DNA of 64,000 nucleotides from the NCBI RefSeq assembly GCF_030817535.1, contig NZ_JAUSZL010000002.1:2294001-2358000 (forward strand). The letters are read 5' to 3'. The position numbers were made by a program, and so were the translations under genes. Shown here one piece after another: positions 1 to 64,000 of the stretch (position 1 is the stretch's first letter; each line of letters opens with the position of its first letter). Source of the stretch: Streptomyces sp. V3I8 (GTDB taxonomy: Bacteria; Actinomycetota; Actinomycetes; Streptomycetales; Streptomycetaceae). The notes below the pieces were generated by a model. That model was given only the letters and a program-made list of their open reading frames with translations. It did not search any database and was not told where the DNA came from.

Positions 1-608
1 TCGGTGCCGACCAGGGTGTCGGGGTACGCCTGTCCGCCCCGGACCATGACCGTACGGGCCAGGTGCTCGATGTTGACCTGGTGGACGATGCCGGTGCCCG
101 GCGGGACGACCTTGAACTCGTCGAACGCGGTCTGGCCCCAGCGCAGGAACTGGTAGCGCTCCTTGTTGCGGCCGTACTCCAGCTCGACGTTCTGGCCGAA
201 GGCCTCGGCGGTGCCGAACTTGTCCGCGATGACGGAGTGGTCGATGACCAGCTCGGCCGGGGCCAGCGGGTTGATCTTGTCCGCGTCGCCGCCGAGCTCC
301 TTGACGGCCTCGCGCATGGTGGCCAGGTCCACGACACAGGGCACGCCCGTGAAGTCCTGCATGATCACGCGGGCCGGCGTGAACTGGATCTCCTGGCTGG
401 GCTGGGCCTGCGCGTCCCATCCGCCGACAGCACGGATGTGGTCGGCGGTGATGTTCGCGCCGTCCTCGGTGCGGAGCAGGTTCTCCAGCAGGATCTTGAG
501 GCTGTACGGAAGGCGGGCCGAGCCTTCCACCTTGTCCAGCCGGAAGATCTCGTACGACTCGTCACCCACACTGAGCGTGCTACGGGCGTCGAAGCTGTTC
601 GCCGACAC
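1..608 (-). CDS. acnA: aconitate hydratase, 5' part (runs off the window)
   Basis: Aconitase A, the TCA-cycle enzyme isomerising citrate and isocitrate with a [4Fe-4S] cluster. Only about the first 200 residues are present; the cluster cysteines lie beyond the window edge. The visible part matches the actinobacterial AcnA start: [20 protein letters not shown], then [38 protein letters not shown] and [18 protein letters not shown] chose the GTG at 608 because AAGGAG lies about 6 nt upstream; an in-frame ATG at 623 has no ribosome site. An inverted repeat resembling an iron box lies about 85 bp upstream. The neighbour on the other side of the intergenic region is a murA paralogue, an arrangement known in Streptomyces. 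Confidence 0.95.
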
Positions 609-690
609 GACAGTCTCCTTCATTGATGTACGCGTACCACCGCATCCTGCCGCCACGCCCTCTTGGCCGATCCGCTAAGGTCGGGCTAAG

Positions 691-709
691 TTAGGTAACC
701 CTTACCGAA
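691..709. promoter_or_regulatory. candidate iron box (IdeR/DmdR-like) upstream of acnA
   Basis: TTAGGTAACCCTTACCGAA is a 19-bp inverted repeat with 7 of 8 arm positions paired and a CCC centre. It matches 14 of 19 positions of the actinobacterial IdeR/DmdR consensus TTAGGTTAGGCTAACCTAA. It lies 83 bp upstream of the acnA start. Iron control of aconitase is known in many bacteria; assigning this box to a DtxR-family repressor is inference. Confidence 0.45.
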
Positions 710-748
710 CGCGTAACGGTCCGGGCGGCTGCGGCACGCCCCGGCAGA

Positions 749-766
749 TATCTCGATGTCGAGATA
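749..766. promoter_or_regulatory. perfect 18-bp palindrome, candidate operator
   Basis: TATCTCGATGTCGAGATA has two perfect 8-bp arms around TG. The form resembles operators of MarR- or TetR-type dimers. It lies about 140 bp upstream of acnA and 440 bp before the DUF4236 gene. The bound regulator is unknown. Confidence 0.45.
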
Positions 767-923
767 ACTCTAGTACATGACCGCCGGACGGTCATGCCCG
801 GAGGGTGCCCGCACCCGTCCGGACCGGATCGGCGCCCGGTCCGGCGCCCCGGACCACGGGGTCGCGCGACAGGCGCGGCGGGCGGGGCAGGCGGGTCGGG
901 ACGGTGCGGAGCACGGACCGGAC

Positions 924-961
924 GGTGGCGGTGGCGGTGGCGGTGGCGGTGGCGGTGACGG
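924..961. repeat. GGTGGC hexanucleotide tandem repeat
   Basis: Five to six copies of GGTGGC followed by GGTGAC variants in intergenic DNA. A simple-sequence tract that could vary in length between strains. Confidence 0.8.
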
Positions 962-1203
962 TGACGTACGCGCCGACCCCGGTCGCCGTGCACGAGGACG
1001 CGGTCACCCAGCCGGCGAGGACCGGCACCGGTTCGCCCGCCCCTCCCACACCGGAGCGGATCCCGGCCCGGGCTCGAACCGGGACCGACCCTGAGCCGAA
1101 TCGGGGTCAATTCGGGGCCGGCCCCGGGCCGTTCGCCACCGGCGTCCGCGTACCGACCGGCATCCGGGGTATCCGACAGCGGACGCGAAGGAGGCACCCA
1201 CCC

Positions 1204-1401
1204 ATGCCGCTCACATTCCGCAAGAGCTTCCGGATCCTGCCCGGTGTACGGCTGAACATCAACCGGAAGTCGTGGTCCATCACCACGGGCGGCCGCAACG
1301 GCCCGAAGCAGACGCACAGCAGCACGGGACGCCGGACCACCTCGATGGACCTGCCCGGCCCCTTCGGCTGGCGCCGCACCACGCGCAGCAAGCGCCACTG
1401 A
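1204..1401 (+). CDS. DUF4236 domain protein
   Basis: A 65-residue protein with the DUF4236 signature: LTFRKSFRILPGVRLNINRK, then a central SWSITTGG and a C-terminal SMDLPGPFGWRR, matching the family pattern of RFRKS-(F/I)-x-(L/I)-xPGxRLN followed by a small beta-rich core. The family is widespread, often fused to other domains or free-standing, and its function is unknown. A strong ribosome site (GAAGGAGG) sits 8 nt upstream of the ATG. No signal peptide or membrane segment. It stands alone between acnA and the murA paralogue. Confidence 0.85.
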   Translation: MPLTFRKSFRILPGVRLNINRKSWSITTGGRNGPKQTHSSTGRRTTSMDLPGPFGWRRTTRSKRH

Positions 1402-1461
1402 GGCGCCGTCACCCCGGCCCCCATCCCGACACTCACCCCAATGGCCCCGCCAGGATGCGGC

Positions 1462-1477
1462 ATCTCATATGTGAGAT
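1462..1477. promoter_or_regulatory. palindrome directly upstream of the HTH-MurA gene
   Basis: ATCTCA-TATG-TGAGAT has perfect 6-bp arms and ends 11 nt before the ATG of the next gene, where a ribosome site would normally be. No good Shine-Dalgarno is visible. It is well placed as an autoregulatory operator for the N-terminal helix-turn-helix of that protein (inference). Confidence 0.45.
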
Positions 1478-1488
1478 AGCCTGCCGTC

Positions 1489-3018
1489 ATGGCAGACGAC
1501 TACCTCGTACGCATCGGCAAGCTCATCCGTGACGCCCGTCAGCATCGGGGCTGGACACAGGCGCAGCTGGCCGAGGCACTCGGCACCAGCCAGAGTGCGG
1601 TGAACCGTATCGAGCGCGGCAACCAAAACATCAGCCTTGAGATGATCGCTCGAATCGGTGAAGCACTGGACAGTGAGATCGTCTCGCTCGGCTACGCGGG
1701 CCCGATGCACCTGCGTGTGGTCGGCGGACGCCGTCTGTCCGGCTCGATCGACGTGAAGACCAGCAAGAACGCGTGCGTGGCGCTGCTCTGCGCGACCCTC
1801 CTGAACCGGGGCCGCACGGTGCTGCGCCGCGTCGCGCGCATCGAGGAGGTGTACCGCCTTCTGGAGGTGCTGGGCTCCATCGGCGTACGCACCCGGTGGA
1901 TCAACGGTGGCGTGGACCTGGAGATCGTGCCGCCGGCCGAGCTGGACATGGCGTCCATCGACGAGACGGCGGCCCGCCGCACCCGCTCGATCATCATGTT
2001 CCTGGGCCCGCTGCTGCACCGCATGGACGGCTTCAAGCTGCCGTACGCGGGCGGCTGCGACCTCGGCACCCGCACGATCGAGCCGCACATGATCGCCCTG
2101 CGCCGGTTCGGCCTGGACATCGCGGCCACCGAGGGCATGTACCACGCCCGCGTGGACCACACGGTGACCCCGGGGCGCCCCATCGTGCTGACCGAGCGCG
2201 GCGACACGGTGACCGAGAACGCGCTGCTGGCCGCCGCCCGCCACGACGGCACGACCGTCATCCGCAACGCCTCCTCCAACTACATGGTCCAGGACCTCTG
2301 CTTCTTCCTGGAGGCCCTCGGCGTCCGGGTGGAGGGCATCGGCACCACCACCCTCACCGTGCACGGCGTGCCGAACATCGACGTGGACGTGGACTACTCG
2401 CCGTCCGAGGACCCGGTCGAGGCGATGAGCCTGCTGGCCGCCGCGGTCGTCACCGAGTCCGAGCTGACCGTGCGCCGGGTGCCGATCGAGTTCCTGGAGA
2501 TCGAGCTGGCGGTCCTGGAGGAGATGGGCCTCGACCACGACCGCACGCCGGAGTACGTCGCCGACAACGGCCGCACGCGCCTGGTGGACCTCACGGTCCG
2601 GCCCTCCAAGCTGGAGGCGCCGATCGACAAGATCCACCCGATGCCGTTCCCAGGCCTGAACATCGACAACGTCCCGTTCTTCGCGGCGATCGCGGCGTCC
2701 GCGCAGGGCCAGACGCTGATCCACGACTGGGTCTACGACAACCGCGCGATCTACCTCACGGACCTGAACCGCCTCGGCGGCCGCCTCCAGCTCCTCGACC
2801 CGCACCGCGTCCTGGTGGAGGGCCCCACCCGCTGGCGGGCCGCGGAGATGATGTGCCCGCCGGCCCTGCGCCCCGCGGTGGTCGTCCTGCTGGCGATGAT
2901 GGCGGCGGAGGGCACGTCGGTCCTGCGCAACGTGTACGTCATCAACCGCGGCTACGAGGACCTGGCGGAGCGGCTGAACTCGGTGGGGGCGCAGATCGAG
3001 ATCTTCCGGGACATCTGA
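1489..3018 (+). CDS. murA2: UDP-N-acetylglucosamine 1-carboxyvinyltransferase paralogue with N-terminal XRE helix-turn-helix
   Basis: A 509-residue fusion. Residues 8-62 form an XRE-type helix-turn-helix (RDARQHRGWTQAQLAEALG, SQSAVNRIERG). Residues 75-505 are an EPSP-synthase/MurA fold, which transfers enolpyruvate to UDP-GlcNAc in the first committed step of peptidoglycan synthesis. The UDP-GlcNAc-binding Lys-Asn pair (SKNA, K93/N94) and the catalytic Cys loop (AGGCDLGTRTIEPH, C190) are both kept, so it may be active. A housekeeping MurA normally lacks the DNA-binding domain, so this is an additional, regulator-fused form known from Streptomyces. The start is the ATG immediately before the HTH; a palindrome lies just upstream. 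Confidence 0.9.
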   Translation: MADDYLVRIGKLIRDARQHRGWTQAQLAEALGTSQSAVNRIERGNQNISLEMIARIGEALDSEIVSLGYAGPMHLRVVGGRRLSGSIDVKTSKNACVALLCATLLNRGRTVLRRVARIEEVYRLLEVLGSIGVRTRWINGGVDLEIVPPAELDMASIDETAARRTRSIIMFLGPLLHRMDGFKLPYAGGCDLGTRTIEPHMIALRRFGLDIAATEGMYHARVDHTVTPGRPIVLTERGDTVTENALLAAARHDGTTVIRNASSNYMVQDLCFFLEALGVRVEGIGTTTLTVHGVPNIDVDVDYSPSEDPVEAMSLLAAAVVTESELTVRRVPIEFLEIELAVLEEMGLDHDRTPEYVADNGRTRLVDLTVRPSKLEAPIDKIHPMPFPGLNIDNVPFFAAIAASAQGQTLIHDWVYDNRAIYLTDLNRLGGRLQLLDPHRVLVEGPTRWRAAEMMCPPALRPAVVVLLAMMAAEGTSVLRNVYVINRGYEDLAERLNSVGAQIEIFRDI

Positions 3019-3041
3019 GAGCCTGCGGAAAAGGCACCTCT

Positions 3042-3083
3042 ACACCCCACCTTAACTGGACGAACGCGAGAGAGGTGGGGTGT
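3042..3083 (+). terminator. stem-loop after murA2
   Basis: An 11-bp perfect stem (ACACCCCACCT pairing with AGGTGGGGTGT) around a 20-nt loop, 24 nt after the stop codon, with a short T run about 15 nt further on. Probably the terminator of murA2. Confidence 0.6.
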
Positions 3084-3247
3084 GACGGAGTCTCTGGGAC
3101 ATTTTTGGGACTTTGAACCGGCGGCACCGGGTCAGGGTGAGGACGGCCGCGGCGATTGACGTCATCATCCGATTCGGGCCACGCCGAGAAGCCTCAGCGG
3201 TCGTCGATGCCGGGCCCGAAGAGCGGGAACGCCTGTCTCTCCCGCGG

Positions 3248-3928
3248 TCAGGTGGCCACACGTTCTCCGGCGACGAACTTCTCCACGAACTCCCGTGCCC
3301 GCCGGTCGAGATCGGCGTACTGGGCCTCTCGCTCAGCGCCCGTGACCGCTTCGCCGACCAGGAGGTTGCCTTCGGCGTCGACGCGTTGCGGGCGCTCCTC
3401 CGCGTCGGTGAGCAGGCCGACGGTGGAATGGGAGAAGCCGCAGTAGTAGGCGATGCCCTCACTCAGATTGGTCTCCAGGAGGGTTTGCATCCCCTCCACG
3501 ACGGGGTCGTCGGCAGTGGCGCCGGCCAGGCCCAGCCACAGCATGCGCTTGCCGGCGAGGCGGGGCCTGCTGCGGCCGTAGGCGAACCCGTAGTTCCACA
3601 CGCGGTCGATCCACCCCTTGAGGATGGCGGGCGTGCTCTGCCAGTACACCGGGAAGACAGCGACGACGAGGTCGGCGTCGAGGATGCGCCGCATATGTGC
3701 TTGCGTTTCGTCCGAGTAGGCCTTTTCCCTGTTGCCCCAGTCCGGCTGGTCCGAGCCGGTCATCCGCGGGTCGAAACCCTCGGCGTGCAGGTCCAGCAGG
3801 TCGATGCGGTATCCGGCGGTTTCGAGCCTGGTGGCGACACGGCGGGCCGTGTGCGAGGTGAGGGAATCGGTGCGGTGGTGTGCGACGACCACGAGGGCTG
3901 TTCCGGCACGGCTGTCCTGCTGCGTCAC
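3248..3928 (-). CDS. flavodoxin-fold NAD(P)H:quinone oxidoreductase
   Basis: A 226-residue Flavodoxin_2 family protein (MdaB/KefF type), expected to bind FMN or FAD and reduce quinones with two electrons from NAD(P)H. Evidence: N-terminal beta strand ALVVVAHH, the central PVYWQSTPAILKGWIDRVWN (the active-site loop typical of the family), YGFAYG shortly after, and GLAGAT. GTG at 3928 has GGGAG upstream. It is divergent from an AraC regulator 108 bp away, the usual layout for a regulator controlling a stress-induced oxidoreductase. Substrate unknown. Confidence 0.85.
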   Translation of the reverse strand: MTQQDSRAGTALVVVAHHRTDSLTSHTARRVATRLETAGYRIDLLDLHAEGFDPRMTGSDQPDWGNREKAYSDETQAHMRRILDADLVVAVFPVYWQSTPAILKGWIDRVWNYGFAYGRSRPRLAGKRMLWLGLAGATADDPVVEGMQTLLETNLSEGIAYYCGFSHSTVGLLTDAEERPQRVDAEGNLLVGEAVTGAEREAQYADLDRRAREFVEKFVAGERVAT

Positions 3929-4036
3929 GGTGTCTCCCGGCTGGGCTCGGCGATTCGACTCGACGAGTCCAGTACAGCCGCGGCGGCATAGATGATCCAT
4001 GGGAGAAACACTCCGATACATAGGAGATCGTCTACG

Positions 4037-4990
4037 ATGCGTTCCGTGGATCCCTTGAGTTCGCTCCTGAGCGGCATTCGGGCCGAGGGGTCGGTCGTCA
4101 GCCACGCCGTGCTGACGGCGCCCTGGACGATTCGCTTCGCCGACGACGCACCGCTCACCATGATCAGCGTGCTGCGCGGCGGGGGCACCCTGTTGCTGCC
4201 CGACGGCACCGAGCGAGCGGTCGGCTTGGGCGACACGGCCATCGTGCGCGGTCCCGCGCCGTTCCATCTCGCGGACCATCCCACCGCTGTCCACAGCTCC
4301 CCTGCCACGTACGAGATCGCATGCTTCACCACGGGCACCGAGCCCACCGCCCAGGAACTCGGCGGTATCCGTTGGGGCTCCGACTCCAAGGAGGCGACCG
4401 CGCTGATCGTGGGTGCCTACCGCGCCTCGGGCCACCGCCACGAGCGGCTCCTGCGGGCCCTGCCGCCTGTCCTGGTGGTCAAGGAGGACGTCGAGGTCTG
4501 CGCATGGCTGGAGACGGCCGCTGCCGACGCCGCCCGTCTCTCGGCCGGTTCGCAGGCGCTGATGGACCGGCTCCTCGACTGGGCCCTGGTGTGCACCTTG
4601 CGCAGTTGGTTCGAACAGGCCGGCGCTGACGCGCCCAGTTGGTACCGGGGCCTTGCCGACCCGGTCCTCGCCCCCGCCCTGCAAGCCTTCCACGACCGGC
4701 CCGCCGGGGCCTGGACGGTGGCGTCGCTGGCCACGCGGAGCGGCGTCTCACGGGCGCTGTTCGCCAAGCGCTTCACCCAGCTGATGGGCCGTCCGCCCCT
4801 CGCCTACCTCACACAGTGCCGCATGGACGAGGCCGAGGCGCTTCTGGCCGACACCGACCTCAGCATCGCCCGGATCGGTAAGTCCGTCGGCTATGCCGAC
4901 GCCTTCGGCTTCAGCGCCGCGTTCAAACGGCACAAAGGCCTGAGCCCCAGCACGTTCCGCGCCGCCGCAGCCGGGGCGCCGCGAACCTGA
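4037..4990 (+). CDS. AraC family transcriptional regulator (cupin + HTH)
   Basis: A 317-residue activator-type regulator. The N-terminal half is a cupin-like sensing domain (MISVLRGGGTLLLPDGTE, GLGDTAIVRGPAPFHLAD). The C-terminal 100 residues carry the double AraC helix-turn-helix (WTVASLATRSGVSRALFAKR and IARIGKSVGYADAFGFSAAF). I chose the ATG at 4037, preceded by AGGAG, over an in-frame ATG at 3992. Divergent from the flavodoxin-fold oxidoreductase, which it probably controls (inference from position). Confidence 0.85.
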   Translation: MRSVDPLSSLLSGIRAEGSVVSHAVLTAPWTIRFADDAPLTMISVLRGGGTLLLPDGTERAVGLGDTAIVRGPAPFHLADHPTAVHSSPATYEIACFTTGTEPTAQELGGIRWGSDSKEATALIVGAYRASGHRHERLLRALPPVLVVKEDVEVCAWLETAAADAARLSAGSQALMDRLLDWALVCTLRSWFEQAGADAPSWYRGLADPVLAPALQAFHDRPAGAWTVASLATRSGVSRALFAKRFTQLMGRPPLAYLTQCRMDEAEALLADTDLSIARIGKSVGYADAFGFSAAFKRHKGLSPSTFRAAAAGAPRT

Positions 4991-5146
4991 AACAGCTGGA
5001 AGATCATTCGCACAGGTCAATGGTGATCAGCCACTCATCGCGGCAGGTCACCGCATTCGCTGGTCCCTTCCGGGACAGCTGCGCTGCGAGGGCGGGGCGG
5101 GCGCTCGGCGCGCAGGGCTCGGCGCGGGGAGCCCCGCGTGGAGCGC

Positions 5147-5596
5147 TCAGCGCTGGAGCTTCATTCCCTTCGGCGAGGTGAGGCCCTTCTCGGGGTGGGC
5201 GCGGAGCGTCGCCGTCCACACGGTGGGCGGGCAGGAGGTGCCGTTGGGGTGCTGCTCCGTCAGCTCGGCCCGGGTCCCGTCCTCGACGACCGTGTCGCCG
5301 CTCTTCGTGGAGGTCACCGTGAGCCGCACCGGCACGCTGGTCGCGCCTACGTCGTCGGGGAGCCGGACCGTCAGCGGGACGAACGGGTCGTCGGGGTCGC
5401 CCGACGACCGCTCCTCGCAGGTGTCGTCCACGCACAGCCGGATCATCGCCTCGTCCGGGCCGCCGAAGTCGGCGGCCCGCCACACGGCGGACACCTGCGA
5501 GTCCGCGTCGGCCTGCCGGCACGGCATGTCCTGGCCGAACACCGAGCATCCGGTCAGGGCCAGCGCCGGCAGCGAAGCGAGAAGGGCCCGGCGCAT
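5147..5596 (-). CDS. putative secreted lipoprotein of unknown function
   Basis: A 149-residue protein with a lipoprotein signal peptide: MRRALLASLPALALTGC, lipobox LTGC with the acylated Cys at residue 17. The mature part has several cysteines (PCRQAD, CVDDTCEER, TSCPPTVW) that may form disulphides, and a predicted beta-rich body with VPLTVRLPDDVG and VPVRLTVTSTKSG. No family recognised. ATG at 5596 is preceded by GAGGAG. Likely anchored to the outer face of the membrane. Confidence 0.75.
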   Translation of the reverse strand: MRRALLASLPALALTGCSVFGQDMPCRQADADSQVSAVWRAADFGGPDEAMIRLCVDDTCEERSSGDPDDPFVPLTVRLPDDVGATSVPVRLTVTSTKSGDTVVEDGTRAELTEQHPNGTSCPPTVWTATLRAHPEKGLTSPKGMKLQR

Positions 5597-5813
5597 GTCG
5601 ACTCCTCGCTGCGTACGGTGCCGGGGAAGGCACTTGGGAAGGCGCTGGGGGACGCCGGGGGGACGCTGGGTGAGACTGTCGACGCGGCGACCAGCGTCCG
5701 CCATCGGCAGCCCTTGGCCCGCAAGTACAGCATCTGCGGCCGGCTCACGCTCTTCGGCGGCCTGCTGCGCCGGGAGTCGGACGGGACGGTCGAGATCCGT
5801 GTGACCTCGTGAA

Positions 5814-5845
5814 GCGCGGGGTCCGGAACGGTCCGGACCCCGCGC
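5814..5845 (-). terminator. strong terminator of the secreted hydrolase gene
   Basis: A perfect 14-bp GC stem (GCGCGGGGTCCGGA with its complement) closed by a 4-nt loop, 50 nt downstream of the stop at 5895 on the minus strand. No T tract, as is common in Streptomyces. Confidence 0.85.
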
Positions 5846-5894
5846 CCGGACCCCGCAGCACAGCAGGGCGCTCACGCCCCCTCGTACCTCGTGC

Positions 5895-8681
5895 TCACGG
5901 TTTGTCGAGCACCGTCCCCGTCAGCACCGGCCTGTCGGGCAGCGGCCTGGCGTTGTCGTCGGTCAGCGCGAGGCGCATCGACTCCGTGGGCTCGGCCACC
6001 TGGTCCCGCACGGTCGGCACGGCGAAGTCCACACCGGTGCTCCCGGGCGGGATGTTCAGCCACACCCACAGGTTCGCGTCGGACAGCGGCCGCTCGGGGT
6101 CGGGCACGTCACCGGACCACTCCTCGAGCCACTGCGGGTCCACGTCCTTGGTGGACAGTTCGGCGCCCTCGGCGGCCGGGAGCACCCGCACCGGCTGCCA
6201 GATGTCCACCGCCGCGGGCGCGTCCAGGGACAGCCGCCAGGTCAGCGTCTCCCCCTCGGTCACCCGGTCCGCGACCGGCGACAGGGTGATCACCGGTTCG
6301 GGGTCGTCGTTCTCGACGGTGACCCCGCCCCGGTGCTTGCCGACGACGGCGCCCCGGACGGCCTTGACGGCGATGGCATGGTCCACGTCGCCGCCGTAGA
6401 CCGTGTCGCCCTTCACCTCGACCGGTACGTCGATCGCGTCGCTGCCGGGCCGTACGGTCACCAGGCGGTTCTCGCTCCGGCCGCTGTCCGGGGCGAGGAC
6501 GTACACGCGGACCTGCCCGCTGCCGTGGCCGGAGATCTCGACCGGGATCCGGTAGGTGCGGGTGCCGGAGTCGCCCTCCTCGACGGTCGTGCGGCCCACG
6601 TCGACACGCGGCAGTGCGGCCGCCCGCACCGCCGGTGTGCCCGGCGCCCAGCCCCAGGCGTCCATCAGCCAGACCCGTCCGGACCGCGAACGGGGCGTCA
6701 GTTCAAGGGACTCGACATGTCTGAGATCGAGGCCGGCCCGGGTCGCGGCCGACAGCGGGACGCGCAGTTCCTGAGCCCAGTAGGAGGCGGTGTCCGAAGA
6801 GCCCGGGAGCCCGTCCACCTGGGCCGCACCCAGCGTCGCCCGACGGCCGGAGGAGTCGGTGACGGACACGTCGAACCTCGTGCCGGTCGTGTTCGGCGGT
6901 ACGAAGACCCGGAGCGCGAGCTTCCGGGAGCTGCGCAGGGAGAGCGGCTCGGCCGCGGTGATACGCGCGGCCGTGCCCGGCGCGGACCACGTCAGGTCCA
7001 CCGCGCTGCGGCCGGTCTCCCGTTCCGTCTCCCACGACGCGAAGTGCGGTGACGATCCGGGGGTCTCCGGGTCCAGACAGGCCACGGCCGGGTCGGGGTC
7101 GACCGCCGAACACAGCCGGGCGCCGGCGCCGGTCACCTTCGCCCCGCCGTCCGGCAGGAAACCGCCGCTGCGGCGGCCGCCGACCGCGTGGGTCAGCGCC
7201 CGGGCCGGGTCCGCGGACGGGGCCCGCCGGCCGGAACCGTCGAGCAGCGGACGCACCCGGTCGTCCCCGGCGAGGAAGAGCCGGGCCGCGGCGGCGATGT
7301 ACGTGGCGCCCGCCTTGTGCTGCTGGGCGGCGGTCAGCCGGGTCGCGGCGCCCGGCGCGCACACCGGGTCCGGCTGCTCGGGATCGGTCCTGAAGTCGTC
7401 CCTGGCCGGTGCGACGGCCTCGCCCGGGGTCCACTCGCTGTTGAAGTAGTTGTGGTTGGCGCCGACCAGGTAGACCGCGCTGTGCAGCGCCGTGCCCCGG
7501 CCGGTCCCGCGCGTCCCGTCGACGAAGTTCTCGCCCTGCAGGTCCCACACGTCGCCGTCGCAGCCCGGCAGCAGCGTCACGGACGGCACGTCGGCGACCG
7601 GATTCTGGCCGAAGATCGTCGGTCCGATCAGCACCGTCCCGCGCACCTTCCAGCGCACCGGGCCCCGGTAGCCGTCCTCGGCGGCCGGCGGCGGGTAGAG
7701 GCTGTCCATGGCGGCCCGGTTGACGCCCTCGCCACCGCGCGAGTGTCCGACGAGCAGGACACGGGAGAGGTCCGCCTTCGGCGCCTCGCGTACGACGGCC
7801 GGGGCGGCGGAGCGGTGGGCGGTCCAGTCGGCCCAGTGGGCGAGGTGCTGCCGTACCAGCGAGGAACGTGCCTGCGCGCCGGCGTCCTCGGCCTCCCCGT
7901 CCTGGGCGTTGATGCCGTTCGCCGAGATCGACACCGTCACATAGCCCTGGGAGGCCAGCAGTTGCTGGTCGCGCAGGTAGCCCAGGTGGCTCGGGATCGG
8001 CTTGTAGCCGTCCGTACAGGGCCAGTCGCCGCTCACGTCGTCCTCGGAGCCCGGCTTGTAGCAGGTGTTGTGGCGGCCGTGCAGGAACAGCGCGAGCGGC
8101 CGGCTGCCGGTGGCACCCTTCGGCGCCACCACCTCGGCGGTCATCTCCACCGGGGTGTCGAACCCGGGCAGGCGCACCGGGTCGAGTTCGTACTGTCCGG
8201 TGACCGTGCGGTACGAGCCGGGTCCGCCCGGGTCGACGCCGTTCGCCGGCGCCTGCGGGGGCATCCGTGCCACGTGCGAGCCGGGTTTGCGCGTGTCGTC
8301 GGCCGCCGCGTCCAGCCGGCGCCCCGCGGCCGTCACCTGGAGGTCCGTCAGCTGCTCGGACCGCGCCTCGCCGAGGGCGAGCCGGAAGGTCCGTCCGTCC
8401 CTCGCCGGCTTCGGGATCCCGAGCAGCCGGTCCCCGGTGCGGAACTCGACCCGCGCGTCCCCCATGGGCACAGCCTCCGGCGCACGCCAGACCAGCTCAC
8501 GCGCCCCGCCCGCCCCGTCGATCCGCCATCCCGGCGGAAGCGGGTTGTCGTCCGCCCTGTCGTCCTTCGCGCTCAGCAGGCCGGACTCGTGCGGCTGTTC
8601 GGCCTGTGCCGGTCCGGACGGGCCCGCCAGGGCCGCCAGCACCGCCACGGCGGTCACACCTATTCGCCGGGTACGGATCAA
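5895..8681 (-). CDS. large secreted alpha/beta hydrolase with C-terminal Calx-beta-like domains
   Basis: About 928 residues. A Sec-type signal (RTRRIGVTAVAVLAALAG...PAQAEQ) is followed by an alpha/beta-hydrolase domain: an oxyanion-loop-like FLHGRHNTCY and the nucleophile elbow GHSRGG (Ser about 314). The C-terminal third has two repeats of Calx-beta character (VEEGDSGTRTYRIPVEISG with GVTVENDDPEP; VTEGETLTWRLSLDAP), typical of extracellular adhesion modules. Its substrate cannot be named. I favour a TTG start at 8681 because AGGAGAGG lies just upstream and the signal peptide then starts the protein; an in-frame GTG at 8744 adds 21 residues but has no ribosome site. Confidence 0.8.
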   Translation of the reverse strand: MIRTRRIGVTAVAVLAALAGPSGPAQAEQPHESGLLSAKDDRADDNPLPPGWRIDGAGGARELVWRAPEAVPMGDARVEFRTGDRLLGIPKPARDGRTFRLALGEARSEQLTDLQVTAAGRRLDAAADDTRKPGSHVARMPPQAPANGVDPGGPGSYRTVTGQYELDPVRLPGFDTPVEMTAEVVAPKGATGSRPLALFLHGRHNTCYKPGSEDDVSGDWPCTDGYKPIPSHLGYLRDQQLLASQGYVTVSISANGINAQDGEAEDAGAQARSSLVRQHLAHWADWTAHRSAAPAVVREAPKADLSRVLLVGHSRGGEGVNRAAMDSLYPPPAAEDGYRGPVRWKVRGTVLIGPTIFGQNPVADVPSVTLLPGCDGDVWDLQGENFVDGTRGTGRGTALHSAVYLVGANHNYFNSEWTPGEAVAPARDDFRTDPEQPDPVCAPGAATRLTAAQQHKAGATYIAAAARLFLAGDDRVRPLLDGSGRRAPSADPARALTHAVGGRRSGGFLPDGGAKVTGAGARLCSAVDPDPAVACLDPETPGSSPHFASWETERETGRSAVDLTWSAPGTAARITAAEPLSLRSSRKLALRVFVPPNTTGTRFDVSVTDSSGRRATLGAAQVDGLPGSSDTASYWAQELRVPLSAATRAGLDLRHVESLELTPRSRSGRVWLMDAWGWAPGTPAVRAAALPRVDVGRTTVEEGDSGTRTYRIPVEISGHGSGQVRVYVLAPDSGRSENRLVTVRPGSDAIDVPVEVKGDTVYGGDVDHAIAVKAVRGAVVGKHRGGVTVENDDPEPVITLSPVADRVTEGETLTWRLSLDAPAAVDIWQPVRVLPAAEGAELSTKDVDPQWLEEWSGDVPDPERPLSDANLWVWLNIPPGSTGVDFAVPTVRDQVAEPTESMRLALTDDNARPLPDRPVLTGTVLDKP

Positions 8682-9068
8682 TGATCCTCTCCTCGCCACC
8701 CTGTACGCAGACCTCCCGTCGGTCCCGGGCGCCTCTCGCGTCACCTAGGACGGGAGAGGAGCGCCTGTGGGTTGTCTGTGAGGAGACGCCGGCAGCGGGC
8801 GGGCGACGCGATCAGGCCAGTGCGGCCGAGCGCTCTCCGGCTCTCGGAGACACTCCGGTACGTCGTCGCGCGGCCCGAACACCCCGGGCACCTCCTCCTG
8901 CAATCACAGGTCCCGTCCGTCCCGGGCTCGTCCGTACGCCGTCCGTGTGTTGTCCGCGTGTTGTCACGCTTCCCGTCCGGCTGTTCCGATGAGTCCGCGG
9001 TGAGCGCATGGTCTATCCGTACGGACGACGAAAACGCCGTCCGACTCTCGCGCACGTGGAGGCCCACC
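8682..9068. other. intergenic region between hydrolase and DUF5999 genes
   Basis: About 390 bp upstream of two divergent genes. No gene is supported; it should contain promoters for both. No distinct palindrome was recognised. Confidence 0.5.
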
Positions 9069-9308
9069 ATGTGTTCTCACCAGCTTTCGTGCCCGTCCGC
9101 CAACCGCTCCGAGCGGTCGGAGCGCTCCGACCGCGACGACGCGCACATCGTCGCAGCGCACCCCGAGCAGGGTTGGTACCTGCTGTGCGACGGCGCGATC
9201 GTCTTCGACGACACCGGTGCTCTCCTGCCCGACGGGCGGGTCGTCGGCCCTCATCGGGTGCCGGTCGAGCCGGTCGAGCCGGTCGAGCAGCTGGCTGTCG
9301 CCGCCTGA
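9069..9308 (+). CDS. DUF5999 family small protein
   Basis: A 79-residue protein with the Streptomyces DUF5999 pattern: MCSHQLSCPSA, HPEQGWYLLCDGAIVFDDTG, LLPDGRVVGPHR. The two N-terminal cysteines and the invariant HPEQGW suggest a small metal or structural site, but the function is unknown. Many Streptomyces genomes carry several copies. GGAGG lies 6 nt before the ATG. The tail is a short VEP repeat (VEPVEPVEQ), probably from slippage of the ggtcgagcc unit. Confidence 0.85.
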   Translation: MCSHQLSCPSANRSERSERSDRDDAHIVAAHPEQGWYLLCDGAIVFDDTGALLPDGRVVGPHRVPVEPVEPVEQLAVAA

Positions 9309-9942
9309 TATCGGCGTGTAGCACCGATTTTCACCGGATTCTACTGATACATCGTGATGTGCGCCGGTCGCGTCAAGGCCGGCAGTCGGGCACGCGACGC
9401 CATGGAGCTTCTTCAAGCATCGCCGTCCCCACCTCCCGCGACACCCACGGCTGTGGCGGCGCCCACCCGTGCGGCGGAATCGTCTGCGGCGCGCACCCGG
9501 TCGACGCGTGAACTACTGACGCCTCCAGGACGATCGACGGCAGCAACGCCCTGTCGAAGGCGTACTTCTTCCCGCAGCCCACCGGCAACCGGCAACCAGC
9601 TGGCCGACATCGTGCAGAAGGCCGTCACCGTGCTCCGCGCCGACCGGTGGTTGCCGCCTTTCCCAGCAGCCGCACGCCCCGGAGAGCGCCGCTCTGCGGG
9701 TTCTTGAGGTCCGCACCGGAGCCAGGAGAACGTAGGTGCCCCGTCCGTCACCTGCAGCGATACGCGATGTCTCACCGACCGGGGTGGAAGAACAGGCTCA
9801 GCTGAGATCAGTTCTTTTCCAGCAGGGACCGGCCCGCCGCCGGGCCGCAGAGGGCTCGGCGGCGGGGAGGGGCCGGGGCCGCGTGGCGTGTGCCCAGCGG
9901 CGTCAGGCCACGCCGATCCGCGCCGATCCGCGCCGATCCGCG
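9309..9942. other. gene-poor region with a possible frameshifted relic
   Basis: About 630 bp without an intact gene. Near 9528-9655 on the plus strand a protein-like stretch (DGSNALSKAYFFPQPTGN) continues as QLADIVQKAVTVLRADR only in another frame. The break coincides with a tandem duplication of GGCAACC (near 9582-9598), so this may be the remains of a gene. Family not recognised. Confidence 0.3.
9911..9940. repeat. 10-bp tandem repeat (cgccgatccg x3)
   Basis: Three perfect copies of CGCCGATCCG immediately before the stop codon of the DUF6299 gene. Confidence 0.85.
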
Positions 9943-10440
<498 letters not shown>

Positions 10441-10445
10441 TCATC

Positions 10446-10506
10446 CTCGCCCCTTCGGCGGCGAACCTCACCCCTTTGGTGGTGAGCTCACCCCTGCGGT
10501 GGCGGG
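10446..10506. repeat. three tandem ~20-bp units, each with self-complementary ends
   Basis: Units CTCGCCCCTTCGGCGGCGAAC, CTCACCCCTTTGGTGGTGAG and CTCACCCCTGCGGTGGCGGG follow each other directly. In the second, CTCACC can pair with GGTGAG, and the others can fold similarly. They lie in the 307-bp region (10384-10690) between the DUF6299 and paaX-like genes, which otherwise shows no gene. Confidence 0.6.
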
Positions 10507-10690
10507 CCGACGGCCGCACGGAGTCCTCGTACAGGTCCGTTCGCGTAACCGCACACGTAGCCGGACGTAGGGACACGCGCATACACGGCAGATTCCGCCG
10601 GCCCCGCTTGATCACCGTGGTGGCCGGTTCTCCTCGACGGGAGGATTCCCCGGCCCTGGAGGCGGTCCCTCATGACGGTGACGATCTAAA

Positions 10691-11521
10691 GTGATCAACG
10701 TGTCCGAGCAGCACGCCCCCCGGTCCCTCATCGTCACCTTCTACGGCGCGTACGGCCGCTTCGCCCCCGGGCCCGTTCCCGTGGCGGACCTGATCCGGCT
10801 CCTCGCCGCGGCCGGTGTGGACGCACCCGCCGTGCGTTCGTCGGTGTCCAGGCTCAAACGCCGCGGACTGCTCCTGCCGGCCCGTACCGCGGCCGGCGCC
10901 GCCGGATACGTCCTGTCGCCGGACGCGCGCCAGCTCCTCGACGACGGCGACCGCCGGGTCTACGCGGCCTCGCCGCCCGAGGACGACGCCTGGGTGCTCG
11001 CCGTGTTCTCCGTGCCGGAGTCCGAGCGGCAGAAACGGCACGTGCTGCGTTCACGCCTGGCCGGCCTCGGCTTCGGGACGGCCGCCCCCGGGGTGTGGAT
11101 CGCCCCGGCCCGCCTCCACGAGGAGACCCGTCACACGCTGGAACGGCTGGGCCTCGACCCGTACGTGGAGCTGTTCCGCGCCGAGCACCTCGGGTACGCG
11201 CCGACCGCGGAGGCCGTCGCACGCTGGTGGGACCTCGCCGCGATCGCCAAGCAGCACGAGGCGTTCCTCGACCGTCACGTGCGCGTGCTGCACAGCTGGG
11301 AGGCGCGGACCGACACGCCGGCCGAGGAGGCGTACCGCGACTACCTGCTCGCCCTGGACTCCTGGCGCCACCTCCCGTACGCCGATCCGGGGCTCCCTTC
11401 CGCACTGCTGCCGCAGAACTGGCCGGGTTCGCGTTCGGCGGCCGTCTTCCGTGCCCTGCACGAGCGGCTGCGGAACGCCGGAGCGGCCTTCGCGGGCGTA
11501 CCGGCGGTGCCCGCGAACTGA
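10691..11521 (+). CDS. PaaX family transcriptional regulator
   Basis: A 276-residue PaaX-like repressor. The N-terminal winged helix (SLIVTFYGAYGRF, VRSSVSRLKRRGLLLPAR) is followed by the central PaaX domain (WVLAVFSVPESERQKRHVLR) and the C-terminal all-helical domain (HSWEARTDTPAEEAYRDYLL, HLPYADPGLPSALLPQNWPG). The best-known member represses phenylacetate catabolism via phenylacetyl-CoA, but no paa genes are visible here. GTG at 10691 has no clear ribosome site, so it may be leaderless or start at the GTG at 10700. Confidence 0.85.
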   Translation: MINVSEQHAPRSLIVTFYGAYGRFAPGPVPVADLIRLLAAAGVDAPAVRSSVSRLKRRGLLLPARTAAGAAGYVLSPDARQLLDDGDRRVYAASPPEDDAWVLAVFSVPESERQKRHVLRSRLAGLGFGTAAPGVWIAPARLHEETRHTLERLGLDPYVELFRAEHLGYAPTAEAVARWWDLAAIAKQHEAFLDRHVRVLHSWEARTDTPAEEAYRDYLLALDSWRHLPYADPGLPSALLPQNWPGSRSAAVFRALHERLRNAGAAFAGVPAVPAN

Positions 11522-11643
11522 GGCGCCGGGTGAACTGAGCCCTCTTCACGGCCGCTGCTGCACCCCGTTCACGGCCGCTAAGGGAACGCTCAGGCTGTTC
11601 AGTCCCTCCTCTCATAATCCTTTACTACCTAGCGTCGGGACGC

Positions 11644-12325
11644 ATGAGTCTGATGGGGAATCTGAACCGGGCGCTCTCCGCCACCACCGGCCTTCAGGTG
11701 CGCCGGGACGAGATCCGGGAAGCGGCCCACCCCGGTGTACCGATGTCCGGGTCCCGGGGACCTCGCCACGGACCGGCACGGCGGCCGTGGGGTGCTCATC
11801 TACTGGCACGTGGAAAGAAGTCGCTGGCCATCCACTCCCAGCTGATCAACTGCACCGCCCCCGAGGTCGCCGCGATGATCGAGGGCGCGATGCAGCACGG
11901 AACGACGATGGACGTGGAGGCCAACTACACGGACTCGCACGGCCAGTCGGAAATCGGGTTCGGCATCACGCGATTGCTGAACTTCGACCTGCTGCCGCGT
12001 ATCAAACGGATCAACAAGGTGAAGCTGTACCGGCCGGTGGCCGGCGAGCCGGATGCCCACCCGCAGCGCCTCCCACCCCACCTACGCGGCGATGCTGGAG
12101 GTCGGCCGTGCCCAGAAGACCATCTTCTCGAACCGGCGCGACGAGCAGGAGATGTTCGTGCTGTGCCTGCGGATTCTGCAATCGGCCCTGGTCTACGTGA
12201 ACACCCTGATGCTCCAAGACATCCTCGGCGAAACGGAGTGGGCCACCCTGCTCACCCCGGTCACGGTGTCCAGCCCTCGTACAGCGGGCGATGAGGAGCC
12301 GGCTGAGGAAGGTGCGGACGCATAA
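11644..12325 (+). pseudogene. Tn3-family transposase relic
   Basis: Fragments of the C-terminal catalytic region of a Tn3-family DDE transposase in changing frames: GVLIYWHVER, KSLAIHSQLINCTAPEV, YTDSHGQSEIGFGITRLLNF, LLPRIKRINKVKLYRP, then YAAMLEVGRAQKTIF joined directly to NRRDEQEMFVLCLRILQSAL and VYVNTLMLQDILGE. One frameshift lies near 11815, another near 12055, and an internal deletion at about 12128 removes roughly 60 residues of the normal protein. No terminal inverted repeats were found. Downstream (about 12326-12440) the minus strand may encode another fragment (REHLADLVEQCKRRPFVDAE). Confidence 0.85.
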
Positions 12326-12498
12326 GGCTGTCCAGTCCCGCCAACGACGCGGTGGCGGTGACCCAGGCCACCAGCTCGGCGTCCACGAACGGGCGCCGTT
12401 TGCACTGTTCGACCAGGTCAGCCAGGTGCTCGCGCGAACATGCGGTCAGCCACCGCTTCCCGTCTCAGCAAGGAATGCCGGGGTGGGTCAACGACTCA

Positions 12499-12517
12499 GG
12501 ATCGAAATCAAGTTCTC
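12499..12517. repeat. 19-bp direct repeat, left copy
   Basis: GGATCGAAATCAAGTTCTC; matches the copy at 14388-14406 at 18 of 19 positions. It overlaps the last bases of the SDR gene. The two copies bracket the SDR/AraC pair. Confidence 0.8.
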
Positions 12518-13268
12518 AGATCTGGTTCTGCCCGCCGTCGACGTAGATGTTCGCGCCGACGATGTAGCTGCTCTGTCCGGAAGCCAGGAACGCCACGGCG
12601 GCGGCGACCTCCTCAGGACGCCCTATGCGGCCCTTGGCCACGGTCGCGGCGACGTTCTCCTTGACGGCGGACAGTGTCTCCTCGCCACCGAGAATATTGG
12701 CGAGTCCGGGAGTCTCGACCCCGCCCGGCGACACCGCGTTGACCCTGATGCCCCGGCCCTTGAGTTCGTTGGACCATGTCCGCGCGAATGACCGAACGGC
12801 GGCCTTGGACGCGGCGTACGCACCGAACGCCTCCATGCCGTTGTCGGCGGCTGTGGAGGAGATCAGGATGACCGAGGCGCCGTCATTGAGCAGCGGGAGC
12901 GCCTTCTGCACGGTGAACAGAGTGCCCCGGACGTTGACTCCGAAGGTCTGGTCGAAGTGGTCTTCGGTGGTCTGCTCCAGCGTGCCAAACGCACCGACCG
13001 CCGCGTTCGCGACGAGCACGTCCAGTCCCTGTCCCCGGGCGCGGACCGCGTCGTAGAGCCGGTCCAGGTCGGCTGCCTCGGAGATGTCGCCGTCCACCGC
13101 GGTGGCCCTGGATGTTCCGATGGTCTCGATGGCGGCATCCAACTCGGTCTTGCGCCGGCCTGTGATGAACACGTGCGCGCCCTCGTCCGCCAGACGTGCG
13201 GCGGTGGCCAGACCGATTCCGGTGCTGCCGCCGGTGACCACAGCCGTCCTGCCCTCAAGCTGTCCCAT
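12516..13268 (-). CDS. short-chain dehydrogenase/reductase (SDR)
   Basis: A 250-residue classical SDR, NAD(P)-dependent. The Rossmann fingerprint TGGSTGIG is at residues 13-20, NAAVG follows in the centre, the catalytic Tyr and Lys appear in YAASK, and the end is [16 protein letters not shown], all at standard spacing. The substrate is unknown. ATG at 13268 follows GGAGG. Divergent from an AraC regulator 122 bp away across an AT-richer promoter region. The stop codon lies inside the left 19-bp repeat, so the pair looks like a cassette inserted between the broken Tn3 gene and a broken cysN. Confidence 0.9.
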
Positions 13269-13390
13269 GCGAGTGCCTCCATAGCCCTCTGTGTTGACCT
13301 GCTTCGATAGCCATCCTTCAGGAACGCGCCGGTACAGTGCATCACATATAGTCCTTATTTCTTTACGTATCGTCCAGAAGGGAGGAGCGC

Positions 13391-14344
13391 ATGCTCGGCT
13401 CCGGCGATCCGATCACCGACGCCATCGGCCTTCTGCGCCCTCGCACCGTGATCGACCCCGGTCTCCATGCGGCGGGCCCCTGGGCGCTGCGCTTCGACCA
13501 GCCCTCGGATGTCAAGCTTGGCGTCGTCGCGCGCGGCACGTGCTGGCTGACCCTTGACGGGCACAAGCCCGTACTGCTGGAAGAGGGCGACTTCTACCTG
13601 CTGGGCAACCCCCCGCCCTACGTCCTGGCCAGCACGCTCACCGCACCGTCGCGCCCCGCGAAGCCGGTGTGGGGGAGCGCCAGGGACGGTGTCGTACGCA
13701 TCGGCCCGGAGGCCGAGGAAGACACATACCTCTGCGGCGGGTACTTCTCGTTCGAGGACACGAACGCCCCAGCCCTGACCCAAGTCCTACCGCTGCTCGT
13801 GCTTGTCCGTGCCGCAGATCCCCGCGGCAAGCTCCTGGCACACCTCAGCGAGCTCCTGGTCTCCGAGACCAGGACCGCCGCCGCCGGCAGCTCTCTCGTC
13901 CTGAACCACCTCGCACAGGTCCTATTCGTCCACATGCTGCGCGCCCACGCCGAACAGGCCGATCAGCCCACCGGCTGGCTGGGAGCGCTCAACGACGACG
14001 GCATCGGTGCCGCACTTCGCGCCATGCACACCGACGCGGCACACCCCTGGACACTCAAAGAGCTTGCCGGTATCAGCCACATGTCACGTTCCGCGTTCGC
14101 CTCATCCTTCAAGAGCCGGGTTGGAACCACCCCGCTGGACTATCTGATCCAGTGGAGAATGAGCCTCGCCCGCGACGCCCTGAGCCGCGGCACACGAACG
14201 ATCTCCGAACTCGCGTTCACGATCGGCTACAAATCCGAAAGCGCGTTCAGCACCGCATTCCGCCGCGTGGTCGGTTCCTCACCCAAACAATTCCGCGAAA
14301 CATCAACCTGCGCGGTCAACGGCCGTCCGGATCAGGGCCACTGA
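13391..14344 (+). CDS. AraC family transcriptional regulator
   Basis: A 317-residue cupin/AraC regulator. The N-terminal sensor (VVARGTCWLTLDGHKPVLLE, EGDFYLLGNPPPYVL) precedes the C-terminal double helix-turn-helix (WTLKELAGISHMSRSAFASS and ISELAFTIGYKSESAFSTAF) and ends SSPKQFRE. GGAGGAG lies just upstream of the ATG. Divergently paired with the SDR gene, which it probably controls. The layout is the same as the AraC/oxidoreductase pair at 3.2-5.0 kb, but the sequences differ enough that a local duplication is not obvious. Confidence 0.87.
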   Translation: MLGSGDPITDAIGLLRPRTVIDPGLHAAGPWALRFDQPSDVKLGVVARGTCWLTLDGHKPVLLEEGDFYLLGNPPPYVLASTLTAPSRPAKPVWGSARDGVVRIGPEAEEDTYLCGGYFSFEDTNAPALTQVLPLLVLVRAADPRGKLLAHLSELLVSETRTAAAGSSLVLNHLAQVLFVHMLRAHAEQADQPTGWLGALNDDGIGAALRAMHTDAAHPWTLKELAGISHMSRSAFASSFKSRVGTTPLDYLIQWRMSLARDALSRGTRTISELAFTIGYKSESAFSTAFRRVVGSSPKQFRETSTCAVNGRPDQGH

Positions 14345-14387
14345 CCCCGTACCGCGACGAGTACCCGTTCTCGAAGCCCACAGCCAG

Positions 14388-14406
14388 GGATCGAAATCAG
14401 GTTCTC
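14388..14406. repeat. 19-bp direct repeat, right copy
   Basis: GGATCGAAATCAGGTTCTC, 44 bp after the AraC stop and immediately before homology to cysN begins. Partner of the repeat at 12499-12517. Confidence 0.8.
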
Positions 14407-14965
14407 CGGGCCAGGTGGCCTCCGGCTCGCTGCGCGTGGGCGACGGCGTGACCGTCCACCTCCCGGCCGGTCGTCCGGTATCGAGGGCATCGACGTACTC
14501 GGCCGGGAGGTGCGGGAGGCGTACGCGGCGCAGTCGCTGACCCTGCGGCTCGCGGACCGGCTCGACGTCTTGCGCGGCGACATGATCACCAGCGGTCCTG
14601 ACGCGCCCGCGCTCGTCCGGGACGTCCGGGACGTCCGGGCCGCCGTCTGCCATCCGGCCGACCGGCTGCTGCGCGTCGGCGACCGTGTCCTGGTCAGGCA
14701 CACGACCCGCACGGTGAAGGCGATCGTGCGGGAGCTCACCGGAGGGGACGCCTCCGGCCGGCCGGGGCCGAAAACGGCAGGGGGTGACGTCGCGCTCGGC
14801 GCGAACGACCTGGGCCGGATCACCCTGCGCACCGCCGAGCCGCTCGCGCTCGACGACTATGCGTACAGCCGTCGTACGGGAGCGTTCATCCTGATCGACC
14901 CCGCGGACGGGGCGACGCTGACGGCGGGCATGGTCGACCTGGGCGAGGCCGCCTCCCCCGGCTGA
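14404..14965 (+). pseudogene. cysN: 5'-truncated, frameshifted cysN (sulfate adenylyltransferase large subunit)
   Basis: Only the EF-Tu-like beta-barrel domains of CysN remain: GQVASGSLRVGDGVTVHLPAG in one frame, then SGIEGIDVLGREVREAYAAQ, SLTLRLADRLDVLRGDM, LVRHTTRTVKAIVREL, LGRITLRTAEPLALDDYAY and RRTGAFILIDPADG in another. The frame changes near 14470. The GTPase domain that couples GTP hydrolysis to APS synthesis is missing, as is cysD. The homology starts right at the edge of the right direct repeat, so the 5' part was probably removed by the event that placed the SDR/AraC cassette here. Confidence 0.85.
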
Positions 14966-14980
14966 GCACCGGTACGAGCT

Positions 14981-15033
14981 GGACAGCATGAGGCCGGGCA
15001 CCGAGCGACGGGGTGCCCGGCCTCATGCTGTCC
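14981..15033. terminator. very strong stem-loop, probably the original cysN terminator
   Basis: A perfect 22-bp stem (from GGACAGCATGAGGCCGGGC) with a 9-nt loop, starting 15 nt after the cysN-relic stop. It can act in both directions. Confidence 0.9.
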
Positions 15034-15040
15034 GGCGCTC

Positions 15041-15110
15041 TGTCAGTGCCTGTCAGTGCCTACCGGTGCCTGTCAGTGCCTACCGGTGCCTGCCGGTGCC
15101 CGCCAGCGCC
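15041..15110. repeat. seven 10-bp degenerate tandem repeats
   Basis: Units tgtcagtgcc (three), taccggtgcc (two), tgccggtgcc and cgccagcgcc follow without gaps. They lie in the 353-bp intergenic stretch 14966-15318, which otherwise holds only the terminator and the promoter region of the next gene. Confidence 0.85.
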
Positions 15111-15318
15111 CTGCCGGCGTTACGGAACCGGTCACCGAGTCACGAATCGTCGATGACCCGGTAACGGCGGGAGCGGTCCGAGGGAGCGGGCCGTTCCTCC
15201 GGGTAGGCACTGCGAACCTTCCTGCTACCAGGCCGAACGTCCCGGACAATGCCCGCCGAGCGCCTCTGTCGGGCAGCGACGTACCCTTTCTAAAGTTGAA
15301 AGCAGGACATTCTGCTCC

Positions 15319-15771
15319 ATGAACGGATCCGCCTTGCACGAGCCCCACGCCCCAGCCTCCTGGCGCATCGCCCTGCCGCACACCGTCGCGGCCGTGCCGG
15401 TCGCCCGCGCCCTGGTGCGTACCGCGCTCGCCGAGATCGAGCATGCCGCCGACAGCGACACCGCGGAGCTGCTCACCGCCGAACTGGTGGCCAACGCCGT
15501 GGAGCACACCACGGGCGACGCGCCCATAGAGCTCGTCGTGGAACTGCTGCCCACCGGGTGCCAGGTCGAGGTGCACGATCCCGATCCGGCCCCGCCGGGC
15601 GACCTCACCGTCCCCGACCCGCTGTGCGAGCCCGACCCCTGGCAGGAGCACGGCCGCGGGCTGCTGCTGATCCGCACCCTCAGCTCGTCGTGCGGCCACC
15701 GCCCCACGGAGTCCGGCAAGGCGGTCTGGTTCCGGCTCCCGGCCGTACCGCACCAGCGGACGCCGTCATGA
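15319..15771 (+). CDS. ATP-binding protein, anti-sigma-factor kinase-like (HATPase_c_2)
   Basis: A 150-residue single-domain GHKL ATPase of the RsbW/SpoIIAB type. The N box is ELLTAELVANAVEHT, the G1-like region is EVHDPDPAPP, and the G2 box is HGRGLLLIRTL. Streptomyces has dozens of these; they often act in partner-switching control of sigma factors or beside XRE/DUF397 regulators. No cognate sigma factor is adjacent, so the partner is unknown. ATG at 15319 has only a weak AGGA upstream. Confidence 0.85.
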   Translation: MNGSALHEPHAPASWRIALPHTVAAVPVARALVRTALAEIEHAADSDTAELLTAELVANAVEHTTGDAPIELVVELLPTGCQVEVHDPDPAPPGDLTVPDPLCEPDPWQEHGRGLLLIRTLSSSCGHRPTESGKAVWFRLPAVPHQRTPS

Positions 15772-15837
15772 CCGCCCTCGAAGCGGCATGACCTCCGCCG
15801 AGGCGGCGTGACAGTCCCCGACGTGGCGTGACGGCGC

Positions 15838-16845
15838 TCAGGCCAGCGTCGACACCAGGACCGCCTTGATCGTGTGCAGCCGGTTCTCCGCCTCGTCGAA
15901 GACGACCGAGTGCGCCGACTCGAAGACCTCGTCGGTGACCTCCAGGGAGTCCAGGCCGTGCCGCTCGTGTATCTCGCGGCCGACCTTGGTGCCCAGGTCG
16001 TGGAAGGCGGGCAGGCAGTGCAGGAACTTGACGTCCGCGTTGCCGGTGGCCCGCAGGACGTCCATCGTCACGGCGTACGGACCCAGTGCGACGATCCGCT
16101 CGTCCCAGACCTCCTTGGGCTCCCCCATGGACACCCACACGTCCGTGCCGACGAAATCGGCCCCCAGGACACCTTCGGCGACGTCCTCGGTGAGCGTGAT
16201 CCGCGCCCCGCTGCCCTCGGCGAGCCCGCGTGCCCGCGCCACGACCTCCTCGGCGGGCCAGTAGGCCTTCGGCGCGACGATCCGTACGTCCATGCCGAGC
16301 AGCGCGCCGGTGACCAGGTACGAGTTGCCCATGTTGAAGCGGGCGTCGCCGAGGTACGCGAAGGCGATCTCGTCCAGCGGCTTGGCCGAGTGCTCGGTCA
16401 TCGTGAGCACGTCGGCCAGCATCTGGGTCGGGTGCCAGGCGTCGGTCAGGCCGTTGTAGACGGGCACGCCGGCGTGGGCGGCCAGTTCCTCGACGCTCTC
16501 CTGGCTGTCCCCCCGGTACTGGATCGCGTGGTACATCCGGCCGAGCACCCGCGCGGTGTCCTTCACGGACTCCTTGTGCCCCATCTGCGAGCCGGACGGG
16601 TCCAGGTACGTGGTCGACGCACCCTGGTCCGCCGCCGCGACCTCGAAGGCGCAGCGCGTGCGCGTCGACGTCTTCTCGAAGATCAGCGCTATGTTCCGGC
16701 CCCGCAGGTGCTGGGTCTCCGTCCCGGCCTTCTTCGCCGCCTTCAGCTCGGCGGCGAGCCCGAGCAGGCCGCGGAACTCCTCCCGCGAGAAGTCCAGCTC
16801 CTTCAGGAAATGGCGGCCGGCGAGGGCGTACGGGACTGTCGCCAT
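15838..16845 (-). CDS. argF: ornithine carbamoyltransferase
   Basis: A 335-residue OTCase that interconverts ornithine plus carbamoyl phosphate with citrulline plus phosphate. Carbamoyl-phosphate motif [12 protein letters not shown], the HPTQ motif in [11 protein letters not shown], and the ornithine-binding HCLPAFHD motif are all present and the length is standard. Lying next to arginine deiminase, it could serve catabolically (arcB), although no carbamate kinase or antiporter gene is in view. ATG at 16845 follows CTGGAG. Separate promoter region upstream (AT-rich, with TATAAT), so it need not be co-transcribed with arcA. Confidence 0.95.
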
Positions 16846-16860
16846 GGGGGCGCTCCAGGG

Positions 16861-16915
16861 TTACGTAAACAGGGACTCTTGAAATTATATACGACGCCCC
16901 ACATTTCTATACAGC
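16861..16915 (-). promoter_or_regulatory. AT-rich promoter region of argF
   Basis: A strikingly AT-rich block in a GC-rich genome. On the minus strand it has a perfect TATAAT hexamer (in CGTATATAATTTC) about 40 nt upstream of the start, and the palindrome TTACGTAA at 16861-16868. No classic arginine box was recognised with confidence. Confidence 0.4.
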
Positions 16916-16970
16916 CCCGGTCCCCGCCTCCGCCCCTGGTGGCCGCCACCGGCACCGGCACCGGCACCGG

Positions 16971-18197
16971 CTACCCCACGGGATCCCGCTGGACCGGACA
17001 GCTCATACAGCGCGGGCCGCCCCTCCCCCGCCCCAGCTCGCTGCCAGGGATCTCGATGACCTCGATGCCCTGCTTGCGCAGGTGCGTGTTGGTGGTCTGG
17101 TTCCGCTCGTACGCGACGACGACACCGGGCTCGACCGCGAGGACGTTGCAGCCGTCGTCCCACTGCTCCCGCTCGGCGGCATGGACGTCCTGGGTGGCGG
17201 TCAGCACGCGGATCCGGTCCAGTCCGAGCGCCGCGGCGATCGCGCGGTGCATGTGCTCCGGCGGATGGTCGGTGACCTTCAGCTCCTTGTCGCCGACACC
17301 CGGCTCGATGGTGTACGAGCGGAGCATGCCGAGGCCGGCGTACTGGGTGAAGGTGTCGCCGTCGACCATCGTCATCACCGTGTCGAGGTGCATGAGCGCC
17401 CGCCTCTTCGGCATGTCGAGGGCCACGATCGTCTGCGCCGAGCCGGTGGCGAAGAGCTTGTGCGCGAGCATCTCCACGGCCTGCGGGGTCGTGCGCTCGC
17501 TCATGCCGATGAGCACGGCGCCGTTGCCGATGACCAGCACGTCGCCGCCCTCGATGGTCGACGGATAGTCGGCCTGGCCCTCGGACCACACGTGGAAGGT
17601 CTCCGCGCGGAACAGCGGGTGGTGCCGGTAGATCGCCTCGAAGTGCACGGTCTCGCGCCTGCGGGCGGGCCAGCGCATGGCGTTGATGGAGACGCCGTCG
17701 TAGATCCAGGCGGAGGTGTCGCGGGTGAAGAGGTGGTTGGGCAGCGGTCCGAGCAGGAAGTCGTCGAGGTCCATGACGTGGAAGCGCACGGACGTCGGCT
17801 CGGGGTGCGCCTCGAGGAACTCCCGCTTGGTCATCCCGCCGACCAGCGCCTCGGCCAGTTCGGCGGCCAGCAGACCCTCGAAGGCGGCCCGCAGGTGGTC
17901 GGTGGCGAGCGGTCCGTACTCCTTCTCGTCGAAGACCCGGTCCAGTACGAGCGACCGGGCCTCCGCGATGGCCATGGTCTCCGTGAGCAGGTCGCCGAAG
18001 AGGTGGACGGTGACTCCGCGGTCGCGCAGCACGTCCGCGAACCCGTCGTGCTCGGCGCGCGCCCGGCGCACCCAGAGCACGTCGTCGAAGAGCAGGGCGT
18101 CCTTGTTGCTGGGGGTGAGCCTCTTGAGCTCGATGTCCGGCCGGTGCAGGATGACGCGGCGCAGCCGCCCGGCCTCGGAGTCGACGTGGAATCCCAT
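16971..18197 (-). CDS. arcA: arginine deiminase
   Basis: A 408-residue arginine deiminase that hydrolyses arginine to citrulline and ammonia, the first step of the ADI pathway. It begins [20 protein letters not shown] as usual. Guanidine-modifying motifs are [38 protein letters not shown] and the C-terminal nucleophile Cys in [15 protein letters not shown]. Start at 18197; longer starts lack support. The neighbour argF supplies the next enzyme, ornithine carbamoyltransferase. Confidence 0.95.
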
Positions 18198-18303
18198 GAC
18201 TCCATCCTGACCACCGGGGGCCCGGTTGACCCACCGGTCGGCCATTTCTTCGATTTCCCGCGCCCCCCTCCCACCTCCTCCCCCCGTGCCCCTTGTCGTC
18301 CTC

Positions 18304-18334
18304 TTGACGATAAACGGAACGACCCGTTATCGTC
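18304..18334 (+). promoter_or_regulatory. promoter with overlapping palindrome upstream of the SPFH gene
   Basis: A TTGACG -35-like hexamer at 18304 and a TATCGT -10-like hexamer at 18328, 18 nt apart. The same DNA is a near-palindrome (GACGATAAACGG with CCGTTATCGTC), so a dimeric repressor bound here would block the promoter. The regulator is unknown. Confidence 0.5.
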
Positions 18335-18370
18335 GAAGAGACGAAAAACCGAGGGGGAACGAGGAATCCG

Positions 18371-19408
18371 ATGGCCGACATCACCCGGCGCCTGGGCTGG
18401 CGCCACCTGCGCGGCGCTCCGACCGCGCACATCAGGCACCACCGCGGCGGAGAGCTGCTGCACGACGGTCCCGGACTCAGCTTCTGGTACCGCGCGCTGA
18501 GCGCCGCCCTGTCCGAGGTACCGGTGGACGACCGCGAGTTGGCGATGACGTTCCACGCCCGTACGTCCGACTTCCAGGACGTGGCGGTGCAGGCGACCGT
18601 CACCTACCGGGTCAGCGACCCGGCACTCGCCGCGGCCCGCCTGGACTTCTCCGTCGATCCCGACACCGGGGTGTGGCGGGGCGCTCCGCTGGAGCAGCTG
18701 GGCACCCTGCTGACCGAGACGGCCCAGCAGCACGCACTGGACGTGCTGGCCCGTACGACGCTGGCCTCGGCGCTGGTCGACGGTGTGGCGTCGGTACGGG
18801 AGAGGGTCGCGGCGGGGCTCGCCGCGGAGCCGCGGCTGCCCGCGACCGGCATCGAGGTGGTGGCCGTACGGGTGGTCGCCCTGCGCCCGGAGCCCGAGGT
18901 GGAGCGGGCCCTGCGCACGCCGGCCCGCGAGCAGATCCAGCAGGAGGCGGACCGCGCCACGTACGAGCGGCGGGCCGTGGCCGTCGAGCGGGAGCGGACG
19001 ATCGCCGAGAACGAGCTGGCGAGCCAGATCGAACTCGCCCGGCGCGAGGAGCAGTTGGTCGACCAGCGCGGTACGAACACCCGCCGCGAGGCGGAGGAGC
19101 ACGCGGCGGCGGACGCGGTACGCGCCGACGCGGAGGCCGCCCGGTCGGTGAAGCTGGCCGCGGCGGAGGCCGAGCGGTCCGTGCGGCTCGCGCGGGCCGA
19201 GGCGGAGGCCGCGCGCGAGGTGGGTCAGGCGCGGGCGCAGGCCCAGGCCGCCTGGCTGGGGGTGCACGCCGAGGTCGACGTGGCCCTCCTGCACGCGCTG
19301 ACCGGGACGCGGCTGGCGGAGAACCTGCCCAGCATCGACAGCCTGACCGTCTCGCCGGACGTACTGACCGGCCTGCTGGCCAAGCTGGGTGTCCGGGACG
19401 GGACATGA
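18371..19408 (+). CDS. SPFH/Band 7 domain protein
   Basis: A 345-residue protein. Residues ~10-180 form an SPFH domain (LAMTFHARTSDFQDVAVQAT, TYRVSDPALAAA, VVAVRVVALRPEPEVERALR). Residues ~185-300 are a long Ala/Glu/Arg-rich coiled coil (AEAERSVRLARAEAEAAREV). There is no N-terminal membrane anchor, unlike flotillins, so it is probably cytosolic or peripheral. It shares a 4-bp ATGA overlap with the next gene, suggesting translational coupling with a NAD-kinase-like protein. A promoter with an overlapping palindrome lies just upstream. Confidence 0.85.
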   Translation: MADITRRLGWRHLRGAPTAHIRHHRGGELLHDGPGLSFWYRALSAALSEVPVDDRELAMTFHARTSDFQDVAVQATVTYRVSDPALAAARLDFSVDPDTGVWRGAPLEQLGTLLTETAQQHALDVLARTTLASALVDGVASVRERVAAGLAAEPRLPATGIEVVAVRVVALRPEPEVERALRTPAREQIQQEADRATYERRAVAVERERTIAENELASQIELARREEQLVDQRGTNTRREAEEHAAADAVRADAEAARSVKLAAAEAERSVRLARAEAEAAREVGQARAQAQAAWLGVHAEVDVALLHALTGTRLAENLPSIDSLTVSPDVLTGLLAKLGVRDGT

Positions 19409-20313
19409 GCCTCGCCCCCCGGGTCGTGATCGTGCACCGCACCACGGAGTACGAGGAACTGGTGGCCCACCACGGCACGCACGGGCAGGCCGCCTTCTTC
19501 CTCTCCTCCCGCGGCCGGGACATCGAGGAGGTCGCCGAACGCCACCGCCGCACCCGGCACGCGCTGTCGGACGTGACCTCCGCGATTCCACTGACCTGGC
19601 GTCAGAGCCGGGTCGAACGGGCCGACCTGGACCGGTTCCTGTTCGCGCCGGAGGACGTGGTGGTCGTGGTCGGCCAGGACGGACTGGTCGCGAACGTGGC
19701 CAAGTACCTGGACGGACAGCCGGTGGTGGGCATCGACTCGGAGCCGGGGCGCAATCCCGGTGTCCTGGTACGCCACCGGCCCGCGGACGCCGGCAAGTTG
19801 CTGCGCGCCGCCCTCGCCGCCGGAACACGGGCCGACGAACTCACCATGGTCGAGGCGGTGGCCGACGACACGCAGCGGCTGCTCGCGCTGAACGAGATCT
19901 ACCTGGGCGCGGCGGGACACCAGACGGCTCGGTACCGGCTGGGGGTGGAGGGCGATGGGGACGGCGGAGGCGCCGTCGAGGCCCAGGCCTCGTCCGGGGT
20001 GCTGGTGGGGACCGGGACGGGGGCGACCGGGTGGATCCGGTCGGTGTGGGAGGGGCGGGGTGCCCCCCTGCCCCTCCCCGGCCCCACGGAGGACCGTCTG
20101 GTGTGGTTCGTCCGTGAGGCGTGGCCCTCTCCGGCCACCGGCACGTCCCAGGTGGCCGGCCGGCTGTCCGCCGCGGCCCGCCTCACCCTCACCGCCGAGT
20201 CCGAACGACTGATCGTGTTCGGGGACGGGATGGAGGGGGACGCGCTGGAACTCACATGGGGGCAGGTGGTGCGGGTGGGGGTGTGCGGGCGGAGGCTGCG
20301 GTTGGTGGGGTGA
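19405..20313 (+). CDS. NAD kinase-like protein
   Basis: About 302 residues of diacylglycerol/NAD-kinase fold. The glycine-rich nucleotide motif is replaced by VVVGQDGLVANVAKYL where NAD kinases have GGDGT, and the later GVLVGTGTGATGW corresponds to the substrate-binding S/T-rich loop. The end, SERLIVFGDGMEGDALELTW, also fits. The weak GGDGT motif means kinase activity is not certain. Overlaps the SPFH stop by ATGA; the pair is likely one transcriptional unit. Its function with an SPFH protein is unknown. Confidence 0.75.
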   Translation: MSLAPRVVIVHRTTEYEELVAHHGTHGQAAFFLSSRGRDIEEVAERHRRTRHALSDVTSAIPLTWRQSRVERADLDRFLFAPEDVVVVVGQDGLVANVAKYLDGQPVVGIDSEPGRNPGVLVRHRPADAGKLLRAALAAGTRADELTMVEAVADDTQRLLALNEIYLGAAGHQTARYRLGVEGDGDGGGAVEAQASSGVLVGTGTGATGWIRSVWEGRGAPLPLPGPTEDRLVWFVREAWPSPATGTSQVAGRLSAAARLTLTAESERLIVFGDGMEGDALELTWGQVVRVGVCGRRLRLVG

Positions 20314-20330
20314 GGGGGGCGGAAACGGTC

Positions 20331-22916
20331 CTACAGCCGTGGGTCCACCGGTTCCGACTCCAGTGCCAGCACCCCGAACACCGCCTCGTGCACCCGCCAC
20401 AGCGGCTCCCCGTCCGCGAGCCGGTCCAGGGCCTCCAGGCCCAGCGCGTACTCCCGCAGGGCCAGCGACCGCTTGTGGTTCAGGGAGCGGCTCCGCAGGC
20501 GGTCCAGGTTCTCGGGCCGCGTGTACTCCGGTCCGTAGATGATCCGCAGATACTCCCGCCCCCGGCACTTGATCCCGGGCTGGACCAGCCGACCCCGCGC
20601 GGAACGCACCAGCCCCTCCAGCGGCTTGACCACCATCCCCTCGCCCCCGCGCCCGGTCATCTCCAGCCACCAGTCGATCCCGGCCCGCACCGAGTCCGGG
20701 TCGCCCGTGTCGACGTGGAGGCGACGGGTGGTCGCCAGCAGTCCGGACGGGTCGGCCGTCACCAGCCGGTCGATCAGGGCCAGCTGCTCGTCGTGCGGCA
20801 CCCCCGCGAGGCTGCGCCCCTGGGTGGCGAGGATCTGGAAGGGGGCGAGCCGCACGCCTTCCAGCCCGGACGTCGGCCAGCAGTACCGCCGGTACGCGTC
20901 GGTGAAGGCCGCCGCGTCGACGGCCCGCTCCCGCTGCCTGGCCAGCAGGTCCGCCACGTCGACACCACGCGCCGCCGCTCCCTCCAGCGCGGCCACCGCA
21001 CCCGGGAACACCGCGCCGGCCGCGGCGCCCACGGCGGCGTACTGCGAGCGCAGCAGTCCGGACGCCTTCAGCGACCAGGGCAGCAGCTCGGCGTCGAGCA
21101 GCACCCAGTCCGTCCGCAGCTCCTCCCACAGGCCCGCCTCCGTGACGGCGTCCCGCACCCGTCCGAGGATCTGCCCGGTGAGGGAGACACCCTCGGCGGA
21201 ACCGTCCGCCGGCTCCGGGAAGAAGGGCCGCCCCGTACGGGTGTACAGCGCGCCGACGGCCCCGGCCGCTCCGAACCGGTCCCGTGCCGTCCCCTCGTCC
21301 CGGCACACCAGCGCCACCGCCCGCGACCCCATGTGCTTCTCCTCGCACACGACCCGCGCGACCCCGTCCTCCCGGTACTGCCCGAAGGCCTCGGCGGGGT
21401 GCTCCAGGTAGCCGTCCACCCGCGAGGTCGCGGTGGGCGCCATGGTCGGCGGCAGGTACGGCATCAGGCGCGGGTCGACGGCGAAGCGGCTCATGACCTC
21501 CAGGGCCGCGGCCGCGTTCTCCTCGCGCACGGCGACGCGCCCCGCGTGCCGGGTCTCGACGACCCGCCGGCCGTGCACGTCGGCGAGGTCGAGCGGCCGT
21601 CCCTCGTGGCCGCCGGGCGCCTCGGAGGCCAGCGGCCTGGCCGGTTCGTACCAGACCCGTCCGGCCGGTACGTCGACGAGTTCGCGCTCCGGATAGCGCA
21701 GCGCGGTGAGCTTGCCGCCGAACACGGCTCCGGTGTCCAGGCAGATGGTGTTGTTCAGCCAGGTGGCCTCCGGCACGGGGGTGTGGCCGTAGACGACCGC
21801 CGCCCGGCCCCGGTAGTCCTCGGCCCACGGGTAGCGCACCGGCAGCCCGAACTCGTCGGTCTCGCCGGTGGTCTCGCCGTACAGCGCGTGCGAGCGCACC
21901 CGGCCCGACGTACGGCCGTGGTACTTCTCGGGCAGGCCGGCGTGGCAGACGACGAGCCTGCCGCCGTCGAGGACGTAGTGGCTGACGAGCCCGTCCACGA
22001 ACTCGCGCACCTGCCGCTTGAACTCCTCGCTCTCGCCCTCCATCTGCGCGATGGTCTCGGCGAGGCCGTGGGTGTGCTGGACCGTGCGGCCCTTGAGGTA
22101 GCGGCTGAACTTGTTCTCGTGGTTGCCCGGTACGCACAGCGCGTTGCCCGAGCCGACCATGGACATTACCCGGCGCAGAACGCCCGGGGAGTCCGGGCCG
22201 CGGTCGACGAGGTCGCCGACGAACACGGCCGTACGCCCCTCGGGGTGCACGCCGTCCGCGTAGCCCAGCTTGCCGAGCAGCGAGTCCAGTTCGAGGGCGC
22301 AGCCGTGGATGTCGCCGATGATGTCGAAGGGACCGGTGAGGTGGGTCAGGTCGTTGTACCGCTTCTCGGTGCGGACCTCGGCGGCCGCGGCCTCCTCCGC
22401 ACCCCGCAGGACGTGCACCTTCCGGAAGCCCTCGCGCTCCAGGTGGCGCAGTGAGCGGCGCAGTTCGCGGATGTGCCGCTGGATGACCCGGCGCGGCATG
22501 TCGGCGCGGTCGGTGCGCGAGGCGTTGCGCTCGGCGCACACCTCCTCGGGCACGTCGAGCACGATGGCGATGGGCAGCACGTCGTGCTTCCTGGCCAGCT
22601 CGACCAGCTGCTTGCGGCTCTCCTGCTGCACGTTGGTCGCGTCCACGACCGTGCGCCGGCCCGCCGCGAGCCGCTTGCCCGCGATGTGGTGCAGGACGTC
22701 GAAGGCGTCCTTGCTGGCACTCTGGTCGTTCTCGTCGTCGGCGACGAGGCCCCGGCAGAAGTCCGACGAGATCACCTCGGTCGGCTTGAAGTGCCGGCGG
22801 GCGAAGGTGGACTTGCCCGAGCCGGACGCGCCGATCAGCACGACGAGGGAGAGGTCGGTGACGGGCAGGGAACGAACCTTGTCGTCGGTGCTGGTGCTGG
22901 TACTGGTGTTGGTCAT
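20331..22916 (-). CDS. pnkp: bacterial polynucleotide kinase-phosphatase-ligase Pnkp (RNA repair)
   Basis: An 861-residue three-domain RNA-repair enzyme. Residues ~20-175 are a 5'-polynucleotide kinase (P-loop GASGSGKST at 29-37). Residues ~190-450 are a calcineurin-like 2',3'-phosphatase (GDIHGC, GDLVDRG, GNHE, YGHTPVPE). The C-terminal half is a ligase-type adenylyltransferase with the nucleotidyl Lys motif EEKHMGSR and GGEGMVVKP. In the characterised Clostridium system Pnkp with Hen1 heals and seals RNAs cut by ribotoxins. Translation is coupled to hen1 by an ATGA overlap. All key motifs look intact. Confidence 0.95.
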   Translation of the reverse strand: MTNTSTSTSTDDKVRSLPVTDLSLVVLIGASGSGKSTFARRHFKPTEVISSDFCRGLVADDENDQSASKDAFDVLHHIAGKRLAAGRRTVVDATNVQQESRKQLVELARKHDVLPIAIVLDVPEEVCAERNASRTDRADMPRRVIQRHIRELRRSLRHLEREGFRKVHVLRGAEEAAAAEVRTEKRYNDLTHLTGPFDIIGDIHGCALELDSLLGKLGYADGVHPEGRTAVFVGDLVDRGPDSPGVLRRVMSMVGSGNALCVPGNHENKFSRYLKGRTVQHTHGLAETIAQMEGESEEFKRQVREFVDGLVSHYVLDGGRLVVCHAGLPEKYHGRTSGRVRSHALYGETTGETDEFGLPVRYPWAEDYRGRAAVVYGHTPVPEATWLNNTICLDTGAVFGGKLTALRYPERELVDVPAGRVWYEPARPLASEAPGGHEGRPLDLADVHGRRVVETRHAGRVAVREENAAAALEVMSRFAVDPRLMPYLPPTMAPTATSRVDGYLEHPAEAFGQYREDGVARVVCEEKHMGSRAVALVCRDEGTARDRFGAAGAVGALYTRTGRPFFPEPADGSAEGVSLTGQILGRVRDAVTEAGLWEELRTDWVLLDAELLPWSLKASGLLRSQYAAVGAAAGAVFPGAVAALEGAAARGVDVADLLARQRERAVDAAAFTDAYRRYCWPTSGLEGVRLAPFQILATQGRSLAGVPHDEQLALIDRLVTADPSGLLATTRRLHVDTGDPDSVRAGIDWWLEMTGRGGEGMVVKPLEGLVRSARGRLVQPGIKCRGREYLRIIYGPEYTRPENLDRLRSRSLNHKRSLALREYALGLEALDRLADGEPLWRVHEAVFGVLALESEPVDPRL

Positions 22917-24469
22917 GCGGCCTTCTCCTCCTTCGTGGCGCTGCTCGTGCGGCTCCTGTTCTCCGTGCCGACCGTGAAGACGGCCATCTGGGTCGGCGGC
23001 CCCACCTCGGGATCGTCGGGTCCGACCGGGAGGAACTCCACCCCGTACCCGTGCCGTTCGGCCACCGTGTCCGCCCAGGTCATGAACTCCGCGCGCGTCC
23101 ACTCGAAGCGGTGGTCGCCGTGCCGGGTGTGACCGGCCGGAAGGGTCTCCCAGCGGACGTTGTACTCGACGTTCGGCGTCGTCACGATCACGGTCCTGGG
23201 ACGCGCGGAGCCGAACACGGCGTACTCCAGGGCGGGCAGCCGCGGCAGGTCGAGGTGCTCGACGACCTCGCTGAGCACCGCCGCGTCGTACCCCTTGAGC
23301 CGCTTGTCGGTGTACGCGAGCGAGCCCTGCAGGAGCTGGACGCGTCCCGCCTGCCGCTCCCCCATCCGGTCCAGCCTGAGCCGCCGCGAGGCCATGGTGA
23401 GCGCCCGCATCGACACGTCGACCCCGACGATCTCGGTGAAGCGCGTGTCCTTCAGCAGTGCCTGCACCAACTGCCCCTGCCCGCACCCGAGATCCAGGAC
23501 CCGCCCGGCTCCGGTGTCCCGCAGCACGCCGATGATCGCGTCCCGCCGCCGGACGGCGAGCGACACCGGCTCGTCCCCGCCGTCCGCCTGTCCGTCGCGG
23601 ACGCCGTCGCTCCCGCCCCCGGCGCTCTCGGTCTCCTCGGCTTCCTCGGCTTCCTCAGTTCCCTCGACCGCGTTGTCGATCTCCTCGACCGCGCTGTCGT
23701 CCGTCTCGGCGAGCCGTACGAGTTCCAGCCGCTCCATGGCCTGCCGGGTCAGCGACCAGCGGCGCGACAGATAGCGGCTGGTGATCAGCTCCTGCTCCGG
23801 GTGGTCCGGCAGCCAGCCCTCACCGGCCCGCAGCAGCTTGTCCACCTCGTCGGAGGACACCCAGTAGTGCTTGGCGTCGTCGAGCACCGGCAGGAGGACG
23901 TACAGGTGCCGCAGCGCGTCGGCGAGGCGCTGCTCCCCCTCCAGTACGAGGCTCACGTACCGCGAGTCGCCCCACTCGGGGAACGCGCTGTCCAGCGCCA
24001 CCGGTTCGGCACGCACCGTCCAGCCGAGCGGTGCGAAGAGCGCGCGCACGAGGTCGGCGCCACCGCGGGCTGGCAGCGCGGGCACCTCGACGCGCAGGGG
24101 CAGCGGGCGGGCGGGCAGCTCCGGCTTCGCCCGGCAGGTGCCCTTCATCGCGCTGGAGAACACGCTGCTCAGCGCCACGGCGAGCAGGGAGGAGGCGGCG
24201 TACGGGCGGTCGTTGACGTACTGCGCGAGGGCCGCGTCCGGGGCTCCGCCACGGCCCTTGCCCTTGCCCCGCCGGACCAGTGCCACCGCGTCGACCTCCA
24301 GGAGCAGCGCCGCCGTGCAGCGCTCCGCGCTCGCCTCGGGGTAGAGGACGTGCGCCGTGCCGTAGGAGGTCGGGAACGCCTGCGCGTTGTCGGGATGCTT
24401 GTGCAGCAGATGACCGAGGTCGGTCGCGGGGCGCTCCGGGGCGCCGGTCGTGCTGATCGTCAGGAACAC
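22913..24469 (-). CDS. hen1: 3'-terminal RNA ribose 2'-O-methyltransferase Hen1
   Basis: About 518 residues. The N-terminal half is the Pnkp-activating domain (VFLTISTTG..., HYWVSSDEVDKLLRAGEGWL, TSRYLSRRWSLTRQAMERL). The C-terminal half is a SAM methyltransferase: LDLGCGQGQL, EVVEHLDLPRL, TTPNVEYN and DHRFEWTRAEF give the Glu/His metal ligands of Hen1. It methylates the 3' ribose at the break before sealing, making the repaired RNA resistant to re-cleavage. An acidic linker (EEAEEAEETES) joins the halves. GTG at 24469 is preceded by GAGG and begins at the conserved FLTISTTG. Confidence 0.95.
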   Translation of the reverse strand: MFLTISTTGAPERPATDLGHLLHKHPDNAQAFPTSYGTAHVLYPEASAERCTAALLLEVDAVALVRRGKGKGRGGAPDAALAQYVNDRPYAASSLLAVALSSVFSSAMKGTCRAKPELPARPLPLRVEVPALPARGGADLVRALFAPLGWTVRAEPVALDSAFPEWGDSRYVSLVLEGEQRLADALRHLYVLLPVLDDAKHYWVSSDEVDKLLRAGEGWLPDHPEQELITSRYLSRRWSLTRQAMERLELVRLAETDDSAVEEIDNAVEGTEEAEEAEETESAGGGSDGVRDGQADGGDEPVSLAVRRRDAIIGVLRDTGAGRVLDLGCGQGQLVQALLKDTRFTEIVGVDVSMRALTMASRRLRLDRMGERQAGRVQLLQGSLAYTDKRLKGYDAAVLSEVVEHLDLPRLPALEYAVFGSARPRTVIVTTPNVEYNVRWETLPAGHTRHGDHRFEWTRAEFMTWADTVAERHGYGVEFLPVGPDDPEVGPPTQMAVFTVGTENRSRTSSATKEEKAA

Positions 24470-24714
24470 TGCTGGCCTCGATACGTCTTCTGTGCCGCCT
24501 GAGCCGTGAGTGCCACATGCCGTCGAACGCCGCGCACCGGGTGCGCGCACACGTCGGACACCTCGGACACGGGGAACGGTGTGGTGGGAGTGCCCGCCCC
24601 GGGAGCACTGCTCCCGGCCCGGCGCGCCCGCCCAACCTACAGCGGACGCCCCTGCCGTACGCAGGCATTTTTCCGTTCCTGAACCGGTCCTGAACGGTCC
24701 TGGACGGTCGGCCG

Positions 24715-24752
24715 GCGGCCCCCTGGGCCGATGGACGGCCCTCGGGGGCCGC
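24715..24752 (-). terminator. terminator of the LLM oxidoreductase gene
   Basis: A 9-bp outer stem (GCGGCCCCC with GGGGGCCGC) and a 5-bp inner stem (GGGCC with GGCCC), 17 nt past the stop at 24769 on the minus strand. The 24470-24768 stretch between hen1 and this gene otherwise shows no coding signal. Confidence 0.7.
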
Positions 24753-24768
24753 TCCGGGCCGCCGGTGC

Positions 24769-25689
24769 TCAGAGCTGGGACTGCACCTGGGAGGAGATGA
24801 GGTCCAGGTGGTCCAGGTCGTCGAGGTCGAGGATCTGGAGGTAGATCCGCCGGGAGCCGATCTCCGCGAAGCGGCCGATCCTGTCGACGACCTCGGCCGG
24901 GGAGCCCGCCAGGCCGTTGGCCTTCAGCTCCGCCACCTCACGGCCGATCGACGCCGCCCGGCGGGCCACCTCCGCGTCGTCCCTGCCCACGCAGGCGACG
25001 AGCGCGTTGGAGTAGACGAGGTCGTCGCCCTTACGGCCGGCCTCCTGCGCGGCGGCCCGCACCCGGCCGAACTGGCGCTCGCTGTCCTCGACCGACGCGA
25101 ACGGCATGTTGAACTCGTCGGCGTACGTGCCCGCGAGCCGCGGTGTACGGGACGCGCCGTGGCCACCGATGAGCACCGGCACCTTGGCCTGCGCGGGCTT
25201 GGGCAGCGCGGGCGAGTCGGTGAGCTGGTAGTGCGTGCCGTCGTACGAGAAGGTCTCGCCGGCCTTCGTCGCCCACAGTCCGGTGACGATCGCCAGCTGC
25301 TCCTCCAGGCGGGCGAACTTCTCCTTCGGGAACGGGATGCCGTACGCCTTGTGCTCCTCCTCGAACCAGCCCGCGCCCAGGCCCAGTTCGACCCGGCCGC
25401 CGGACATCTGGTCGACCTGCGCGACCTGGATCGCCAGGACGCCGGGCAGGCGGAACGTACCGGCCGTCATCAGCGTGCCGAGCCGGATCCGCTTGGTCTC
25501 GCGGGCGAGTCCGGCGAGGGTGATCCAGGCGTCCGTCGGGCCCGGGAGGCCGTCCACGGAGCCCATGCGGAGATAGTGGTCCGAACGGAAGAAGGCGTCG
25601 AAGCCGAGGTCCTCGGTCGCCTTCGCCACGGTGAGCAGGGTGTCGTAGGTGGCCCCTTGCTGGGGCTCGGTGAAGATTCGAAGATCCAT
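24769..25689 (-). CDS. LLM-class F420-dependent oxidoreductase
   Basis: A 306-residue luciferase-like TIM-barrel protein expected to use coenzyme F420. Typical segments: TEDLGFDAFFRSDHYLRMG, TDAWITLAGLARETKRIRLG, LAIQVAQVDQMSGGRVELGL GAGW split by a normal turn, and VLIGGHGASRTPRLAG. It resembles the actinobacterial subgroup TIGR03560. Substrate unknown. The start MDLRIFTEPQQG at 25689 fits the family; an ATG nine bases upstream is an alternative. The downstream stem-loop fits termination. Confidence 0.85.
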   Translation of the reverse strand: MDLRIFTEPQQGATYDTLLTVAKATEDLGFDAFFRSDHYLRMGSVDGLPGPTDAWITLAGLARETKRIRLGTLMTAGTFRLPGVLAIQVAQVDQMSGGRVELGLGAGWFEEEHKAYGIPFPKEKFARLEEQLAIVTGLWATKAGETFSYDGTHYQLTDSPALPKPAQAKVPVLIGGHGASRTPRLAGTYADEFNMPFASVEDSERQFGRVRAAAQEAGRKGDDLVYSNALVACVGRDDAEVARRAASIGREVAELKANGLAGSPAEVVDRIGRFAEIGSRRIYLQILDLDDLDHLDLISSQVQSQL

Positions 25690-25776
25690 GCCTCCCATCC
25701 TGCACGGTCCGCCGGCCGGCGGCCGCACCGGTGGCGCCGGTCGTCCGCCCCTTTCCTCCGCGGGCCGGCGCAAGCC

Positions 25777-26232
25777 CTACGCGGGCTCCTGGTCCCGCAC
25801 GGCGAGTCTTCGCAGCATCTCGAGCACCCGGTCCCGCGACTCGTCCGCCGCGTCGATCGCCTCCATGCACTGCCAGTACATCCCCTCGTCCACCGCCGCA
25901 CAGGCGACGCCGACGAGCGCGATACCGACCTCCGCGAGCAGCCCGCCGAGCTCGAACAGCGCGCGCCGCGCGTCACCCAGCTCGGTCAGCCGGGCCGCCC
26001 GCATGCTGCCCACCTCGGTCACGGGAGCCCCGAGGATCCCGCACCCCCGCCCCGCCAGCTCTGTCAGCCCCAGCGCCTCGCCCCGTAACTCCGGCGGGCC
26101 GGACACCGCGACCCTGCTGCCTATCGCCTGGGCGAGGGCATGGGCCTGCCAGGCCTCGGCCATGGTCCCGGAGGCGTCGCCGCTCCTCATCAGGGCACAC
26201 CTGCTCGCACCGATGAGCCGCACCGCATCCAT
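25777..26232 (-). CDS. DUF6099 family protein
   Basis: About 151 residues, all helical, with the DUF6099 pattern: MDAVRLIGASRCAL, EAWQAHALAQAIGSRVAVSG, PPELRGEALGL and a C-terminal MEAIDAADESRDRVLEMLRR. Found across Streptomyces; function unknown. No membrane segment. I start it at the ATG at 26232, which matches the family; in-frame extension to 26292 is possible. The 190 bp upstream contain an AT-rich block (26325-26410) without an ORF, probably the promoter. Confidence 0.75.
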   Translation of the reverse strand: MDAVRLIGASRCALMRSGDASGTMAEAWQAHALAQAIGSRVAVSGPPELRGEALGLTELAGRGCGILGAPVTEVGSMRAARLTELGDARRALFELGGLLAEVGIALVGVACAAVDEGMYWQCMEAIDAADESRDRVLEMLRRLAVRDQEPA

Positions 26233-26422
26233 CCACTGTCCCCGTCTGTCCCGACGCGCTGACCGCACGCCTGCCCGAACTCCGCCTGCCACTACCCAGA
26301 GTGAGGTGTGTCGGGACGAAAAGCCAGAGGAAGTCTGAAATCTGCGGACACGTAATCGAATTTGAACAGATCGATAACTACTGAGAGTAACAATCGGAAT
26401 TGTTGGTCCCTTTTCCCGGCCG

Positions 26423-26776
26423 TCACCCCCGAGTTGGCGGAGTTGGTCGAGTTGGCGGGACCGGGAACCTCGTCTCGTTCCGGTCGATCTTCGCGTCCAG
26501 CGCCGCGAGGGGATCGACGCCGAGCACCTCGCACAGCTGGAGCAAGTACGCGAGCACGTCCGCGACTTCGTCCCGCACGCGCGGGGCCCTCTCCGGGTCG
26601 TCCATCACCCCCGCCGACTTCTCGGGCGTCAGCCACTGGAAGATCTCCACGAGTTCGGACGCCTCCACGCTGAGCGCGGCGACGAGGTTCTTGGGCGTGT
26701 GGTAGGGCTGCCAGTTCCGGGCGGCGGCGAACACGGCCAGCCTCCGCTGCAGGGTCGCCACGTCAAGTTCGGTCAC
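26423..26776 (-). CDS. MazG-like nucleotide pyrophosphohydrolase
   Basis: A 117-residue all-alpha NTP pyrophosphatase of the MazG/RS21-C6 type, which removes diphosphate from (non-canonical) NTPs. The metal-binding EXXE...EXXD pattern is in SVEASELVEIFQW and VRDEVADVLAYLLQL. The start is a GTG that overlaps the stop of the upstream AAA-type gene (GTGA), so the two are coupled. The C-terminal tail PVPPTRPTPPTRG comes from a short gttggcg repeat. Confidence 0.88.
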   Translation of the reverse strand: MTELDVATLQRRLAVFAAARNWQPYHTPKNLVAALSVEASELVEIFQWLTPEKSAGVMDDPERAPRVRDEVADVLAYLLQLCEVLGVDPLAALDAKIDRNETRFPVPPTRPTPPTRG

Positions 26777-27942
26777 GGCCCCAGGTCTACCACCGTCGCT
26801 CCGTCGATCCCCGCCGCCCAGGACGCGTCGCTCACCGCCCCCACCAGCCGGATGTGCCCGCGCTCGCACATGCGGGCCGCCAGCCGTACGAGCCCGTCCC
26901 GCTGGCGTGCGTCCAGGTCGCGGTCGAAGCCGTCGGCGAGCACGGTGAGCGTCTGCAGGGCCGCGGGCACCTCCCCGGCCGGGTCGACGTCGAGCACACC
27001 GGGACCGGTCAGCAGCACCAGGGCCAGCGCGAGGTACCTCAACTCGCCGTTCCCCAGCCGCCCGAGCGGCGTCCGCAGCCCGTCGCCCCGGTCGAGCAGC
27101 GCCCTGACCGTCACCGCGGAACCGCCGGCGGGCCCGGCCTGCGCCAGCACGTCGGCGACCGGGCCCGCGCACCCCGCCCGCACCGCGTCGACCAGCAGCC
27201 CGTGCCGCCGCCCGCACTCGGCGCGCGTCCGCAGGAGGACCTCGGCCAGGTTGCCGCAGCCGCGCAGCAGCCGGCCCGCGCCGAGCGGCACGGCGGTGCG
27301 CATGGCGCCGGGCAGCGGATCGCAGACGAACACCGACCGCAGGGCGACCACCATCTGCTCGGCGGCGGCGATGACCCGGCACTGGCCGTCCGTCCGGCCC
27401 GCCACACGCAGGGGCAGCAGCGCGGTGCCGAGCCGGTCGTCGGGCAGCGGCGCCCGTGTCACCGGGGACAGCCCGGCCGTGTGCCAGGCCGCCTGCACGG
27501 TACGCCGGCCCGGGTCCCGCAACGCCGTCTCCAGCAGGGTGAGCCCGGCGACGGTCAACCGCTCGCCCACGATGCGCAGTTCGGGTTCGGCCTGCACCGC
27601 CACGTCGAGCCGCACGGCGCCCTCGGGACCGTGCGCCGTGCAGCCGATGCGGAAGCCGCGCCGTCGCTGGGCGTCGGGCCGGGCCCTCTCCGGCACACAG
27701 GCGTCCGGGTCGGGGAACACCTCGGCCAGTACGGCGCCGCCGCCGAGCCGGGCCAGTGCCTCGTACGCGTGCAGGGCGCCGGACTTGCCGCTGCCGCTGG
27801 GCCCGGCGAAGAGGGTGAGGGGGCCGAGCAGGAATTCGGCACCGCGGTGCCCGGCGAACGCCGAGAGCCGCAGTTCGGTGACGCTCGGGCGGCCGGTATG
27901 CGCCCCGGTCCGTGCGGGGGTGGTGCCATATGACACGTTCAT
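26773..27942 (-). CDS. AAA-type ATP-binding protein
   Basis: A 389-residue P-loop ATPase. Walker A is FAGPSGSGKSGALHAYE (residues ~45-60). The ABC-like signature region near the C terminus is LGNGELRYLALALVLLTG, followed by VLDVDPAGEVP (degenerate Walker B/Glu) and HIRLVGAVSD. This resembles the RecF/AAA_21-like families, where ATP hydrolysis drives conformational change on nucleic acid or partner proteins. It overlaps the MazG-like gene by 4 bp, and the association of an AAA_21-type ATPase with a nucleotide pyrophosphohydrolase is worth noting. Exact role unknown. Confidence 0.7.
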   Translation of the reverse strand: MNVSYGTTPARTGAHTGRPSVTELRLSAFAGHRGAEFLLGPLTLFAGPSGSGKSGALHAYEALARLGGGAVLAEVFPDPDACVPERARPDAQRRRGFRIGCTAHGPEGAVRLDVAVQAEPELRIVGERLTVAGLTLLETALRDPGRRTVQAAWHTAGLSPVTRAPLPDDRLGTALLPLRVAGRTDGQCRVIAAAEQMVVALRSVFVCDPLPGAMRTAVPLGAGRLLRGCGNLAEVLLRTRAECGRRHGLLVDAVRAGCAGPVADVLAQAGPAGGSAVTVRALLDRGDGLRTPLGRLGNGELRYLALALVLLTGPGVLDVDPAGEVPAALQTLTVLADGFDRDLDARQRDGLVRLAARMCERGHIRLVGAVSDASWAAGIDGATVVDLGP

Positions 27943-28094
27943 GCCCGGACGGTAGGGCTCCGCCGTGAGGCCGAACCGTTTCGTCCGCGGACCTTCCCAC
28001 CATCGGGCGACCCGGTCATCCGGGCGGCGGGAACCGCTTCACACGATGGGGGCGAGTTCGCCCCGCGGCCCCCTCGTCCACCGTCACCGGGCGC

Positions 28095-28484
28095 TCATAC
28101 GCCCGGGATGCCGGCGCCCTTCATCAGTCCCCCCACCTCGGTGCCCGGCGGCGTGAGCAGGAAGACGTTCCGGTCGACCCGGTGCATCCCGCTCGCGAGG
28201 CCGAAGACCACGCCCGTACTGAAGTCCAGTACGCGCTTGGCGACGTCCGTCTCGGCGCTGGTGAGGTCCAGGAGGACCGGGACGCCCGACATCAGCGTCT
28301 CGGCGACCTCGCGGGCGTCCGCGAAGATGTTGACGCGCAGCACCACGAAACGGCGTCGCGTCTCGGTCTCCGCGTCCGGCATCGAGCGGTGGTCCACCGA
28401 CGACGGCCAGGCATCCCGGCCGCGCAGAGGAACTACCTGGGCGAGGCCCTCCCACTGTTCATCGGTGACGTCGTGGCTGTTCAC
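28095..28484 (-). CDS. SepF family cell-division protein paralogue
   Basis: About 129 residues. The SepF core is present: FADAREVAETLMSGVPVLLD, TDVAKRVLDFSTGVVFGLAS, HRVDRNVFLLTPPGTEV. SepF polymerises on the membrane and tethers FtsZ. Streptomyces has several SepF-like proteins; this is shorter than the main SepF and has a short N-terminal part without an obvious amphipathic membrane helix, so it is probably an accessory copy. GTG at 28484 has GGGGGGAG upstream; an ATG at 28529 in the same frame lacks one. Confidence 0.8.
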   Translation of the reverse strand: MNSHDVTDEQWEGLAQVVPLRGRDAWPSSVDHRSMPDAETETRRRFVVLRVNIFADAREVAETLMSGVPVLLDLTSAETDVAKRVLDFSTGVVFGLASGMHRVDRNVFLLTPPGTEVGGLMKGAGIPGV

Positions 28485-28751
28485 CGGCTCCCCCCGCCCT
28501 GAATCGTCCTGATTGCCTGCTCCCGCCATTGTTGCGCATGGTCACCCGTTCGGCCGAATGCGACACGGACCGCAGCTGACCGACCGTAGCGTTCCGGCGT
28601 CCCTCGCACCGGGCCGACCGCTCCTGTGTGACAGGCGTAACGCTCCCTGGGGGCCGGCACCGGGCGGCGAACCGTTCCCGGACACGGAGCATCAAAACTT
28701 GCACCGTTCGTTTACTTGAACTGTTCGTGTTTATGTCAGTAGGTTGACCCC

Positions 28752-29207
28752 ATGACCGCATCCCGGCCCGCGAGCACCGCCGAAGAGCTGCGCGGCGCGG
28801 GCCTGCGGGTGACGGCCGCTCGCGTCGCCCTGCTCGAGACCGTCCGTGACGGCGCCCACCTCGGAGTCGAGGCGATCGCCTCCGGCGTACGGGCCCGCGT
28901 GGGACACATCTCGCTCCAGGCCGTGTACGAGGGTCTCCACGCGCTGACCACCGTGAAGCTCGTGCGCCGCATCGAACCGCCCGGCAGCCCGGCCCTGTTC
29001 GAGGGGCGCGTCGGGGACAACCACCACCACCTCGTGTGCCGGTCGTGCGGTGTCGTGGCGGACGTCGACTGCGCGACCGGGCACGCCCCCTGTCTGACCG
29101 CGTCCGACGACCACGGCTTCTCGGTCGACGAGGCCGAAGTCATCTACTGGGGCCTGTGCCCCGCCTGTTCCACCGCTTCCACCGCTTCCACCGCCAGCAG
29201 TTCCTGA
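28752..29207 (+). CDS. furA: Fur family peroxide/iron regulator (FurA/CatR type)
   Basis: A 151-residue Fur-family repressor. The N-terminal winged helix (LRGAGLRVTAARVALLE, ISLQAVYEGLHALTTVKLVR) precedes the metal-binding dimerisation domain with the HHH motif DNHHHLVCRSCG and a second Cys pair CPAC. It lies 72 bp upstream of katG on the same strand, the furA-katG arrangement in which the Fur protein represses its own operon until oxidised by peroxide. The upstream region (28694-28740) is AT-rich with a repeated GTTCG(T/tgt)TTA element that could be its operator. The C-terminal tail STASTASTASSS arises from 9-bp repeats. Confidence 0.92.
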   Translation: MTASRPASTAEELRGAGLRVTAARVALLETVRDGAHLGVEAIASGVRARVGHISLQAVYEGLHALTTVKLVRRIEPPGSPALFEGRVGDNHHHLVCRSCGVVADVDCATGHAPCLTASDDHGFSVDEAEVIYWGLCPACSTASTASTASSS

Positions 29208-29250
29208 GTTCCACCAGCAGTTCCCAAGTCCCACCAGCAGTTCCTGAGCA
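29191..29250. repeat. three 20-bp tandem repeats between furA and katG
   Basis: Three near-identical units of ccaccagcagttcctgagtt-type sequence. The furA stop lies within the first unit; the others fill the short intergenic gap. A preceding 9-bp cttccaccg array encodes the protein's STA tail. Confidence 0.85.
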
Positions 29251-29255
29251 TGTGA

Positions 29256-31511
<2,256 letters not shown>

Positions 31512-31537
31512 ACCCAGCAGCCCAGTGAGGGCTGATG

Positions 31538-31567
31538 CCCGGGCCGGTCCACCTGGACCGGCCCGGG
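31538..31567. terminator. bidirectional terminator between katG and topoisomerase IB
   Basis: A perfect 13-bp stem (CCCGGGCCGGTCC with its complement) and an ACCT loop, followed by TCTCGTCTT. It serves katG and, from the opposite strand, the convergent topoisomerase gene. Confidence 0.9.
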
Positions 31568-31607
31568 TCTCGTCTTCGGCCGTCCGGCGGACGGCGCCGA
31601 ACGATGC

Positions 31608-32621
31608 TCAGCGGCTCAGCAGCCGCAGCACCGCCTCCTCCACCGGCTGGGTCGCCAGGCCGCCCGACTCGGGGACCGAGCCGAGGGCGGCCAGTGCGGG
31701 GGCGATCGTCCTCCCCTCGTCGAAGAGCTCGAACAGGCGCGGGTTGATGTACGAGGCCCGGCAGACGGACGGGGTGTTGCCGAGGTAGCCGGCCACCTCG
31801 CGGACCGCCCGGGCGGCGGCACGCTTGCGGGCGGTCTGCGAGGTGTCCGCCACGTCGGCCGACACGGCCAGGGCGACCGCGGCGAGCACCGTGGCGTGCC
31901 AGGTGCGGAAGTCCTTGCTGCTGATGTCGAGGCCCGCGAGGCCGCGCAGGTGCTCGTTCAGGTCGGTCGCGTCGATCCGGTGCCAGCGGCGCGCCTCGTA
32001 GTAGGCGAAGAGGTGGTCGTCGTCGTCGCGGCGGCGCAGCAGGGCCCGGACGATGTCGTGGGCCTGCTCGTCGACGATCTCGCGGCAGTAGCGGCGCCCG
32101 CTCTTCGCCGCGTAGTCGAAGGCGACGGCGCCCCGGCGGCAGGTGACCTGGTGGCGCCGTACCGTCGTCAGGCCGTAGGAGTCGTTCGTCTTCGCGTAGC
32201 GGTCGTCGCCGACACGGAAGAAGCCCAGGTCGAGCAGGCGGACGCAGAGCGAGAGGATTTTCTCCCGGGTCAGGCCGCGGTCCTCCAGTCCCTTGGCCAC
32301 CTGGCGTCTCACGTCGGGCAGTACGGCGCCCACCTCCAGGACGCGCTCGTGCTTGGCGGCTTCCCGCTGCTCGCGGAAGCGGGGGTGGTAGAGGTACTGG
32401 CGCCGGCCGGCCTCGTCCGTGCCGACCGCCTGGATGTGACCGTTCGGGTACGGGGAGATCCAGACGTCCTGCCAGGCCGGCGGGATGACGAGGTCGCGTA
32501 CGCGCCGCAGCGCCCGCTCGTCGCGGAGGGGCCGGCCCTCGGTGTCGAGGTAGCCGAAACCGCGGCCGTGCCGGCGCCGGCGGTAGCCGGGCTTCGTGAG
32601 GTCACTCGTCCGGAACCGCAT
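31608..32621 (-). CDS. DNA topoisomerase IB (poxvirus type)
   Basis: A 337-residue type IB topoisomerase that relaxes supercoils through a 3'-phosphotyrosyl intermediate. Evidence: N-terminal domain KPGYRRRRHGRGFGYLD, IPPAWQDVWISPYPNGHIQA, the catalytic region FRVGDDRYAKTNDSYGLTTV, KDFRTWHATVLAA and the Tyr nucleophile in CRASYINPRLFELF. Bacterial homologues occur in many actinomycetes and Deinococcus. GAGGAGGAG precedes the ATG at 32621. Located after the photolyase-like and glycosyltransferase genes on the same strand, with a 105-bp gap. Confidence 0.93.
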   Translation of the reverse strand: MRFRTSDLTKPGYRRRRHGRGFGYLDTEGRPLRDERALRRVRDLVIPPAWQDVWISPYPNGHIQAVGTDEAGRRQYLYHPRFREQREAAKHERVLEVGAVLPDVRRQVAKGLEDRGLTREKILSLCVRLLDLGFFRVGDDRYAKTNDSYGLTTVRRHQVTCRRGAVAFDYAAKSGRRYCREIVDEQAHDIVRALLRRRDDDDHLFAYYEARRWHRIDATDLNEHLRGLAGLDISSKDFRTWHATVLAAVALAVSADVADTSQTARKRAAARAVREVAGYLGNTPSVCRASYINPRLFELFDEGRTIAPALAALGSVPESGGLATQPVEEAVLRLLSR

Positions 32622-32726
32622 CGCGCTCCTCCTCGTCCGCCTGCGGGGCTGCGGCCCCTCAGGGACGTGGGTTCCCCTTCCCACCCGCCTCAAAAGAAGC
32701 GGTTTGCCCCGGGACGCGTACCGGGT

Positions 32727-33917
32727 TCAGAAGGCGTACCGGATGCGCAGCCACGGCGCGTGCCGCTCCAGCAGGTCCCGCAGGCGTGCCAGGGCCCGCT
32801 GCTTGGTCTCCAGGGCGTAGCGGACGTTGAGCGCGCCGTTCTGCGAGCGCTTGGTCTCCTGGATGTCCGGCTGCCACAGCAGGTCCTCGGCGCGGGGGTG
32901 CCAGCCGAGGTTGACCTCGTGGAGCGACCGGTTGTGGGTCAGCATGATGATCTCGGCCGCCGCCTGTTCCTTCACCCGGGCGGGCAGGACGTCGTCGAGG
33001 TGGGCGAGCAGGTCGGCCCAGTCCCGCTCCCACCCCGGGCGCAGCACCACGGGTGAGAGGTTGAAGTGGACCTCGTACCCGGCGTCGAGGAAGTCGGCAG
33101 CCGCGGCGATCCGCTCGGGGACCGGGCTGGTGCGGACGTCCAGCAGCCGGGCGTCGTCGGCCGGCATGACGGAGAAGCGCACGCGGGTACGGCCCCGCGG
33201 GTCGAGCGCGAGCAGGTCGGGGTTGACGAACTTGGTCGCGAAGGACGCCTTGGCCGTCGGCAGGGTCTTGAACGCGTCGATGAGGTCGGCCGTGTTGTCG
33301 CAGACCAGCGCGTCGACGGAGCAGTCGCCGTTCTCGCCGATGTCGTAGACCCAGGCCTCGGGGTCGCACTGGTTGGGTTCCGGTTTGGGGCCCTGGGCGC
33401 GTACGTGGCGCCGGACGTGGGCCACGATCGCCTCGATGTTGGTGAACAGGGTGATGGGGTTGGCGAACCCCTTGCGGCGCGGGACGTAGCAGTACGCGCA
33501 GGCCATCGCGCACCCGTTGGAGGCGCCCGGGGCGATCCAGTCGGCCGACCTGCCGTTGGGGCGCGTCGACAGGCTGTGCTTGACGCCGAGGACGAGCGTG
33601 TCGGTCTTGATCCGGGCCCAGCGGGCGATGTTGCCGTCGTTGCCGTGCAGGGAGGGGATGCCCCAGTGGCCCTCGACCTCGGTCACCTTCACTCCCGGCA
33701 GCCGGGACATGATCTGCTGCCCGCGCGGGGAGTCGAGGGCGGCCGGCTCGGCGTACACCTCCCGCACGTCGAGCATCCGGCGGGCCCGGGGGCTGTCCCG
33801 GAACGTCCCGTCGGCGGTCTTCGCGGGCGCGGCGCCCGGTGCCTCGGCGTCCGCCCAGTCGAACAGTGTCTGCTGCTCGGGCTCCCCCGAGGCCGGTTCT
33901 CCCACCTGCTGATCCAC
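32727..33917 (-). CDS. spore photoproduct lyase-like radical SAM protein
   Basis: A 396-residue radical SAM enzyme. The [4Fe-4S]/SAM motif is C-x3-C-x2-C in GCAMACAYCYVPRRKG. Similarity to SplB includes VLGVKHSLSTRPNG, FATKFVNPDLL and RVRFSVMPADD, and the overall length is close. SplB repairs the spore photoproduct thymine dimer, but this group (spore photoproduct lyase family of actinomycetes) is not shown to do so, so a DNA-repair role is inference. GTG at 33917 has AAGGAA upstream. Only 27 bp from the upstream GT2 gene, so it may be the last gene of the glycosyltransferase operon. Confidence 0.85.
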   Translation of the reverse strand: MDQQVGEPASGEPEQQTLFDWADAEAPGAAPAKTADGTFRDSPRARRMLDVREVYAEPAALDSPRGQQIMSRLPGVKVTEVEGHWGIPSLHGNDGNIARWARIKTDTLVLGVKHSLSTRPNGRSADWIAPGASNGCAMACAYCYVPRRKGFANPITLFTNIEAIVAHVRRHVRAQGPKPEPNQCDPEAWVYDIGENGDCSVDALVCDNTADLIDAFKTLPTAKASFATKFVNPDLLALDPRGRTRVRFSVMPADDARLLDVRTSPVPERIAAAADFLDAGYEVHFNLSPVVLRPGWERDWADLLAHLDDVLPARVKEQAAAEIIMLTHNRSLHEVNLGWHPRAEDLLWQPDIQETKRSQNGALNVRYALETKQRALARLRDLLERHAPWLRIRYAF

Positions 33918-33944
33918 GTGCTGTTCCTTTCCACGTCAAGTGTC

Positions 33945-34835
33945 TCAGCTGCGACGGCCTCGGTCCCGGTCCCGGCGGTCGGCCGCGGTGGTGCCGGTTC
34001 CGGTGGCGGGGCCGTGCTGCCAGCGGGCGGTGGAGCGGTCGAGGTGGGCCAGTCCGCGCTCGGCGAACGCGTCGAGCCAGCCGGTCATCGGCCACCATCC
34101 CCAGCGCCGGTGGAAGATCCCGGCGTTGCGCAGGATGTCGTCCAGGTGCCCCACCGGCGGGCTCGTGACCGGGTGGTACTGGTGGAAGGCCGGCGCACCG
34201 CCCACCCAGGTGAGCCGGACACCGGCCGCGCGGGCCCGCTGCCCGTAGTCGGTGTCCTCGCCGCCGTACCCCTCGTACTCCTCGCAGAAGCCGCCCACCG
34301 CGTGCCAGGTGTCGGCGGTCAGGGCGAAGGACAGCGACCAGAACAGCGTGTGGTCCGCGGCATCGAGGGTCTCGTGGGGCGCGGGGACGGGCCGGGCGGG
34401 GTGCGGTTCGGCGAGCGCGGGGAGGTCGGCGAGGCGGTAGCCGGCCGGGCCGGGCGGCGGCAGGTGGGCGACGGTGCCGCAGAGGAGGGAGCGGTGGTGG
34501 GCGGGGTCACGGGCGACCCGCGCGTAGCGCTCCAGCAGCCGTTCGCCCGGTACGCAGTCGACGTCCAGGAACACCAGCAGTTCGGCGCCGCGCTCCAGGG
34601 CGTGGGCGGCGCCGAGGTTGCGGGCGCGGGCCAGGGGCAGGCGCCCGTCGCGCACCGGGCAGTCGACGACCGTCGCGGCGGGGTCCCGGCCCGCGAGGAC
34701 GGCGCCCAGTTCCGTGTCCCCCATGGCGACGACGACGTACTGCTCCGGCACGCACGTCCCGGCGGCGAGCCCCTCCTGCTGCAGCACGAGATGCCGGTGC
34801 CGCCCGGCCACGGGTGTGACGACGGCGGTACGCAT
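33945..34835 (-). CDS. family 2 glycosyltransferase
   Basis: About 296 residues with a GT-A fold. It starts MRTAVVTPVAGRHRHL, has LARARNLGAAHALERGAELL followed by VFLDVDCVPGERLL (the DxD metal/nucleotide-sugar site), and FWSLSFALTADTWHAVGGFC, EEYEGYGGEDTDYGQRARAA (the ED motif). No membrane helices, so a soluble inverting transferase. The ATG overlaps the stop of the upstream GT28-like gene (TGATG), so the transferases are made from one message. The sugar and acceptor are unknown. Confidence 0.88.
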   Translation of the reverse strand: MRTAVVTPVAGRHRHLVLQQEGLAAGTCVPEQYVVVAMGDTELGAVLAGRDPAATVVDCPVRDGRLPLARARNLGAAHALERGAELLVFLDVDCVPGERLLERYARVARDPAHHRSLLCGTVAHLPPPGPAGYRLADLPALAEPHPARPVPAPHETLDAADHTLFWSLSFALTADTWHAVGGFCEEYEGYGGEDTDYGQRARAAGVRLTWVGGAPAFHQYHPVTSPPVGHLDDILRNAGIFHRRWGWWPMTGWLDAFAERGLAHLDRSTARWQHGPATGTGTTAADRRDRDRGRRS

Positions 34836-36031
34836 CACAGGGACCGGGTCTGCGGAGCGGGGGCGGTCGGAGCCGCTGCGGCCGCAGTGGCCGGGGCGGT
34901 CTCGGCCGGGGTGGTCGCGGCCGGAGCCGCTGCGGCCGGGGCGGTCCCGGTCAGGGCTGCCGCGGCCAGCGCGGCCGCCGCCCGGGACGCGCCGTCGCCC
35001 GGGGCCCACAGCGCCCAGCGGTCCCCGCCGAGCGTGAGCGCCCGTTCCAGCAGCGCGGGCCAGTCCCCGGCCGCCGGCCAGTGCGGGGCGACGACCGCGA
35101 GCCCGCCGCGCGTCAGGGCGCGCCCCGTGGCGGCCTGCTCGCCGAAGGGCCGTTCCTGCGGGACGACCACCGCCGGGCGGCGCGCGGCGGCGCACTCCGC
35201 CAGGGCGTTCTGGCCCGCGTGGGTCACCACGACGTCCGCCGCGCACAGGGCGGGCCACGGGTCGGCCGACCAGCCGCCGTCCGGGCCGCCGTCCGGGCCG
35301 CCGAGCGTCGTCCACCGCCAGCCGGGCGTGGCGGCCCGCGCGGCCTTCACCTCACCGGGGGACACGTCGGTCCCGCCCGAACCCATCAGCAGCAGCACCT
35401 GCCGGGGACGCGACCCGCCGACACGTTCGGGGGACGGCCGCGTACGGCCGTCGAAGCGGGAGAAGGCACCGGTGTGGACCGTCTTGGCCCACCAGCGCTC
35501 CGGCCACCCGGGCTCGGGCAGCGCGGCCGGCCAGGGCGCGAGCAACAGCTCGGCCAGGTCGTACGCCATGACGTGCGGGCGGTCGGACCGCTCGCCCCGC
35601 ATCGCCGCCACCACGACAGGCGTGCCCAGCAGCCGGGCCAGCAGGGCCACTTCGACGGAGACGTCGGACACCAGCAGCCGGGGCGAGGCCGCCTCGATCC
35701 ACCGCGCGATCAGCGCCATGCGCCCGCGGAGCCCGGCGTGCCCGGTGGGCGCCCAGTGCAGCCCGCCGCCCGCCGTCACGTCGCCGTACGCCGTCGGGTC
35801 GCCGTCGTCGTCCCTGGGCAGCCGCACCCACCGGCCGGGCCAGTCGTTGGGCGCGGGCAGGCTGGACAGCCCGGTCACCGGCAGGGGGCAGTGCGCGGCG
35901 ACGGTCCGGGCCCGGTTCAGGTGACCGCTGCCCTGGTGGTGCACGTAGTAACCGATCACGTCGGCCCCGTCGGTCCCGTCGGTCATGGCGGTCATGGCGG
36001 CCCCGTCGGTCATGGCGGTTGCGTCGGTCAT
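34835..36031 (-). CDS. MurG-like glycosyltransferase (GT28 type)
   Basis: A 398-residue GT-B enzyme. The N-terminal GYYVHHQGSGHLNRART is the glycine loop of MurG/UGT-like enzymes; the C-terminal VVVTHAGQNALAECAAARRP matches the nucleotide-sugar-binding HxG..(T/N)..E motif. The start has four in-frame ATGs in a MTD repeat (MTDATAMTDGAAMTAMTDG); the first overlaps the upstream stop (ATGA). The C terminus is an Ala/Pro/Thr-rich low-complexity tail. Part of the four-gene transferase set; product not known. Confidence 0.82.
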   Translation of the reverse strand: MTDATAMTDGAAMTAMTDGTDGADVIGYYVHHQGSGHLNRARTVAAHCPLPVTGLSSLPAPNDWPGRWVRLPRDDDGDPTAYGDVTAGGGLHWAPTGHAGLRGRMALIARWIEAASPRLLVSDVSVEVALLARLLGTPVVVAAMRGERSDRPHVMAYDLAELLLAPWPAALPEPGWPERWWAKTVHTGAFSRFDGRTRPSPERVGGSRPRQVLLLMGSGGTDVSPGEVKAARAATPGWRWTTLGGPDGGPDGGWSADPWPALCAADVVVTHAGQNALAECAAARRPAVVVPQERPFGEQAATGRALTRGGLAVVAPHWPAAGDWPALLERALTLGGDRWALWAPGDGASRAAAALAAAALTGTAPAAAAPAATTPAETAPATAAAAAPTAPAPQTRSL

Positions 36032-37140
36032 GGCGACACCGACTGGTAGAACCGTTCGTAGCTGCGGGTCATGGCCTCCACCGAGCAGAAGGACTCCGCG
36101 TGCCGCCGGGCCTCGGTCCTGGACAGGGCGACCGTCGGCTCGACGGCCGCCGCCAGTGCCGCGCAGTCACCGGGCGGCACCAGCCGGGCGCAGCCGTCCG
36201 TCACGATCTCCGGCAGCGCGCCGCGCGCGAACCCGCACACCGGTGTGCCGCAGGCCAGCGCCTCGGCGATCACCAGTCCGTACGGTTCGTCCCAGCAGGG
36301 CGAGACGACGGCGGCCGCCGAGGAGCCGACCAGCTCGCACAGTTCGGGCTGGGGAAGGTGTCCCTCGTAGGTGATCGTCCTGTCCAGGCGGGGGCGGACG
36401 CATGCCTCGAAGTACTCCGTGTCCCCCACGGGCCCCGCGATCCGCAGTCCCCGGCCGGCCAGCCGGGCGGCCTCGATCGCCAGGTGCGCGCCCTTCTCGG
36501 GCACGATCCGGCCCGACCAGACCAGGTCCTCCCCGCCGGGGCCCGGGTGCCAGCGGTCGGTGTCGATGCCGTTGCGCACCACGGTGGCGGCGGGCACCAC
36601 GTGCCGCCAGGCCGCGGCGGTGTGGTCGCTGACCGCGCTGAACCGCATCGGGCAGTGGGGCGCCGCCTGGATGGCCGATTCGAGCCACGGGGTGGGCGGG
36701 GTGTGCAGGGTGGTGACGGCCGGGACGGGGAGCGCGGCGGACATCGCCACCGGCAGGTAGTGCAGGCTGTTGTTGTGCACGATGTCGTACCGCCCCGGCC
36801 CGCGGGCGAGGTCCAGCATCAGTTCGAGGTAGGCGTGGTGCTCGGCCAGCCAGTGCGCGGCCACCATGCTCGTGTCCCGGCAGGCGGCCGCGCTGATCCG
36901 GGGCGGCCGGAACGGCATCTGCACGACCCCGAGGGCCGGGTCCGAGCCGGGCCCGGCGAAAATCGTGACCTCGTGGCCGCGGGCGCGCAGCGCCTTGGAC
37001 AGCGTCCAGGTCTGCGCTTCGAGACCGCCCGCGAAGGGATCCCGGATCGGGTGCCGCGCGGAGGCGATCAGGGCGATCCGCAGGGGCGCGGACACGGACC
37101 GCGGCGGGGGCGGGGGCGGGGGCGGCGAGGCAGCCTTCAC
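36028..37140 (-). CDS. family 4 glycosyltransferase
   Basis: A 370-residue GT4 (GT-B) enzyme. Glycine loop RHPIRDPFAGGLEAQTWTLS; VSDHTAAAWRHV; VVRNGIDTDRWHPGPGGEDL; VWSGRIVPEKGAHLAIEAA; the EX7E donor motif in CWDEPYGLVIAEALACGTPV. It is closest to sucrose/mannosyl-type transferases, but the donor is unknown. GTG at 37140 overlaps the stop of the upstream gene (GTGA). A Pro octad follows the start. Coupled to genes on both sides. Confidence 0.9.
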   Translation of the reverse strand: MKAASPPPPPPPPRSVSAPLRIALIASARHPIRDPFAGGLEAQTWTLSKALRARGHEVTIFAGPGSDPALGVVQMPFRPPRISAAACRDTSMVAAHWLAEHHAYLELMLDLARGPGRYDIVHNNSLHYLPVAMSAALPVPAVTTLHTPPTPWLESAIQAAPHCPMRFSAVSDHTAAAWRHVVPAATVVRNGIDTDRWHPGPGGEDLVWSGRIVPEKGAHLAIEAARLAGRGLRIAGPVGDTEYFEACVRPRLDRTITYEGHLPQPELCELVGSSAAAVVSPCWDEPYGLVIAEALACGTPVCGFARGALPEIVTDGCARLVPPGDCAALAAAVEPTVALSRTEARRHAESFCSVEAMTRSYERFYQSVSP

Positions 37141-38426
37141 AGGAGGTCCGCGTAGAGCGCCTCGTGTGCCCGGGCGAGCATGAGGCGTTCGGCCCGGCGG
37201 TCCGCCGGGTCGGCCCGCAGGTCGGGCCGTTCCTCGTACGCGGTGCGCACCGCGTCCCGCAGCGACGCCTCGTCCAGCCCCCGCCGGTCGTGGCCGTAGG
37301 AGAGGCAGGGCCGCTGCTGCGCGTAGAACCCGCAGGTCGGGGCGAGGACAGTGGTCCCCAGGTCGTAACAGGCCTCCAGCCATCCGGAGTGGGTGCCGAA
37401 GCGGTACGGCAGCACGGACACGTCGAGGCCGATCAGGTAGTCGTAGAGCGCCTCGTCGTCGAAGTAGTCGTGGACGTGCAGCTCCAGCCGCTCCTTGCGG
37501 TCCATCCCGCGCAGCTCGTCGAGCACGCCGGGCGCGTACCAGTGGCTCGCCGGGTCGTCGATCTCCGGGTGGCAGTCGACGCGCAGCACCGCGTCGGGCA
37601 GTTCCGACAGCGCGTCGGCGAGGACGCGGGTCACGGGCAGCGGGTCCATGTTGGGGCGGATGCTCTTTGCGTGCAGTCCGACCGTGAACGTGTCCCGTTC
37701 CGGCCGGGGCCGCACCAGGCCGGCCGCTCCGACCACGTGGGGGTGCGGCAGGATCTGGGCCGTACGTCCCCAGCGGGCGGCGATCTCGGCCGCGGCGCCC
37801 GGCGTGAGGGTGACGAGCCGGTCCGCCGCGGGGATCAGCACGTCGAGCTGTGCCCGGTGCTCGCTCTCGTCCTGGTGGTGGGGGTTGACCAGGTCGTGGA
37901 CGGTGTAGACGAGCGGTTTGCCGTTGCGGCGCAGGGCTTCGACGAGTGCGCGCAGCGCCGCGGGGCTCTGCGCGTCGAACCCGAAGTGCAGATGGAACAC
38001 GTCGAAGACCCCGGCGTGTTCGTCGACCCACCCCGGCTCCAGCATGGTGGGCGGCCACCACTGCCGGGACCCGACGGGCGCCCCGCAGGGCCGGGGGTCG
38101 GTCAGCCGGATCACCCGGTCGCCTCCGGGCGGGGACAGGTGCCGGACGTAGACGTGCCCGGCGGGAACGGAGGCGACCCGGATGATCCGGGAGGCCGCGC
38201 CGGACCGGCCGGCCGACGTGGCGGGCGTGGCCGATGCGGTGGACGCGGCGGACGCGACAGGCATGGCCGATGTGGTGGACGCGGTGGGTGTGGCGGGCGC
38301 GGTGGGCGTGGCGGGTGTGGCGGGCATGGGCTCCGCCGGGTCCGGCCGCGCGGTCGAGCCGGTGCGGGCGCCGCGCGTCCGCGACGGCTGCTCCGCAGGG
38401 TGACGGGGGATGACCGGTTCGGACAC
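37137..38426 (-). CDS. glycosyltransferase (GT-B, family 1/4-like)
   Basis: A 429-residue transferase. The first ~80 residues are Ala/Thr/Ser/Pro low complexity (PATPATPTAPATPTASTTSA), encoded by a degenerate repeat; the enzyme follows: FHLHFGFDAQSPAALRALVE, LVYTVHDLVNPHHQDESEH, RLVTLTPGAAAEIAARWG, VGLHAKSIRPNMD and VSVLPYRFGTHSGWLEACYD. First gene of the operon; GAGGAG lies upstream of GTG at 38426. The downstream GT4 gene overlaps by GTGA. Probably acts with the others on a surface or secreted glycan (inference). Confidence 0.8.
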   Translation of the reverse strand: MSEPVIPRHPAEQPSRTRGARTGSTARPDPAEPMPATPATPTAPATPTASTTSAMPVASAASTASATPATSAGRSGAASRIIRVASVPAGHVYVRHLSPPGGDRVIRLTDPRPCGAPVGSRQWWPPTMLEPGWVDEHAGVFDVFHLHFGFDAQSPAALRALVEALRRNGKPLVYTVHDLVNPHHQDESEHRAQLDVLIPAADRLVTLTPGAAAEIAARWGRTAQILPHPHVVGAAGLVRPRPERDTFTVGLHAKSIRPNMDPLPVTRVLADALSELPDAVLRVDCHPEIDDPASHWYAPGVLDELRGMDRKERLELHVHDYFDDEALYDYLIGLDVSVLPYRFGTHSGWLEACYDLGTTVLAPTCGFYAQQRPCLSYGHDRRGLDEASLRDAVRTAYEERPDLRADPADRRAERLMLARAHEALYADLL

Positions 38427-38770
38427 AGCTGTCTCCTCGTTCCGTCTCGCCGGGGCCGCCCCGACGGCCCTCCGGGTCCAGGTGGCCCTTCAGGTCCCGG
38501 CAGGGCGTCGTACCGCGTGGGGCACGGCGGAGGCCCGTCTCCGCGACCCACGATCCTCCGGCCGCAGGTGGGCGGCATGCCGGGCACGACCGGCCGGGTG
38601 AACGCGACGGCCGACCGACCGGCCGACCGGTGGACCGCTGACCGCCGTCCCCGGAGCGGCATCCGGTCACCGGCGTCGCGGTCGGGAACAATCCCGGAGA
38701 GCGCCAGGACGGCCGACATGGGGACCCGGCCGGGGGGTAATCGTCAGCGAATCATCCACAGGAGGCGACG
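38427..38770. other. divergent promoter region
   Basis: About 344 bp between the minus-strand glycosyltransferase operon and the plus-strand molybdoenzyme. No gene seen. Short direct repeats (gaccgaccggccgaccgg near 38610) are present, but no clear operator. Confidence 0.5.
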
Positions 38771-41362
38771 ATGGACTCCTCGGTCGACCGGATCGGCGAC
38801 CCGTGGGGCGGCCGCGTACCGTACGGACGGCACGGGCGGTGGCCCGCCCGGGTGGACACCTTCCTCGCGGACGGCGTACGGCCGGACATGGTGCAGGACT
38901 GGGTGCGGGCCGCGTCGATCCTCCACTCGGACGGCGACGCCATGGACATCGCCGTCGTCGACGGCCGCATGGTCGGCATGCGGGGGCGGGCCGACGACCG
39001 CGTCAACCGCGGCCGGCTCGGCCCCAAGGACCTGTACGGCTGGCAGGCCAACGCCTCCCCCGACCGCCTGACCCGGCCCCTCGTACGCGAGGGCGGCCGC
39101 CTGGTGGAGAGCGACTGGGACACCGCGATGAGCCGCGTCGTCACCCGCTCGCGGGACCTGCTGGCCGAGCGCGGTCCCGGCTCCCTCGGCTTCTACACCT
39201 CGGGCCAGCTGTTCCTGGAGGAGTACTACACCCTCGCGGTGCTGGCCCGGGCGGGCATCGGCACCAACCACCTCGACGGCAACACCCGGCTGTGCACGGC
39301 GACCGCCGCCGAGGCCCTCAAGGAGTCCTTCGGCTGCGACGGGCAGCCCGGCAGCTACGACGACATCGACCACGCCGACGTGATCGCCCTCTTCGGGCAC
39401 AACATCGCCGAGACCCAGCCCGTGCAGTGGATGCGGATCCTCGACCGCCTGGCGGGCACCGATCCCCCGCGGCTGCTCTGCGTGGACCCGCGCCCCACCA
39501 GGGTGGCCCGCGCGGCCGCCGTGCACCTCGCCCCCCGTACCGGCACGAACGTCGCCCTGCTCAACGCGCTGCTGCACGAGATCATCCGGACCGGCCGCGT
39601 CGACCACGCGTACGTCGGGGCGCACACGGTCGGGTACGAGGAACTCGCCGCCCGGGTCGAGGACTGCACCCCCGAGTGGGCGAGCGGCATCTGCGACGTC
39701 CCGGCCGCCCGGATCGGCGAGGCGGCCGAACTCCTCGGGTCCGCCGACCGCCTGCTGTCCACGGTGCTGCAGGGCGTCTACCAGTCCCATCAGGCGACGG
39801 CCGCCGCCGTCCAGGTCAACAACCTGCACCTCATCAGGGGCATGCTGGGCCGCCCCGGCGCCGGCGTGCTGCAGATGAACGGGCAGCCCACCGCGCAGAA
39901 CACCCGCGAGTGCGGCGCCGACGGCGACCTGCCGGGCTTCCGCAACTGGCAGAACGACGCGCACGTGGCGGACCTGGCCGCGGTCTGGAACGTCGAGCCG
40001 GACTCGATCCCGCACTACGCGCCGCCCACCCACGCGATGCAGATGTTCCGGTACGCCGAGCAGGGCTCGATCCGGATGCTGTGGATCAGCGGCACGAACC
40101 CGGCCGTGTCACTGCCGGAGCTCGCACGCATCCGCTCGATCCTCGGCCAGGAACGGCTCTTCGTGGTCGTACAGGACCTGTTCCTGACCGAGACGGCACG
40201 GTACGCCGATGTGGTGCTGCCTGCCGCCACCTGGGGCGAGAAGACCGGCACGTTCACCAACGCCGACCGCACCGTGCACCTGAGCGACCGGGCCGTGGAT
40301 CCACCGGGCGAGGCCCGCCCGGACCTGCGCATCTTCCTGGACTACGCGGCGCGGATGGACTTCCGCGACAAGGACGGCGGGCCGCTCATCACCTGGCACG
40401 ACCCGGAATCGGCGTTCGAGGCGTGGAAGCGCTGCAGCGCCGGCCGCCCCTGCGACTACACCGGCCTCACCTACGACGCGCTGCGCCGGGTCGGCGGCAT
40501 CCAGTGGCCGGTCAACGAATCGGCGCCGGACGGCACCGACCGTCTCTACACCGACGGCATCGACTGGGCCCACCCCGACGTGTGCGAGACCTACGGCAAG
40601 GACCTGGTGACGGGCGCGTCGGACGGCGTGGTGGAGTACCGCTCCCTGAATCCGGACGGCAAGGCCATGATCAAGGCCGCCGGATACGTACCGGCGCACG
40701 AGGAGCCGAGCGGGGAGTACCCCTTCCGGCTGACCACGGGCCGCACCCTGTACCACTTCCACACCCGGACCAAGACCGGCCGCGTACCGCAGCTGAACGC
40801 GGCGGCGCCGGACGTGTGGGTCGAGATCGGCGAGGCGGACGCCGCTGCCCGGGACCTGGCCGAGGGTGACCTGGTCGAGGTCCGCTCACCGCGCGGCGCG
40901 CTCCGCGGCCGGCTGCGGGTCACGGAGCTCCGGCCGGGTCTGCTGTTCGTGCCGTTCCACTACGGCTACTGGGACACGCCCGCCGGCTCGGGCCCGGACG
41001 GCGGCGCCGCGGGCAGGGCGGCGAACGAGACGACCGTCACCGACTGGGACCCGGCCTCCAAGCAGCCCCTCTTCAAGACGGCGGCCGCCTCCGTGACCCT
41101 CGTCGAGCGGGGCGGCGGACAGCAGGCACCGGCCCCGACGACGACCGCGTCCGCACCGGCGGACCGCACGGGTGTCCGGCCCACCGCCGGAGGGCCCGGC
41201 GCACACGCGGCGCAGGCCCGGGACAGCGCATGGGACACCGACGCACCGGACGCCGGCGTACGGGACACCGGCGTACGGGACACCGACGCACCGGACGGCG
41301 GCGTACGGCACACCGACGTACGACGTACCGACGTACGGCACACCTCGGGAGGCGACCGGTGA
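38771..41362 (+). CDS. molybdopterin oxidoreductase lacking the [4Fe-4S] cysteines
   Basis: An 863-residue DMSO-reductase-family enzyme that should bind bis-MGD. The pterin and active-site regions are present: TSGQLFLEEYYTLAVLA, NTRLCTATAAEALK (possible Mo-ligand Cys175), MLWISGTNPAVSLPE, DVVLPAATWGEKTGTFTNAD and the C-terminal LTTGRTLYHFHTRTKTGR. In nitrate reductases and formate dehydrogenases of this type the N terminus holds C-x2-C-x3-C plus one later Cys; here these are Ser49, His52, Asp56 and Gly84. The last ~60 residues are repetitive (DTDAPDAGVRDTGVRDTDAP). AGGAGG precedes the ATG. Substrate unknown; overlaps the next gene by GTGA. Confidence 0.88.
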   Translation: MDSSVDRIGDPWGGRVPYGRHGRWPARVDTFLADGVRPDMVQDWVRAASILHSDGDAMDIAVVDGRMVGMRGRADDRVNRGRLGPKDLYGWQANASPDRLTRPLVREGGRLVESDWDTAMSRVVTRSRDLLAERGPGSLGFYTSGQLFLEEYYTLAVLARAGIGTNHLDGNTRLCTATAAEALKESFGCDGQPGSYDDIDHADVIALFGHNIAETQPVQWMRILDRLAGTDPPRLLCVDPRPTRVARAAAVHLAPRTGTNVALLNALLHEIIRTGRVDHAYVGAHTVGYEELAARVEDCTPEWASGICDVPAARIGEAAELLGSADRLLSTVLQGVYQSHQATAAAVQVNNLHLIRGMLGRPGAGVLQMNGQPTAQNTRECGADGDLPGFRNWQNDAHVADLAAVWNVEPDSIPHYAPPTHAMQMFRYAEQGSIRMLWISGTNPAVSLPELARIRSILGQERLFVVVQDLFLTETARYADVVLPAATWGEKTGTFTNADRTVHLSDRAVDPPGEARPDLRIFLDYAARMDFRDKDGGPLITWHDPESAFEAWKRCSAGRPCDYTGLTYDALRRVGGIQWPVNESAPDGTDRLYTDGIDWAHPDVCETYGKDLVTGASDGVVEYRSLNPDGKAMIKAAGYVPAHEEPSGEYPFRLTTGRTLYHFHTRTKTGRVPQLNAAAPDVWVEIGEADAAARDLAEGDLVEVRSPRGALRGRLRVTELRPGLLFVPFHYGYWDTPAGSGPDGGAAGRAANETTVTDWDPASKQPLFKTAAASVTLVERGGGQQAPAPTTTASAPADRTGVRPTAGGPGAHAAQARDSAWDTDAPDAGVRDTGVRDTDAPDGGVRHTDVRRTDVRHTSGGDR

Positions 41363-41844
41363 ACGGCGTCCAGCTCGCCCTGCACACCCTGCACCGCGGT
41401 GAACGGCACCTGGCCACGGAGCTGGTCGCGGTGGCGGACCGGCACCGTGCCGAGCACGAGGTCCACCATGTCGCCCGCGACATCGCCGCGTGGTCGCGCG
41501 AGCACGTCCGGCGCCTCGCCGAGGCGTCCGCCGCCCACGGCCTGGACCTCGACGACCCACCCGACGGCCCACCCGACGGCCCGCCCGACCCGACCGGCCC
41601 AATCGATCCACCCGGCCTATCCGGCCCACCCGGTCTGCTGCTCCTGCGCGACCTGCGCGACCTGCACCTCGCCGCGACGCACAACTCCCTGCACTGGGAG
41701 ATGCTCGCCCAGGTCGCGCAGGCCACCAGGACCGCCGGCCTGCTCGCCCTCACGGCCTCCTGCCATCCGCAGACGCTCCGGCAGATGCGCTGGACCAACA
41801 CCATGATCAAGAACTTGTCACCGCAGGTGCTGGCCAGTCTGTGA
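41359..41844 (+). CDS. His-rich helical protein coupled to the molybdoenzyme
   Basis: 161 residues, function unknown. Two helical halves (1-60 and 93-155) are joined by a Pro/Asp/Gly linker (PPDGPPDGPPDPTG). Helices contain spaced His and Glu (HTLHRGERHLATEL, RAEHEVHHVARD, HLAATHNSLHWEM), a pattern compatible with a four-helix bundle binding metal, but no known family was recognised. GTG overlaps the molybdoenzyme stop and has GGGAGG upstream, so the two are probably made together; a role as partner subunit or electron-transfer chaperone is inference. Confidence 0.7.
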   Translation: MNGVQLALHTLHRGERHLATELVAVADRHRAEHEVHHVARDIAAWSREHVRRLAEASAAHGLDLDDPPDGPPDGPPDPTGPIDPPGLSGPPGLLLLRDLRDLHLAATHNSLHWEMLAQVAQATRTAGLLALTASCHPQTLRQMRWTNTMIKNLSPQVLASL

Positions 41845-41914
41845 CGCCCCCTCGATCTGGGCATCCGGGGGATCCGGCCGCCTGACGGACGCTTCCCCGG
41901 GTATACGGCATCTC

Positions 41915-43285
41915 GTGCACACTCCCCCCGCCGAGCCCCGGACGTCGCCGGACGCCCCCACAGCGCTCAAGAAGGTCCTGACCACCCCGCTGCTCTACTT
42001 CTTCATCCTCGGCGACGTCCTCGGCGCGGGTGTGTACGTCCTGGTGGGCCAGGTCGCGGCCGACGCGGGCGGCGCCGTGTGGGTCCCCCTGCTCGTGGCA
42101 CTGTGCCTGGCACTGCTGACGGCGGCCTCGTACGCCGAGCTGGTCACCAAGTACCCGCGTGCGGGCGGTGCCTCCCACTACGCCACCCTGGCGTACGGGC
42201 CCTTCGCCGGGTTCCTCGCCGGTTTCTGCATGCTCGCGGCCGGTGTCGTGTCGGTGGGGGCCCTGGCCCGCGGGTTCGGCGGCGACTACCTGTCGGAGTT
42301 CGTCACGCTCCCCGTGGTGCTGGTCACGGTCGTCTTCCTGGCCGCGCTGGCGTTGCTGAACGCACGGGGCATCAGCGAGTCGACCAGGGCCAACACGGTC
42401 GCCACGGTCATCGAGGTGAGCGGGCTGCTGCTGGTCATCGGGCTCGGTGCCTGGATCGTGCTGCGCGGCGACGGCGACGTGGGACGCCTGACGGATCTCG
42501 GTACGGCCGAGAAGGGGGCCGCGTCGGCGGTGCTCAGCGGGGCCGTGCTGGCCTACTACTCGTTCGTCGGGTTCGAGACGTCCGTCAACGTGGCGGAGGA
42601 GACCCGCGACCCCCGGCGCACCTATCCGAGGGCACTCTTCGGAGCACTGATCACGGCCGGCGCGGTGTACGTCCTGGTCGGCGCCGCGGCTGCGGCGGCC
42701 GTGCCGACGCAGAAGCTGGCCGAGTCCAGTGGCCCCCTCCTGGAGGTCGTGCGCGCGGCCGGCGGGGTCCCCACCGAGCTGTTCAGCGCCATCGCCCTGG
42801 TCGCGGTCGCCAACGGCGCGCTGCTCACCGGCATCATGTCGTCGCGGCTGGCCTACGGCATGGCGAGGGACGGCCTCCTGCCGGGCTTCCTGACCAAGGT
42901 CCTGCCGGGCCGCCGCACCCCCTGGGCCGCGATCGCCGCGACCACGGCCCTCTCGCTGCTGCTCGCGCTGACCGGCGACGTGGCCACCCTCGCCTCGACG
43001 CTGGTCCTGCTCCTCCTGGTGGTCTTCTTCCTCGTCAACACCGCGGTCCTGGTGCTGCGCCGCGAGGAGACCACCCGGGACCACTTCAAGGCGCCGACCG
43101 TCGTGCCGGTCCTGGGAGCGGCCTCCTGCGTCCTGCTCGCGACGCGGATCGAGGGGGACGTCTGGCTGCGCGGGCTGGTCGTCCTCGCGGTGGGCGCGGT
43201 GCTGGGCGCGGTGGCGGCGGCACGGGTACGGCGCGCCCCCCGGACCGAACCGGTCACTTCTTCGGGTCGTGGCCCCAGTTCATGA
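41915..43285 (+). CDS. APC-superfamily amino acid permease
   Basis: A 456-residue integral membrane transporter with about 12 hydrophobic segments. It begins with a short polar stretch and then LTTPLLYFFILGDVLGAGVY, the first helix with the unwound GAGVY substrate motif, and includes EEFGxx-free AELVTKYPRAGGASHYATLA, SFVGFETSVNVAEETRDPRR (helix 6/7 loop with E-T) and MSSRLAYGMARDGLLPGFL. Typical of basic or neutral amino acid exchangers; substrate unknown. GTG at 41915 has no clear ribosome site. Its 3' end overlaps the convergent DUF3140 gene by 32 bp. Confidence 0.9.
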   Translation: MHTPPAEPRTSPDAPTALKKVLTTPLLYFFILGDVLGAGVYVLVGQVAADAGGAVWVPLLVALCLALLTAASYAELVTKYPRAGGASHYATLAYGPFAGFLAGFCMLAAGVVSVGALARGFGGDYLSEFVTLPVVLVTVVFLAALALLNARGISESTRANTVATVIEVSGLLLVIGLGAWIVLRGDGDVGRLTDLGTAEKGAASAVLSGAVLAYYSFVGFETSVNVAEETRDPRRTYPRALFGALITAGAVYVLVGAAAAAAVPTQKLAESSGPLLEVVRAAGGVPTELFSAIALVAVANGALLTGIMSSRLAYGMARDGLLPGFLTKVLPGRRTPWAAIAATTALSLLLALTGDVATLASTLVLLLLVVFFLVNTAVLVLRREETTRDHFKAPTVVPVLGAASCVLLATRIEGDVWLRGLVVLAVGAVLGAVAAARVRRAPRTEPVTSSGRGPSS

Positions 43286-43592
43286 GGGAGTACCGCCACT
43301 TGGTGTCCGTGACGTCACCGGAGGGCTTCTGCTTGAGGTGGCGGTGCACGTAGCCGACGACCTTCCGCATGTGGGCGATGTCGTCGTCGGTCAGGTCGCC
43401 CTTGTTCTTCTCCAGCAGCTTGACGATGCGGCGCCCGGACTCGTGCCCCACGCTCTCGCCGCCGTCGGACTGACCCACGCTCTTCGAGTCGTCCGTGTCC
43501 AGCCACTTCTTGAGGCTGCCCGGCGTCATGTTGACGGCGTCACCGAACTCCTTGATCGTGTCCTCGCGGTCCGTGTCGCTCTTCCCGCTCAT
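43254..43592 (-). CDS. DUF3140 domain protein
   Basis: A 112-residue soluble protein of the DUF3140 family: DTIKEFGDAVNMTPGSLKKW, SVGQSDGGESVGHESGRRIV, IAHMRKVVGYVHRHLKQKP and the end WRYSLMNWGHDPKK. The family often lies next to DUF2945 proteins and may be involved in DNA or stress responses, but function is not established. Its ATG overlaps the upstream DUF2945 stop (ATGA), and its stop overlaps the convergent permease end. Confidence 0.88.
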   Translation of the reverse strand: MSGKSDTDREDTIKEFGDAVNMTPGSLKKWLDTDDSKSVGQSDGGESVGHESGRRIVKLLEKNKGDLTDDDIAHMRKVVGYVHRHLKQKPSGDVTDTKWRYSLMNWGHDPKK

Positions 43593-43816
43593 GACCCGCC
43601 GCTCTTCTTGCGCAGCGCCCCGGGCTTGTGGACGGCGTTGCCGCCGGACTTGTCGCTCTCGACCTCGTACTGCGGCTCGTCCTTCGATGCCTTGACGCTG
43701 CGCCCGGCGGCCTCCGTGTCCCCCGTGATCTTCTTCTTCACCTTGCCGGGGACGGTCTGCCCATGACTGCTCCAGGAGACCTTGTCCCCCTTCTTGAACT
43801 CCTTGTCCTTCGCCAC
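43589..43816 (-). CDS. DUF2945 (HVA1-like) domain protein
   Basis: A 75-residue basic protein: KKGDKVSWSSHGQTVPGKVK, then a middle EAAGRSVKASKDEPQYEVES and an end SGGNAVHKPGALRKK. This is the hypervirulence-associated TUDOR-like DUF2945 fold, a small SH3-type barrel. GTG at 43816 with AAGGAG about 10 nt upstream. Coupled to DUF3140 (ATGA overlap); the two families regularly occur together. Role unknown. Confidence 0.85.
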   Translation of the reverse strand: MAKDKEFKKGDKVSWSSHGQTVPGKVKKKITGDTEAAGRSVKASKDEPQYEVESDKSGGNAVHKPGALRKKSGGS

Positions 43817-44154
43817 GTTCCATACGCTCCTTGCACTCGGGGCGCCCTGCCCGGCCGCCCTGACGGACAACGCTTTCCACTGTCGCGCCGTTCGGACCGG
43901 GACGCACGTCCAGAGCCAGGACCACGACCAGGACCATGACCAGGACACCGGGTGCGGTACCGCGCCGGAGGGGCGAACGAGGGACGGACGAGGGACGGAC
44001 GGCTGCCGAGCGGGTCGCTGCGCGGTACCCACGCGCTCACCGCGTCGGCGGAGGGCCGTAGACCGTGGCCGCCCGGCTGTCCGTGTGTCCCCCGGGGCGT
44101 GGGCAGGATTCGCCGGCCCGGCGGCGGCCGGGCGAAACGCCTGACCGGAGCGCG
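43817..44154. other. intergenic region upstream of DUF2945
   Basis: About 338 bp. Contains short tandem motifs (caggaccacgac/caggaccatgac near 43915-43945; gagggacggac twice near 43977-44000). No gene or operator identified. Confidence 0.5.
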
Positions 44155-45174
44155 TCAGCGCCGCCGCCGGTCGGCGCGGAGTTCGAAGTCGCCGTAGCTG
44201 TTGTCGGCGGGGTTGACGGTCACTCCGGGAGCGACGATCTCGTCGACGGCGTCGAGCACGTCGGCCGGGAGCGTGATGTCGGCGGCGGGCAGGAACGCCT
44301 CCAGCTGCTCCCTCGTGCGCGGCCCGATGATCGCCGAGGTGACGCCGGGGTGGTTGATGACGAAGGCGACGGCCAGTTCGATCAGGGTGAGGCCTGCCTT
44401 CTCCGCCAGGAGCGCCAGCTGTTCGACGGCGTCGAGCTTGCGCCGGTTGGCGGGACTGGACGTGTCGAAACGGGCCGCGGGGCGCGCCGCGGAGGCCGGG
44501 CCGGAGAAGCTGTCCTTGCGGTAGCGGCCCGAGAGCCAGCCGCCGGCGAGCGGGCTGTAGGTGAGGGTGCCCATGCCGTGGCGGCGCACGGCGGGCAGGA
44601 CGTCCTCCTCGATGCCGCGGACCAGGATCGAGTACGGCGGCTGCTCGGTCACGAACCGCTCCAGGCGCCGCTCGCGGGAGGCCCACTGGGCCTCGGCGAT
44701 CTGGGAGCCGGAGTAGGACGAGGACCCGATGTAGCGGACCTTGCCCTGGTGGACGAGGTCGGAGAGGGCGCCGAGGGTCTCGGAGACGTCGGTGTCCGGG
44801 CTGGGGCGGTGGACCTGGTACAGGTCGATGTGGTCGGTGCCCAGGCGCCGCAGGGAGTTCTCGACCGCGCGGATGATCCAGCGGCGTGAGCCTCCCCGCT
44901 GGTTGGGGTCGTCCTGGTCCATCGGCATGAAGAACTTGGTGGCGAGGAAGACGTCCTCGCGCCGGTCCTTGAGCGCCTTGCCGACGATCTCCTCCGAGAC
45001 GCCGCCGGAGTAGACGTCGGCGGTGTCGACGAAGTTGATGCCCGCGTCGAGGGCCCGGTGGATGATACGGATCGAGTCGGCCTCGTCCTCGTTGCCCCAG
45101 GGACCGAACATCATCGCCCCCAGGCAGAGCGGGCTGACGCGGACGCCGGTGCGGCCGAGCGGTCGGTACTGCAT
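44155..45174 (-). CDS. aldo/keto reductase
   Basis: A 339-residue NADPH-dependent AKR. The tetrad residues appear in FVDTADVYSGG (Asp, Tyr), LATKFF (Lys) and YQVHRPSPDTD (His). LGRTGVRVSPLCLGAMMFG at the N terminus and AIIGPRTREQLEAFLPA near the C terminus (NADPH 2'-phosphate binding) are typical. Substrate unknown. GAGGAG lies upstream of the ATG. It is 28 bp downstream of the XRE regulator on the same strand, so it is probably co-transcribed and regulated by it. Confidence 0.93.
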   Translation of the reverse strand: MQYRPLGRTGVRVSPLCLGAMMFGPWGNEDEADSIRIIHRALDAGINFVDTADVYSGGVSEEIVGKALKDRREDVFLATKFFMPMDQDDPNQRGGSRRWIIRAVENSLRRLGTDHIDLYQVHRPSPDTDVSETLGALSDLVHQGKVRYIGSSSYSGSQIAEAQWASRERRLERFVTEQPPYSILVRGIEEDVLPAVRRHGMGTLTYSPLAGGWLSGRYRKDSFSGPASAARPAARFDTSSPANRRKLDAVEQLALLAEKAGLTLIELAVAFVINHPGVTSAIIGPRTREQLEAFLPAADITLPADVLDAVDEIVAPGVTVNPADNSYGDFELRADRRRR

Positions 45175-45202
45175 GAAGTGTTCTCCTCGATCATGGGGGG
45201 GG

Positions 45203-46120
45203 TCAGTCGTTCGCCGCGGGGACGACGGTGCCCGTGCCGGCCCAGCTGGCCAGCAGGCCGAGGGCCTCCCGCTCCGGCGAGTCCGGTTCGGGCGTGTAGA
45301 AGTTGAGGCGGAGACCGGGGTCGGAGGGCAGGTCCATCGCCTCGTAGGGCAGGGCGAGATCGCCGACCAGCGGATGGTGGAGCCTCTTCGTGCCGGAGCG
45401 GTGGAACTTCACGTCGTGGCGCGCCCACCGGCGGGCGAAGTCCTCGCTCCTGGCCGTCAGTTCTCCGATCAGGTCGGTCAGTGCCCTGTCGTACGGAGCG
45501 CGGCCCGTCTCGGCACGCAGGAAGGCGACCGCGTCGTCGGCCCCCTTGTCCCAGTCGGCCCAGAAGTCCTGGCCGGCGGGGTCCAGGAACATGAAGCGGG
45601 CGTTGTTGACCGGCCCGCGCTGCGCGAACAGGGGCGAGTCGAAGACCGGTGCGTACAGCGCCCGCCCCAGTGCGTTGGCGGCCACGATGTCGAACCGGGC
45701 GTTGCGTACGTAGGCGGGCACGCCGGTCATGGAGTCGAGCAGCCGCAGGATCGTGGGCCGTACGCGGGACGTGGTCACCGTGGGGCGCCGTCCCGACGGG
45801 GTGGCCGCGCGGGCGAGGTCGTAGAGGTGGGTGCGTTCGGCCTCGTCGAGCTGCAGCGCGTGGGCGAGGCCTTCGAGGACGGAGTCGGAGGCGCCGCTGA
45901 GATTGCCGCGCTCCAGGCGCACGTAGTAGTCCACGCTCATGCCCGCCAGCAGGGCGACCTCTTCGCGGCGCAGACCCGCGACGCGACGGTTCCCGCCGTA
46001 GACCGGCAGTCCGGCCTGTTCAGGGGTGATGCGGGCCCGCCGGGTGCTCAGGAAGTCGCGCACCTCGGCGGCCAGGTTCTTCTTGTCACCGGGCGAGGGC
46101 TTCGGCGGGACCGGGGACAC
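45203..46120 (-). CDS. XRE regulator with MmyB-like ligand-binding domain
   Basis: A 305-residue regulator. The N-terminal helix-turn-helix is GLRREEVALLAGMSVDYYVR with LERGN. The C-terminal domain is the MmyB-type PAS-like domain (SMTGVPAYVRNARFDIVAAN, NNARFMFLDPAGQDFWADWD, KRLHHPLVGDLALPYEAMDL). Such proteins commonly repress adjacent oxidoreductases and release on ligand binding, possibly a fatty acid. GTG at 46120 follows AGGAGGAGG. It lies between two aldo/keto reductase genes, one co-directional, one divergent. Confidence 0.92.
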   Translation of the reverse strand: MSPVPPKPSPGDKKNLAAEVRDFLSTRRARITPEQAGLPVYGGNRRVAGLRREEVALLAGMSVDYYVRLERGNLSGASDSVLEGLAHALQLDEAERTHLYDLARAATPSGRRPTVTTSRVRPTILRLLDSMTGVPAYVRNARFDIVAANALGRALYAPVFDSPLFAQRGPVNNARFMFLDPAGQDFWADWDKGADDAVAFLRAETGRAPYDRALTDLIGELTARSEDFARRWARHDVKFHRSGTKRLHHPLVGDLALPYEAMDLPSDPGLRLNFYTPEPDSPEREALGLLASWAGTGTVVPAAND

Positions 46121-46459
46121 GGGGGCCTCCTCCTGATCGGGCGGCGTGGATCTGGGCCGGCCACTTCACCGTAGGTCCGTCGGCGCGCATCTGCGAGGTA
46201 CTGCCATGACCGGGAAGAGCGGTGCCTCCCACCCGCGCGCCCGTCCGCGGTTTCCTGGACGAGGCCGGGGACCGCACCTGCGGCAGGGGCCCAGGCCACA
46301 AGCCGTCCAAGGTGCTCAAGGTGCTGGCACGACGGTGAACAGGCAACCTGGGATGGCCGGCGCTGCCGCCGGCGATCGTGGCCGTCCTCAGCCTCGTCGT
46401 GCCCTCCGGCCTCAACCTCATCGTGCCCTCCGGGCCTCCTATGACGAAAGGTCCGTCCG
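46121..46459. other. divergent control region between the XRE regulator and an aldo/keto reductase
   Basis: About 339 bp, no gene. A 20-bp element (CTCGTCGTGCCCTCCGGCCT, near 46393) recurs as CTCATCGTGCCCTCCGGGCC 24 bp later, 25-45 bp before the reductase start; it may be an operator pair for the XRE protein (inference). Confidence 0.45.
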
Positions 46460-47344
46460 ATGCAGACCCTCACCCTCAACAACGGCGTCGAAATGCCCGC
46501 TCTCGGACTCGGTGTCTTCCAGACCCCGCCCGAGGAGACCATGACCGCCGTCAGGGACGCGCTCGACCTCGGCTACCGCCACATCGACACCGCCGCCGCA
46601 TACGGCAACGAACGCGAGGTCGGCCAAGCCGTCCGCGACTCCGGAGTGCCCCGCGACGACATCTTCGTCGAGACGAAGATCTGGATCAGCGACTACGGCT
46701 ACGACGAGACCCTGCACGGCTTCGACAAGAGCGCCGCCAAGCTCGGCGTCGACCGGATCGACCTGCTGATCCTGCACCAGGCCCTGCCGTCCGACTTCGA
46801 CAGGACCCTCGCCGCCTACCGCGCGCTGGAGAAGCTGCTGGCCGACGGCAAGGTCCGCGCGATCGGCGTCAGCAACTTCATGGTCGACCACCTGACCGCG
46901 CTGCTCGACGCCACCTCCGTCGTGCCCGCCGTCAACCAGCTGGAGATCCACCCCTACTTCCAGCAGCGCGCCGTCCTCGACTTCGACGCCGCCCACGGCA
47001 TCCTCGACCAGGCGTGGTCCCCCATCGGCGGCATCACCTTCTACCCGGGCTACGGCGAGCACCGCAAGAGCGTCCTGCAGGACCCGGCCGTGACCCGCAT
47101 CGCCGAGGCCCACGGCAAGAGCCCCGCCCAGGTACTGCTGCGCTGGGGCCTCCAGCAGGGCCGCTCGGTCATTCCCAAGTCCACCAAACGGCACCGCATC
47201 GCCGAGAACATCGACGTCTTCGACTTCGAGCTCACCGCCGACGAACTCACCGTCCTGGACACGCTGGAGACCGGCCGACGCGGCGGCCCCGAGCCCGAGA
47301 AGGTCACCCTCGCGGACTTCGGCCGCGCCATCCCCGAGGCCTGA
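46460..47344 (+). CDS. aldo/keto reductase (AKR5-like)
   Basis: A 294-residue AKR, close to 2,5-diketo-gluconate-type reductases. Tetrad: YRHIDTAAAYGNE (Asp, Tyr), VETKIWISDYG (Lys), DLLILHQALP (His). NADPH site: SVIPKSTKRHRIAENIDVFD. ATG at 46460 lies after gaaaGGTCCG, a weak ribosome site. It diverges from the XRE regulator. It is less than 30 % similar by eye to the other reductase nearby, so it is not a recent duplicate. It is followed by a strong palindromic terminator. Confidence 0.94.
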   Translation: MQTLTLNNGVEMPALGLGVFQTPPEETMTAVRDALDLGYRHIDTAAAYGNEREVGQAVRDSGVPRDDIFVETKIWISDYGYDETLHGFDKSAAKLGVDRIDLLILHQALPSDFDRTLAAYRALEKLLADGKVRAIGVSNFMVDHLTALLDATSVVPAVNQLEIHPYFQQRAVLDFDAAHGILDQAWSPIGGITFYPGYGEHRKSVLQDPAVTRIAEAHGKSPAQVLLRWGLQQGRSVIPKSTKRHRIAENIDVFDFELTADELTVLDTLETGRRGGPEPEKVTLADFGRAIPEA

Positions 47345-47443
47345 CCGGACACTCCTGCGCTCAAGACCGGCTCGTCTGCGCTCAAGACGGCTCGTCCGAA
47401 CTCGCGCGGTACGCGTCCGGCGTCGAGGGGCCTGCAACGTTGA

Positions 47444-47475
47444 GGGGCCTTGGTGCCGTACGGCACCAAGGCCCC
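47444..47475. terminator. perfect 32-bp palindromic terminator
   Basis: GGGGCCTTGGTGCCGT followed at once by its exact complement: 14-16 bp of stem with a minimal loop. It lies 100 nt after the aldo/keto reductase stop. It also forms the end of the gene-poor region to its right, read leftwards on the minus strand. Confidence 0.9.
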
Positions 47476-48130
47476 GAAGGAACTGCTACACCATCTGCCG
47501 GTTCTTGATTACTGCACCGGCCTTCTGTTTCCGCCCGCCCGACCAAGTCGCTGTCGGGGACGCGGGGATCGCGGTTGCCGGACCGGAGACCACCTCACTA
47601 TCGATGTCCTGCGGTACCCGGGCCCAAAAAGCTCCGCCCGGGCGATCCCGATGGCGCTCGCTTCCTCCGTTCTTCCCTCTTGAACAACTTTTCTTCCGAA
47701 GGGGACTGCGAACTGCTTTTCCTGCGGGTGATGCGAACTGCTGTGACCTGGGAAAGCGTCACTCTCCGGCAGCCAGCCCCGTCGCCCGTCGTGCGCCTGC
47801 TTTGGCTTGGAACCCCACTGCCGAACCTCCCGGTACGTGCGTCCGCAGCCGGCGCCTTTACCGAGGTGCTGCTCTGTTACCGCGCTGCTGGATCCCGCGA
47901 ACCACCTGTGCGGGTACTGCGGTCCTGCTCACGGCGGCCCCTGATCACTGCGGGCCACCCGGTCCGGCCGTCAGCCCCGTCGCCGTCCTGCAACCGCACT
48001 GGCTTCGGAACTCCACCGCCGTACCGTCCTGCGTACTGCAACTACGTACCGCTTCCCGGCAGTTCATCTCTGCCGGGCCCTGGTGTCTCTCTGGCTACGA
48101 GAAGAACCATACCCACGACACCGAGCAATG
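47476..48130 (-). ncRNA. candidate structured non-coding RNA
   Basis: About 650 bp with no convincing gene: the minus strand has no open frame of 60 codons here, which is rare in this genome, and the plus-strand frames have atypical composition. Composition is less GC-rich and full of hairpins: CCCGGCAG/CTGCCGGG (48055-48077, 7-nt loop), CCCGGGC/GCCCGGG around 47617-47645, and GCCGGT/ACCGGC near 47497-47522. Two imperfect ~55-nt segments resemble each other on the minus strand (near 47960-48022 and 47768-47826; both contain GGCGACGGGGCTG). Reading leftwards, the region ends in the palindromic terminator at 47444-47475. Strand and extent are inference; a long 5' leader or an antisense RNA are alternatives. 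Confidence 0.4.
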
Positions 48131-48307
48131 TCTACTCTCGCCAACATAGATTTTCGGAATCTCCGAGGTGGGCTAATCGGCTTCGACCGGACCCGTCCCC
48201 TCGGACTGCGGTCGGGCAGGCACCGGGTGGGCGGGGACGGCGTGACAGCGGGCCCCGCCCGCGTCCCGGCTCCCGTCTGCGGCCGGCGGGCCGGCTTGCC
48301 GACGGTC

Positions 48308-48478
48308 TCAGGACTCGTCGCGCACGTCGTCCGGGCTGAGCCCGGCTTCCTCCATCGCCTCCCGCATGGTGCGTCCGGTGGCGCCGTCCTCCCGCTCACC
48401 GGTCGTCTTCTCGCCAGGCGCCTCGATGACGTCGTTGGTGGACGTCGTCTTCGGACGGCTCTCCTCGGGTACGGTCAT
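48308..48478 (-). CDS. small hydrophilic protein (56 aa)
   Basis: A short ORF, supported by a strong ribosome site (GAGGAG 6 nt before the ATG) and Streptomyces-like codon use. Sequence starts MTVPEESRPKTTSTND and contains GRTMREAMEEAGLSPDDVRD. Highly charged and probably mostly disordered with a C-terminal helix. No family recognised. Same strand as the next small gene, 30 bp away, so possibly co-transcribed. Confidence 0.65.
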   Translation of the reverse strand: MTVPEESRPKTTSTNDVIEAPGEKTTGEREDGATGRTMREAMEEAGLSPDDVRDES

Positions 48479-48508
48479 GACTTCTCCTCGCTGGTCCGTG
48501 CGGCGGGC

Positions 48509-48703
48509 TCAGGCCGGGTGGTCGGGCTGCTGCTCGGGAGGCGTACCGCCGCCTTCCCCTCCGCCCTTGTCTCCGCGGTCCGTGCCATGGGCACGGCCGC
48601 CGCTCCCGTGGGCGGGCTGTGCCGCCTTGCGGGCCTGGCTGTCCTGCGGAGTGCCCGCCCCCTTGTCACTGCGGCGCAGTTCGGGCTGTTGCGGGTTCGA
48701 CAT
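48509..48703 (-). CDS. small disordered Gly/Gln-rich protein (64 aa)
   Basis: 64 residues, starting MSNPQQPELRRSDKGAG and rich in Gly, Asp, Lys and Gln (GDKGGGEGGGTPPEQQPD). Such hydrophilic, low-complexity proteins resemble stress-associated hydrophilins of actinomycetes, but no specific family can be named. GAGGAGGAG precedes the ATG at 48703. Located with another small hydrophilic ORF and a CBS protein, suggesting a stress-response neighbourhood (inference). Confidence 0.65.
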   Translation of the reverse strand: MSNPQQPELRRSDKGAGTPQDSQARKAAQPAHGSGGRAHGTDRGDKGGGEGGGTPPEQQPDHPA

Positions 48704-49036
48704 CGGCTCTCCTCCTCGCTTCACCTGCGTACCGGAACACCTGCCGATCACACGGGTGGCTCACGGGCTCCGCCCCAAACGTTCAGCCGGGACATTCGCC
48801 CCGTGGGCCTGCCGTCGGGCGCCTCGCCGGGCGCCCTCACACGGCGTGCTCGGCGCTGGCTGCCGGCCACCGGCTTGCGCGCCGCTCGCGGTACCGCGCC
48901 TGACTGCCGGGCTCCGGGCCCTGAACCCAGGGCCCGGAGCCCGGAGCCCGGCAGCCTCTGCCAGTCGGCCGGGAAGGCGGCGCGCCGCGGACGACGCGCC
49001 GGTTCGAGCCGCGAGGGAAGTGGATGCCGACCGGGC
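48704..49036. other. intergenic region between small protein and CBS genes
   Basis: About 333 bp without a supported gene. It holds the CBS gene terminator at 48907-48944 and presumably the promoter of the small genes. Confidence 0.5.
48907..48944 (-). terminator. terminator of the CBS gene
   Basis: A perfect 17-bp stem (CCGGGCTCCGGGCCCTG with its complement) and a 4-nt AACC loop, 93 bp beyond the stop of the CBS protein. Confidence 0.88.
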
Positions 49037-49453
49037 TCAGCCGGTGGACAGAGCCTGGAGCAGGTCGCCGACCTCGGGGTCGGGCAGGGCGCGGGCGACG
49101 TCGGCCTGGGCGACCATGCCCACCAGGTCGTGCCCGTCGATCACCGGCAGGCGGCGTACCTTGTGCGCGCTCATCGTGCGCAGGATCTCCTCCACCTCGT
49201 CGTCGGCGCCGATGGTGACGGCCTCGCCCTGGGCGAGTTCGCCGACCGGACAGGTGGCGGGGTCCTTGCCGGCGCCGAGGATCTTCACCACGATGTCCCG
49301 GTCGGTCAGCATGCCCTTGAGCCTGTTGTCGGTGCCGCAGATCGGCAGCGCGCCGACACCGAGGTCCTTCATCTTGCGGGCGGCGTCCAGCACCGTCTCC
49401 TCGGCGCCGATGCACTCGGCTCCGCCGGTCATGATGTCCCGCGCCTTCGTCAT
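49037..49453 (-). CDS. tandem CBS-domain protein
   Basis: A 138-residue protein made of one pair of CBS motifs (Bateman module): ARDIMTGGAECIGAEETVLD with LPICGTDNRLKGMLTDRDIV, then VTIGADDEVEEILRTMSAHK with LPVIDGHDLVGMVAQADVAR. Such modules bind adenosyl nucleotides and act as energy or redox sensors, often induced by stress in mycobacteria and Streptomyces. ATG follows AAGGAAG. Monocistronic, with a strong terminator. No catalytic domain. Confidence 0.92.
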   Translation of the reverse strand: MTKARDIMTGGAECIGAEETVLDAARKMKDLGVGALPICGTDNRLKGMLTDRDIVVKILGAGKDPATCPVGELAQGEAVTIGADDEVEEILRTMSAHKVRRLPVIDGHDLVGMVAQADVARALPDPEVGDLLQALSTG

Positions 49454-49839
49454 CACGTCTTCCTTTCCTGTCTGTCTTTCCTGTCTGTGCGGCCACGGTC
49501 CGCCGGCGTCGTTGCGCTCGCGTCGAGGCCACGTCCTGTCGATGCGGCATGTGTTCCCAGACGTCCCGCGCCATAACGAGGTCGTTCCGGACAATCGCCC
49601 GCCGGCCTGAACGCCGGCCCGAGCGGGCGGCTCGCGTCGACGAGCCGGGCACGGTTTGCGGCCGGGGCGGCGTGCACCGGTCGGCCGGCGGCGAGGGCGG
49701 CCGGCCGTCGTCCGACGCGGACTCGTCGTTTCGGTTCCGGCGCCCGTGCAACTCGGTCGTGGTACGTACCGCACCCGGGCACGGGCCCGGCCCGCCGTCG
49801 CCGGAGCACCTGTCCGGAGCACCTATGAGGAGGGCAAGG
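49454..49839. other. divergent promoter region with a 13-bp duplication
   Basis: About 386 bp between the CBS and decarboxylase genes. CTTTCCTGTCTGT is repeated exactly in tandem (49463-49475 and 49476-49488), just upstream of the CBS start. No gene is supported. Confidence 0.55.
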
Positions 49840-51300
49840 ATGGACCACTCTCGTGTCCCTGTACTGGAGGCGCTGCAGGAGTTCCACCGTCGCGGCGACG
49901 TGGTGTACGGGCCTCCCGGCCACAAGCAGGGGCTGGGAGCCGATCCCCGGGTCCTCGACATCGTGGGGAAGGGCGTCTTCGCCTCGGACGTACTGTCCCT
50001 GAACGGGCTCGACGACCGCCGTGAGTCACAAGGGGTGCTCACCCAGGCGGAAGAACTGATGGCCGACGCGGTCGGCGCGGAGCACGCCTTCTTCTCCACG
50101 TGCGGCAGTTCCCTGTCGGTGAAGACCGCGATGCTGGCGGCGGCCGGACCGGGCGAGAAGCTCCTGATCTCGCGCAACGCCCACAAGTCCGTGATCGCCG
50201 GCGTGATCGTCAACGGCGTGATCCCGGTGTGGGTGCATCCGAAGTTCGACGCCGAACGGCATCTGGCCCACCCGCCGGAGGCGGACGACGTACAGCGAGC
50301 GCTCGACGAGCATCCGGACGCCAAGGGCATGCTGCTGATCACCCCCACGGACTGGGGCTCGTGCGCCGACATCCGCGGCGTCGCCGCCGTCTGCCACGAC
50401 CGCGGCATCCCCCTGATCGTCGACGAAGCCTGGGGAGCCCATCTGCCCTTCCACCCCGACCTGCCGGCATGGGGCATGGACGCCGGGGCGGACCTCGTCG
50501 TCACCAGCGTCCACAAGATGGGCGGCGCCGTCGAACAGAGCTCCGTCTTCCATCTGCAGGGCGACCGGATCTCGCCCGAGGTGCTCAAACAGCGGGAGGA
50601 CCTGCTGGGCACCACGAGCTCCTCCTCCCTCGTATACGCCACCCTCGACGGATGGCGCCGCCAGATGGCCGAGCACGGCCACGACCTGCTGGACGCGGCC
50701 CTGCGGCGAGCGGCGCGTGTCCGCGAGGCGGTGGCGGGCCTCGACGGCCTGCGCCTGATGGGCCCGGAAGTGGTGGACCAGGGCCTGGCGGCCGAACTGG
50801 ACCCGCTGAAGATCACCGTCGACGTGCGGGAGCTGGGCATCAGCGGGATGCAGGCCGCCGAATGGCTGCGCGCCCACTGCCACGTGGATGTCGGGTCCTC
50901 CGACACCTGCCGGATCAGCGGACAGATCACCCACGCCGACGACGACCGGACCGAGAGCCTCCTGGTCGACTCGCTGCACCGCCTCGTCGAGCAGGTCGAC
51001 ACCATCGGCAAGCAGCCCCCGGTCCGCCTGCCCGAGCCCCGCGCGCTGCAGCTCGAACAGGCCATGCGGCCCCGCGACGCCTTCTTCGCCACCGCGGAGC
51101 ACGTCCCGGCCGACCGGGCCGTCGGGCGCATCGCAGCCGAAATGATCAGCCCGTACCCGCCCGGGGTCCCCGTCGTCACCCCCGGCGAGGTCATCACCCG
51201 GGAAGCCGTCGACTACCTGACCAGCGGCGTGGCCGCCGGCATGCTCATCCCCGACGCCGCCGACCCCACCGCCGAAACCCTGCGCGTCACAGCCCGATAA
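49840..51300 (+). CDS. Orn/Lys/Arg decarboxylase (group III, PLP-dependent)
   Basis: A 486-residue fold-type I decarboxylase. Segments include VVYGPPGHKQGLG (family start), FSTCGSSLSVKTAMLAAAG, ISRNAHKSVIAGVIVNG, IPLIVDEAWGAHLPFHPDLP and the PLP-lysine motif TSVHKMGGAVEQSS. The C-terminal Orn/Lys/Arg domain follows (EMISPYPPGVPVVTPGE). It removes CO2 from a basic amino acid to give a polyamine such as cadaverine, putrescine or agmatine. ATG at 49840 lies after GGAGGG; an ATG at 49825 adds five residues. Confidence 0.93.
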   Translation: MDHSRVPVLEALQEFHRRGDVVYGPPGHKQGLGADPRVLDIVGKGVFASDVLSLNGLDDRRESQGVLTQAEELMADAVGAEHAFFSTCGSSLSVKTAMLAAAGPGEKLLISRNAHKSVIAGVIVNGVIPVWVHPKFDAERHLAHPPEADDVQRALDEHPDAKGMLLITPTDWGSCADIRGVAAVCHDRGIPLIVDEAWGAHLPFHPDLPAWGMDAGADLVVTSVHKMGGAVEQSSVFHLQGDRISPEVLKQREDLLGTTSSSSLVYATLDGWRRQMAEHGHDLLDAALRRAARVREAVAGLDGLRLMGPEVVDQGLAAELDPLKITVDVRELGISGMQAAEWLRAHCHVDVGSSDTCRISGQITHADDDRTESLLVDSLHRLVEQVDTIGKQPPVRLPEPRALQLEQAMRPRDAFFATAEHVPADRAVGRIAAEMISPYPPGVPVVTPGEVITREAVDYLTSGVAAGMLIPDAADPTAETLRVTAR

Positions 51301-51402
51301 CAAGGCGACAGACCGCCCACCGCCCCGAGGACCAACCACCCACCGCGACACCACCGCGTCTGCCGATCGGGCGGGCAGGGGCTGCCGGGTTTGCCCACGA
51401 CC

Positions 51403-51793
51403 TCACAGGGGGGTCGTGAGCACGCACTGCGCCCGCACCGTCTTGCCGGGCCCTCCACACCGGAGGTGCCGGCCCCGGCGGGTGGCGAGTGCCGCGACGA
51501 GAAGCAGTCCCCGGCCACCGGTGTCCTCGACGCCGAGGGCGGGCAGTACCGCCGGGACGGGCGGCATGCGCTCGGCGCGGGTGTCGGTGCCCTCGATCCT
51601 GACCGTGCGGGCGGGTGCCGTACGGGATGCCCCAGACGTCCAGCCGGTGCGCGGCCAGTCGGCGCGCAAGGCGGGCACCGCGTGGGGTGGAGGTGAACCG
51701 CATCTCGAAGGTGTGACACAAGTCGTCGTCGGGACGCGTGGGTGGGGAGGTGCCGATCTGGAACGCGAGGAGTTCGGACGGCGCATCGGACAC
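51403..51793 (-). pseudogene. ATP-binding anti-sigma-like protein, deleted and frameshifted
   Basis: The N-terminal part (TFEMRFTSTPRGARLARRLA, DVWGIPYGT) and the C-terminal part (TVRIEGTDTRAERMPPVP, EDTGGRGLLLVAALATRRG, GPGKTVRAQCVL) of a HATPase_c_2 protein are in different frames. About 40 residues containing the N box (usually VAELxANAVTHG) are missing near 51612. Without it ATP cannot be bound, so this is dead. It is divergent from a broken XRE gene, the usual Streptomyces pairing. Confidence 0.8.
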
Positions 51794-52186
51794 TCGGCGG
51801 CCACGGCCGCGTCGTACGAGCAGGGACGACGGATCCCGTCGCCCGCCACCATCGAGCGGGCGGACGAGGTCCTGGACGCGGGCGGCCTGCTGACGGTGAG
51901 GAAGGAGCAGGTGGAGCGGGCTCGGTATCCGGTGTTCTTACCGGGGATGGCAGCGCTGGAGAAGGGGGCCATCGAACGGCTCTCGTACGACACGCCGGTA
52001 GTCACGGGAGTGCTTCAGGCCGAGGAGTGCATGAGGGTGGTGCCGGCCATGCGGCGACCGTCTCCGGACCAGGAGACGACCGAGCAGCGGGTGGCAGCAC
52101 CCTCAGCCGCCCGTCACGGGATCATCCGGTCACAGGCTCTCACTCTGCGAGAGTCCCCGGAGTTCATCGAGAGGTTGCTGGGAGAG
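51752..52186 (+). pseudogene. XRE/DUF5753 regulator, truncated and internally deleted
   Basis: EEFGRRIGHSAATAASYEQG begins mid helix-turn-helix, so the N terminus is lost. The start of the DUF5753 domain follows (EQVERARYPVFLPGMAALEK, IERLSYDTPVVTGVLQAEEC, RRPSPDQETTEQRVAA). It then jumps to the domain's very end (GIIRSQALTLRESPEFIERL), missing about 100 residues near 52110. Partner of the broken ATP-binding gene and the DUF397 protein. Confidence 0.8.
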
Positions 52187-52188
52187 CT

Positions 52189-52386
52189 GTGGACACCGCT
52201 CGGTCCACGGCCGTCGCGTCCCACCTCGGCTGGCTCAGGTGCAGCTACAGCGGAGCGGAGGGCGGCGACTGCGTCGAGGTCGCGGCCGACGCCGGAACCG
52301 TGCGCATCCGGGACTCCACGTCCGCGACCGGCCCTGCCGTCCGGGTGTCACGTGAGGCGTGGGCGGGGTTCGTCGGGAAGGCTTGA
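52189..52386 (+). CDS. DUF397 domain protein
   Basis: 65 residues with the DUF397 pattern LRCSYSGAEGGDCVEVAADA, VRIRDSTSATGPAVRVSREA and WAGFVGKA. DUF397 proteins pair with XRE/DUF5753 regulators in developmental switches of Streptomyces (WhiJ/BldB-like systems). GTG at 52189 has GGGAGAG just upstream, so it may still be translated although its usual upstream regulator is broken. It could alternatively be part of the same decaying locus. Confidence 0.7.
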   Translation: MDTARSTAVASHLGWLRCSYSGAEGGDCVEVAADAGTVRIRDSTSATGPAVRVSREAWAGFVGKA

Positions 52387-52636
52387 TGGCCGTATATCGA
52401 GCGAGAGCCCTGCCGCCCGGGCGGACACGGACCCGGCTTGTCGTACCAGGTCACTCCTTGACGGTCCTTGACCCCATCGCCCCGATACCTTCGTGAACCG
52501 TCAAGAGGCCGGCGTTCACACAGGTCAAGACACCCCGCGCGCCGGTCGCCTGGCATTGCGGCACGGTCGGCCGGTGCGCAGGCTTCGCCGGGGCCCTGGT
52601 GCGCGAAGGGGCGGCCGGGCAGGCTAGTTTGCTCGG

Positions 52637-53077
52637 ATGAGTCTCCTTGATGACGTGGCCGAACGCGACGGCTGGCGATGCTGGGTGTGTGACGAAGCGG
52701 TCGACCCCGACGAGTCGGTGAACGACCCGCGGGGGCCCAGCGTCGACAGCCGGACGGCCGACCGGAAGGCCAAGGTCGCCGAGCGGCTCGCGCACCGCGG
52801 ATGCAACAGCCGCAAGGGCGCGGTCAAGGTGGTCATCGCCTGGCCGGACCGCCTGTACGTGGTCGAACCCGCGCCGCTGATCACCGTTGCCGCGAGGCTG
52901 GAGCGCAAGGGGGGCCGCGAGATGGTGGGGCGCTGCCCGACCGGACGGGACGCCCAGGAAGCGGCGGACTGGCTGGTGGACCGGTTCTCCCGACTGGTAC
53001 CCGGGCTGCTGGTGACCGCAGACATCGAGCCGGGCGGCGGGCAGTTCCTCGTCACCCTCGCCACCGGCCGCCGCTGA
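52637..53077 (+). CDS. uncharacterised protein with HNH-like Cys/His residues
   Basis: A 146-residue protein. The N terminus has CWVCDEAVDPDESV and HRGCNSRKGAVK, an arrangement reminiscent of HNH/McrA-type zinc clusters (CxxC ... HxxCN), but the catalytic His is not certain. The C-terminal half is a separate small domain (DAQEAADWLVDRFSRLVPGL). It could be a nuclease-like or nucleic-acid-binding protein. No clear ribosome site before the ATG at 52637. The 250 bp upstream contain inverted arms CTTGACGGT and ACCGTCAAG (52457-52505). Confidence 0.55.
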   Translation: MSLLDDVAERDGWRCWVCDEAVDPDESVNDPRGPSVDSRTADRKAKVAERLAHRGCNSRKGAVKVVIAWPDRLYVVEPAPLITVAARLERKGGREMVGRCPTGRDAQEAADWLVDRFSRLVPGLLVTADIEPGGGQFLVTLATGRR

Positions 53078-53496
53078 CCAGGGATCACCGGCGCACACCC
53101 GCCTGAACGGGATCGAGCAGGGTGAGAGCCGCCGCCACGGCGCCCCGGGGGAACCCGCCCCCGGCCGCCGCGCTCCTCCTTCAGTAAGCCGGCCGTACCC
53201 GGGGCACGGACCGTGCCACCGGGGCCGTACGGATCACCGATTCGGACTGGGAGTCACCGCGGCCCACCCTTGAGGTATCGCCCCCGACTGCTCGACCACC
53301 GCGCTCCGCCGAGCAGATCCGCGGGGCCCGCGGGCGGCGCGGCGGGCAGCAGGGGCCTCCGAGACGCGAACCCTTCCTGTGCCCACACCATGAATCTGTG
53401 CGTGTCCCGTGAATCCCCCGGATTGTTGGCAATCTCGTCGACAGTTGCTTTACGTTCGCTGGTGCAACAACGCCACAGAGCCAGGAGGGCCTCGAC
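53078..53496. other. intergenic region upstream of the secreted hydrolase
   Basis: About 419 bp without a supported gene. A small palindrome GGCACGGACCGTGCC lies near 53204. The end near 53420-53480 is less GC-rich (gttggcaatctcgtcgacag) and probably holds the hydrolase promoter. Confidence 0.5.
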
Positions 53497-55143
53497 GTGA
53501 AGCACAGGGCAGTCAAGCGCAGGAGTGTCGTGGTGGGGATCGGCGCGACCGCGGGCGCCGCCGCGGTCGGCGGCATCACCCTCACCGCACAGGCCGGCGG
53601 CAGAACGGGCGGCGCCTCCTCCGCCTCCGACGCCCTGGTCTTCGACGAGGACGGCTACACCACCCTCACGACGACCGTCACCGACGCGGCCGGTGACGGG
53701 CACGAGGTGACGTACCGCTTCTGGAAGGCGATCACCTACGTCACCGAGCCGGTCGACGAGAAGTACCAGAGTCTGAACATCAGCGTCCCGGTCAGGATCG
53801 ACGGCAAGGCGGTCGACGCCACCGGCGCGCCGATCCTCTTCGCCAACTCCGTCGGCGGCTACATGCCCGCGTCGGTCGCCGACGCCACCGGCGTGGGCGG
53901 CGGCGCCATGGGCGGCGGGACCGGCGGCAGCGCCGCGCCGAGCGCCCCGGCCGCTCCGTCCGCCTCCTCTTCCTCCTCCGACACCGAGTCCGGCAGCTCC
54001 GCCCAGCTCAGCGGCGGCAAGATGGTCAGCCTGCCCCAACTGGGCCTGGCCGCCGGCTACGTCGTCGTGGAGCCGGGAGCACGCGGCCGCACCCTGAAGA
54101 ACTCCGAGGGCGAGTACTACGGCACCGCTCCCGCCGCCGTCGTCGACCTGAAGGCCGCCGTCCGCTACCTGCGCGCCAACAAGGGCCGCGTCCCCGGCGA
54201 CGTGGACCGGATCTTCTCCACCGGCACCAGCGCCGGCGGCGCCCTCTCCGCGCTGCTCGGGGCGTCCGGCGACAGCCCGATCTACGACAAGTACCTGAAG
54301 GAGATCGGCGCCGCCGACGCCTCGGACGCGATCTTCGCGACCGGCGCCTGGTGCCCGATCACCGACCTGGAGCACGCCGACGGCGCCTACGAGTGGTGCT
54401 GGGGCACCAACAAGCTCAGCACCGGCAAGCAGGTCGACCAGACCGTCTCCAGGGAACTGCGGTCCCAGTTCGCCGAGTACCAGGCCGGACGGAAGCTGCG
54501 CGGACTGGGCGGCTACGGCACGCTCACCGCCCGCAACTACGACGAGTACCTGCTCACCACGTACCTGCGGCCCTCGGCCACCACGTACCTCGCGGCGCTG
54601 TCCGAGACGGACCGCAAGACGTACCTGGCGAAGAACACGTTCCTCAGGTGGGACGGCGAGAAGGCGACCTTCACCTGGACCGGCTTCCTCACCCACGTGG
54701 GCGCGCGCAAGAAGGACGCCCCGGCGTTCGACCTCTTCCCGCTGCCCACCGACACCTCCGACACGATGACCGGGGACATCAACAACGAGTTCGGTCTGGG
54801 CACCGCTCCCTTCCGTCACTTCACCCTCTACAGCCTGCGCAAGGACAGGGGGAACAGCGCCCGCCCGGCGAGCGACATCCCCGAGAAGCTGCGGCTGATG
54901 AACCCGATGTACCACCTGGTGGACAAGCCCAACCCGGGCCGCACCAGGCACTGGTGGATCCGCCTCGGCACCGCGGACTCCGACACCTCCCTCACCGTCT
55001 CCGCCAACCTGGCCGCCGCAGCGGACCAGTTGGGCGACGACGTCAACCACCTCTACTACTGGGACGCGGGCCACGGCGCCAACGAGGACGCCGGCGACTT
55101 CATCGCGTGGATCGCCAAGACGTCCGGCTACAAGGCCGCCTAG
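53497..55143 (+). CDS. secreted alpha/beta hydrolase, tannase-like
   Basis: A 548-residue exported enzyme. Signal: KHRAVKRRSVVVGIGATAGA (possibly Tat, with KRRS followed by hydrophobic residues). The nucleophile elbow is GTSAGG with Ser245; the C-terminal YYWDAGHGANEDAGDF supplies the catalytic His and acidic residue. A Gly/Ala/Ser-rich low-complexity stretch (residues 130-172) interrupts the fold near the oxyanion region. It resembles the bacterial subtype B tannase group, which hydrolyses galloyl esters, but the substrate is not certain. GGAGG precedes the GTG. Confidence 0.8.
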   Translation: MKHRAVKRRSVVVGIGATAGAAAVGGITLTAQAGGRTGGASSASDALVFDEDGYTTLTTTVTDAAGDGHEVTYRFWKAITYVTEPVDEKYQSLNISVPVRIDGKAVDATGAPILFANSVGGYMPASVADATGVGGGAMGGGTGGSAAPSAPAAPSASSSSSDTESGSSAQLSGGKMVSLPQLGLAAGYVVVEPGARGRTLKNSEGEYYGTAPAAVVDLKAAVRYLRANKGRVPGDVDRIFSTGTSAGGALSALLGASGDSPIYDKYLKEIGAADASDAIFATGAWCPITDLEHADGAYEWCWGTNKLSTGKQVDQTVSRELRSQFAEYQAGRKLRGLGGYGTLTARNYDEYLLTTYLRPSATTYLAALSETDRKTYLAKNTFLRWDGEKATFTWTGFLTHVGARKKDAPAFDLFPLPTDTSDTMTGDINNEFGLGTAPFRHFTLYSLRKDRGNSARPASDIPEKLRLMNPMYHLVDKPNPGRTRHWWIRLGTADSDTSLTVSANLAAAADQLGDDVNHLYYWDAGHGANEDAGDFIAWIAKTSGYKAA

Positions 55144-55180
55144 GCGGTTTCGTTCGGATCAGTCGGGCGTTGGTCCGGAT

Positions 55181-55447
55181 GTGCCGTTGACCGATGCGCG
55201 GTGGGCACGGATTGAACCGTCGTTTCCGGACCGGTTGAACCGTCGTTTCCGGACCGGACGCCGAGGCGGGGTGGCCGTGCCGGCGGATTCCACGCTCGTG
55301 CGCGCTCGACCAGCACGCGGCCGGGGCCCGCGGAAGAGGAGCCCGGACCGTGAGCCGGACGATCACGCCACCGGCCGCTCCCACGGTGAACCGACCACGA
55401 AGATCTGCCCGCTCTTCCCCGGTTTCCGGCAGTCTCGGATCCGGTAA
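55181..55447 (+). pseudogene. IS5-family transposase relic
   Basis: The start (PLTDARWARIEPSFPDR) matches IS5-group transposases and a later part (VAVPADSTLVRARPARGRGP, DDHATGRSHGEPTTKI) matches the segment with the first catalytic Asp (usually SVDSTxVRAHxHAAG). About 90 residues in between are missing. The terminal part and inverted repeats were not found. It lies right after the tannase-like gene. Confidence 0.75.
55212..55257. repeat. 23-bp perfect tandem duplication in the IS5 relic
   Basis: A unit beginning ttgaaccgtcgtttccggac occurs twice, back to back. It coincides with the deletion point of the transposase. Confidence 0.9.
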
Positions 55448-55470
55448 GCAGGCCGTGTGGTTGACGCCGG

Positions 55471-56175
55471 TCAGTGGACCGTCAAGGCGGGGAGCTCGGT
55501 GAGAGTGTGATCGGGACGCGGAATTCCCCCGAATTCGCTGTGCGGTTCGACGGGAAGACTGTGGATGACGGCCTCGAAACGAGGCGGCAGGGAAGGGCGG
55601 AGGCCTTTCCAGCATCGCCTGATGAGATCGCGGCGTACGGCGTCGGGCAGCAGGTGCGGGTGTCGCAGTGTGCCGGCCGGTGAAGGCATGGGGGGCTGCG
55701 CGGGAGGGTTCGTCCGGGTACGCCAGTAAGTGGCGGTGCGGTGTTCGGAGCGTTGCTGGTGCAGGAGGAAGAGGCAGAAGGCTGCCGTGCGGTTGCCGGC
55801 GCCGGCGGCGAATTCGAACCAGAACTGGGAAGGCTCGCGGTATCCCGCGAGGTGGAGCAGTGCGGCGAAGACGAGGGCGCCCTCGGGTTCGACGGGGTCG
55901 GTGTCGAGCAGACGGGTGAGGCTGGAACAGGCTTGAGGAGCATCCACGATGAGGCTGACGGCCAGGTCGAGGTCGTGGGCGGCCTGCTCGTGGATGGTGG
56001 GATACGGAGTGGGGACACACACCTCAGGGGCCTGCTCGGTGCCGGCTTGCGCCAGGGCGGTGACGCGTTCGAGAGCGGCGTCGACGTCGTAGTCCCGGTA
56101 GGTGTCGGTGAGGGTTTCGGCGGCTTCGAGGACGGCGTCGATGTCGGCCGCGGGTTCGTGGTCGGTGCACTCCAC
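55471..56175 (-). CDS. uncharacterised protein coupled to the sigma factor
   Basis: A 234-residue soluble protein with acidic N terminus (ECTDHEPAADIDAVLEAAET). The centre is helical, resembling tetratricopeptide-like helices: LFAALLHLAGYREPSQFWFEFAAG is not written in full; key parts are LHLAGYREPSQFWF and AGNRTAAFCLFLLHQQRSEH. This pattern (a helix with YREPSQFWFEFAAGAGN) occurs in small regulatory proteins next to sigma factors in Streptomyces. GTG overlaps the sigma stop (TAGTG). It may be an anti-sigma-like partner, but this is inference. Confidence 0.65.
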   Translation of the reverse strand: MECTDHEPAADIDAVLEAAETLTDTYRDYDVDAALERVTALAQAGTEQAPEVCVPTPYPTIHEQAAHDLDLAVSLIVDAPQACSSLTRLLDTDPVEPEGALVFAALLHLAGYREPSQFWFEFAAGAGNRTAAFCLFLLHQQRSEHRTATYWRTRTNPPAQPPMPSPAGTLRHPHLLPDAVRRDLIRRCWKGLRPSLPPRFEAVIHSLPVEPHSEFGGIPRPDHTLTELPALTVH

Positions 56176-56762
56176 TAGTGTCGCGTCTCCTTGTCCTGGT
56201 AGGCGATGTTCAGTTGCTTGGCAAGAGAGCGCCGAGCGTGCCGGATGTGGGAGCGAACGGTCGCGGCGTCGATCCCGAGGTACTCGGCCACTTCTGCCTC
56301 CTCCTTGCCGAGGAGGAAGCGCAGCATGATGACGTCGTACTGCCGTTCGGGGAGAGTGGCTATCGCGGTATACAGGCCGATCTCCTGCGATATGACCCGC
56401 AGTTCGTCGCGCATCTCGTGCAACAGCAGCTTTTGGACTGCGGTCAGGTAGGCGGCGTCACCGACTTGCGGCTGCAGGTTGCGTTCGGCGAGCCAGCGGT
56501 GCACTTCCTCCTTCAGCACCGTCCATGCGTAGCGTGGAACCGAATCCTGAAGCAGCACATGCGGCCAGGTCCTCCTCAACCGGACGCAGGCGGCATCCAC
56601 CACCGTCTCCGCGGCAGCACGGCTGCCCACCTGCGTATGGGCGAAGCGCATCCAGAGCTTGCGGTGATACGCGTGGAAGGCATCGAAGGTCAACATCAGC
56701 CGCCCAGCGCGAGATGACAGTTCGGCCTGGCTCGCCCGGGAGGCGTCGGGAGGCGGCTGCAT
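56175..56762 (-). CDS. RNA polymerase sigma factor, sigma-70 (ECF-like)
   Basis: A 195-residue sigma factor. Region 2-like: FHAYHRKLWMRFAHTQVGSR with AETVVDAACVRLRRTWPHV. Region 4: LPERQYDVIMLRFLLGKEEA, EVAEYLGIDAATVRSHIRHA, RRSLAKQL. AGGGAG precedes the ATG at 56762. It overlaps both neighbours: a 58-codon ORF upstream (TGATG) and a 234-residue protein downstream (TAGTG), so all three are likely translated from one message. The target promoter is unknown. Confidence 0.85.
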   Translation of the reverse strand: MQPPPDASRASQAELSSRAGRLMLTFDAFHAYHRKLWMRFAHTQVGSRAAAETVVDAACVRLRRTWPHVLLQDSVPRYAWTVLKEEVHRWLAERNLQPQVGDAAYLTAVQKLLLHEMRDELRVISQEIGLYTAIATLPERQYDVIMLRFLLGKEEAEVAEYLGIDAATVRSHIRHARRSLAKQLNIAYQDKETRH

Positions 56763-56938
56763 CACGTCTCCCTTTCGGACGAAGCCGCGCGGGCGGCAGA
56801 GGTGATCTGCTGGTGAGGGTGGTGAGCTCCGGTGTGTACCGCGGTGGCGAGCAGCTTGCATCCGGCTCGGCGCGAGTCGGGTAAGGGGAGCCGGGCGGCA
56901 CTCCCCCAGACCGCCAGGGTGACCAGATCGATCTCCAC
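56762..56938 (-). CDS. small ORF upstream of the sigma factor (58 aa)
   Basis: A 58-residue ORF ending TGATG on the sigma start, with AAGGAAG just before GTG at 56938. It begins VEIDLVTLAVWGSAARLPLP and ends ITSAARAASSERET, with GCKLLATAVHTG between. No family. The translational coupling and ribosome site are the main support; it may act as a leader or a small regulator. Confidence 0.45.
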   Translation of the reverse strand: MEIDLVTLAVWGSAARLPLPDSRRAGCKLLATAVHTGAHHPHQQITSAARAASSERET

Positions 56939-57275
56939 GGGCTTCCTTGTCAACTGTGCACCGCACCGCCCCACGCTGAGGCGGCATCGGTGTGGGACCC
57001 CTGCTCTCCCACTCATCAGCCAACTGGAATCAGGGCCGTCCCGTGCAAGGCATTTTGAAGATTTTTGCGCGGGTGGCCGTAATGCGATCATCCGCTCGTG
57101 CGGCATCGGGCGGTTCGACCGGCTAAATGCCCATCCGGTGGCACAAGGGGGAAGAACAAGCTGGCCGATCCCTTGGTTGCCTGCAAGAGGAACGGAAAGG
57201 GAAGCTCTACCCGGCACAAAGCGACACAGCGTGGTGCGCTGCCGAAGGACATCCGAATCGACAACGGGGGCGAGC
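56939..57275. other. divergent promoter region
   Basis: About 337 bp between the small ORF/sigma operon and the methyltransferase. An AT-richer tract (cattttgaagatttttgcgc, 57051-57070) probably marks a promoter. No gene is supported. Confidence 0.5.
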
Positions 57276-58106
57276 GTGGACGAGAGCGGTACCGCACAGG
57301 AGCAGCACGGCGTCATCGACCTGGAACTGGACCGGCCCCACTCGGCCCGCATGTACGACTACTTCCTCGGCGGTATCACCAACTTCCCCGCCGACCGCGA
57401 AGCCGCCGCCAGAACGATCGCCGCCTTCCCTTCCACCCTGATCGCCGCGCGCAGCAACCGCGCCTTCATGCGCCGCTCCACCCGCCATCTCGCCCTGCTG
57501 GGCATAGAGCAGTTCCTGGACATAGGCACCGGCATCCCGACCTCCCCCAACCTTCACGAGGTCGCACAGGGCATCACCCCGCGGGCCCGCGTCGTCTACA
57601 CCGACAACGACCCCATCGTCCTGACCCACGCCCGCGCCCTCCTGCACAGCCGTCCCGAGGGCGCCACCGCCTACATGCAGGCCGACGTCACCGACCCCAC
57701 CGCCTTGCTGGCCCACCCCGTCCTGCGCTCCACCCTGGACTTCGACCGGCCGATCGCGCTCAGCCTCAACGCCCTGCTGCACTTCGTCACCGATGAGCAC
57801 CACGCCCATGCCGTCGTCGAAGTCCTCAAGGCCGCCCTGCCGTCCGGCAGCATGCTGGTCATCAGCCACGCCACACCCGACTTCGATCCCGAGGCCCTCG
57901 CCCGCATCACCGCCGTCTACCAGGCGGCCGGAACCGCCGTGCAAGCCCGCCCCCGCGACGAGATCGCCCGGTTCTTCGCAGGCTGGGAACTCCTCGACGC
58001 CGGCCTGCAGCCCATCCTGCGCTGGCACCCCGATCCGGACGAAGCGCACCTCACCTTCGCCGACGCCGAAGCCGCCTGCTACGCAGGCGTCGCTCGCAAA
58101 CCGTGA
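57276..58106 (+). CDS. SAM-dependent methyltransferase (PF04672/DUF574 type)
   Basis: A 276-residue methyltransferase common in Streptomyces. It begins with PHSARMYDYFLGGITNFPAD, then LGIEQFLDIGTGIPTSPNLH (SAM motif I), ARVVYTDNDPIVLTHARALL (motif II acidic residue), DRPIALSLNALLHFVTDEHH and a C-terminal FFAGWELLDAGLQPILRWHP. The substrate is unknown; many copies occur per genome. GTG at 57276 has GGGGGCGAG upstream. It diverges from the sigma-factor operon. Confidence 0.9.
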   Translation: MDESGTAQEQHGVIDLELDRPHSARMYDYFLGGITNFPADREAAARTIAAFPSTLIAARSNRAFMRRSTRHLALLGIEQFLDIGTGIPTSPNLHEVAQGITPRARVVYTDNDPIVLTHARALLHSRPEGATAYMQADVTDPTALLAHPVLRSTLDFDRPIALSLNALLHFVTDEHHAHAVVEVLKAALPSGSMLVISHATPDFDPEALARITAVYQAAGTAVQARPRDEIARFFAGWELLDAGLQPILRWHPDPDEAHLTFADAEAACYAGVARKP

Positions 58107-58757
58107 CCCGGCGTACGGATCGAGCAGACGCGGCAGCCGGTGAAGCTGTGCGATGAGGGGCCGGTGAAGCGCATCACGCCGACGCAGGCGGGGCGGACGC
58201 GGGGGTGGTTCGCCACCGGATACGGGACGCGGATCGCCTCGCAAGGGCTGGGTTCGCAGTGTGGAATGCGGCGGGTGGGGCGGACGGTGTGGCGTCCGGG
58301 GTAAGAGCCGTCTCGCGCCCGTCTCATTCCAAGACGCCCGGATCCGTCCCGTGTTCCCGCGGGGAGGAACGCACGCCCCCGACCGGCGGGGGCCTGCGAC
58401 CGGAGAACACCTCGACAGCAGTCCCGCCGGGGTCGGACCCAGCCAGTGACCGGCCTCGCGTCTTCGACGGGACCCAGGACCAGTTGGCCCGTCCCGGAGA
58501 CGCTCGTCCGCTTGACGTGCCCCCCGGCGCCCCGTAGCCGCTGGTCCGCAGCGGTCCCCTGGTCCTCGTCGGTGGGTATGCCGTACGGGCCCGCTGTCCC
58601 GCTGCCCGCCCTTACGGGCTCTGGGCAACCGGATCCGTGAGTACGGGATCCCCGCCGGAAGCAACCCTTGACGCAAACCCGCGTGTGTGTTCCGTCACGC
58701 GAGTAAGGTGACACCTCGTTTCGATCCCCTTCCCCCTGCCGGAAGCGACGGGCTCCT
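58107..58757. other. gene-poor region with a possible 54-codon ORF
   Basis: About 650 bp. A short plus-strand frame (GTG 58140 to TAA 58304) reads VKLCDEGPVKRITPTQAGRT then WFATGYGTRIASQGLGSQCG, protein-like but without a ribosome site or recognised family; it may be a relic. The rest is intergenic, ending with the Crp-like palindrome and promoter of the next gene. Confidence 0.35.
58680..58701. promoter_or_regulatory. Crp-like palindrome upstream of the Crp/Fnr gene
   Basis: CGCGTG-N10-CACGCG with 6-bp perfect outer arms. It contains TGTGT-N6-TCACG, the spacing of the Crp consensus TGTGA-N6-TCACA. A TAAGGT -10-like hexamer follows at 58704-58709, so the site overlaps the expected -35 region. 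Candidate autoregulatory site 57 bp before the start codon. Confidence 0.5.
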
Positions 58758-59747
58758 ATGGGTTTGGTGGTGCCGGACCGTACGTTCCTGGAAGCCCTTG
58801 ACACCGAAGCCCGGAAGGATCTCCTCCGTATCAGCGCGGAACGCGCCTTCCGGCCGGGTGAGCACCTCTTGCTGGAGCAGGACGACAGCACGCACGTGCT
58901 GGTCCTTCTGGAGGGGTGGGCCGTCGTGTCGACGGCGACCGACCGCTCGTCGGCCCGGCTGATCCTCGCCCTTCGGCGACGAGGCGAACTCATCGGCGAG
59001 ATGGCCGTTCTGGGCAGCGTCACGCGGACTGCCACCGTCACGGCCCTGGGGCCGGTACGAGCCCTGGTGGTGTCGGGTTCCCGGTTCCGCGCCTTCGCCG
59101 GACGCGACCCGCGGGTCGGGGCGTTGCTCATGGCCCAGCTCGTGGCCCGGCTCCGTTCCTCCGACGAGGAGCGTCGGTCCCTGGCCTCGTTGACGGTGAT
59201 GCAGCGCGTCGCTGCCAAGCTGCTGGAGCTGGGGGAACTGCAGAGCGCCCCGGATCCGGGACACGGGCATACGGGTACGGCTGCCGGGAGCGGAAAGCCG
59301 CCGGCGACCCTGGGTCCGGTGCCGGGCGCCCGGGCGCGGGGGTTCGGCGGAGGAGCAGGGGAAGCGGGCGGAAGAGAGCGGACGCCCGGCGGAGCGGAGC
59401 CGGCTCAGAGGCACTCGGCCGCCGCCGGTGCCGGTGCTCACCTTGCGCGGACGCCGGGACGCCCGGCGGATCCGGACGGTCCGCGAGCCGTCCCCGTGTC
59501 CGGTGTTGCGGACCAGGGTCCGGCGGGGGCCCACCCGCCCGGCGACGAGTCCCCCGTGCTCGCGGAGCTGGCCCAGCACGACCTCGCGGACGCCGTGGGA
59601 GCGACCCGTGAGGCGGTGGCCAAGTCGCTGCGGCTGCTGCGCGGCGCCGGCGTCGTACGGACTCGGCCCCGACGGATCGAGCTGATCGACCGCGACGCGC
59701 TGCGACTGCTGGCGGCCGGAGGGAACATCGGGTTCCCGGCCCGCTGA
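58758..59747 (+). CDS. Crp/Fnr family regulator with a ~100-residue inserted linker
   Basis: A 329-residue regulator. Residues 7-115 are a cyclic-nucleotide-binding domain; its phosphate-binding cassette is intact (GELIGEMAVLG with Glu81, then Arg90-Thr91). Residues 117-160 are the dimerisation helix, ending VAAKLLELGELQ. Residues 163-265 are an extra Gly/Ala/Pro-rich, probably disordered stretch (PGHGHTGTAAGSG, GFGGGAGEAGG). Residues 267-316 are the winged helix (VLAELAQHDLADAVGATREA, VAKSLRLLRG). In normal family members the dimer helix and HTH are 15-20 residues apart. ATG at 58758 has a weak ribosome site. The nearby cyclase-like operon suggests a real cyclic-nucleotide ligand. Confidence 0.85.
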   Translation: MGLVVPDRTFLEALDTEARKDLLRISAERAFRPGEHLLLEQDDSTHVLVLLEGWAVVSTATDRSSARLILALRRRGELIGEMAVLGSVTRTATVTALGPVRALVVSGSRFRAFAGRDPRVGALLMAQLVARLRSSDEERRSLASLTVMQRVAAKLLELGELQSAPDPGHGHTGTAAGSGKPPATLGPVPGARARGFGGGAGEAGGRERTPGGAEPAQRHSAAAGAGAHLARTPGRPADPDGPRAVPVSGVADQGPAGAHPPGDESPVLAELAQHDLADAVGATREAVAKSLRLLRGAGVVRTRPRRIELIDRDALRLLAAGGNIGFPAR

Positions 59748-60045
59748 TCCTGCTCCGCGTTTCCGTTCGGTCCGTTCCCCCCTGCCCGACATCGACTTGA
59801 CGTGCGCCGCTCCCGAGCCGGGGCGCCAGCGGGGCACTTCACGCCCTTTCCACATCGACAGAACCTCCGTCAAGAGCACCAAGGGGTTGTGTCGAAGTGC
59901 GGAGCGAAGTGCGCCTCCCTCTTGCACGGCGCGCGTTTCTCGTCCCCGCTCCATGTGCTGCGACCGGATGTGTAAACGACCACATCCCGCGGCAGCGGGA
60001 GCCGACATGCTGACGTGCAGTCACTGAACAACAGGGGAGGGCCGG
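59748..60045. promoter_or_regulatory. control region of the cyclase-like/NTPase operon
   Basis: A 298-bp region containing the Crp-like palindrome at 59966-59987 and a strong ribosome site (GGGGAGGG) before the ATG at 60046. No gene seen. Confidence 0.55.
59966..59987. promoter_or_regulatory. Crp-like palindrome upstream of the cyclase-like gene
   Basis: GGATGTG-TAAACGAC-CACATCC: perfect 7-bp arms, 22 bp overall, containing TGTG-N8-CACA, exactly the spacing of a Crp site. It ends 58 bp before the ATG of the cyclase-like gene. Same half-site core (TGTGT) as the palindrome upstream of the Crp gene. Confidence 0.6.
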
Positions 60046-60960
60046 ATGACCGGCGGTGCTGTCTACAAGACCTTGATGAGCGTGGATGCACGAGGATCCG
60101 GGACATACCTCAACGGCGCGAAGCGGCGGATGCGCGCGCAGATCTACGACCTCGCCCATGCCTCCTTCACCGCTTCCGGGATCGCGTCGGGCATGCTCCA
60201 TCTCGAGGACCGGGGGGACGGCTTCATCGCCGCGGTGGACGCGCGGATCCCGCCCGTCCAGATCTGCGGCACCTGGCTGGCCGAGATGCACCAGCGCCAG
60301 CGGGTCCAGAACGAGGACCTGGCGCGTCGGCTCGGGCTGCGCGTCGGGCTGCACGTGGGTCCGGTGGAACACGACGACGAGGGCCTGTCGGGCGAGGCCA
60401 TGGACCTGGTCTGCCGCCTCGCGGACTCGTCGACGGCTCGCTCGGTGCTGGAGCACTCGGGGCGTGATCTGGTCTGTGTGGTCTCCCACTCGCTCCACCA
60501 CGACGTGGTCCGGCACGGCGGGCGCTTCGTCGAGCCCTCGTCCTACCGCCAGGCTCAGGTCACCCTGAAAGAGGGACAGTCCAGCGCATGGTTCCACGTA
60601 CCGGGGGAGCCGAGGCCCACGATGCCGGGGGACGAAGGCGTCGGCGCGCTTCCCGCGGATGCGCCCACCGGGGGCCACGGGGGTGGCGGGTCCGCGGGAG
60701 CGGGCGCTGAGGGCCGGAGACCGCAGACGGACACGGGTGACACCGTCCCGTCCGCGGGGGACCGGGCTTCCGCCACCGGGCGCCGCCGGGCCGGTGGTTG
60801 CGACGACTGGCCGGTCAGCGAGGAGGCCGGCGCCCGGTGGGACATCCGGGTGCACGGCGGGACCAACGTCGTCCAGGACCGCGCCACGTTCCACGGGCCC
60901 GTCGGTTTCGGTGGCGCGGCCCGGCCCCCGGCCGACGACGGCACCGAGGGGACGCGGTGA
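60046..60960 (+). CDS. class III nucleotidyl-cyclase-like protein
   Basis: A 304-residue protein. Residues ~8-165 look like a divergent class III (adenylate/guanylate) cyclase domain. The first metal Asp is in LMSVDARGSGTYL (Asp14), the second in LEDRGDGFIAAVD (Asp58), and RVGLHVGPVEHDDEGLSGEA matches the strand-loop region of cyclases. Such cyclase-like domains without membrane segments occur in Streptomyces beside NTPase effectors. Residues ~190-260 are Gly/Ala/Asp low complexity. The C terminus (265-290) carries a short motif, WDIRVHGGTNVVQDRATFHG, with a related copy in the next protein. The stop overlaps the next start (GTGA). Whether it makes a cyclic nucleotide is not known. Confidence 0.7.
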   Translation: MTGGAVYKTLMSVDARGSGTYLNGAKRRMRAQIYDLAHASFTASGIASGMLHLEDRGDGFIAAVDARIPPVQICGTWLAEMHQRQRVQNEDLARRLGLRVGLHVGPVEHDDEGLSGEAMDLVCRLADSSTARSVLEHSGRDLVCVVSHSLHHDVVRHGGRFVEPSSYRQAQVTLKEGQSSAWFHVPGEPRPTMPGDEGVGALPADAPTGGHGGGGSAGAGAEGRRPQTDTGDTVPSAGDRASATGRRRAGGCDDWPVSEEAGARWDIRVHGGTNVVQDRATFHGPVGFGGAARPPADDGTEGTR

Positions 60961-63900
60961 ACGGCGACGGCAGGGGCGGGGGCCCCGGCGCGCAGGGGCC
61001 CGCGGGCGCGTCCCCTCCACAGAACCGGCCGCGGCACCGGGCGGCCTCACCGGTCGGCGGCGACGGGTGGGGAGCGCCCGACCGGAACGTACGGGGAGGC
61101 GACGCTCCGGGCCGGGAACCGCGGGGGCCGTCGGGCCAGGAGCACGGAGGGGGCGTGAACCCCGGTCGCGCCGGGCGCGACGATGCCTGGGAGCACGACC
61201 GGGACCAGGGACACGACCAGGCCTCGGGACGCGACGAGAACCGCGAGGATCCGGACGCGTCCGCCGGGACGGAAGGTGCCGAACAGGACCGCGCCGAGAG
61301 AGCGCAGCAGGAGGAGCGCTTCCGCGAGGCGACAGGGGATCCGCTGACCGAAGGGGGCGTGCCCGGAGAGGCTCGCGCCGCGACCCGCGCCCAGCGCACC
61401 GCGCAAGCGCGCTTCGACGTACACGGCAACAGCAGCGTCTTCGACCGGAGCCGCTTCGCCCACGCACACTTCGGTGACGTCTACGTCGGAGCGCGCGACG
61501 GGGCGGTCCCGGTCTTCGGAGAGGTGCCCGAGGACGAGCTGGACCGGCTGCGGCAGGTCTACCGGCCCCCGGTCGGCTACCCCGCGCTCAAGGAGGTGCT
61601 GCGCACGCGCCGGGTGGTGGTGCTGGGCGGTCCGCCCGGCACCGGACGGCTGACGACCGGGCTCTGCCTGCTCGATGAACTCACCGTCGCCGCCCGCACC
61701 ACCGCGGCCGGCCGCGAGGAGCCCTCCGGGGTGCCCACACAGGAGTCGCAGAAGGCCGGCACGGGGAGCGGAGCCCGCACCGGCGTCACGGTCCGAGGAC
61801 GCGTCACCCGACTGGCTCCGTCCGACCTAGGACTGCTGTCGGGCGATCCGGACTCGGTGGTCGGCGGCGTTCCGGACGGAGGCGGTTTCATCGTCCAGCT
61901 CCCCGAACTCCCCGGCGGCTGGACGGCACCGCAGGAACTGCATCTCGACGCCCTCGCCGCGCGCCTGGCCGTGCGGAACGCGTACGCGGTGCTCGTCGTC
62001 TCCCCCTCCTCACCGGCGGGACACCTGCTGACGGGACGCTACGGGAGGTCCTGCCCGCCGGCCCCCGCCGGGGAACTGCTGGCATGGCAGTTGCTGCGGC
62101 AGTTGTCCGACGAACCCGGCCCGGAGGCCGTGGCCCGGGGCGAGCAGATCCTCGCGCACCCCCTCTTCCTGACCTCGCTGGGTATCCGGCCGGAGGCCTT
62201 GCGCCCGTCCGAGGCGGAACTGCTCGCGCTCTGGGTGGCCCGGCACGTCCGCGGCGAGATGCGCCGCGAGGAACTTCTGGACGTCTGCGCCGAGATCGCG
62301 CGGCAACAGGCGCGTGAGTGGTTCACCGGGACGGCCGACCCCATGCCCTCGGCCGGAGAGCCGGTCGGTGACCGCGGCCCCGCCGCGGTGGGCGACCGGC
62401 CGGACGAAGCCCAGCGCCGCGTACGGGAAGCCGCGTTCCGGATCGCGCTCGCGGTACTGGACGGGGAGGCCTTCAGCGCTGTCGCGGACGCCGCCGAACT
62501 GCTCGCGCAACAGATCCTCACCGCGCGCGCTCCCGACCGGACGCACGGGCGGCCGGTGTTCGCCGAGAACCTTGAGGGCCTGCTCTCCGCCTGCCGGGCC
62601 GAACTGCGCAGTGGTGAGGAGGAGTCCGTGGGCGGCGTGCCGGTGCCGGTGCGCACCGTGGCATACCGGGGCGAGGCACTGGCCGCCTCGGTCCTGGCCG
62701 AGGTCTGGCACCGCCACCATGCCGCACGTGGCCCCGTGGTGCGCTGGCTGCGCGAGCTGGCGGGCGACCCCCGTCCGCAGGTGTGGGTACGTGCCGCCGT
62801 GGTGGCGGGCGAACTGGCCACCGCCGATCTGGGGTACGGCTTCACGGAGTTGATCCGGCCTCCGGCCGTCGCGGGCGACGCCCGGCGCCGCTTCTTCGCC
62901 GCGACCGCACTGGGGCAGGCGGCCGGCCGTGAACCGTATCGCTCCGCAGTGCGCGCCGTGGTCGCGGACTGGGCGGACGCCCCCGTGGCGGCGCTGCGGT
63001 GGACCGCGGCGCTGACGCTCGGGTTCGGCCGTGTCATGGACGACACGCGCACTGCCCTCGACCTGCTGTGCGGTATCGGCAGCAGGGACGAGGGCGCCCA
63101 GGCGCTCGTCGCCTCCTACGGCGCGGCCCGGCTCACCGCCGGCAGCCGGGCGGGCGAGGCGGCGACCGTGCTGCGGGAGTGGTCGGACGACGCCTCCGGC
63201 GAACGGCTTCAGCTGGCGATGCTGTGCGCCGTGCGGCTGTTCTGCGCCCGCACGGACGACATGTGGCAGCCGGAGGGGGCGGACGAGCTCCGCCCGTCGG
63301 CCTCCGGTTCACCGACGGTGCCCGCACCGCCGGCCGAAGCGGTGTCCGTCGTCCGGGCCGGGTCGCCCATGGGCGACCGGGTCCCCCACCGTGTGCCCGC
63401 GGTACCGCGCGGTCCCGACCCGCGCGCCGTGGCCGGCCGCGCCTGGTCCGCCCACCGCCCGCCGGTGCCGCGGGCGCCCACCGCCCCGACCGACGCGGAG
63501 CTGGCCCGCCGTACCCACTGGCCGCTCGCCCTGGCGGTCGCGGTGGTGGTGGAGAGCGCGGCCGAACCCCTCGCCGACCTGCTGTGGCGGTCCCTGGACA
63601 ACCATCTGTCGTCCGAGGCCGCGACCGACGGCCTGACCATGTGGCTGCGGGCCGCCGAGGCGGACGCCACGCTCCCCGGCCACGAACGGCGGACCTACGT
63701 CTTCGAGCGGGAGCCCGGAGCCGCAGGAACGGGAGCGGACGCAGGAGCAGGGCGGCACGACGCACACGCGGCGGACGGCGGGGTGGCGACATCCCCCGGC
63801 GAGATCCTCCAGGCACTGCTCTGGCTGCTGCCCCGGATGATCCGCCGACGCCGCGACGCCGAGCGGTTGCGCTGGCTGCTGGCGACCATGGCCCATGCCC

Positions 63901-63998
63901 CCCAGGAACCGATGACCGACGTCTTCGAGCGCCATGTGCTGGCCTCGATGGCGACGACGGGCAGTGGCCCCAGTGGCCAGGAGGAGGAACACGGATGA
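60957..63998 (+). CDS. divergent STAND-like P-loop NTPase with C-terminal helical repeats
   Basis: A 1013-residue protein. Residues 1-150 are low-complexity, charged and Gly-rich. Residues 152-179 (ARFDVHGNSSVFDRSRFAHA...) share a motif with the upstream protein. Residues 183-500 look like a STAND-type NTPase: VFGEVPEDELDRLRQVYRPP, Walker A GGPPGTGRLTT (residues 224-234) with Arg where Lys is usual, and GGFIVQLPELPG where Walker B should be, without Asp. From about 560 on, helical repeats follow ([60 protein letters not shown]), HEAT-like. No effector domain recognised. It overlaps both neighbouring genes (GTGA at the start, ATGA at the end). Confidence 0.7.
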   Translation: MNGDGRGGGPGAQGPAGASPPQNRPRHRAASPVGGDGWGAPDRNVRGGDAPGREPRGPSGQEHGGGVNPGRAGRDDAWEHDRDQGHDQASGRDENREDPDASAGTEGAEQDRAERAQQEERFREATGDPLTEGGVPGEARAATRAQRTAQARFDVHGNSSVFDRSRFAHAHFGDVYVGARDGAVPVFGEVPEDELDRLRQVYRPPVGYPALKEVLRTRRVVVLGGPPGTGRLTTGLCLLDELTVAARTTAAGREEPSGVPTQESQKAGTGSGARTGVTVRGRVTRLAPSDLGLLSGDPDSVVGGVPDGGGFIVQLPELPGGWTAPQELHLDALAARLAVRNAYAVLVVSPSSPAGHLLTGRYGRSCPPAPAGELLAWQLLRQLSDEPGPEAVARGEQILAHPLFLTSLGIRPEALRPSEAELLALWVARHVRGEMRREELLDVCAEIARQQAREWFTGTADPMPSAGEPVGDRGPAAVGDRPDEAQRRVREAAFRIALAVLDGEAFSAVADAAELLAQQILTARAPDRTHGRPVFAENLEGLLSACRAELRSGEEESVGGVPVPVRTVAYRGEALAASVLAEVWHRHHAARGPVVRWLRELAGDPRPQVWVRAAVVAGELATADLGYGFTELIRPPAVAGDARRRFFAATALGQAAGREPYRSAVRAVVADWADAPVAALRWTAALTLGFGRVMDDTRTALDLLCGIGSRDEGAQALVASYGAARLTAGSRAGEAATVLREWSDDASGERLQLAMLCAVRLFCARTDDMWQPEGADELRPSASGSPTVPAPPAEAVSVVRAGSPMGDRVPHRVPAVPRGPDPRAVAGRAWSAHRPPVPRAPTAPTDAELARRTHWPLALAVAVVVESAAEPLADLLWRSLDNHLSSEAATDGLTMWLRAAEADATLPGHERRTYVFEREPGAAGTGADAGAGRHDAHAADGGVATSPGEILQALLWLLPRMIRRRRDAERLRWLLATMAHAPQEPMTDVFERHVLASMATTGSGPSGQEEEHG

Positions 63999-64000
63999 CG
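63995..64000 (+). CDS. start of a third coupled gene (only two codons in the window)
   Basis: ATGACG, with ATG overlapping the stop of the NTPase gene (ATGA) and GGAGGAGG 8 nt upstream. The product is out of view; in this kind of module it may be the effector. Confidence 0.6.

Follow-up and report, generated by a model that had tools for sequence, protein, structure and literature searches.

A conserved Streptomyces cassette of a divergent cyclase, a STAND-like protein, PycTM and a Crp regulator that resembles an alarm circuit

Introduction

Do the genes for a Crp/Fnr-family regulator, a cyclase-like protein and a large P-loop protein, which stand together at the end of a 64,000-nucleotide stretch of the Streptomyces sp. 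V3I8 genome (the window), form a module under the control of a cyclic nucleotide, and which protein would such a signal reach? An earlier note on the window had proposed that the cyclase signals to the Crp protein controlling the operon of the P-loop protein, or that the module fires an effector encoded downstream. Gene order and conservation of the locus, the individual protein families, a motif shared by two neighbouring proteins and a palindromic site at the cyclase promoter are considered here in turn.

Gene order and recurrence across genomes

Coordinates are window positions, whereby a position in locus L002 plus 58000 gives the window position. On the + strand, the crp gene (58758..59747) is followed after 298 bp, previously given as 300 bp, by the cyclase-like gene (60046..60960), which shares a GTGA overlap with the gene of the 1013-aa P-loop protein (60957..63998); an ATGA overlap leads from there into gene 3 with its start at the window edge (63995..64000), as the previous reading of a tightly coupled operon with a third gene had it. 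Extension of the sequence downstream demonstrated that the operon runs past position 64000, being cut by the window end. Gene 3 (444 aa) ends at window-equivalent 65329 and is followed by gene 4, two genes past the STAND-like gene, which encodes the membrane protein PycTM (window-equivalent 65326-65856), and subsequently by a cluster consisting of a vWA-like gene (65972-68392), a Tubulin_2 gene (68495-72511) and, in this order, genes for a TM protein, a 440-aa protein without family and a DO-GTPase2-like protein.

The block of Crp, cyclase-like, STAND-like, gene 3 and PycTM genes recurs in other loci. Among 68 fetched loci, selected by cyclase similarity, a Crp gene is located upstream of the cyclase in 54 and a member of the P-loop family downstream in 47, with part of the misses of both being ORF-picking artefacts, and the expected co-occurrence in relatives was thus observed. 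PycTM is found in 38 of these 68 loci, a count biased upward because 14 of the 20 regions of one batch had been picked for a nearby PycTM. Free of PycTM-based locus choice is the count in 121 same-genus genomes, where a same-strand PycTM lies at most 8 kb from 36 of 62 cyclase places, with approximately 0.05 expected; 26 of the 62 have no PycTM within this distance and 74 of 110 PycTM places lack such a cyclase. In a class-wide sample, half of the fetched loci (6/12; L092, L094, L095, L097-L099) were without any partner by the criteria applied to the 68 loci. That the Crp, cyclase, STAND-like, gene 3 and PycTM genes are chance neighbours or separate units might be argued from the gap that sets the crp gene apart and from L067, which holds only a Crp and a cyclase-like ORF; with the order retained in many of the 68 loci, the GTGA and ATGA overlaps and the PycTM linkage of 36/62 speaking against it, we consider this explanation highly improbable.

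A divergent cyclase encoded with PycTM

The 304-aa cyclase-like protein is, as assigned by profile comparison, a divergent class III nucleotidyl cyclase. Searched against the PDB, the profile of its family (A1) matches the soluble guanylyl cyclase 3et6 at 4.4e-7 and the cyclase 5d0g at 2e-6, with five cyclase sequences besides 3et6 below 0.01, which argues against the unrelated fold that would have spoken against the initial reading. Both metal-binding Asp positions reported earlier are retained in the family alignment, in which L062 (start) and L067 (second half) align poorly: D14 is nearly invariant and D58 invariant, while R124 and K175 are nearly invariant as well. In place of the usual active-site Asn, most members have Asp120, with Asn retained in the distant members L065, L066, L068 and L069. 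With Pfam Guanylate_cyc the window cyclase reached only 0.093, short of a match, and Pfam recognised 0/30 cyclase relatives at E<=0.01. Equally, no PADLOC PycC model matched the window cyclase; among the 30 relatives, PDLC00734 matched seven (best 0.012) and PDLC02369 two (best 0.0078) at E<=0.1.

Gene 4 encodes a member of the PycTM family (PF18967 2.2e-16, above cut-off; PADLOC PycTM 1.1e-11). PycTM is an effector type of the Pycsar anti-phage systems and belongs to a family that kills phage-infected cells. A PycTM or PycTIR protein encoded with the cyclase characterizes a Pycsar effector, and gene 4 is encoded in this manner. The anticipated downstream effector is supported by PycTM at gene 4; gene 3 does not encode a recognised effector. 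Its likely assignment by eye to the SPFH/Band 7 proteins was left unsettled by Pfam (no Band_7 among 10 members), by the PDB (no match) and by profile comparison with the Band_7 proteins of the same genome (hhalign P=0.028, probability 1.8%; P=0.097 versus one alone), and gene 3 is left without a family.

In the cluster further downstream, Pfam recognises Tubulin_2 at 7.8e-71, with the vWA-like protein (VWA 8.7e-5, 23.3 bits versus a cut-off of 23.8) and the GTPase-like protein (DO-GTPase2 9e-5, 22.7 bits versus a cut-off of 27) remaining below the thresholds. A GAP1-N2 label for the gene past the GTPase-like gene, initially considered likely, was dropped, Pfam giving no match for L111:91-2604 and L111:1901-2725. 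L002:17332-18654 and L091:913-2196 had been labelled as kinases, which was given up as they had no Pfam match.

The replacement of Asn by Asp in most members and the lack of Pfam recognition can also be seen in a different light, namely as signs of a catalytically dead cyclase-like protein that would act as an adaptor binding nucleotides or as a regulatory subunit, the paired motif assembling a scaffold together with the STAND-like protein, with the tubulin, vWA-like and GTPase-like cluster as the executor in membrane remodelling or hyphal development. In fact, the cyclase is present at 20 of the 22 Tubulin_2 sites in the 121 genomes, and Kaur et al. (PMC7159879) describe catalytic inactivity for several of the cNMP cyclase domains that are fused to vWA components. 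However, D14, D58, R124 and K175 are retained, the Asn is kept in the four distant members, and the block also occurs without tubulin, with PycTM in L054, L055 and L057 and with none detected in L052 and L053. As, moreover, production of a cyclic nucleotide would best account for the linked Crp and PycTM genes, a dead cyclase appears rather unlikely, and a cyclase that would be active is the preferred reading.

The P-loop protein and the paired motif

The P-loop protein, member of a family (A2) with n=28, possesses a degenerate Walker A motif, GPPGTGR (61629..61649, + strand), in which Lys is replaced by Arg231; this residue is invariant in 28/28 family members, with Lys present in the distant L065 and L066. 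Of 56 proteins encoded in cognate position, the A2 profile picks up 49. The designation as STAND-like can be retained in part: in Pfam, nSTAND3 is below cut-off (E=0.32) and no NB-ARC model matched the window protein, but the A2 profile links it to another STAND-like protein encoded in the genome, the TIR-linked L003:5033-7021 (6.3e-9 in a 57-sequence search), with nSTAND3 at 0.0088, likewise below cut-off, for the TIR-linked relative. This same P-loop family comes after a TIR gene approximately 22 kb downstream in this genome, and the cyclase therefore occupies the position of an effector.

The cyclase and the P-loop protein carry resembling motifs of the C-terminal tail (residues 263-290, ARWDIRVHGGTNVVQDRATFHGPVGFGG, 60832..60915, + strand) and ahead of the P-loop domain (residues 151-178, ARFDVHGNSSVFDRSRFAHAHFGDVYVG, 61407..61490, + strand), respectively. 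For the family as a whole, neighbouring switch and cyclase proteins were found to carry short motifs that resemble each other, with the window's own pair being modest (single-pair p=0.019; rank 13 of 18 in the largest test). Profile-profile comparison within the own clade gave P=3.3e-4 and a probability of 38% for segments picked by the author after viewing them. In permutation tests of cognate versus non-cognate partners, for which a 60% identity filter leaves some relatedness among the representatives, p=5e-5 was obtained for 32 loci (19 representatives), with gapped scores that take in low-complexity linkers, and p=2e-5 for 29 of 36 loci (15 representatives), L067 and L069 having been excluded beforehand and five dropped without an anchor; here 5 of 15 cognates exceeded the 99th percentile of the shuffles. 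The largest test, covering 42 of 56 loci (18 representatives), equally found cognates more alike than non-cognates (0 of 100,000 permutations) after exclusion of L004, L067 and L086 and the loss of 11 loci without a P-loop regex match, among which are strong pairs by eye (L082, L081, L084, L054) as well as apparent non-pairs (L069, L087). Six of its 18 cognates versus 4.2% of the non-cognates lie above the 99th percentile of the shuffles and the cognate partner ranks first in 5 of 18, with at least four of the best-scoring segments (L040, L053, L056, L058) situated in linkers and not in the motif.

The Crp regulator and its candidate operator

The 329-aa Crp protein combines a cNMP-binding domain (PF00027 1.2e-14, 54.4 bits, cut-off 27.5) with a Crp-type HTH (HTH_Crp_2, PF13545 1.3e-11, 44.8 bits, cut-off 27), the two separated by a long Gly/Pro-rich insert, and its cyclic-nucleotide cassette was recovered with Glu81 and Arg90-Thr91 at the residues named before. 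Palindromes had been noted upstream of both transcription units. The one ahead of the cyclase, GATGTGTAAACGACCACATC (59967..59986, no strand assigned), has TGTG-N8-CACA spacing and may be the operator through which Crp acts on the cyclase operon: 19 bases are identical in 7 of 33 loci, with the GTG 74-77 bp 5' of the cyclase start in 7/33 gaps examined, while the palindrome is missing from the other 26 crp-cyclase gaps examined, L009 among them. As the sole match genome-wide at up to 3 mismatches, it favours a local over a global operator. Upstream of crp, a GTG-N8-CAC site is present in this genome, but none was found upstream of crp in the nearest relatives L004-L008, in which crp starts are estimated and L005 and L006 have such sites only within the crp gene start; as an operator in this clade, the crp-upstream palindrome was therefore dropped. 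For this clade, control by Crp is thus supported at the level of the sequence, with the conserved site located at the promoter of the cyclase instead of at crp. In another clade (L042, L043, L047, L048), a GTG-N8-CAC site is located at approximately -82 of the estimated crp start.

Would such a regulator require an alarm system at all? Crp might read cellular cAMP and the cyclase make developmental cAMP or cGMP, with the PycTM-like and STAND-like genes being structural. Near rpoC and rpsL, a more distantly related form of the block keeps a constant position: of the 21 distant loci checked, 15 have at least one of the two signatures and 13 have both. Such a setting resembles housekeeping more than it does a mobile defence island. 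On the other hand, the uniqueness of the palindrome does not suit ordinary regulation, a switch-effector logic is indicated both by the motif test and by the parallel with TIR, and PycTM is an established effector family (PMC11224242), so that this explanation seems improbable.

Proposed mechanism

The arguments for and against are about evenly balanced for our preferred reading of the locus as the first half of an alarm cassette akin to Pycsar, in which the STAND-like protein would gate the cyclase and the cyclic nucleotide would fire PycTM and act via Crp. The STAND-like protein would probably serve as sensor and as scaffold for nucleation, perhaps without hydrolysing NTP; it would change state on a cue such as phage or cell damage and expose the motif ahead of the P-loop, which could recruit or template the similar motif on the cyclase tail. 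Cyclases clustered in this way might dimerise and produce a cyclic nucleotide, its base being left unspecified. This messenger would activate PycTM with membrane disruption and growth arrest as consequences, and equally the adjacent Crp protein, which may bind the cyclase-promoter palindrome and set the expression of the operon. The cassette is joined, in this genome, to the tubulin-like/vWA-like/GTPase-like cluster. Of the original proposal, a cyclic-nucleotide module with an effector is supported; gating of the cyclase by the 'NTPase' via the paired motif is more likely than its being a target of the cyclase signal. More tentatively, and on the doubtful side, an NLR-like switch could turn on the cyclase by motif templating, with the messenger opening PycTM and a dedicated Crp protein acting at one operator, in effect a receptor-gated Pycsar; if true, the same front end would be combined with tubulin-like, vWA/PP2C or M48-peptidase partners depending on the locus.

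Relation to known systems

As in Pycsar, a class III cyclase-like gene shares an operon with a PycTM effector; unlike in Pycsar, the window cyclase matches no PycC model and carries a tail motif, and STAND-like, gene 3 and Crp genes are added. In the EAD-coupled conflict systems, as described in the part of Kaur et al. (2020, PMC7159879) at hand, a short domain is present in one copy on the core component and in one on the effector encoded next to it, with homotypic coupling proposed; cNMP cyclase domains are among the components of conflict systems, and a CRP-like regulator is linked to some AP-ATPase peptide-processing systems. The window locus similarly has a short element on neighbouring core and effector, but its motif comprises approximately 28 aa and Pfam EAD has no match in the cyclase or the STAND-like protein of the window. 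Among the proteins scanned, EAD1 occurs only in L092, a distant EAD1-cyclase-TIR fusion (cyclase profile 3e-53, EAD1 2.7e-9, TIR 7.8e-26) whose cyclase part is related to the window cyclase; this fusion counts in favour of the preferred reading. The BASS motifs of NLR-effector pairs, located at the effector C-terminus and the NLR N-terminus of collocated genes according to the portion of PMC12261475 consulted, are alike in placement on adjacent genes. A difference is that no NB-ARC model was matched by the P-loop protein of the window.

Tubulin_2/FtsZl1-vWA-GTPase systems (Makarova and Koonin, 2010, PMC2875224; PMC7159879, section 29) resemble the window locus in the arrangement of Tubulin_2 beside further genes, here vWA-like and DO-GTPase2-like at scores below cut-off. 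The text of section 29 mentions neither a cyclase nor a Crp or STAND component for the DO-GTPase/GAP1-N2 tubulin systems, 'cyclase', 'cNMP' and 'Streptomyces' never occur in the main text of PMC2875224, and GAP1, in contrast to the GAP1-N2 systems, was not found here by Pfam. A literature search that covered a minority of the subscription papers yielded no description of this cassette.

Significance

Taken from its sequence, the cassette of cyclase, switch protein, PycTM and Crp looks like a bacterial alarm circuit. Annotation would miss these loci because the cyclase family is overlooked by Pfam and nearly so by PADLOC, and the distant Streptomyces copy near rpoC and rpsL could open the question to testing in laboratory strains. 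Pycsar systems are not known to have a sensor gene of their own. If true, the motif-based coupling of a conserved switch gene to a cyclase would provide Pycsar with one and tie bacterial nucleotide signalling to switching of the NLR type.

Gene content of the cassette

Among named organisms, those with the nearest relatives of the window's proteins are Streptomyces, the genus to which the genome is assigned here. The cassette starts within the window (G000:C2:2294001-2358000, in a genome of 9.3 Mb) with a Crp/Fnr-family regulator (58758-59747, plus strand), both domains of which exceed the Pfam cut-offs and which, as the earlier note had claimed, possesses Glu81, Arg90 and Thr91. On the same strand follow the cyclase-like ORF (60046-60960), which has a profile match to class III cyclases, the 1013-aa P-loop STAND-like ORF (60957-63998) and the 444-aa gene 3, starting at 63995. 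The tight coupling proposed before is equally borne out, with the cyclase-like and P-loop ORFs overlapping by GTGA and the P-loop ORF and gene 3 by ATGA, while a second ATGA joins the end of gene 3 to the start of gene 4 (window-equivalent 65326-65856), encoding the Pycsar-type membrane effector PycTM with two hydrophobic stretches (PF18967 2.2e-16, over the cut-off; PADLOC PycTM 1.1e-11). Codon-position G+C is consistent with coding in the Crp, cyclase-like and P-loop ORFs.

Downstream of PycTM are encoded a vWA-like protein (VWA 8.7e-5, just under the cut-off), a Tubulin_2 protein (7.8e-71), a further protein that has four hydrophobic stretches, a 440-aa protein without family assignment and a DO-GTPase2-like protein (9e-5, under the cut-off). 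Directly after this GTPase-like gene, at L111:91-2725, comes an 837-aa ORF without Pfam match, part of which is shared by a 274-aa ORF read in a different frame; the two would be either separate genes or one gene with a frameshift. The upstream flank (window 56175-58106) harbours a sigma-70 region 4 protein (minus strand, 8.7e-14) and a SAM methyltransferase (PF04672, plus strand, 1.5e-100), the starts of which are uncertain because the listed ORFs overlap. A Band_7 match lies at about 18467-18961 of the window (L110, 5e-17), and the genome has one more match to the PycTM family, at G000:C1:34450-34710.

As the most likely mechanism, to which we give about an even chance, the STAND-like protein would gate the cyclase, and the gated cyclase would fire PycTM and act on the local Crp protein.

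The cyclase-like and STAND-like proteins

Single-sequence Pfam searches are nearly blind to the cyclase (0.093 for the window protein; none of 30 relatives at 0.01), and the window protein matches none of the PADLOC PycC models. A profile built from 30 relatives, from which the partly poorly aligning L062 and L067 were left out, finds in the PDB the soluble guanylyl cyclase 3et6 (4.4e-7), 5d0g (2e-6) and four others below 0.01. In the family alignment D58 is found in every member, and D14, R124 and K175 hardly vary. Where class III cyclases canonically have the Asn of Asn-x-x-x-Arg, most members carry Asp120; L065, L066, L068 and L069 retain the Asn. In the PDB profile alignment, Glu54 falls on the position of the residue that specifies guanine in soluble guanylyl cyclase. 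Catalytic activity is plausible. In another genus, L092:3356-4849 encodes a single-protein EAD1-cyclase-TIR fusion (EAD1 2.7e-9, TIR 7.8e-26); TIR-like tails resembling it were seen by eye at L095, L097 and L098.

In all 28 aligned P-loop relatives GxGR stands in for the Walker A GxGK, which makes NTP hydrolysis doubtful; the lysine is retained in the distant L065 and L066. For the window protein, Pfam nSTAND3 reaches only E=0.32, below the cut-off, and the STAND assignment is tentative. A TIR gene followed by a P-loop-family STAND-like gene occurs further downstream in the same genome (L003:4299-7021, window-equivalent 82299-85021), about 22 kb from the cyclase, the P-loop profile matching L003:5033-7021 at 6.3e-9 in a 57-sequence search; the cyclase thus occupies the place of the TIR protein in the other pair.

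In many loci, a short Gly/Asn-rich motif at the cyclase end has, by eye, a look-alike before the P-loop of the partner: 25 identical residues are in common at L082 (GSLVGGDQHGVSGGQVTGDVILGGS), SFSHTGEHGIQAYN faces RFSHSGEHGIQAYN at L078 and NQIYDGNTF faces SQIYDGNTF at L050. Cognate motifs score above non-cognate ones (p=2e-5 with 15 representatives; 0 of 100,000 permutations with 18), with an uneven signal: of 18 cognates, 6 lie above the 99th percentile of the shuffles and 5 come first in rank. For the window's own pair the resemblance is modest (gapped p=0.019; ungapped-score rank 13 of 18; clade profile-profile comparison P=3.3e-4, probability 38%).

Candidate operator upstream of the cyclase

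The palindrome GATGTGTAAACGACCACATC (59967-59986) is a candidate Crp operator of the cyclase operon. Nineteen bases are identical in seven loci (L002, the stretch that extends the window and whose coordinates plus 58000 give window coordinates, L004-L008 and L039) despite diverged flanks. In these 7 of 33 gaps the palindrome precedes the cyclase start by 74-77 bp; the other 26, L009 included, lack it. Of the 33 gaps, 8 contain TGTG-N8-CACA, compared with a mean of 0.04 in base shuffles, but seven of the eight are this one inherited site. A genome search allowing up to 3 mismatches gave no second copy. The weight of the evidence rests on conservation, because such a site in the window alone (1 found, 0.46 expected) is not unusual. 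We infer that the local Crp protein binds this palindrome.

Recurrence and partners of the cassette

A pattern was matched by 51 stretches in named genomes; six of these encode a relative, each with Crp upstream and a P-loop-family gene downstream. Among 121 same-genus genomes, cyclase-like matches (E<=1e-10) were found at 62 places in 52 genomes, PycTM at 110 places in 72 and Tubulin_2 at 22 sites in 21. A same-strand PycTM lies within 8 kb of 36 of the 62 cyclase places, with about 0.05 expected under uniform placement; the cyclase accompanies just 36 of 110 PycTM places, and most PycTM genes are therefore located elsewhere. According to the main rival explanation, which we regard as rather unlikely, the cyclase would be a dead adaptor and the tubulin cluster the executor. 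The cyclase is found within 12 kb of 20 of 22 Tubulin_2 sites (exceptions L059, L060), and five loci (L052, L053, L054, L055, L057) retain Crp, cyclase, P-loop protein and gene 3 without tubulin, PycTM being detected in three of them.

Of the 68 cyclase loci fetched, 54 have Crp upstream and 47 a P-loop-family gene downstream, while gene 3 was found in 50 and PycTM in 38. These fractions are neither independent nor unbiased because loci were picked by cyclase similarity and, for 14 of one set of 20 regions, nearby PycTM. P-loop misses are partly ORF-picking artefacts (L006, L050, L051, L053, L062 and L068 match the profile); of the 56 proteins encoded at cognate positions, the profile recovers 49, several of which are close to its own members. 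Class-wide, the cyclase family occurs in 24 of 148 genomes and 12 of 81 genera, with partners absent from 6 of 12 fetched loci (L092, L094, L095, L097-L099).

In more distant relatives, the set of Crp, cyclase, P-loop protein and gene 3, in many cases with PycTM, is situated close to rpoC and rpsL, with one or both signatures at 15 of 21 checked loci (L070-L077, L080, L081, L084, L085, L088, L089, L093) and both at 13; PycTM was found in 10 of these 15, those ten having been preselected for it. At L071 an M48 peptidase gene then follows the cassette (2.5e-12), other loci being similar by eye. In another family, at L091:187-8490, the trio of cyclase, P-loop protein and gene 3 precedes a PP2C gene, a gene without assignment and a vWA gene, in a TerY-P-like arrangement. 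The trio thus resembles a front end coupled to varying partners. At L065:7788-9614 (VWA 0.0015, under the cut-off) and L066:5758-7671 (by eye), the loci whose P-loop protein retains the Walker A lysine, gene 3 itself appears to have a vWA domain at its C-terminus.

Known parts in an apparently new combination

Pycsar systems (PMC11224242) and FtsZl1 operons (PMC2875224) are already known. EAD coupling, together with cyclase domains and systems linked to CRP, is covered by PMC7159879; PMC8195603 treats related systems with STAND and death domains, and pairs that signal through amyloids are described in PMC12261475. The literature searches showed no description of these parts joined in one conserved cassette.
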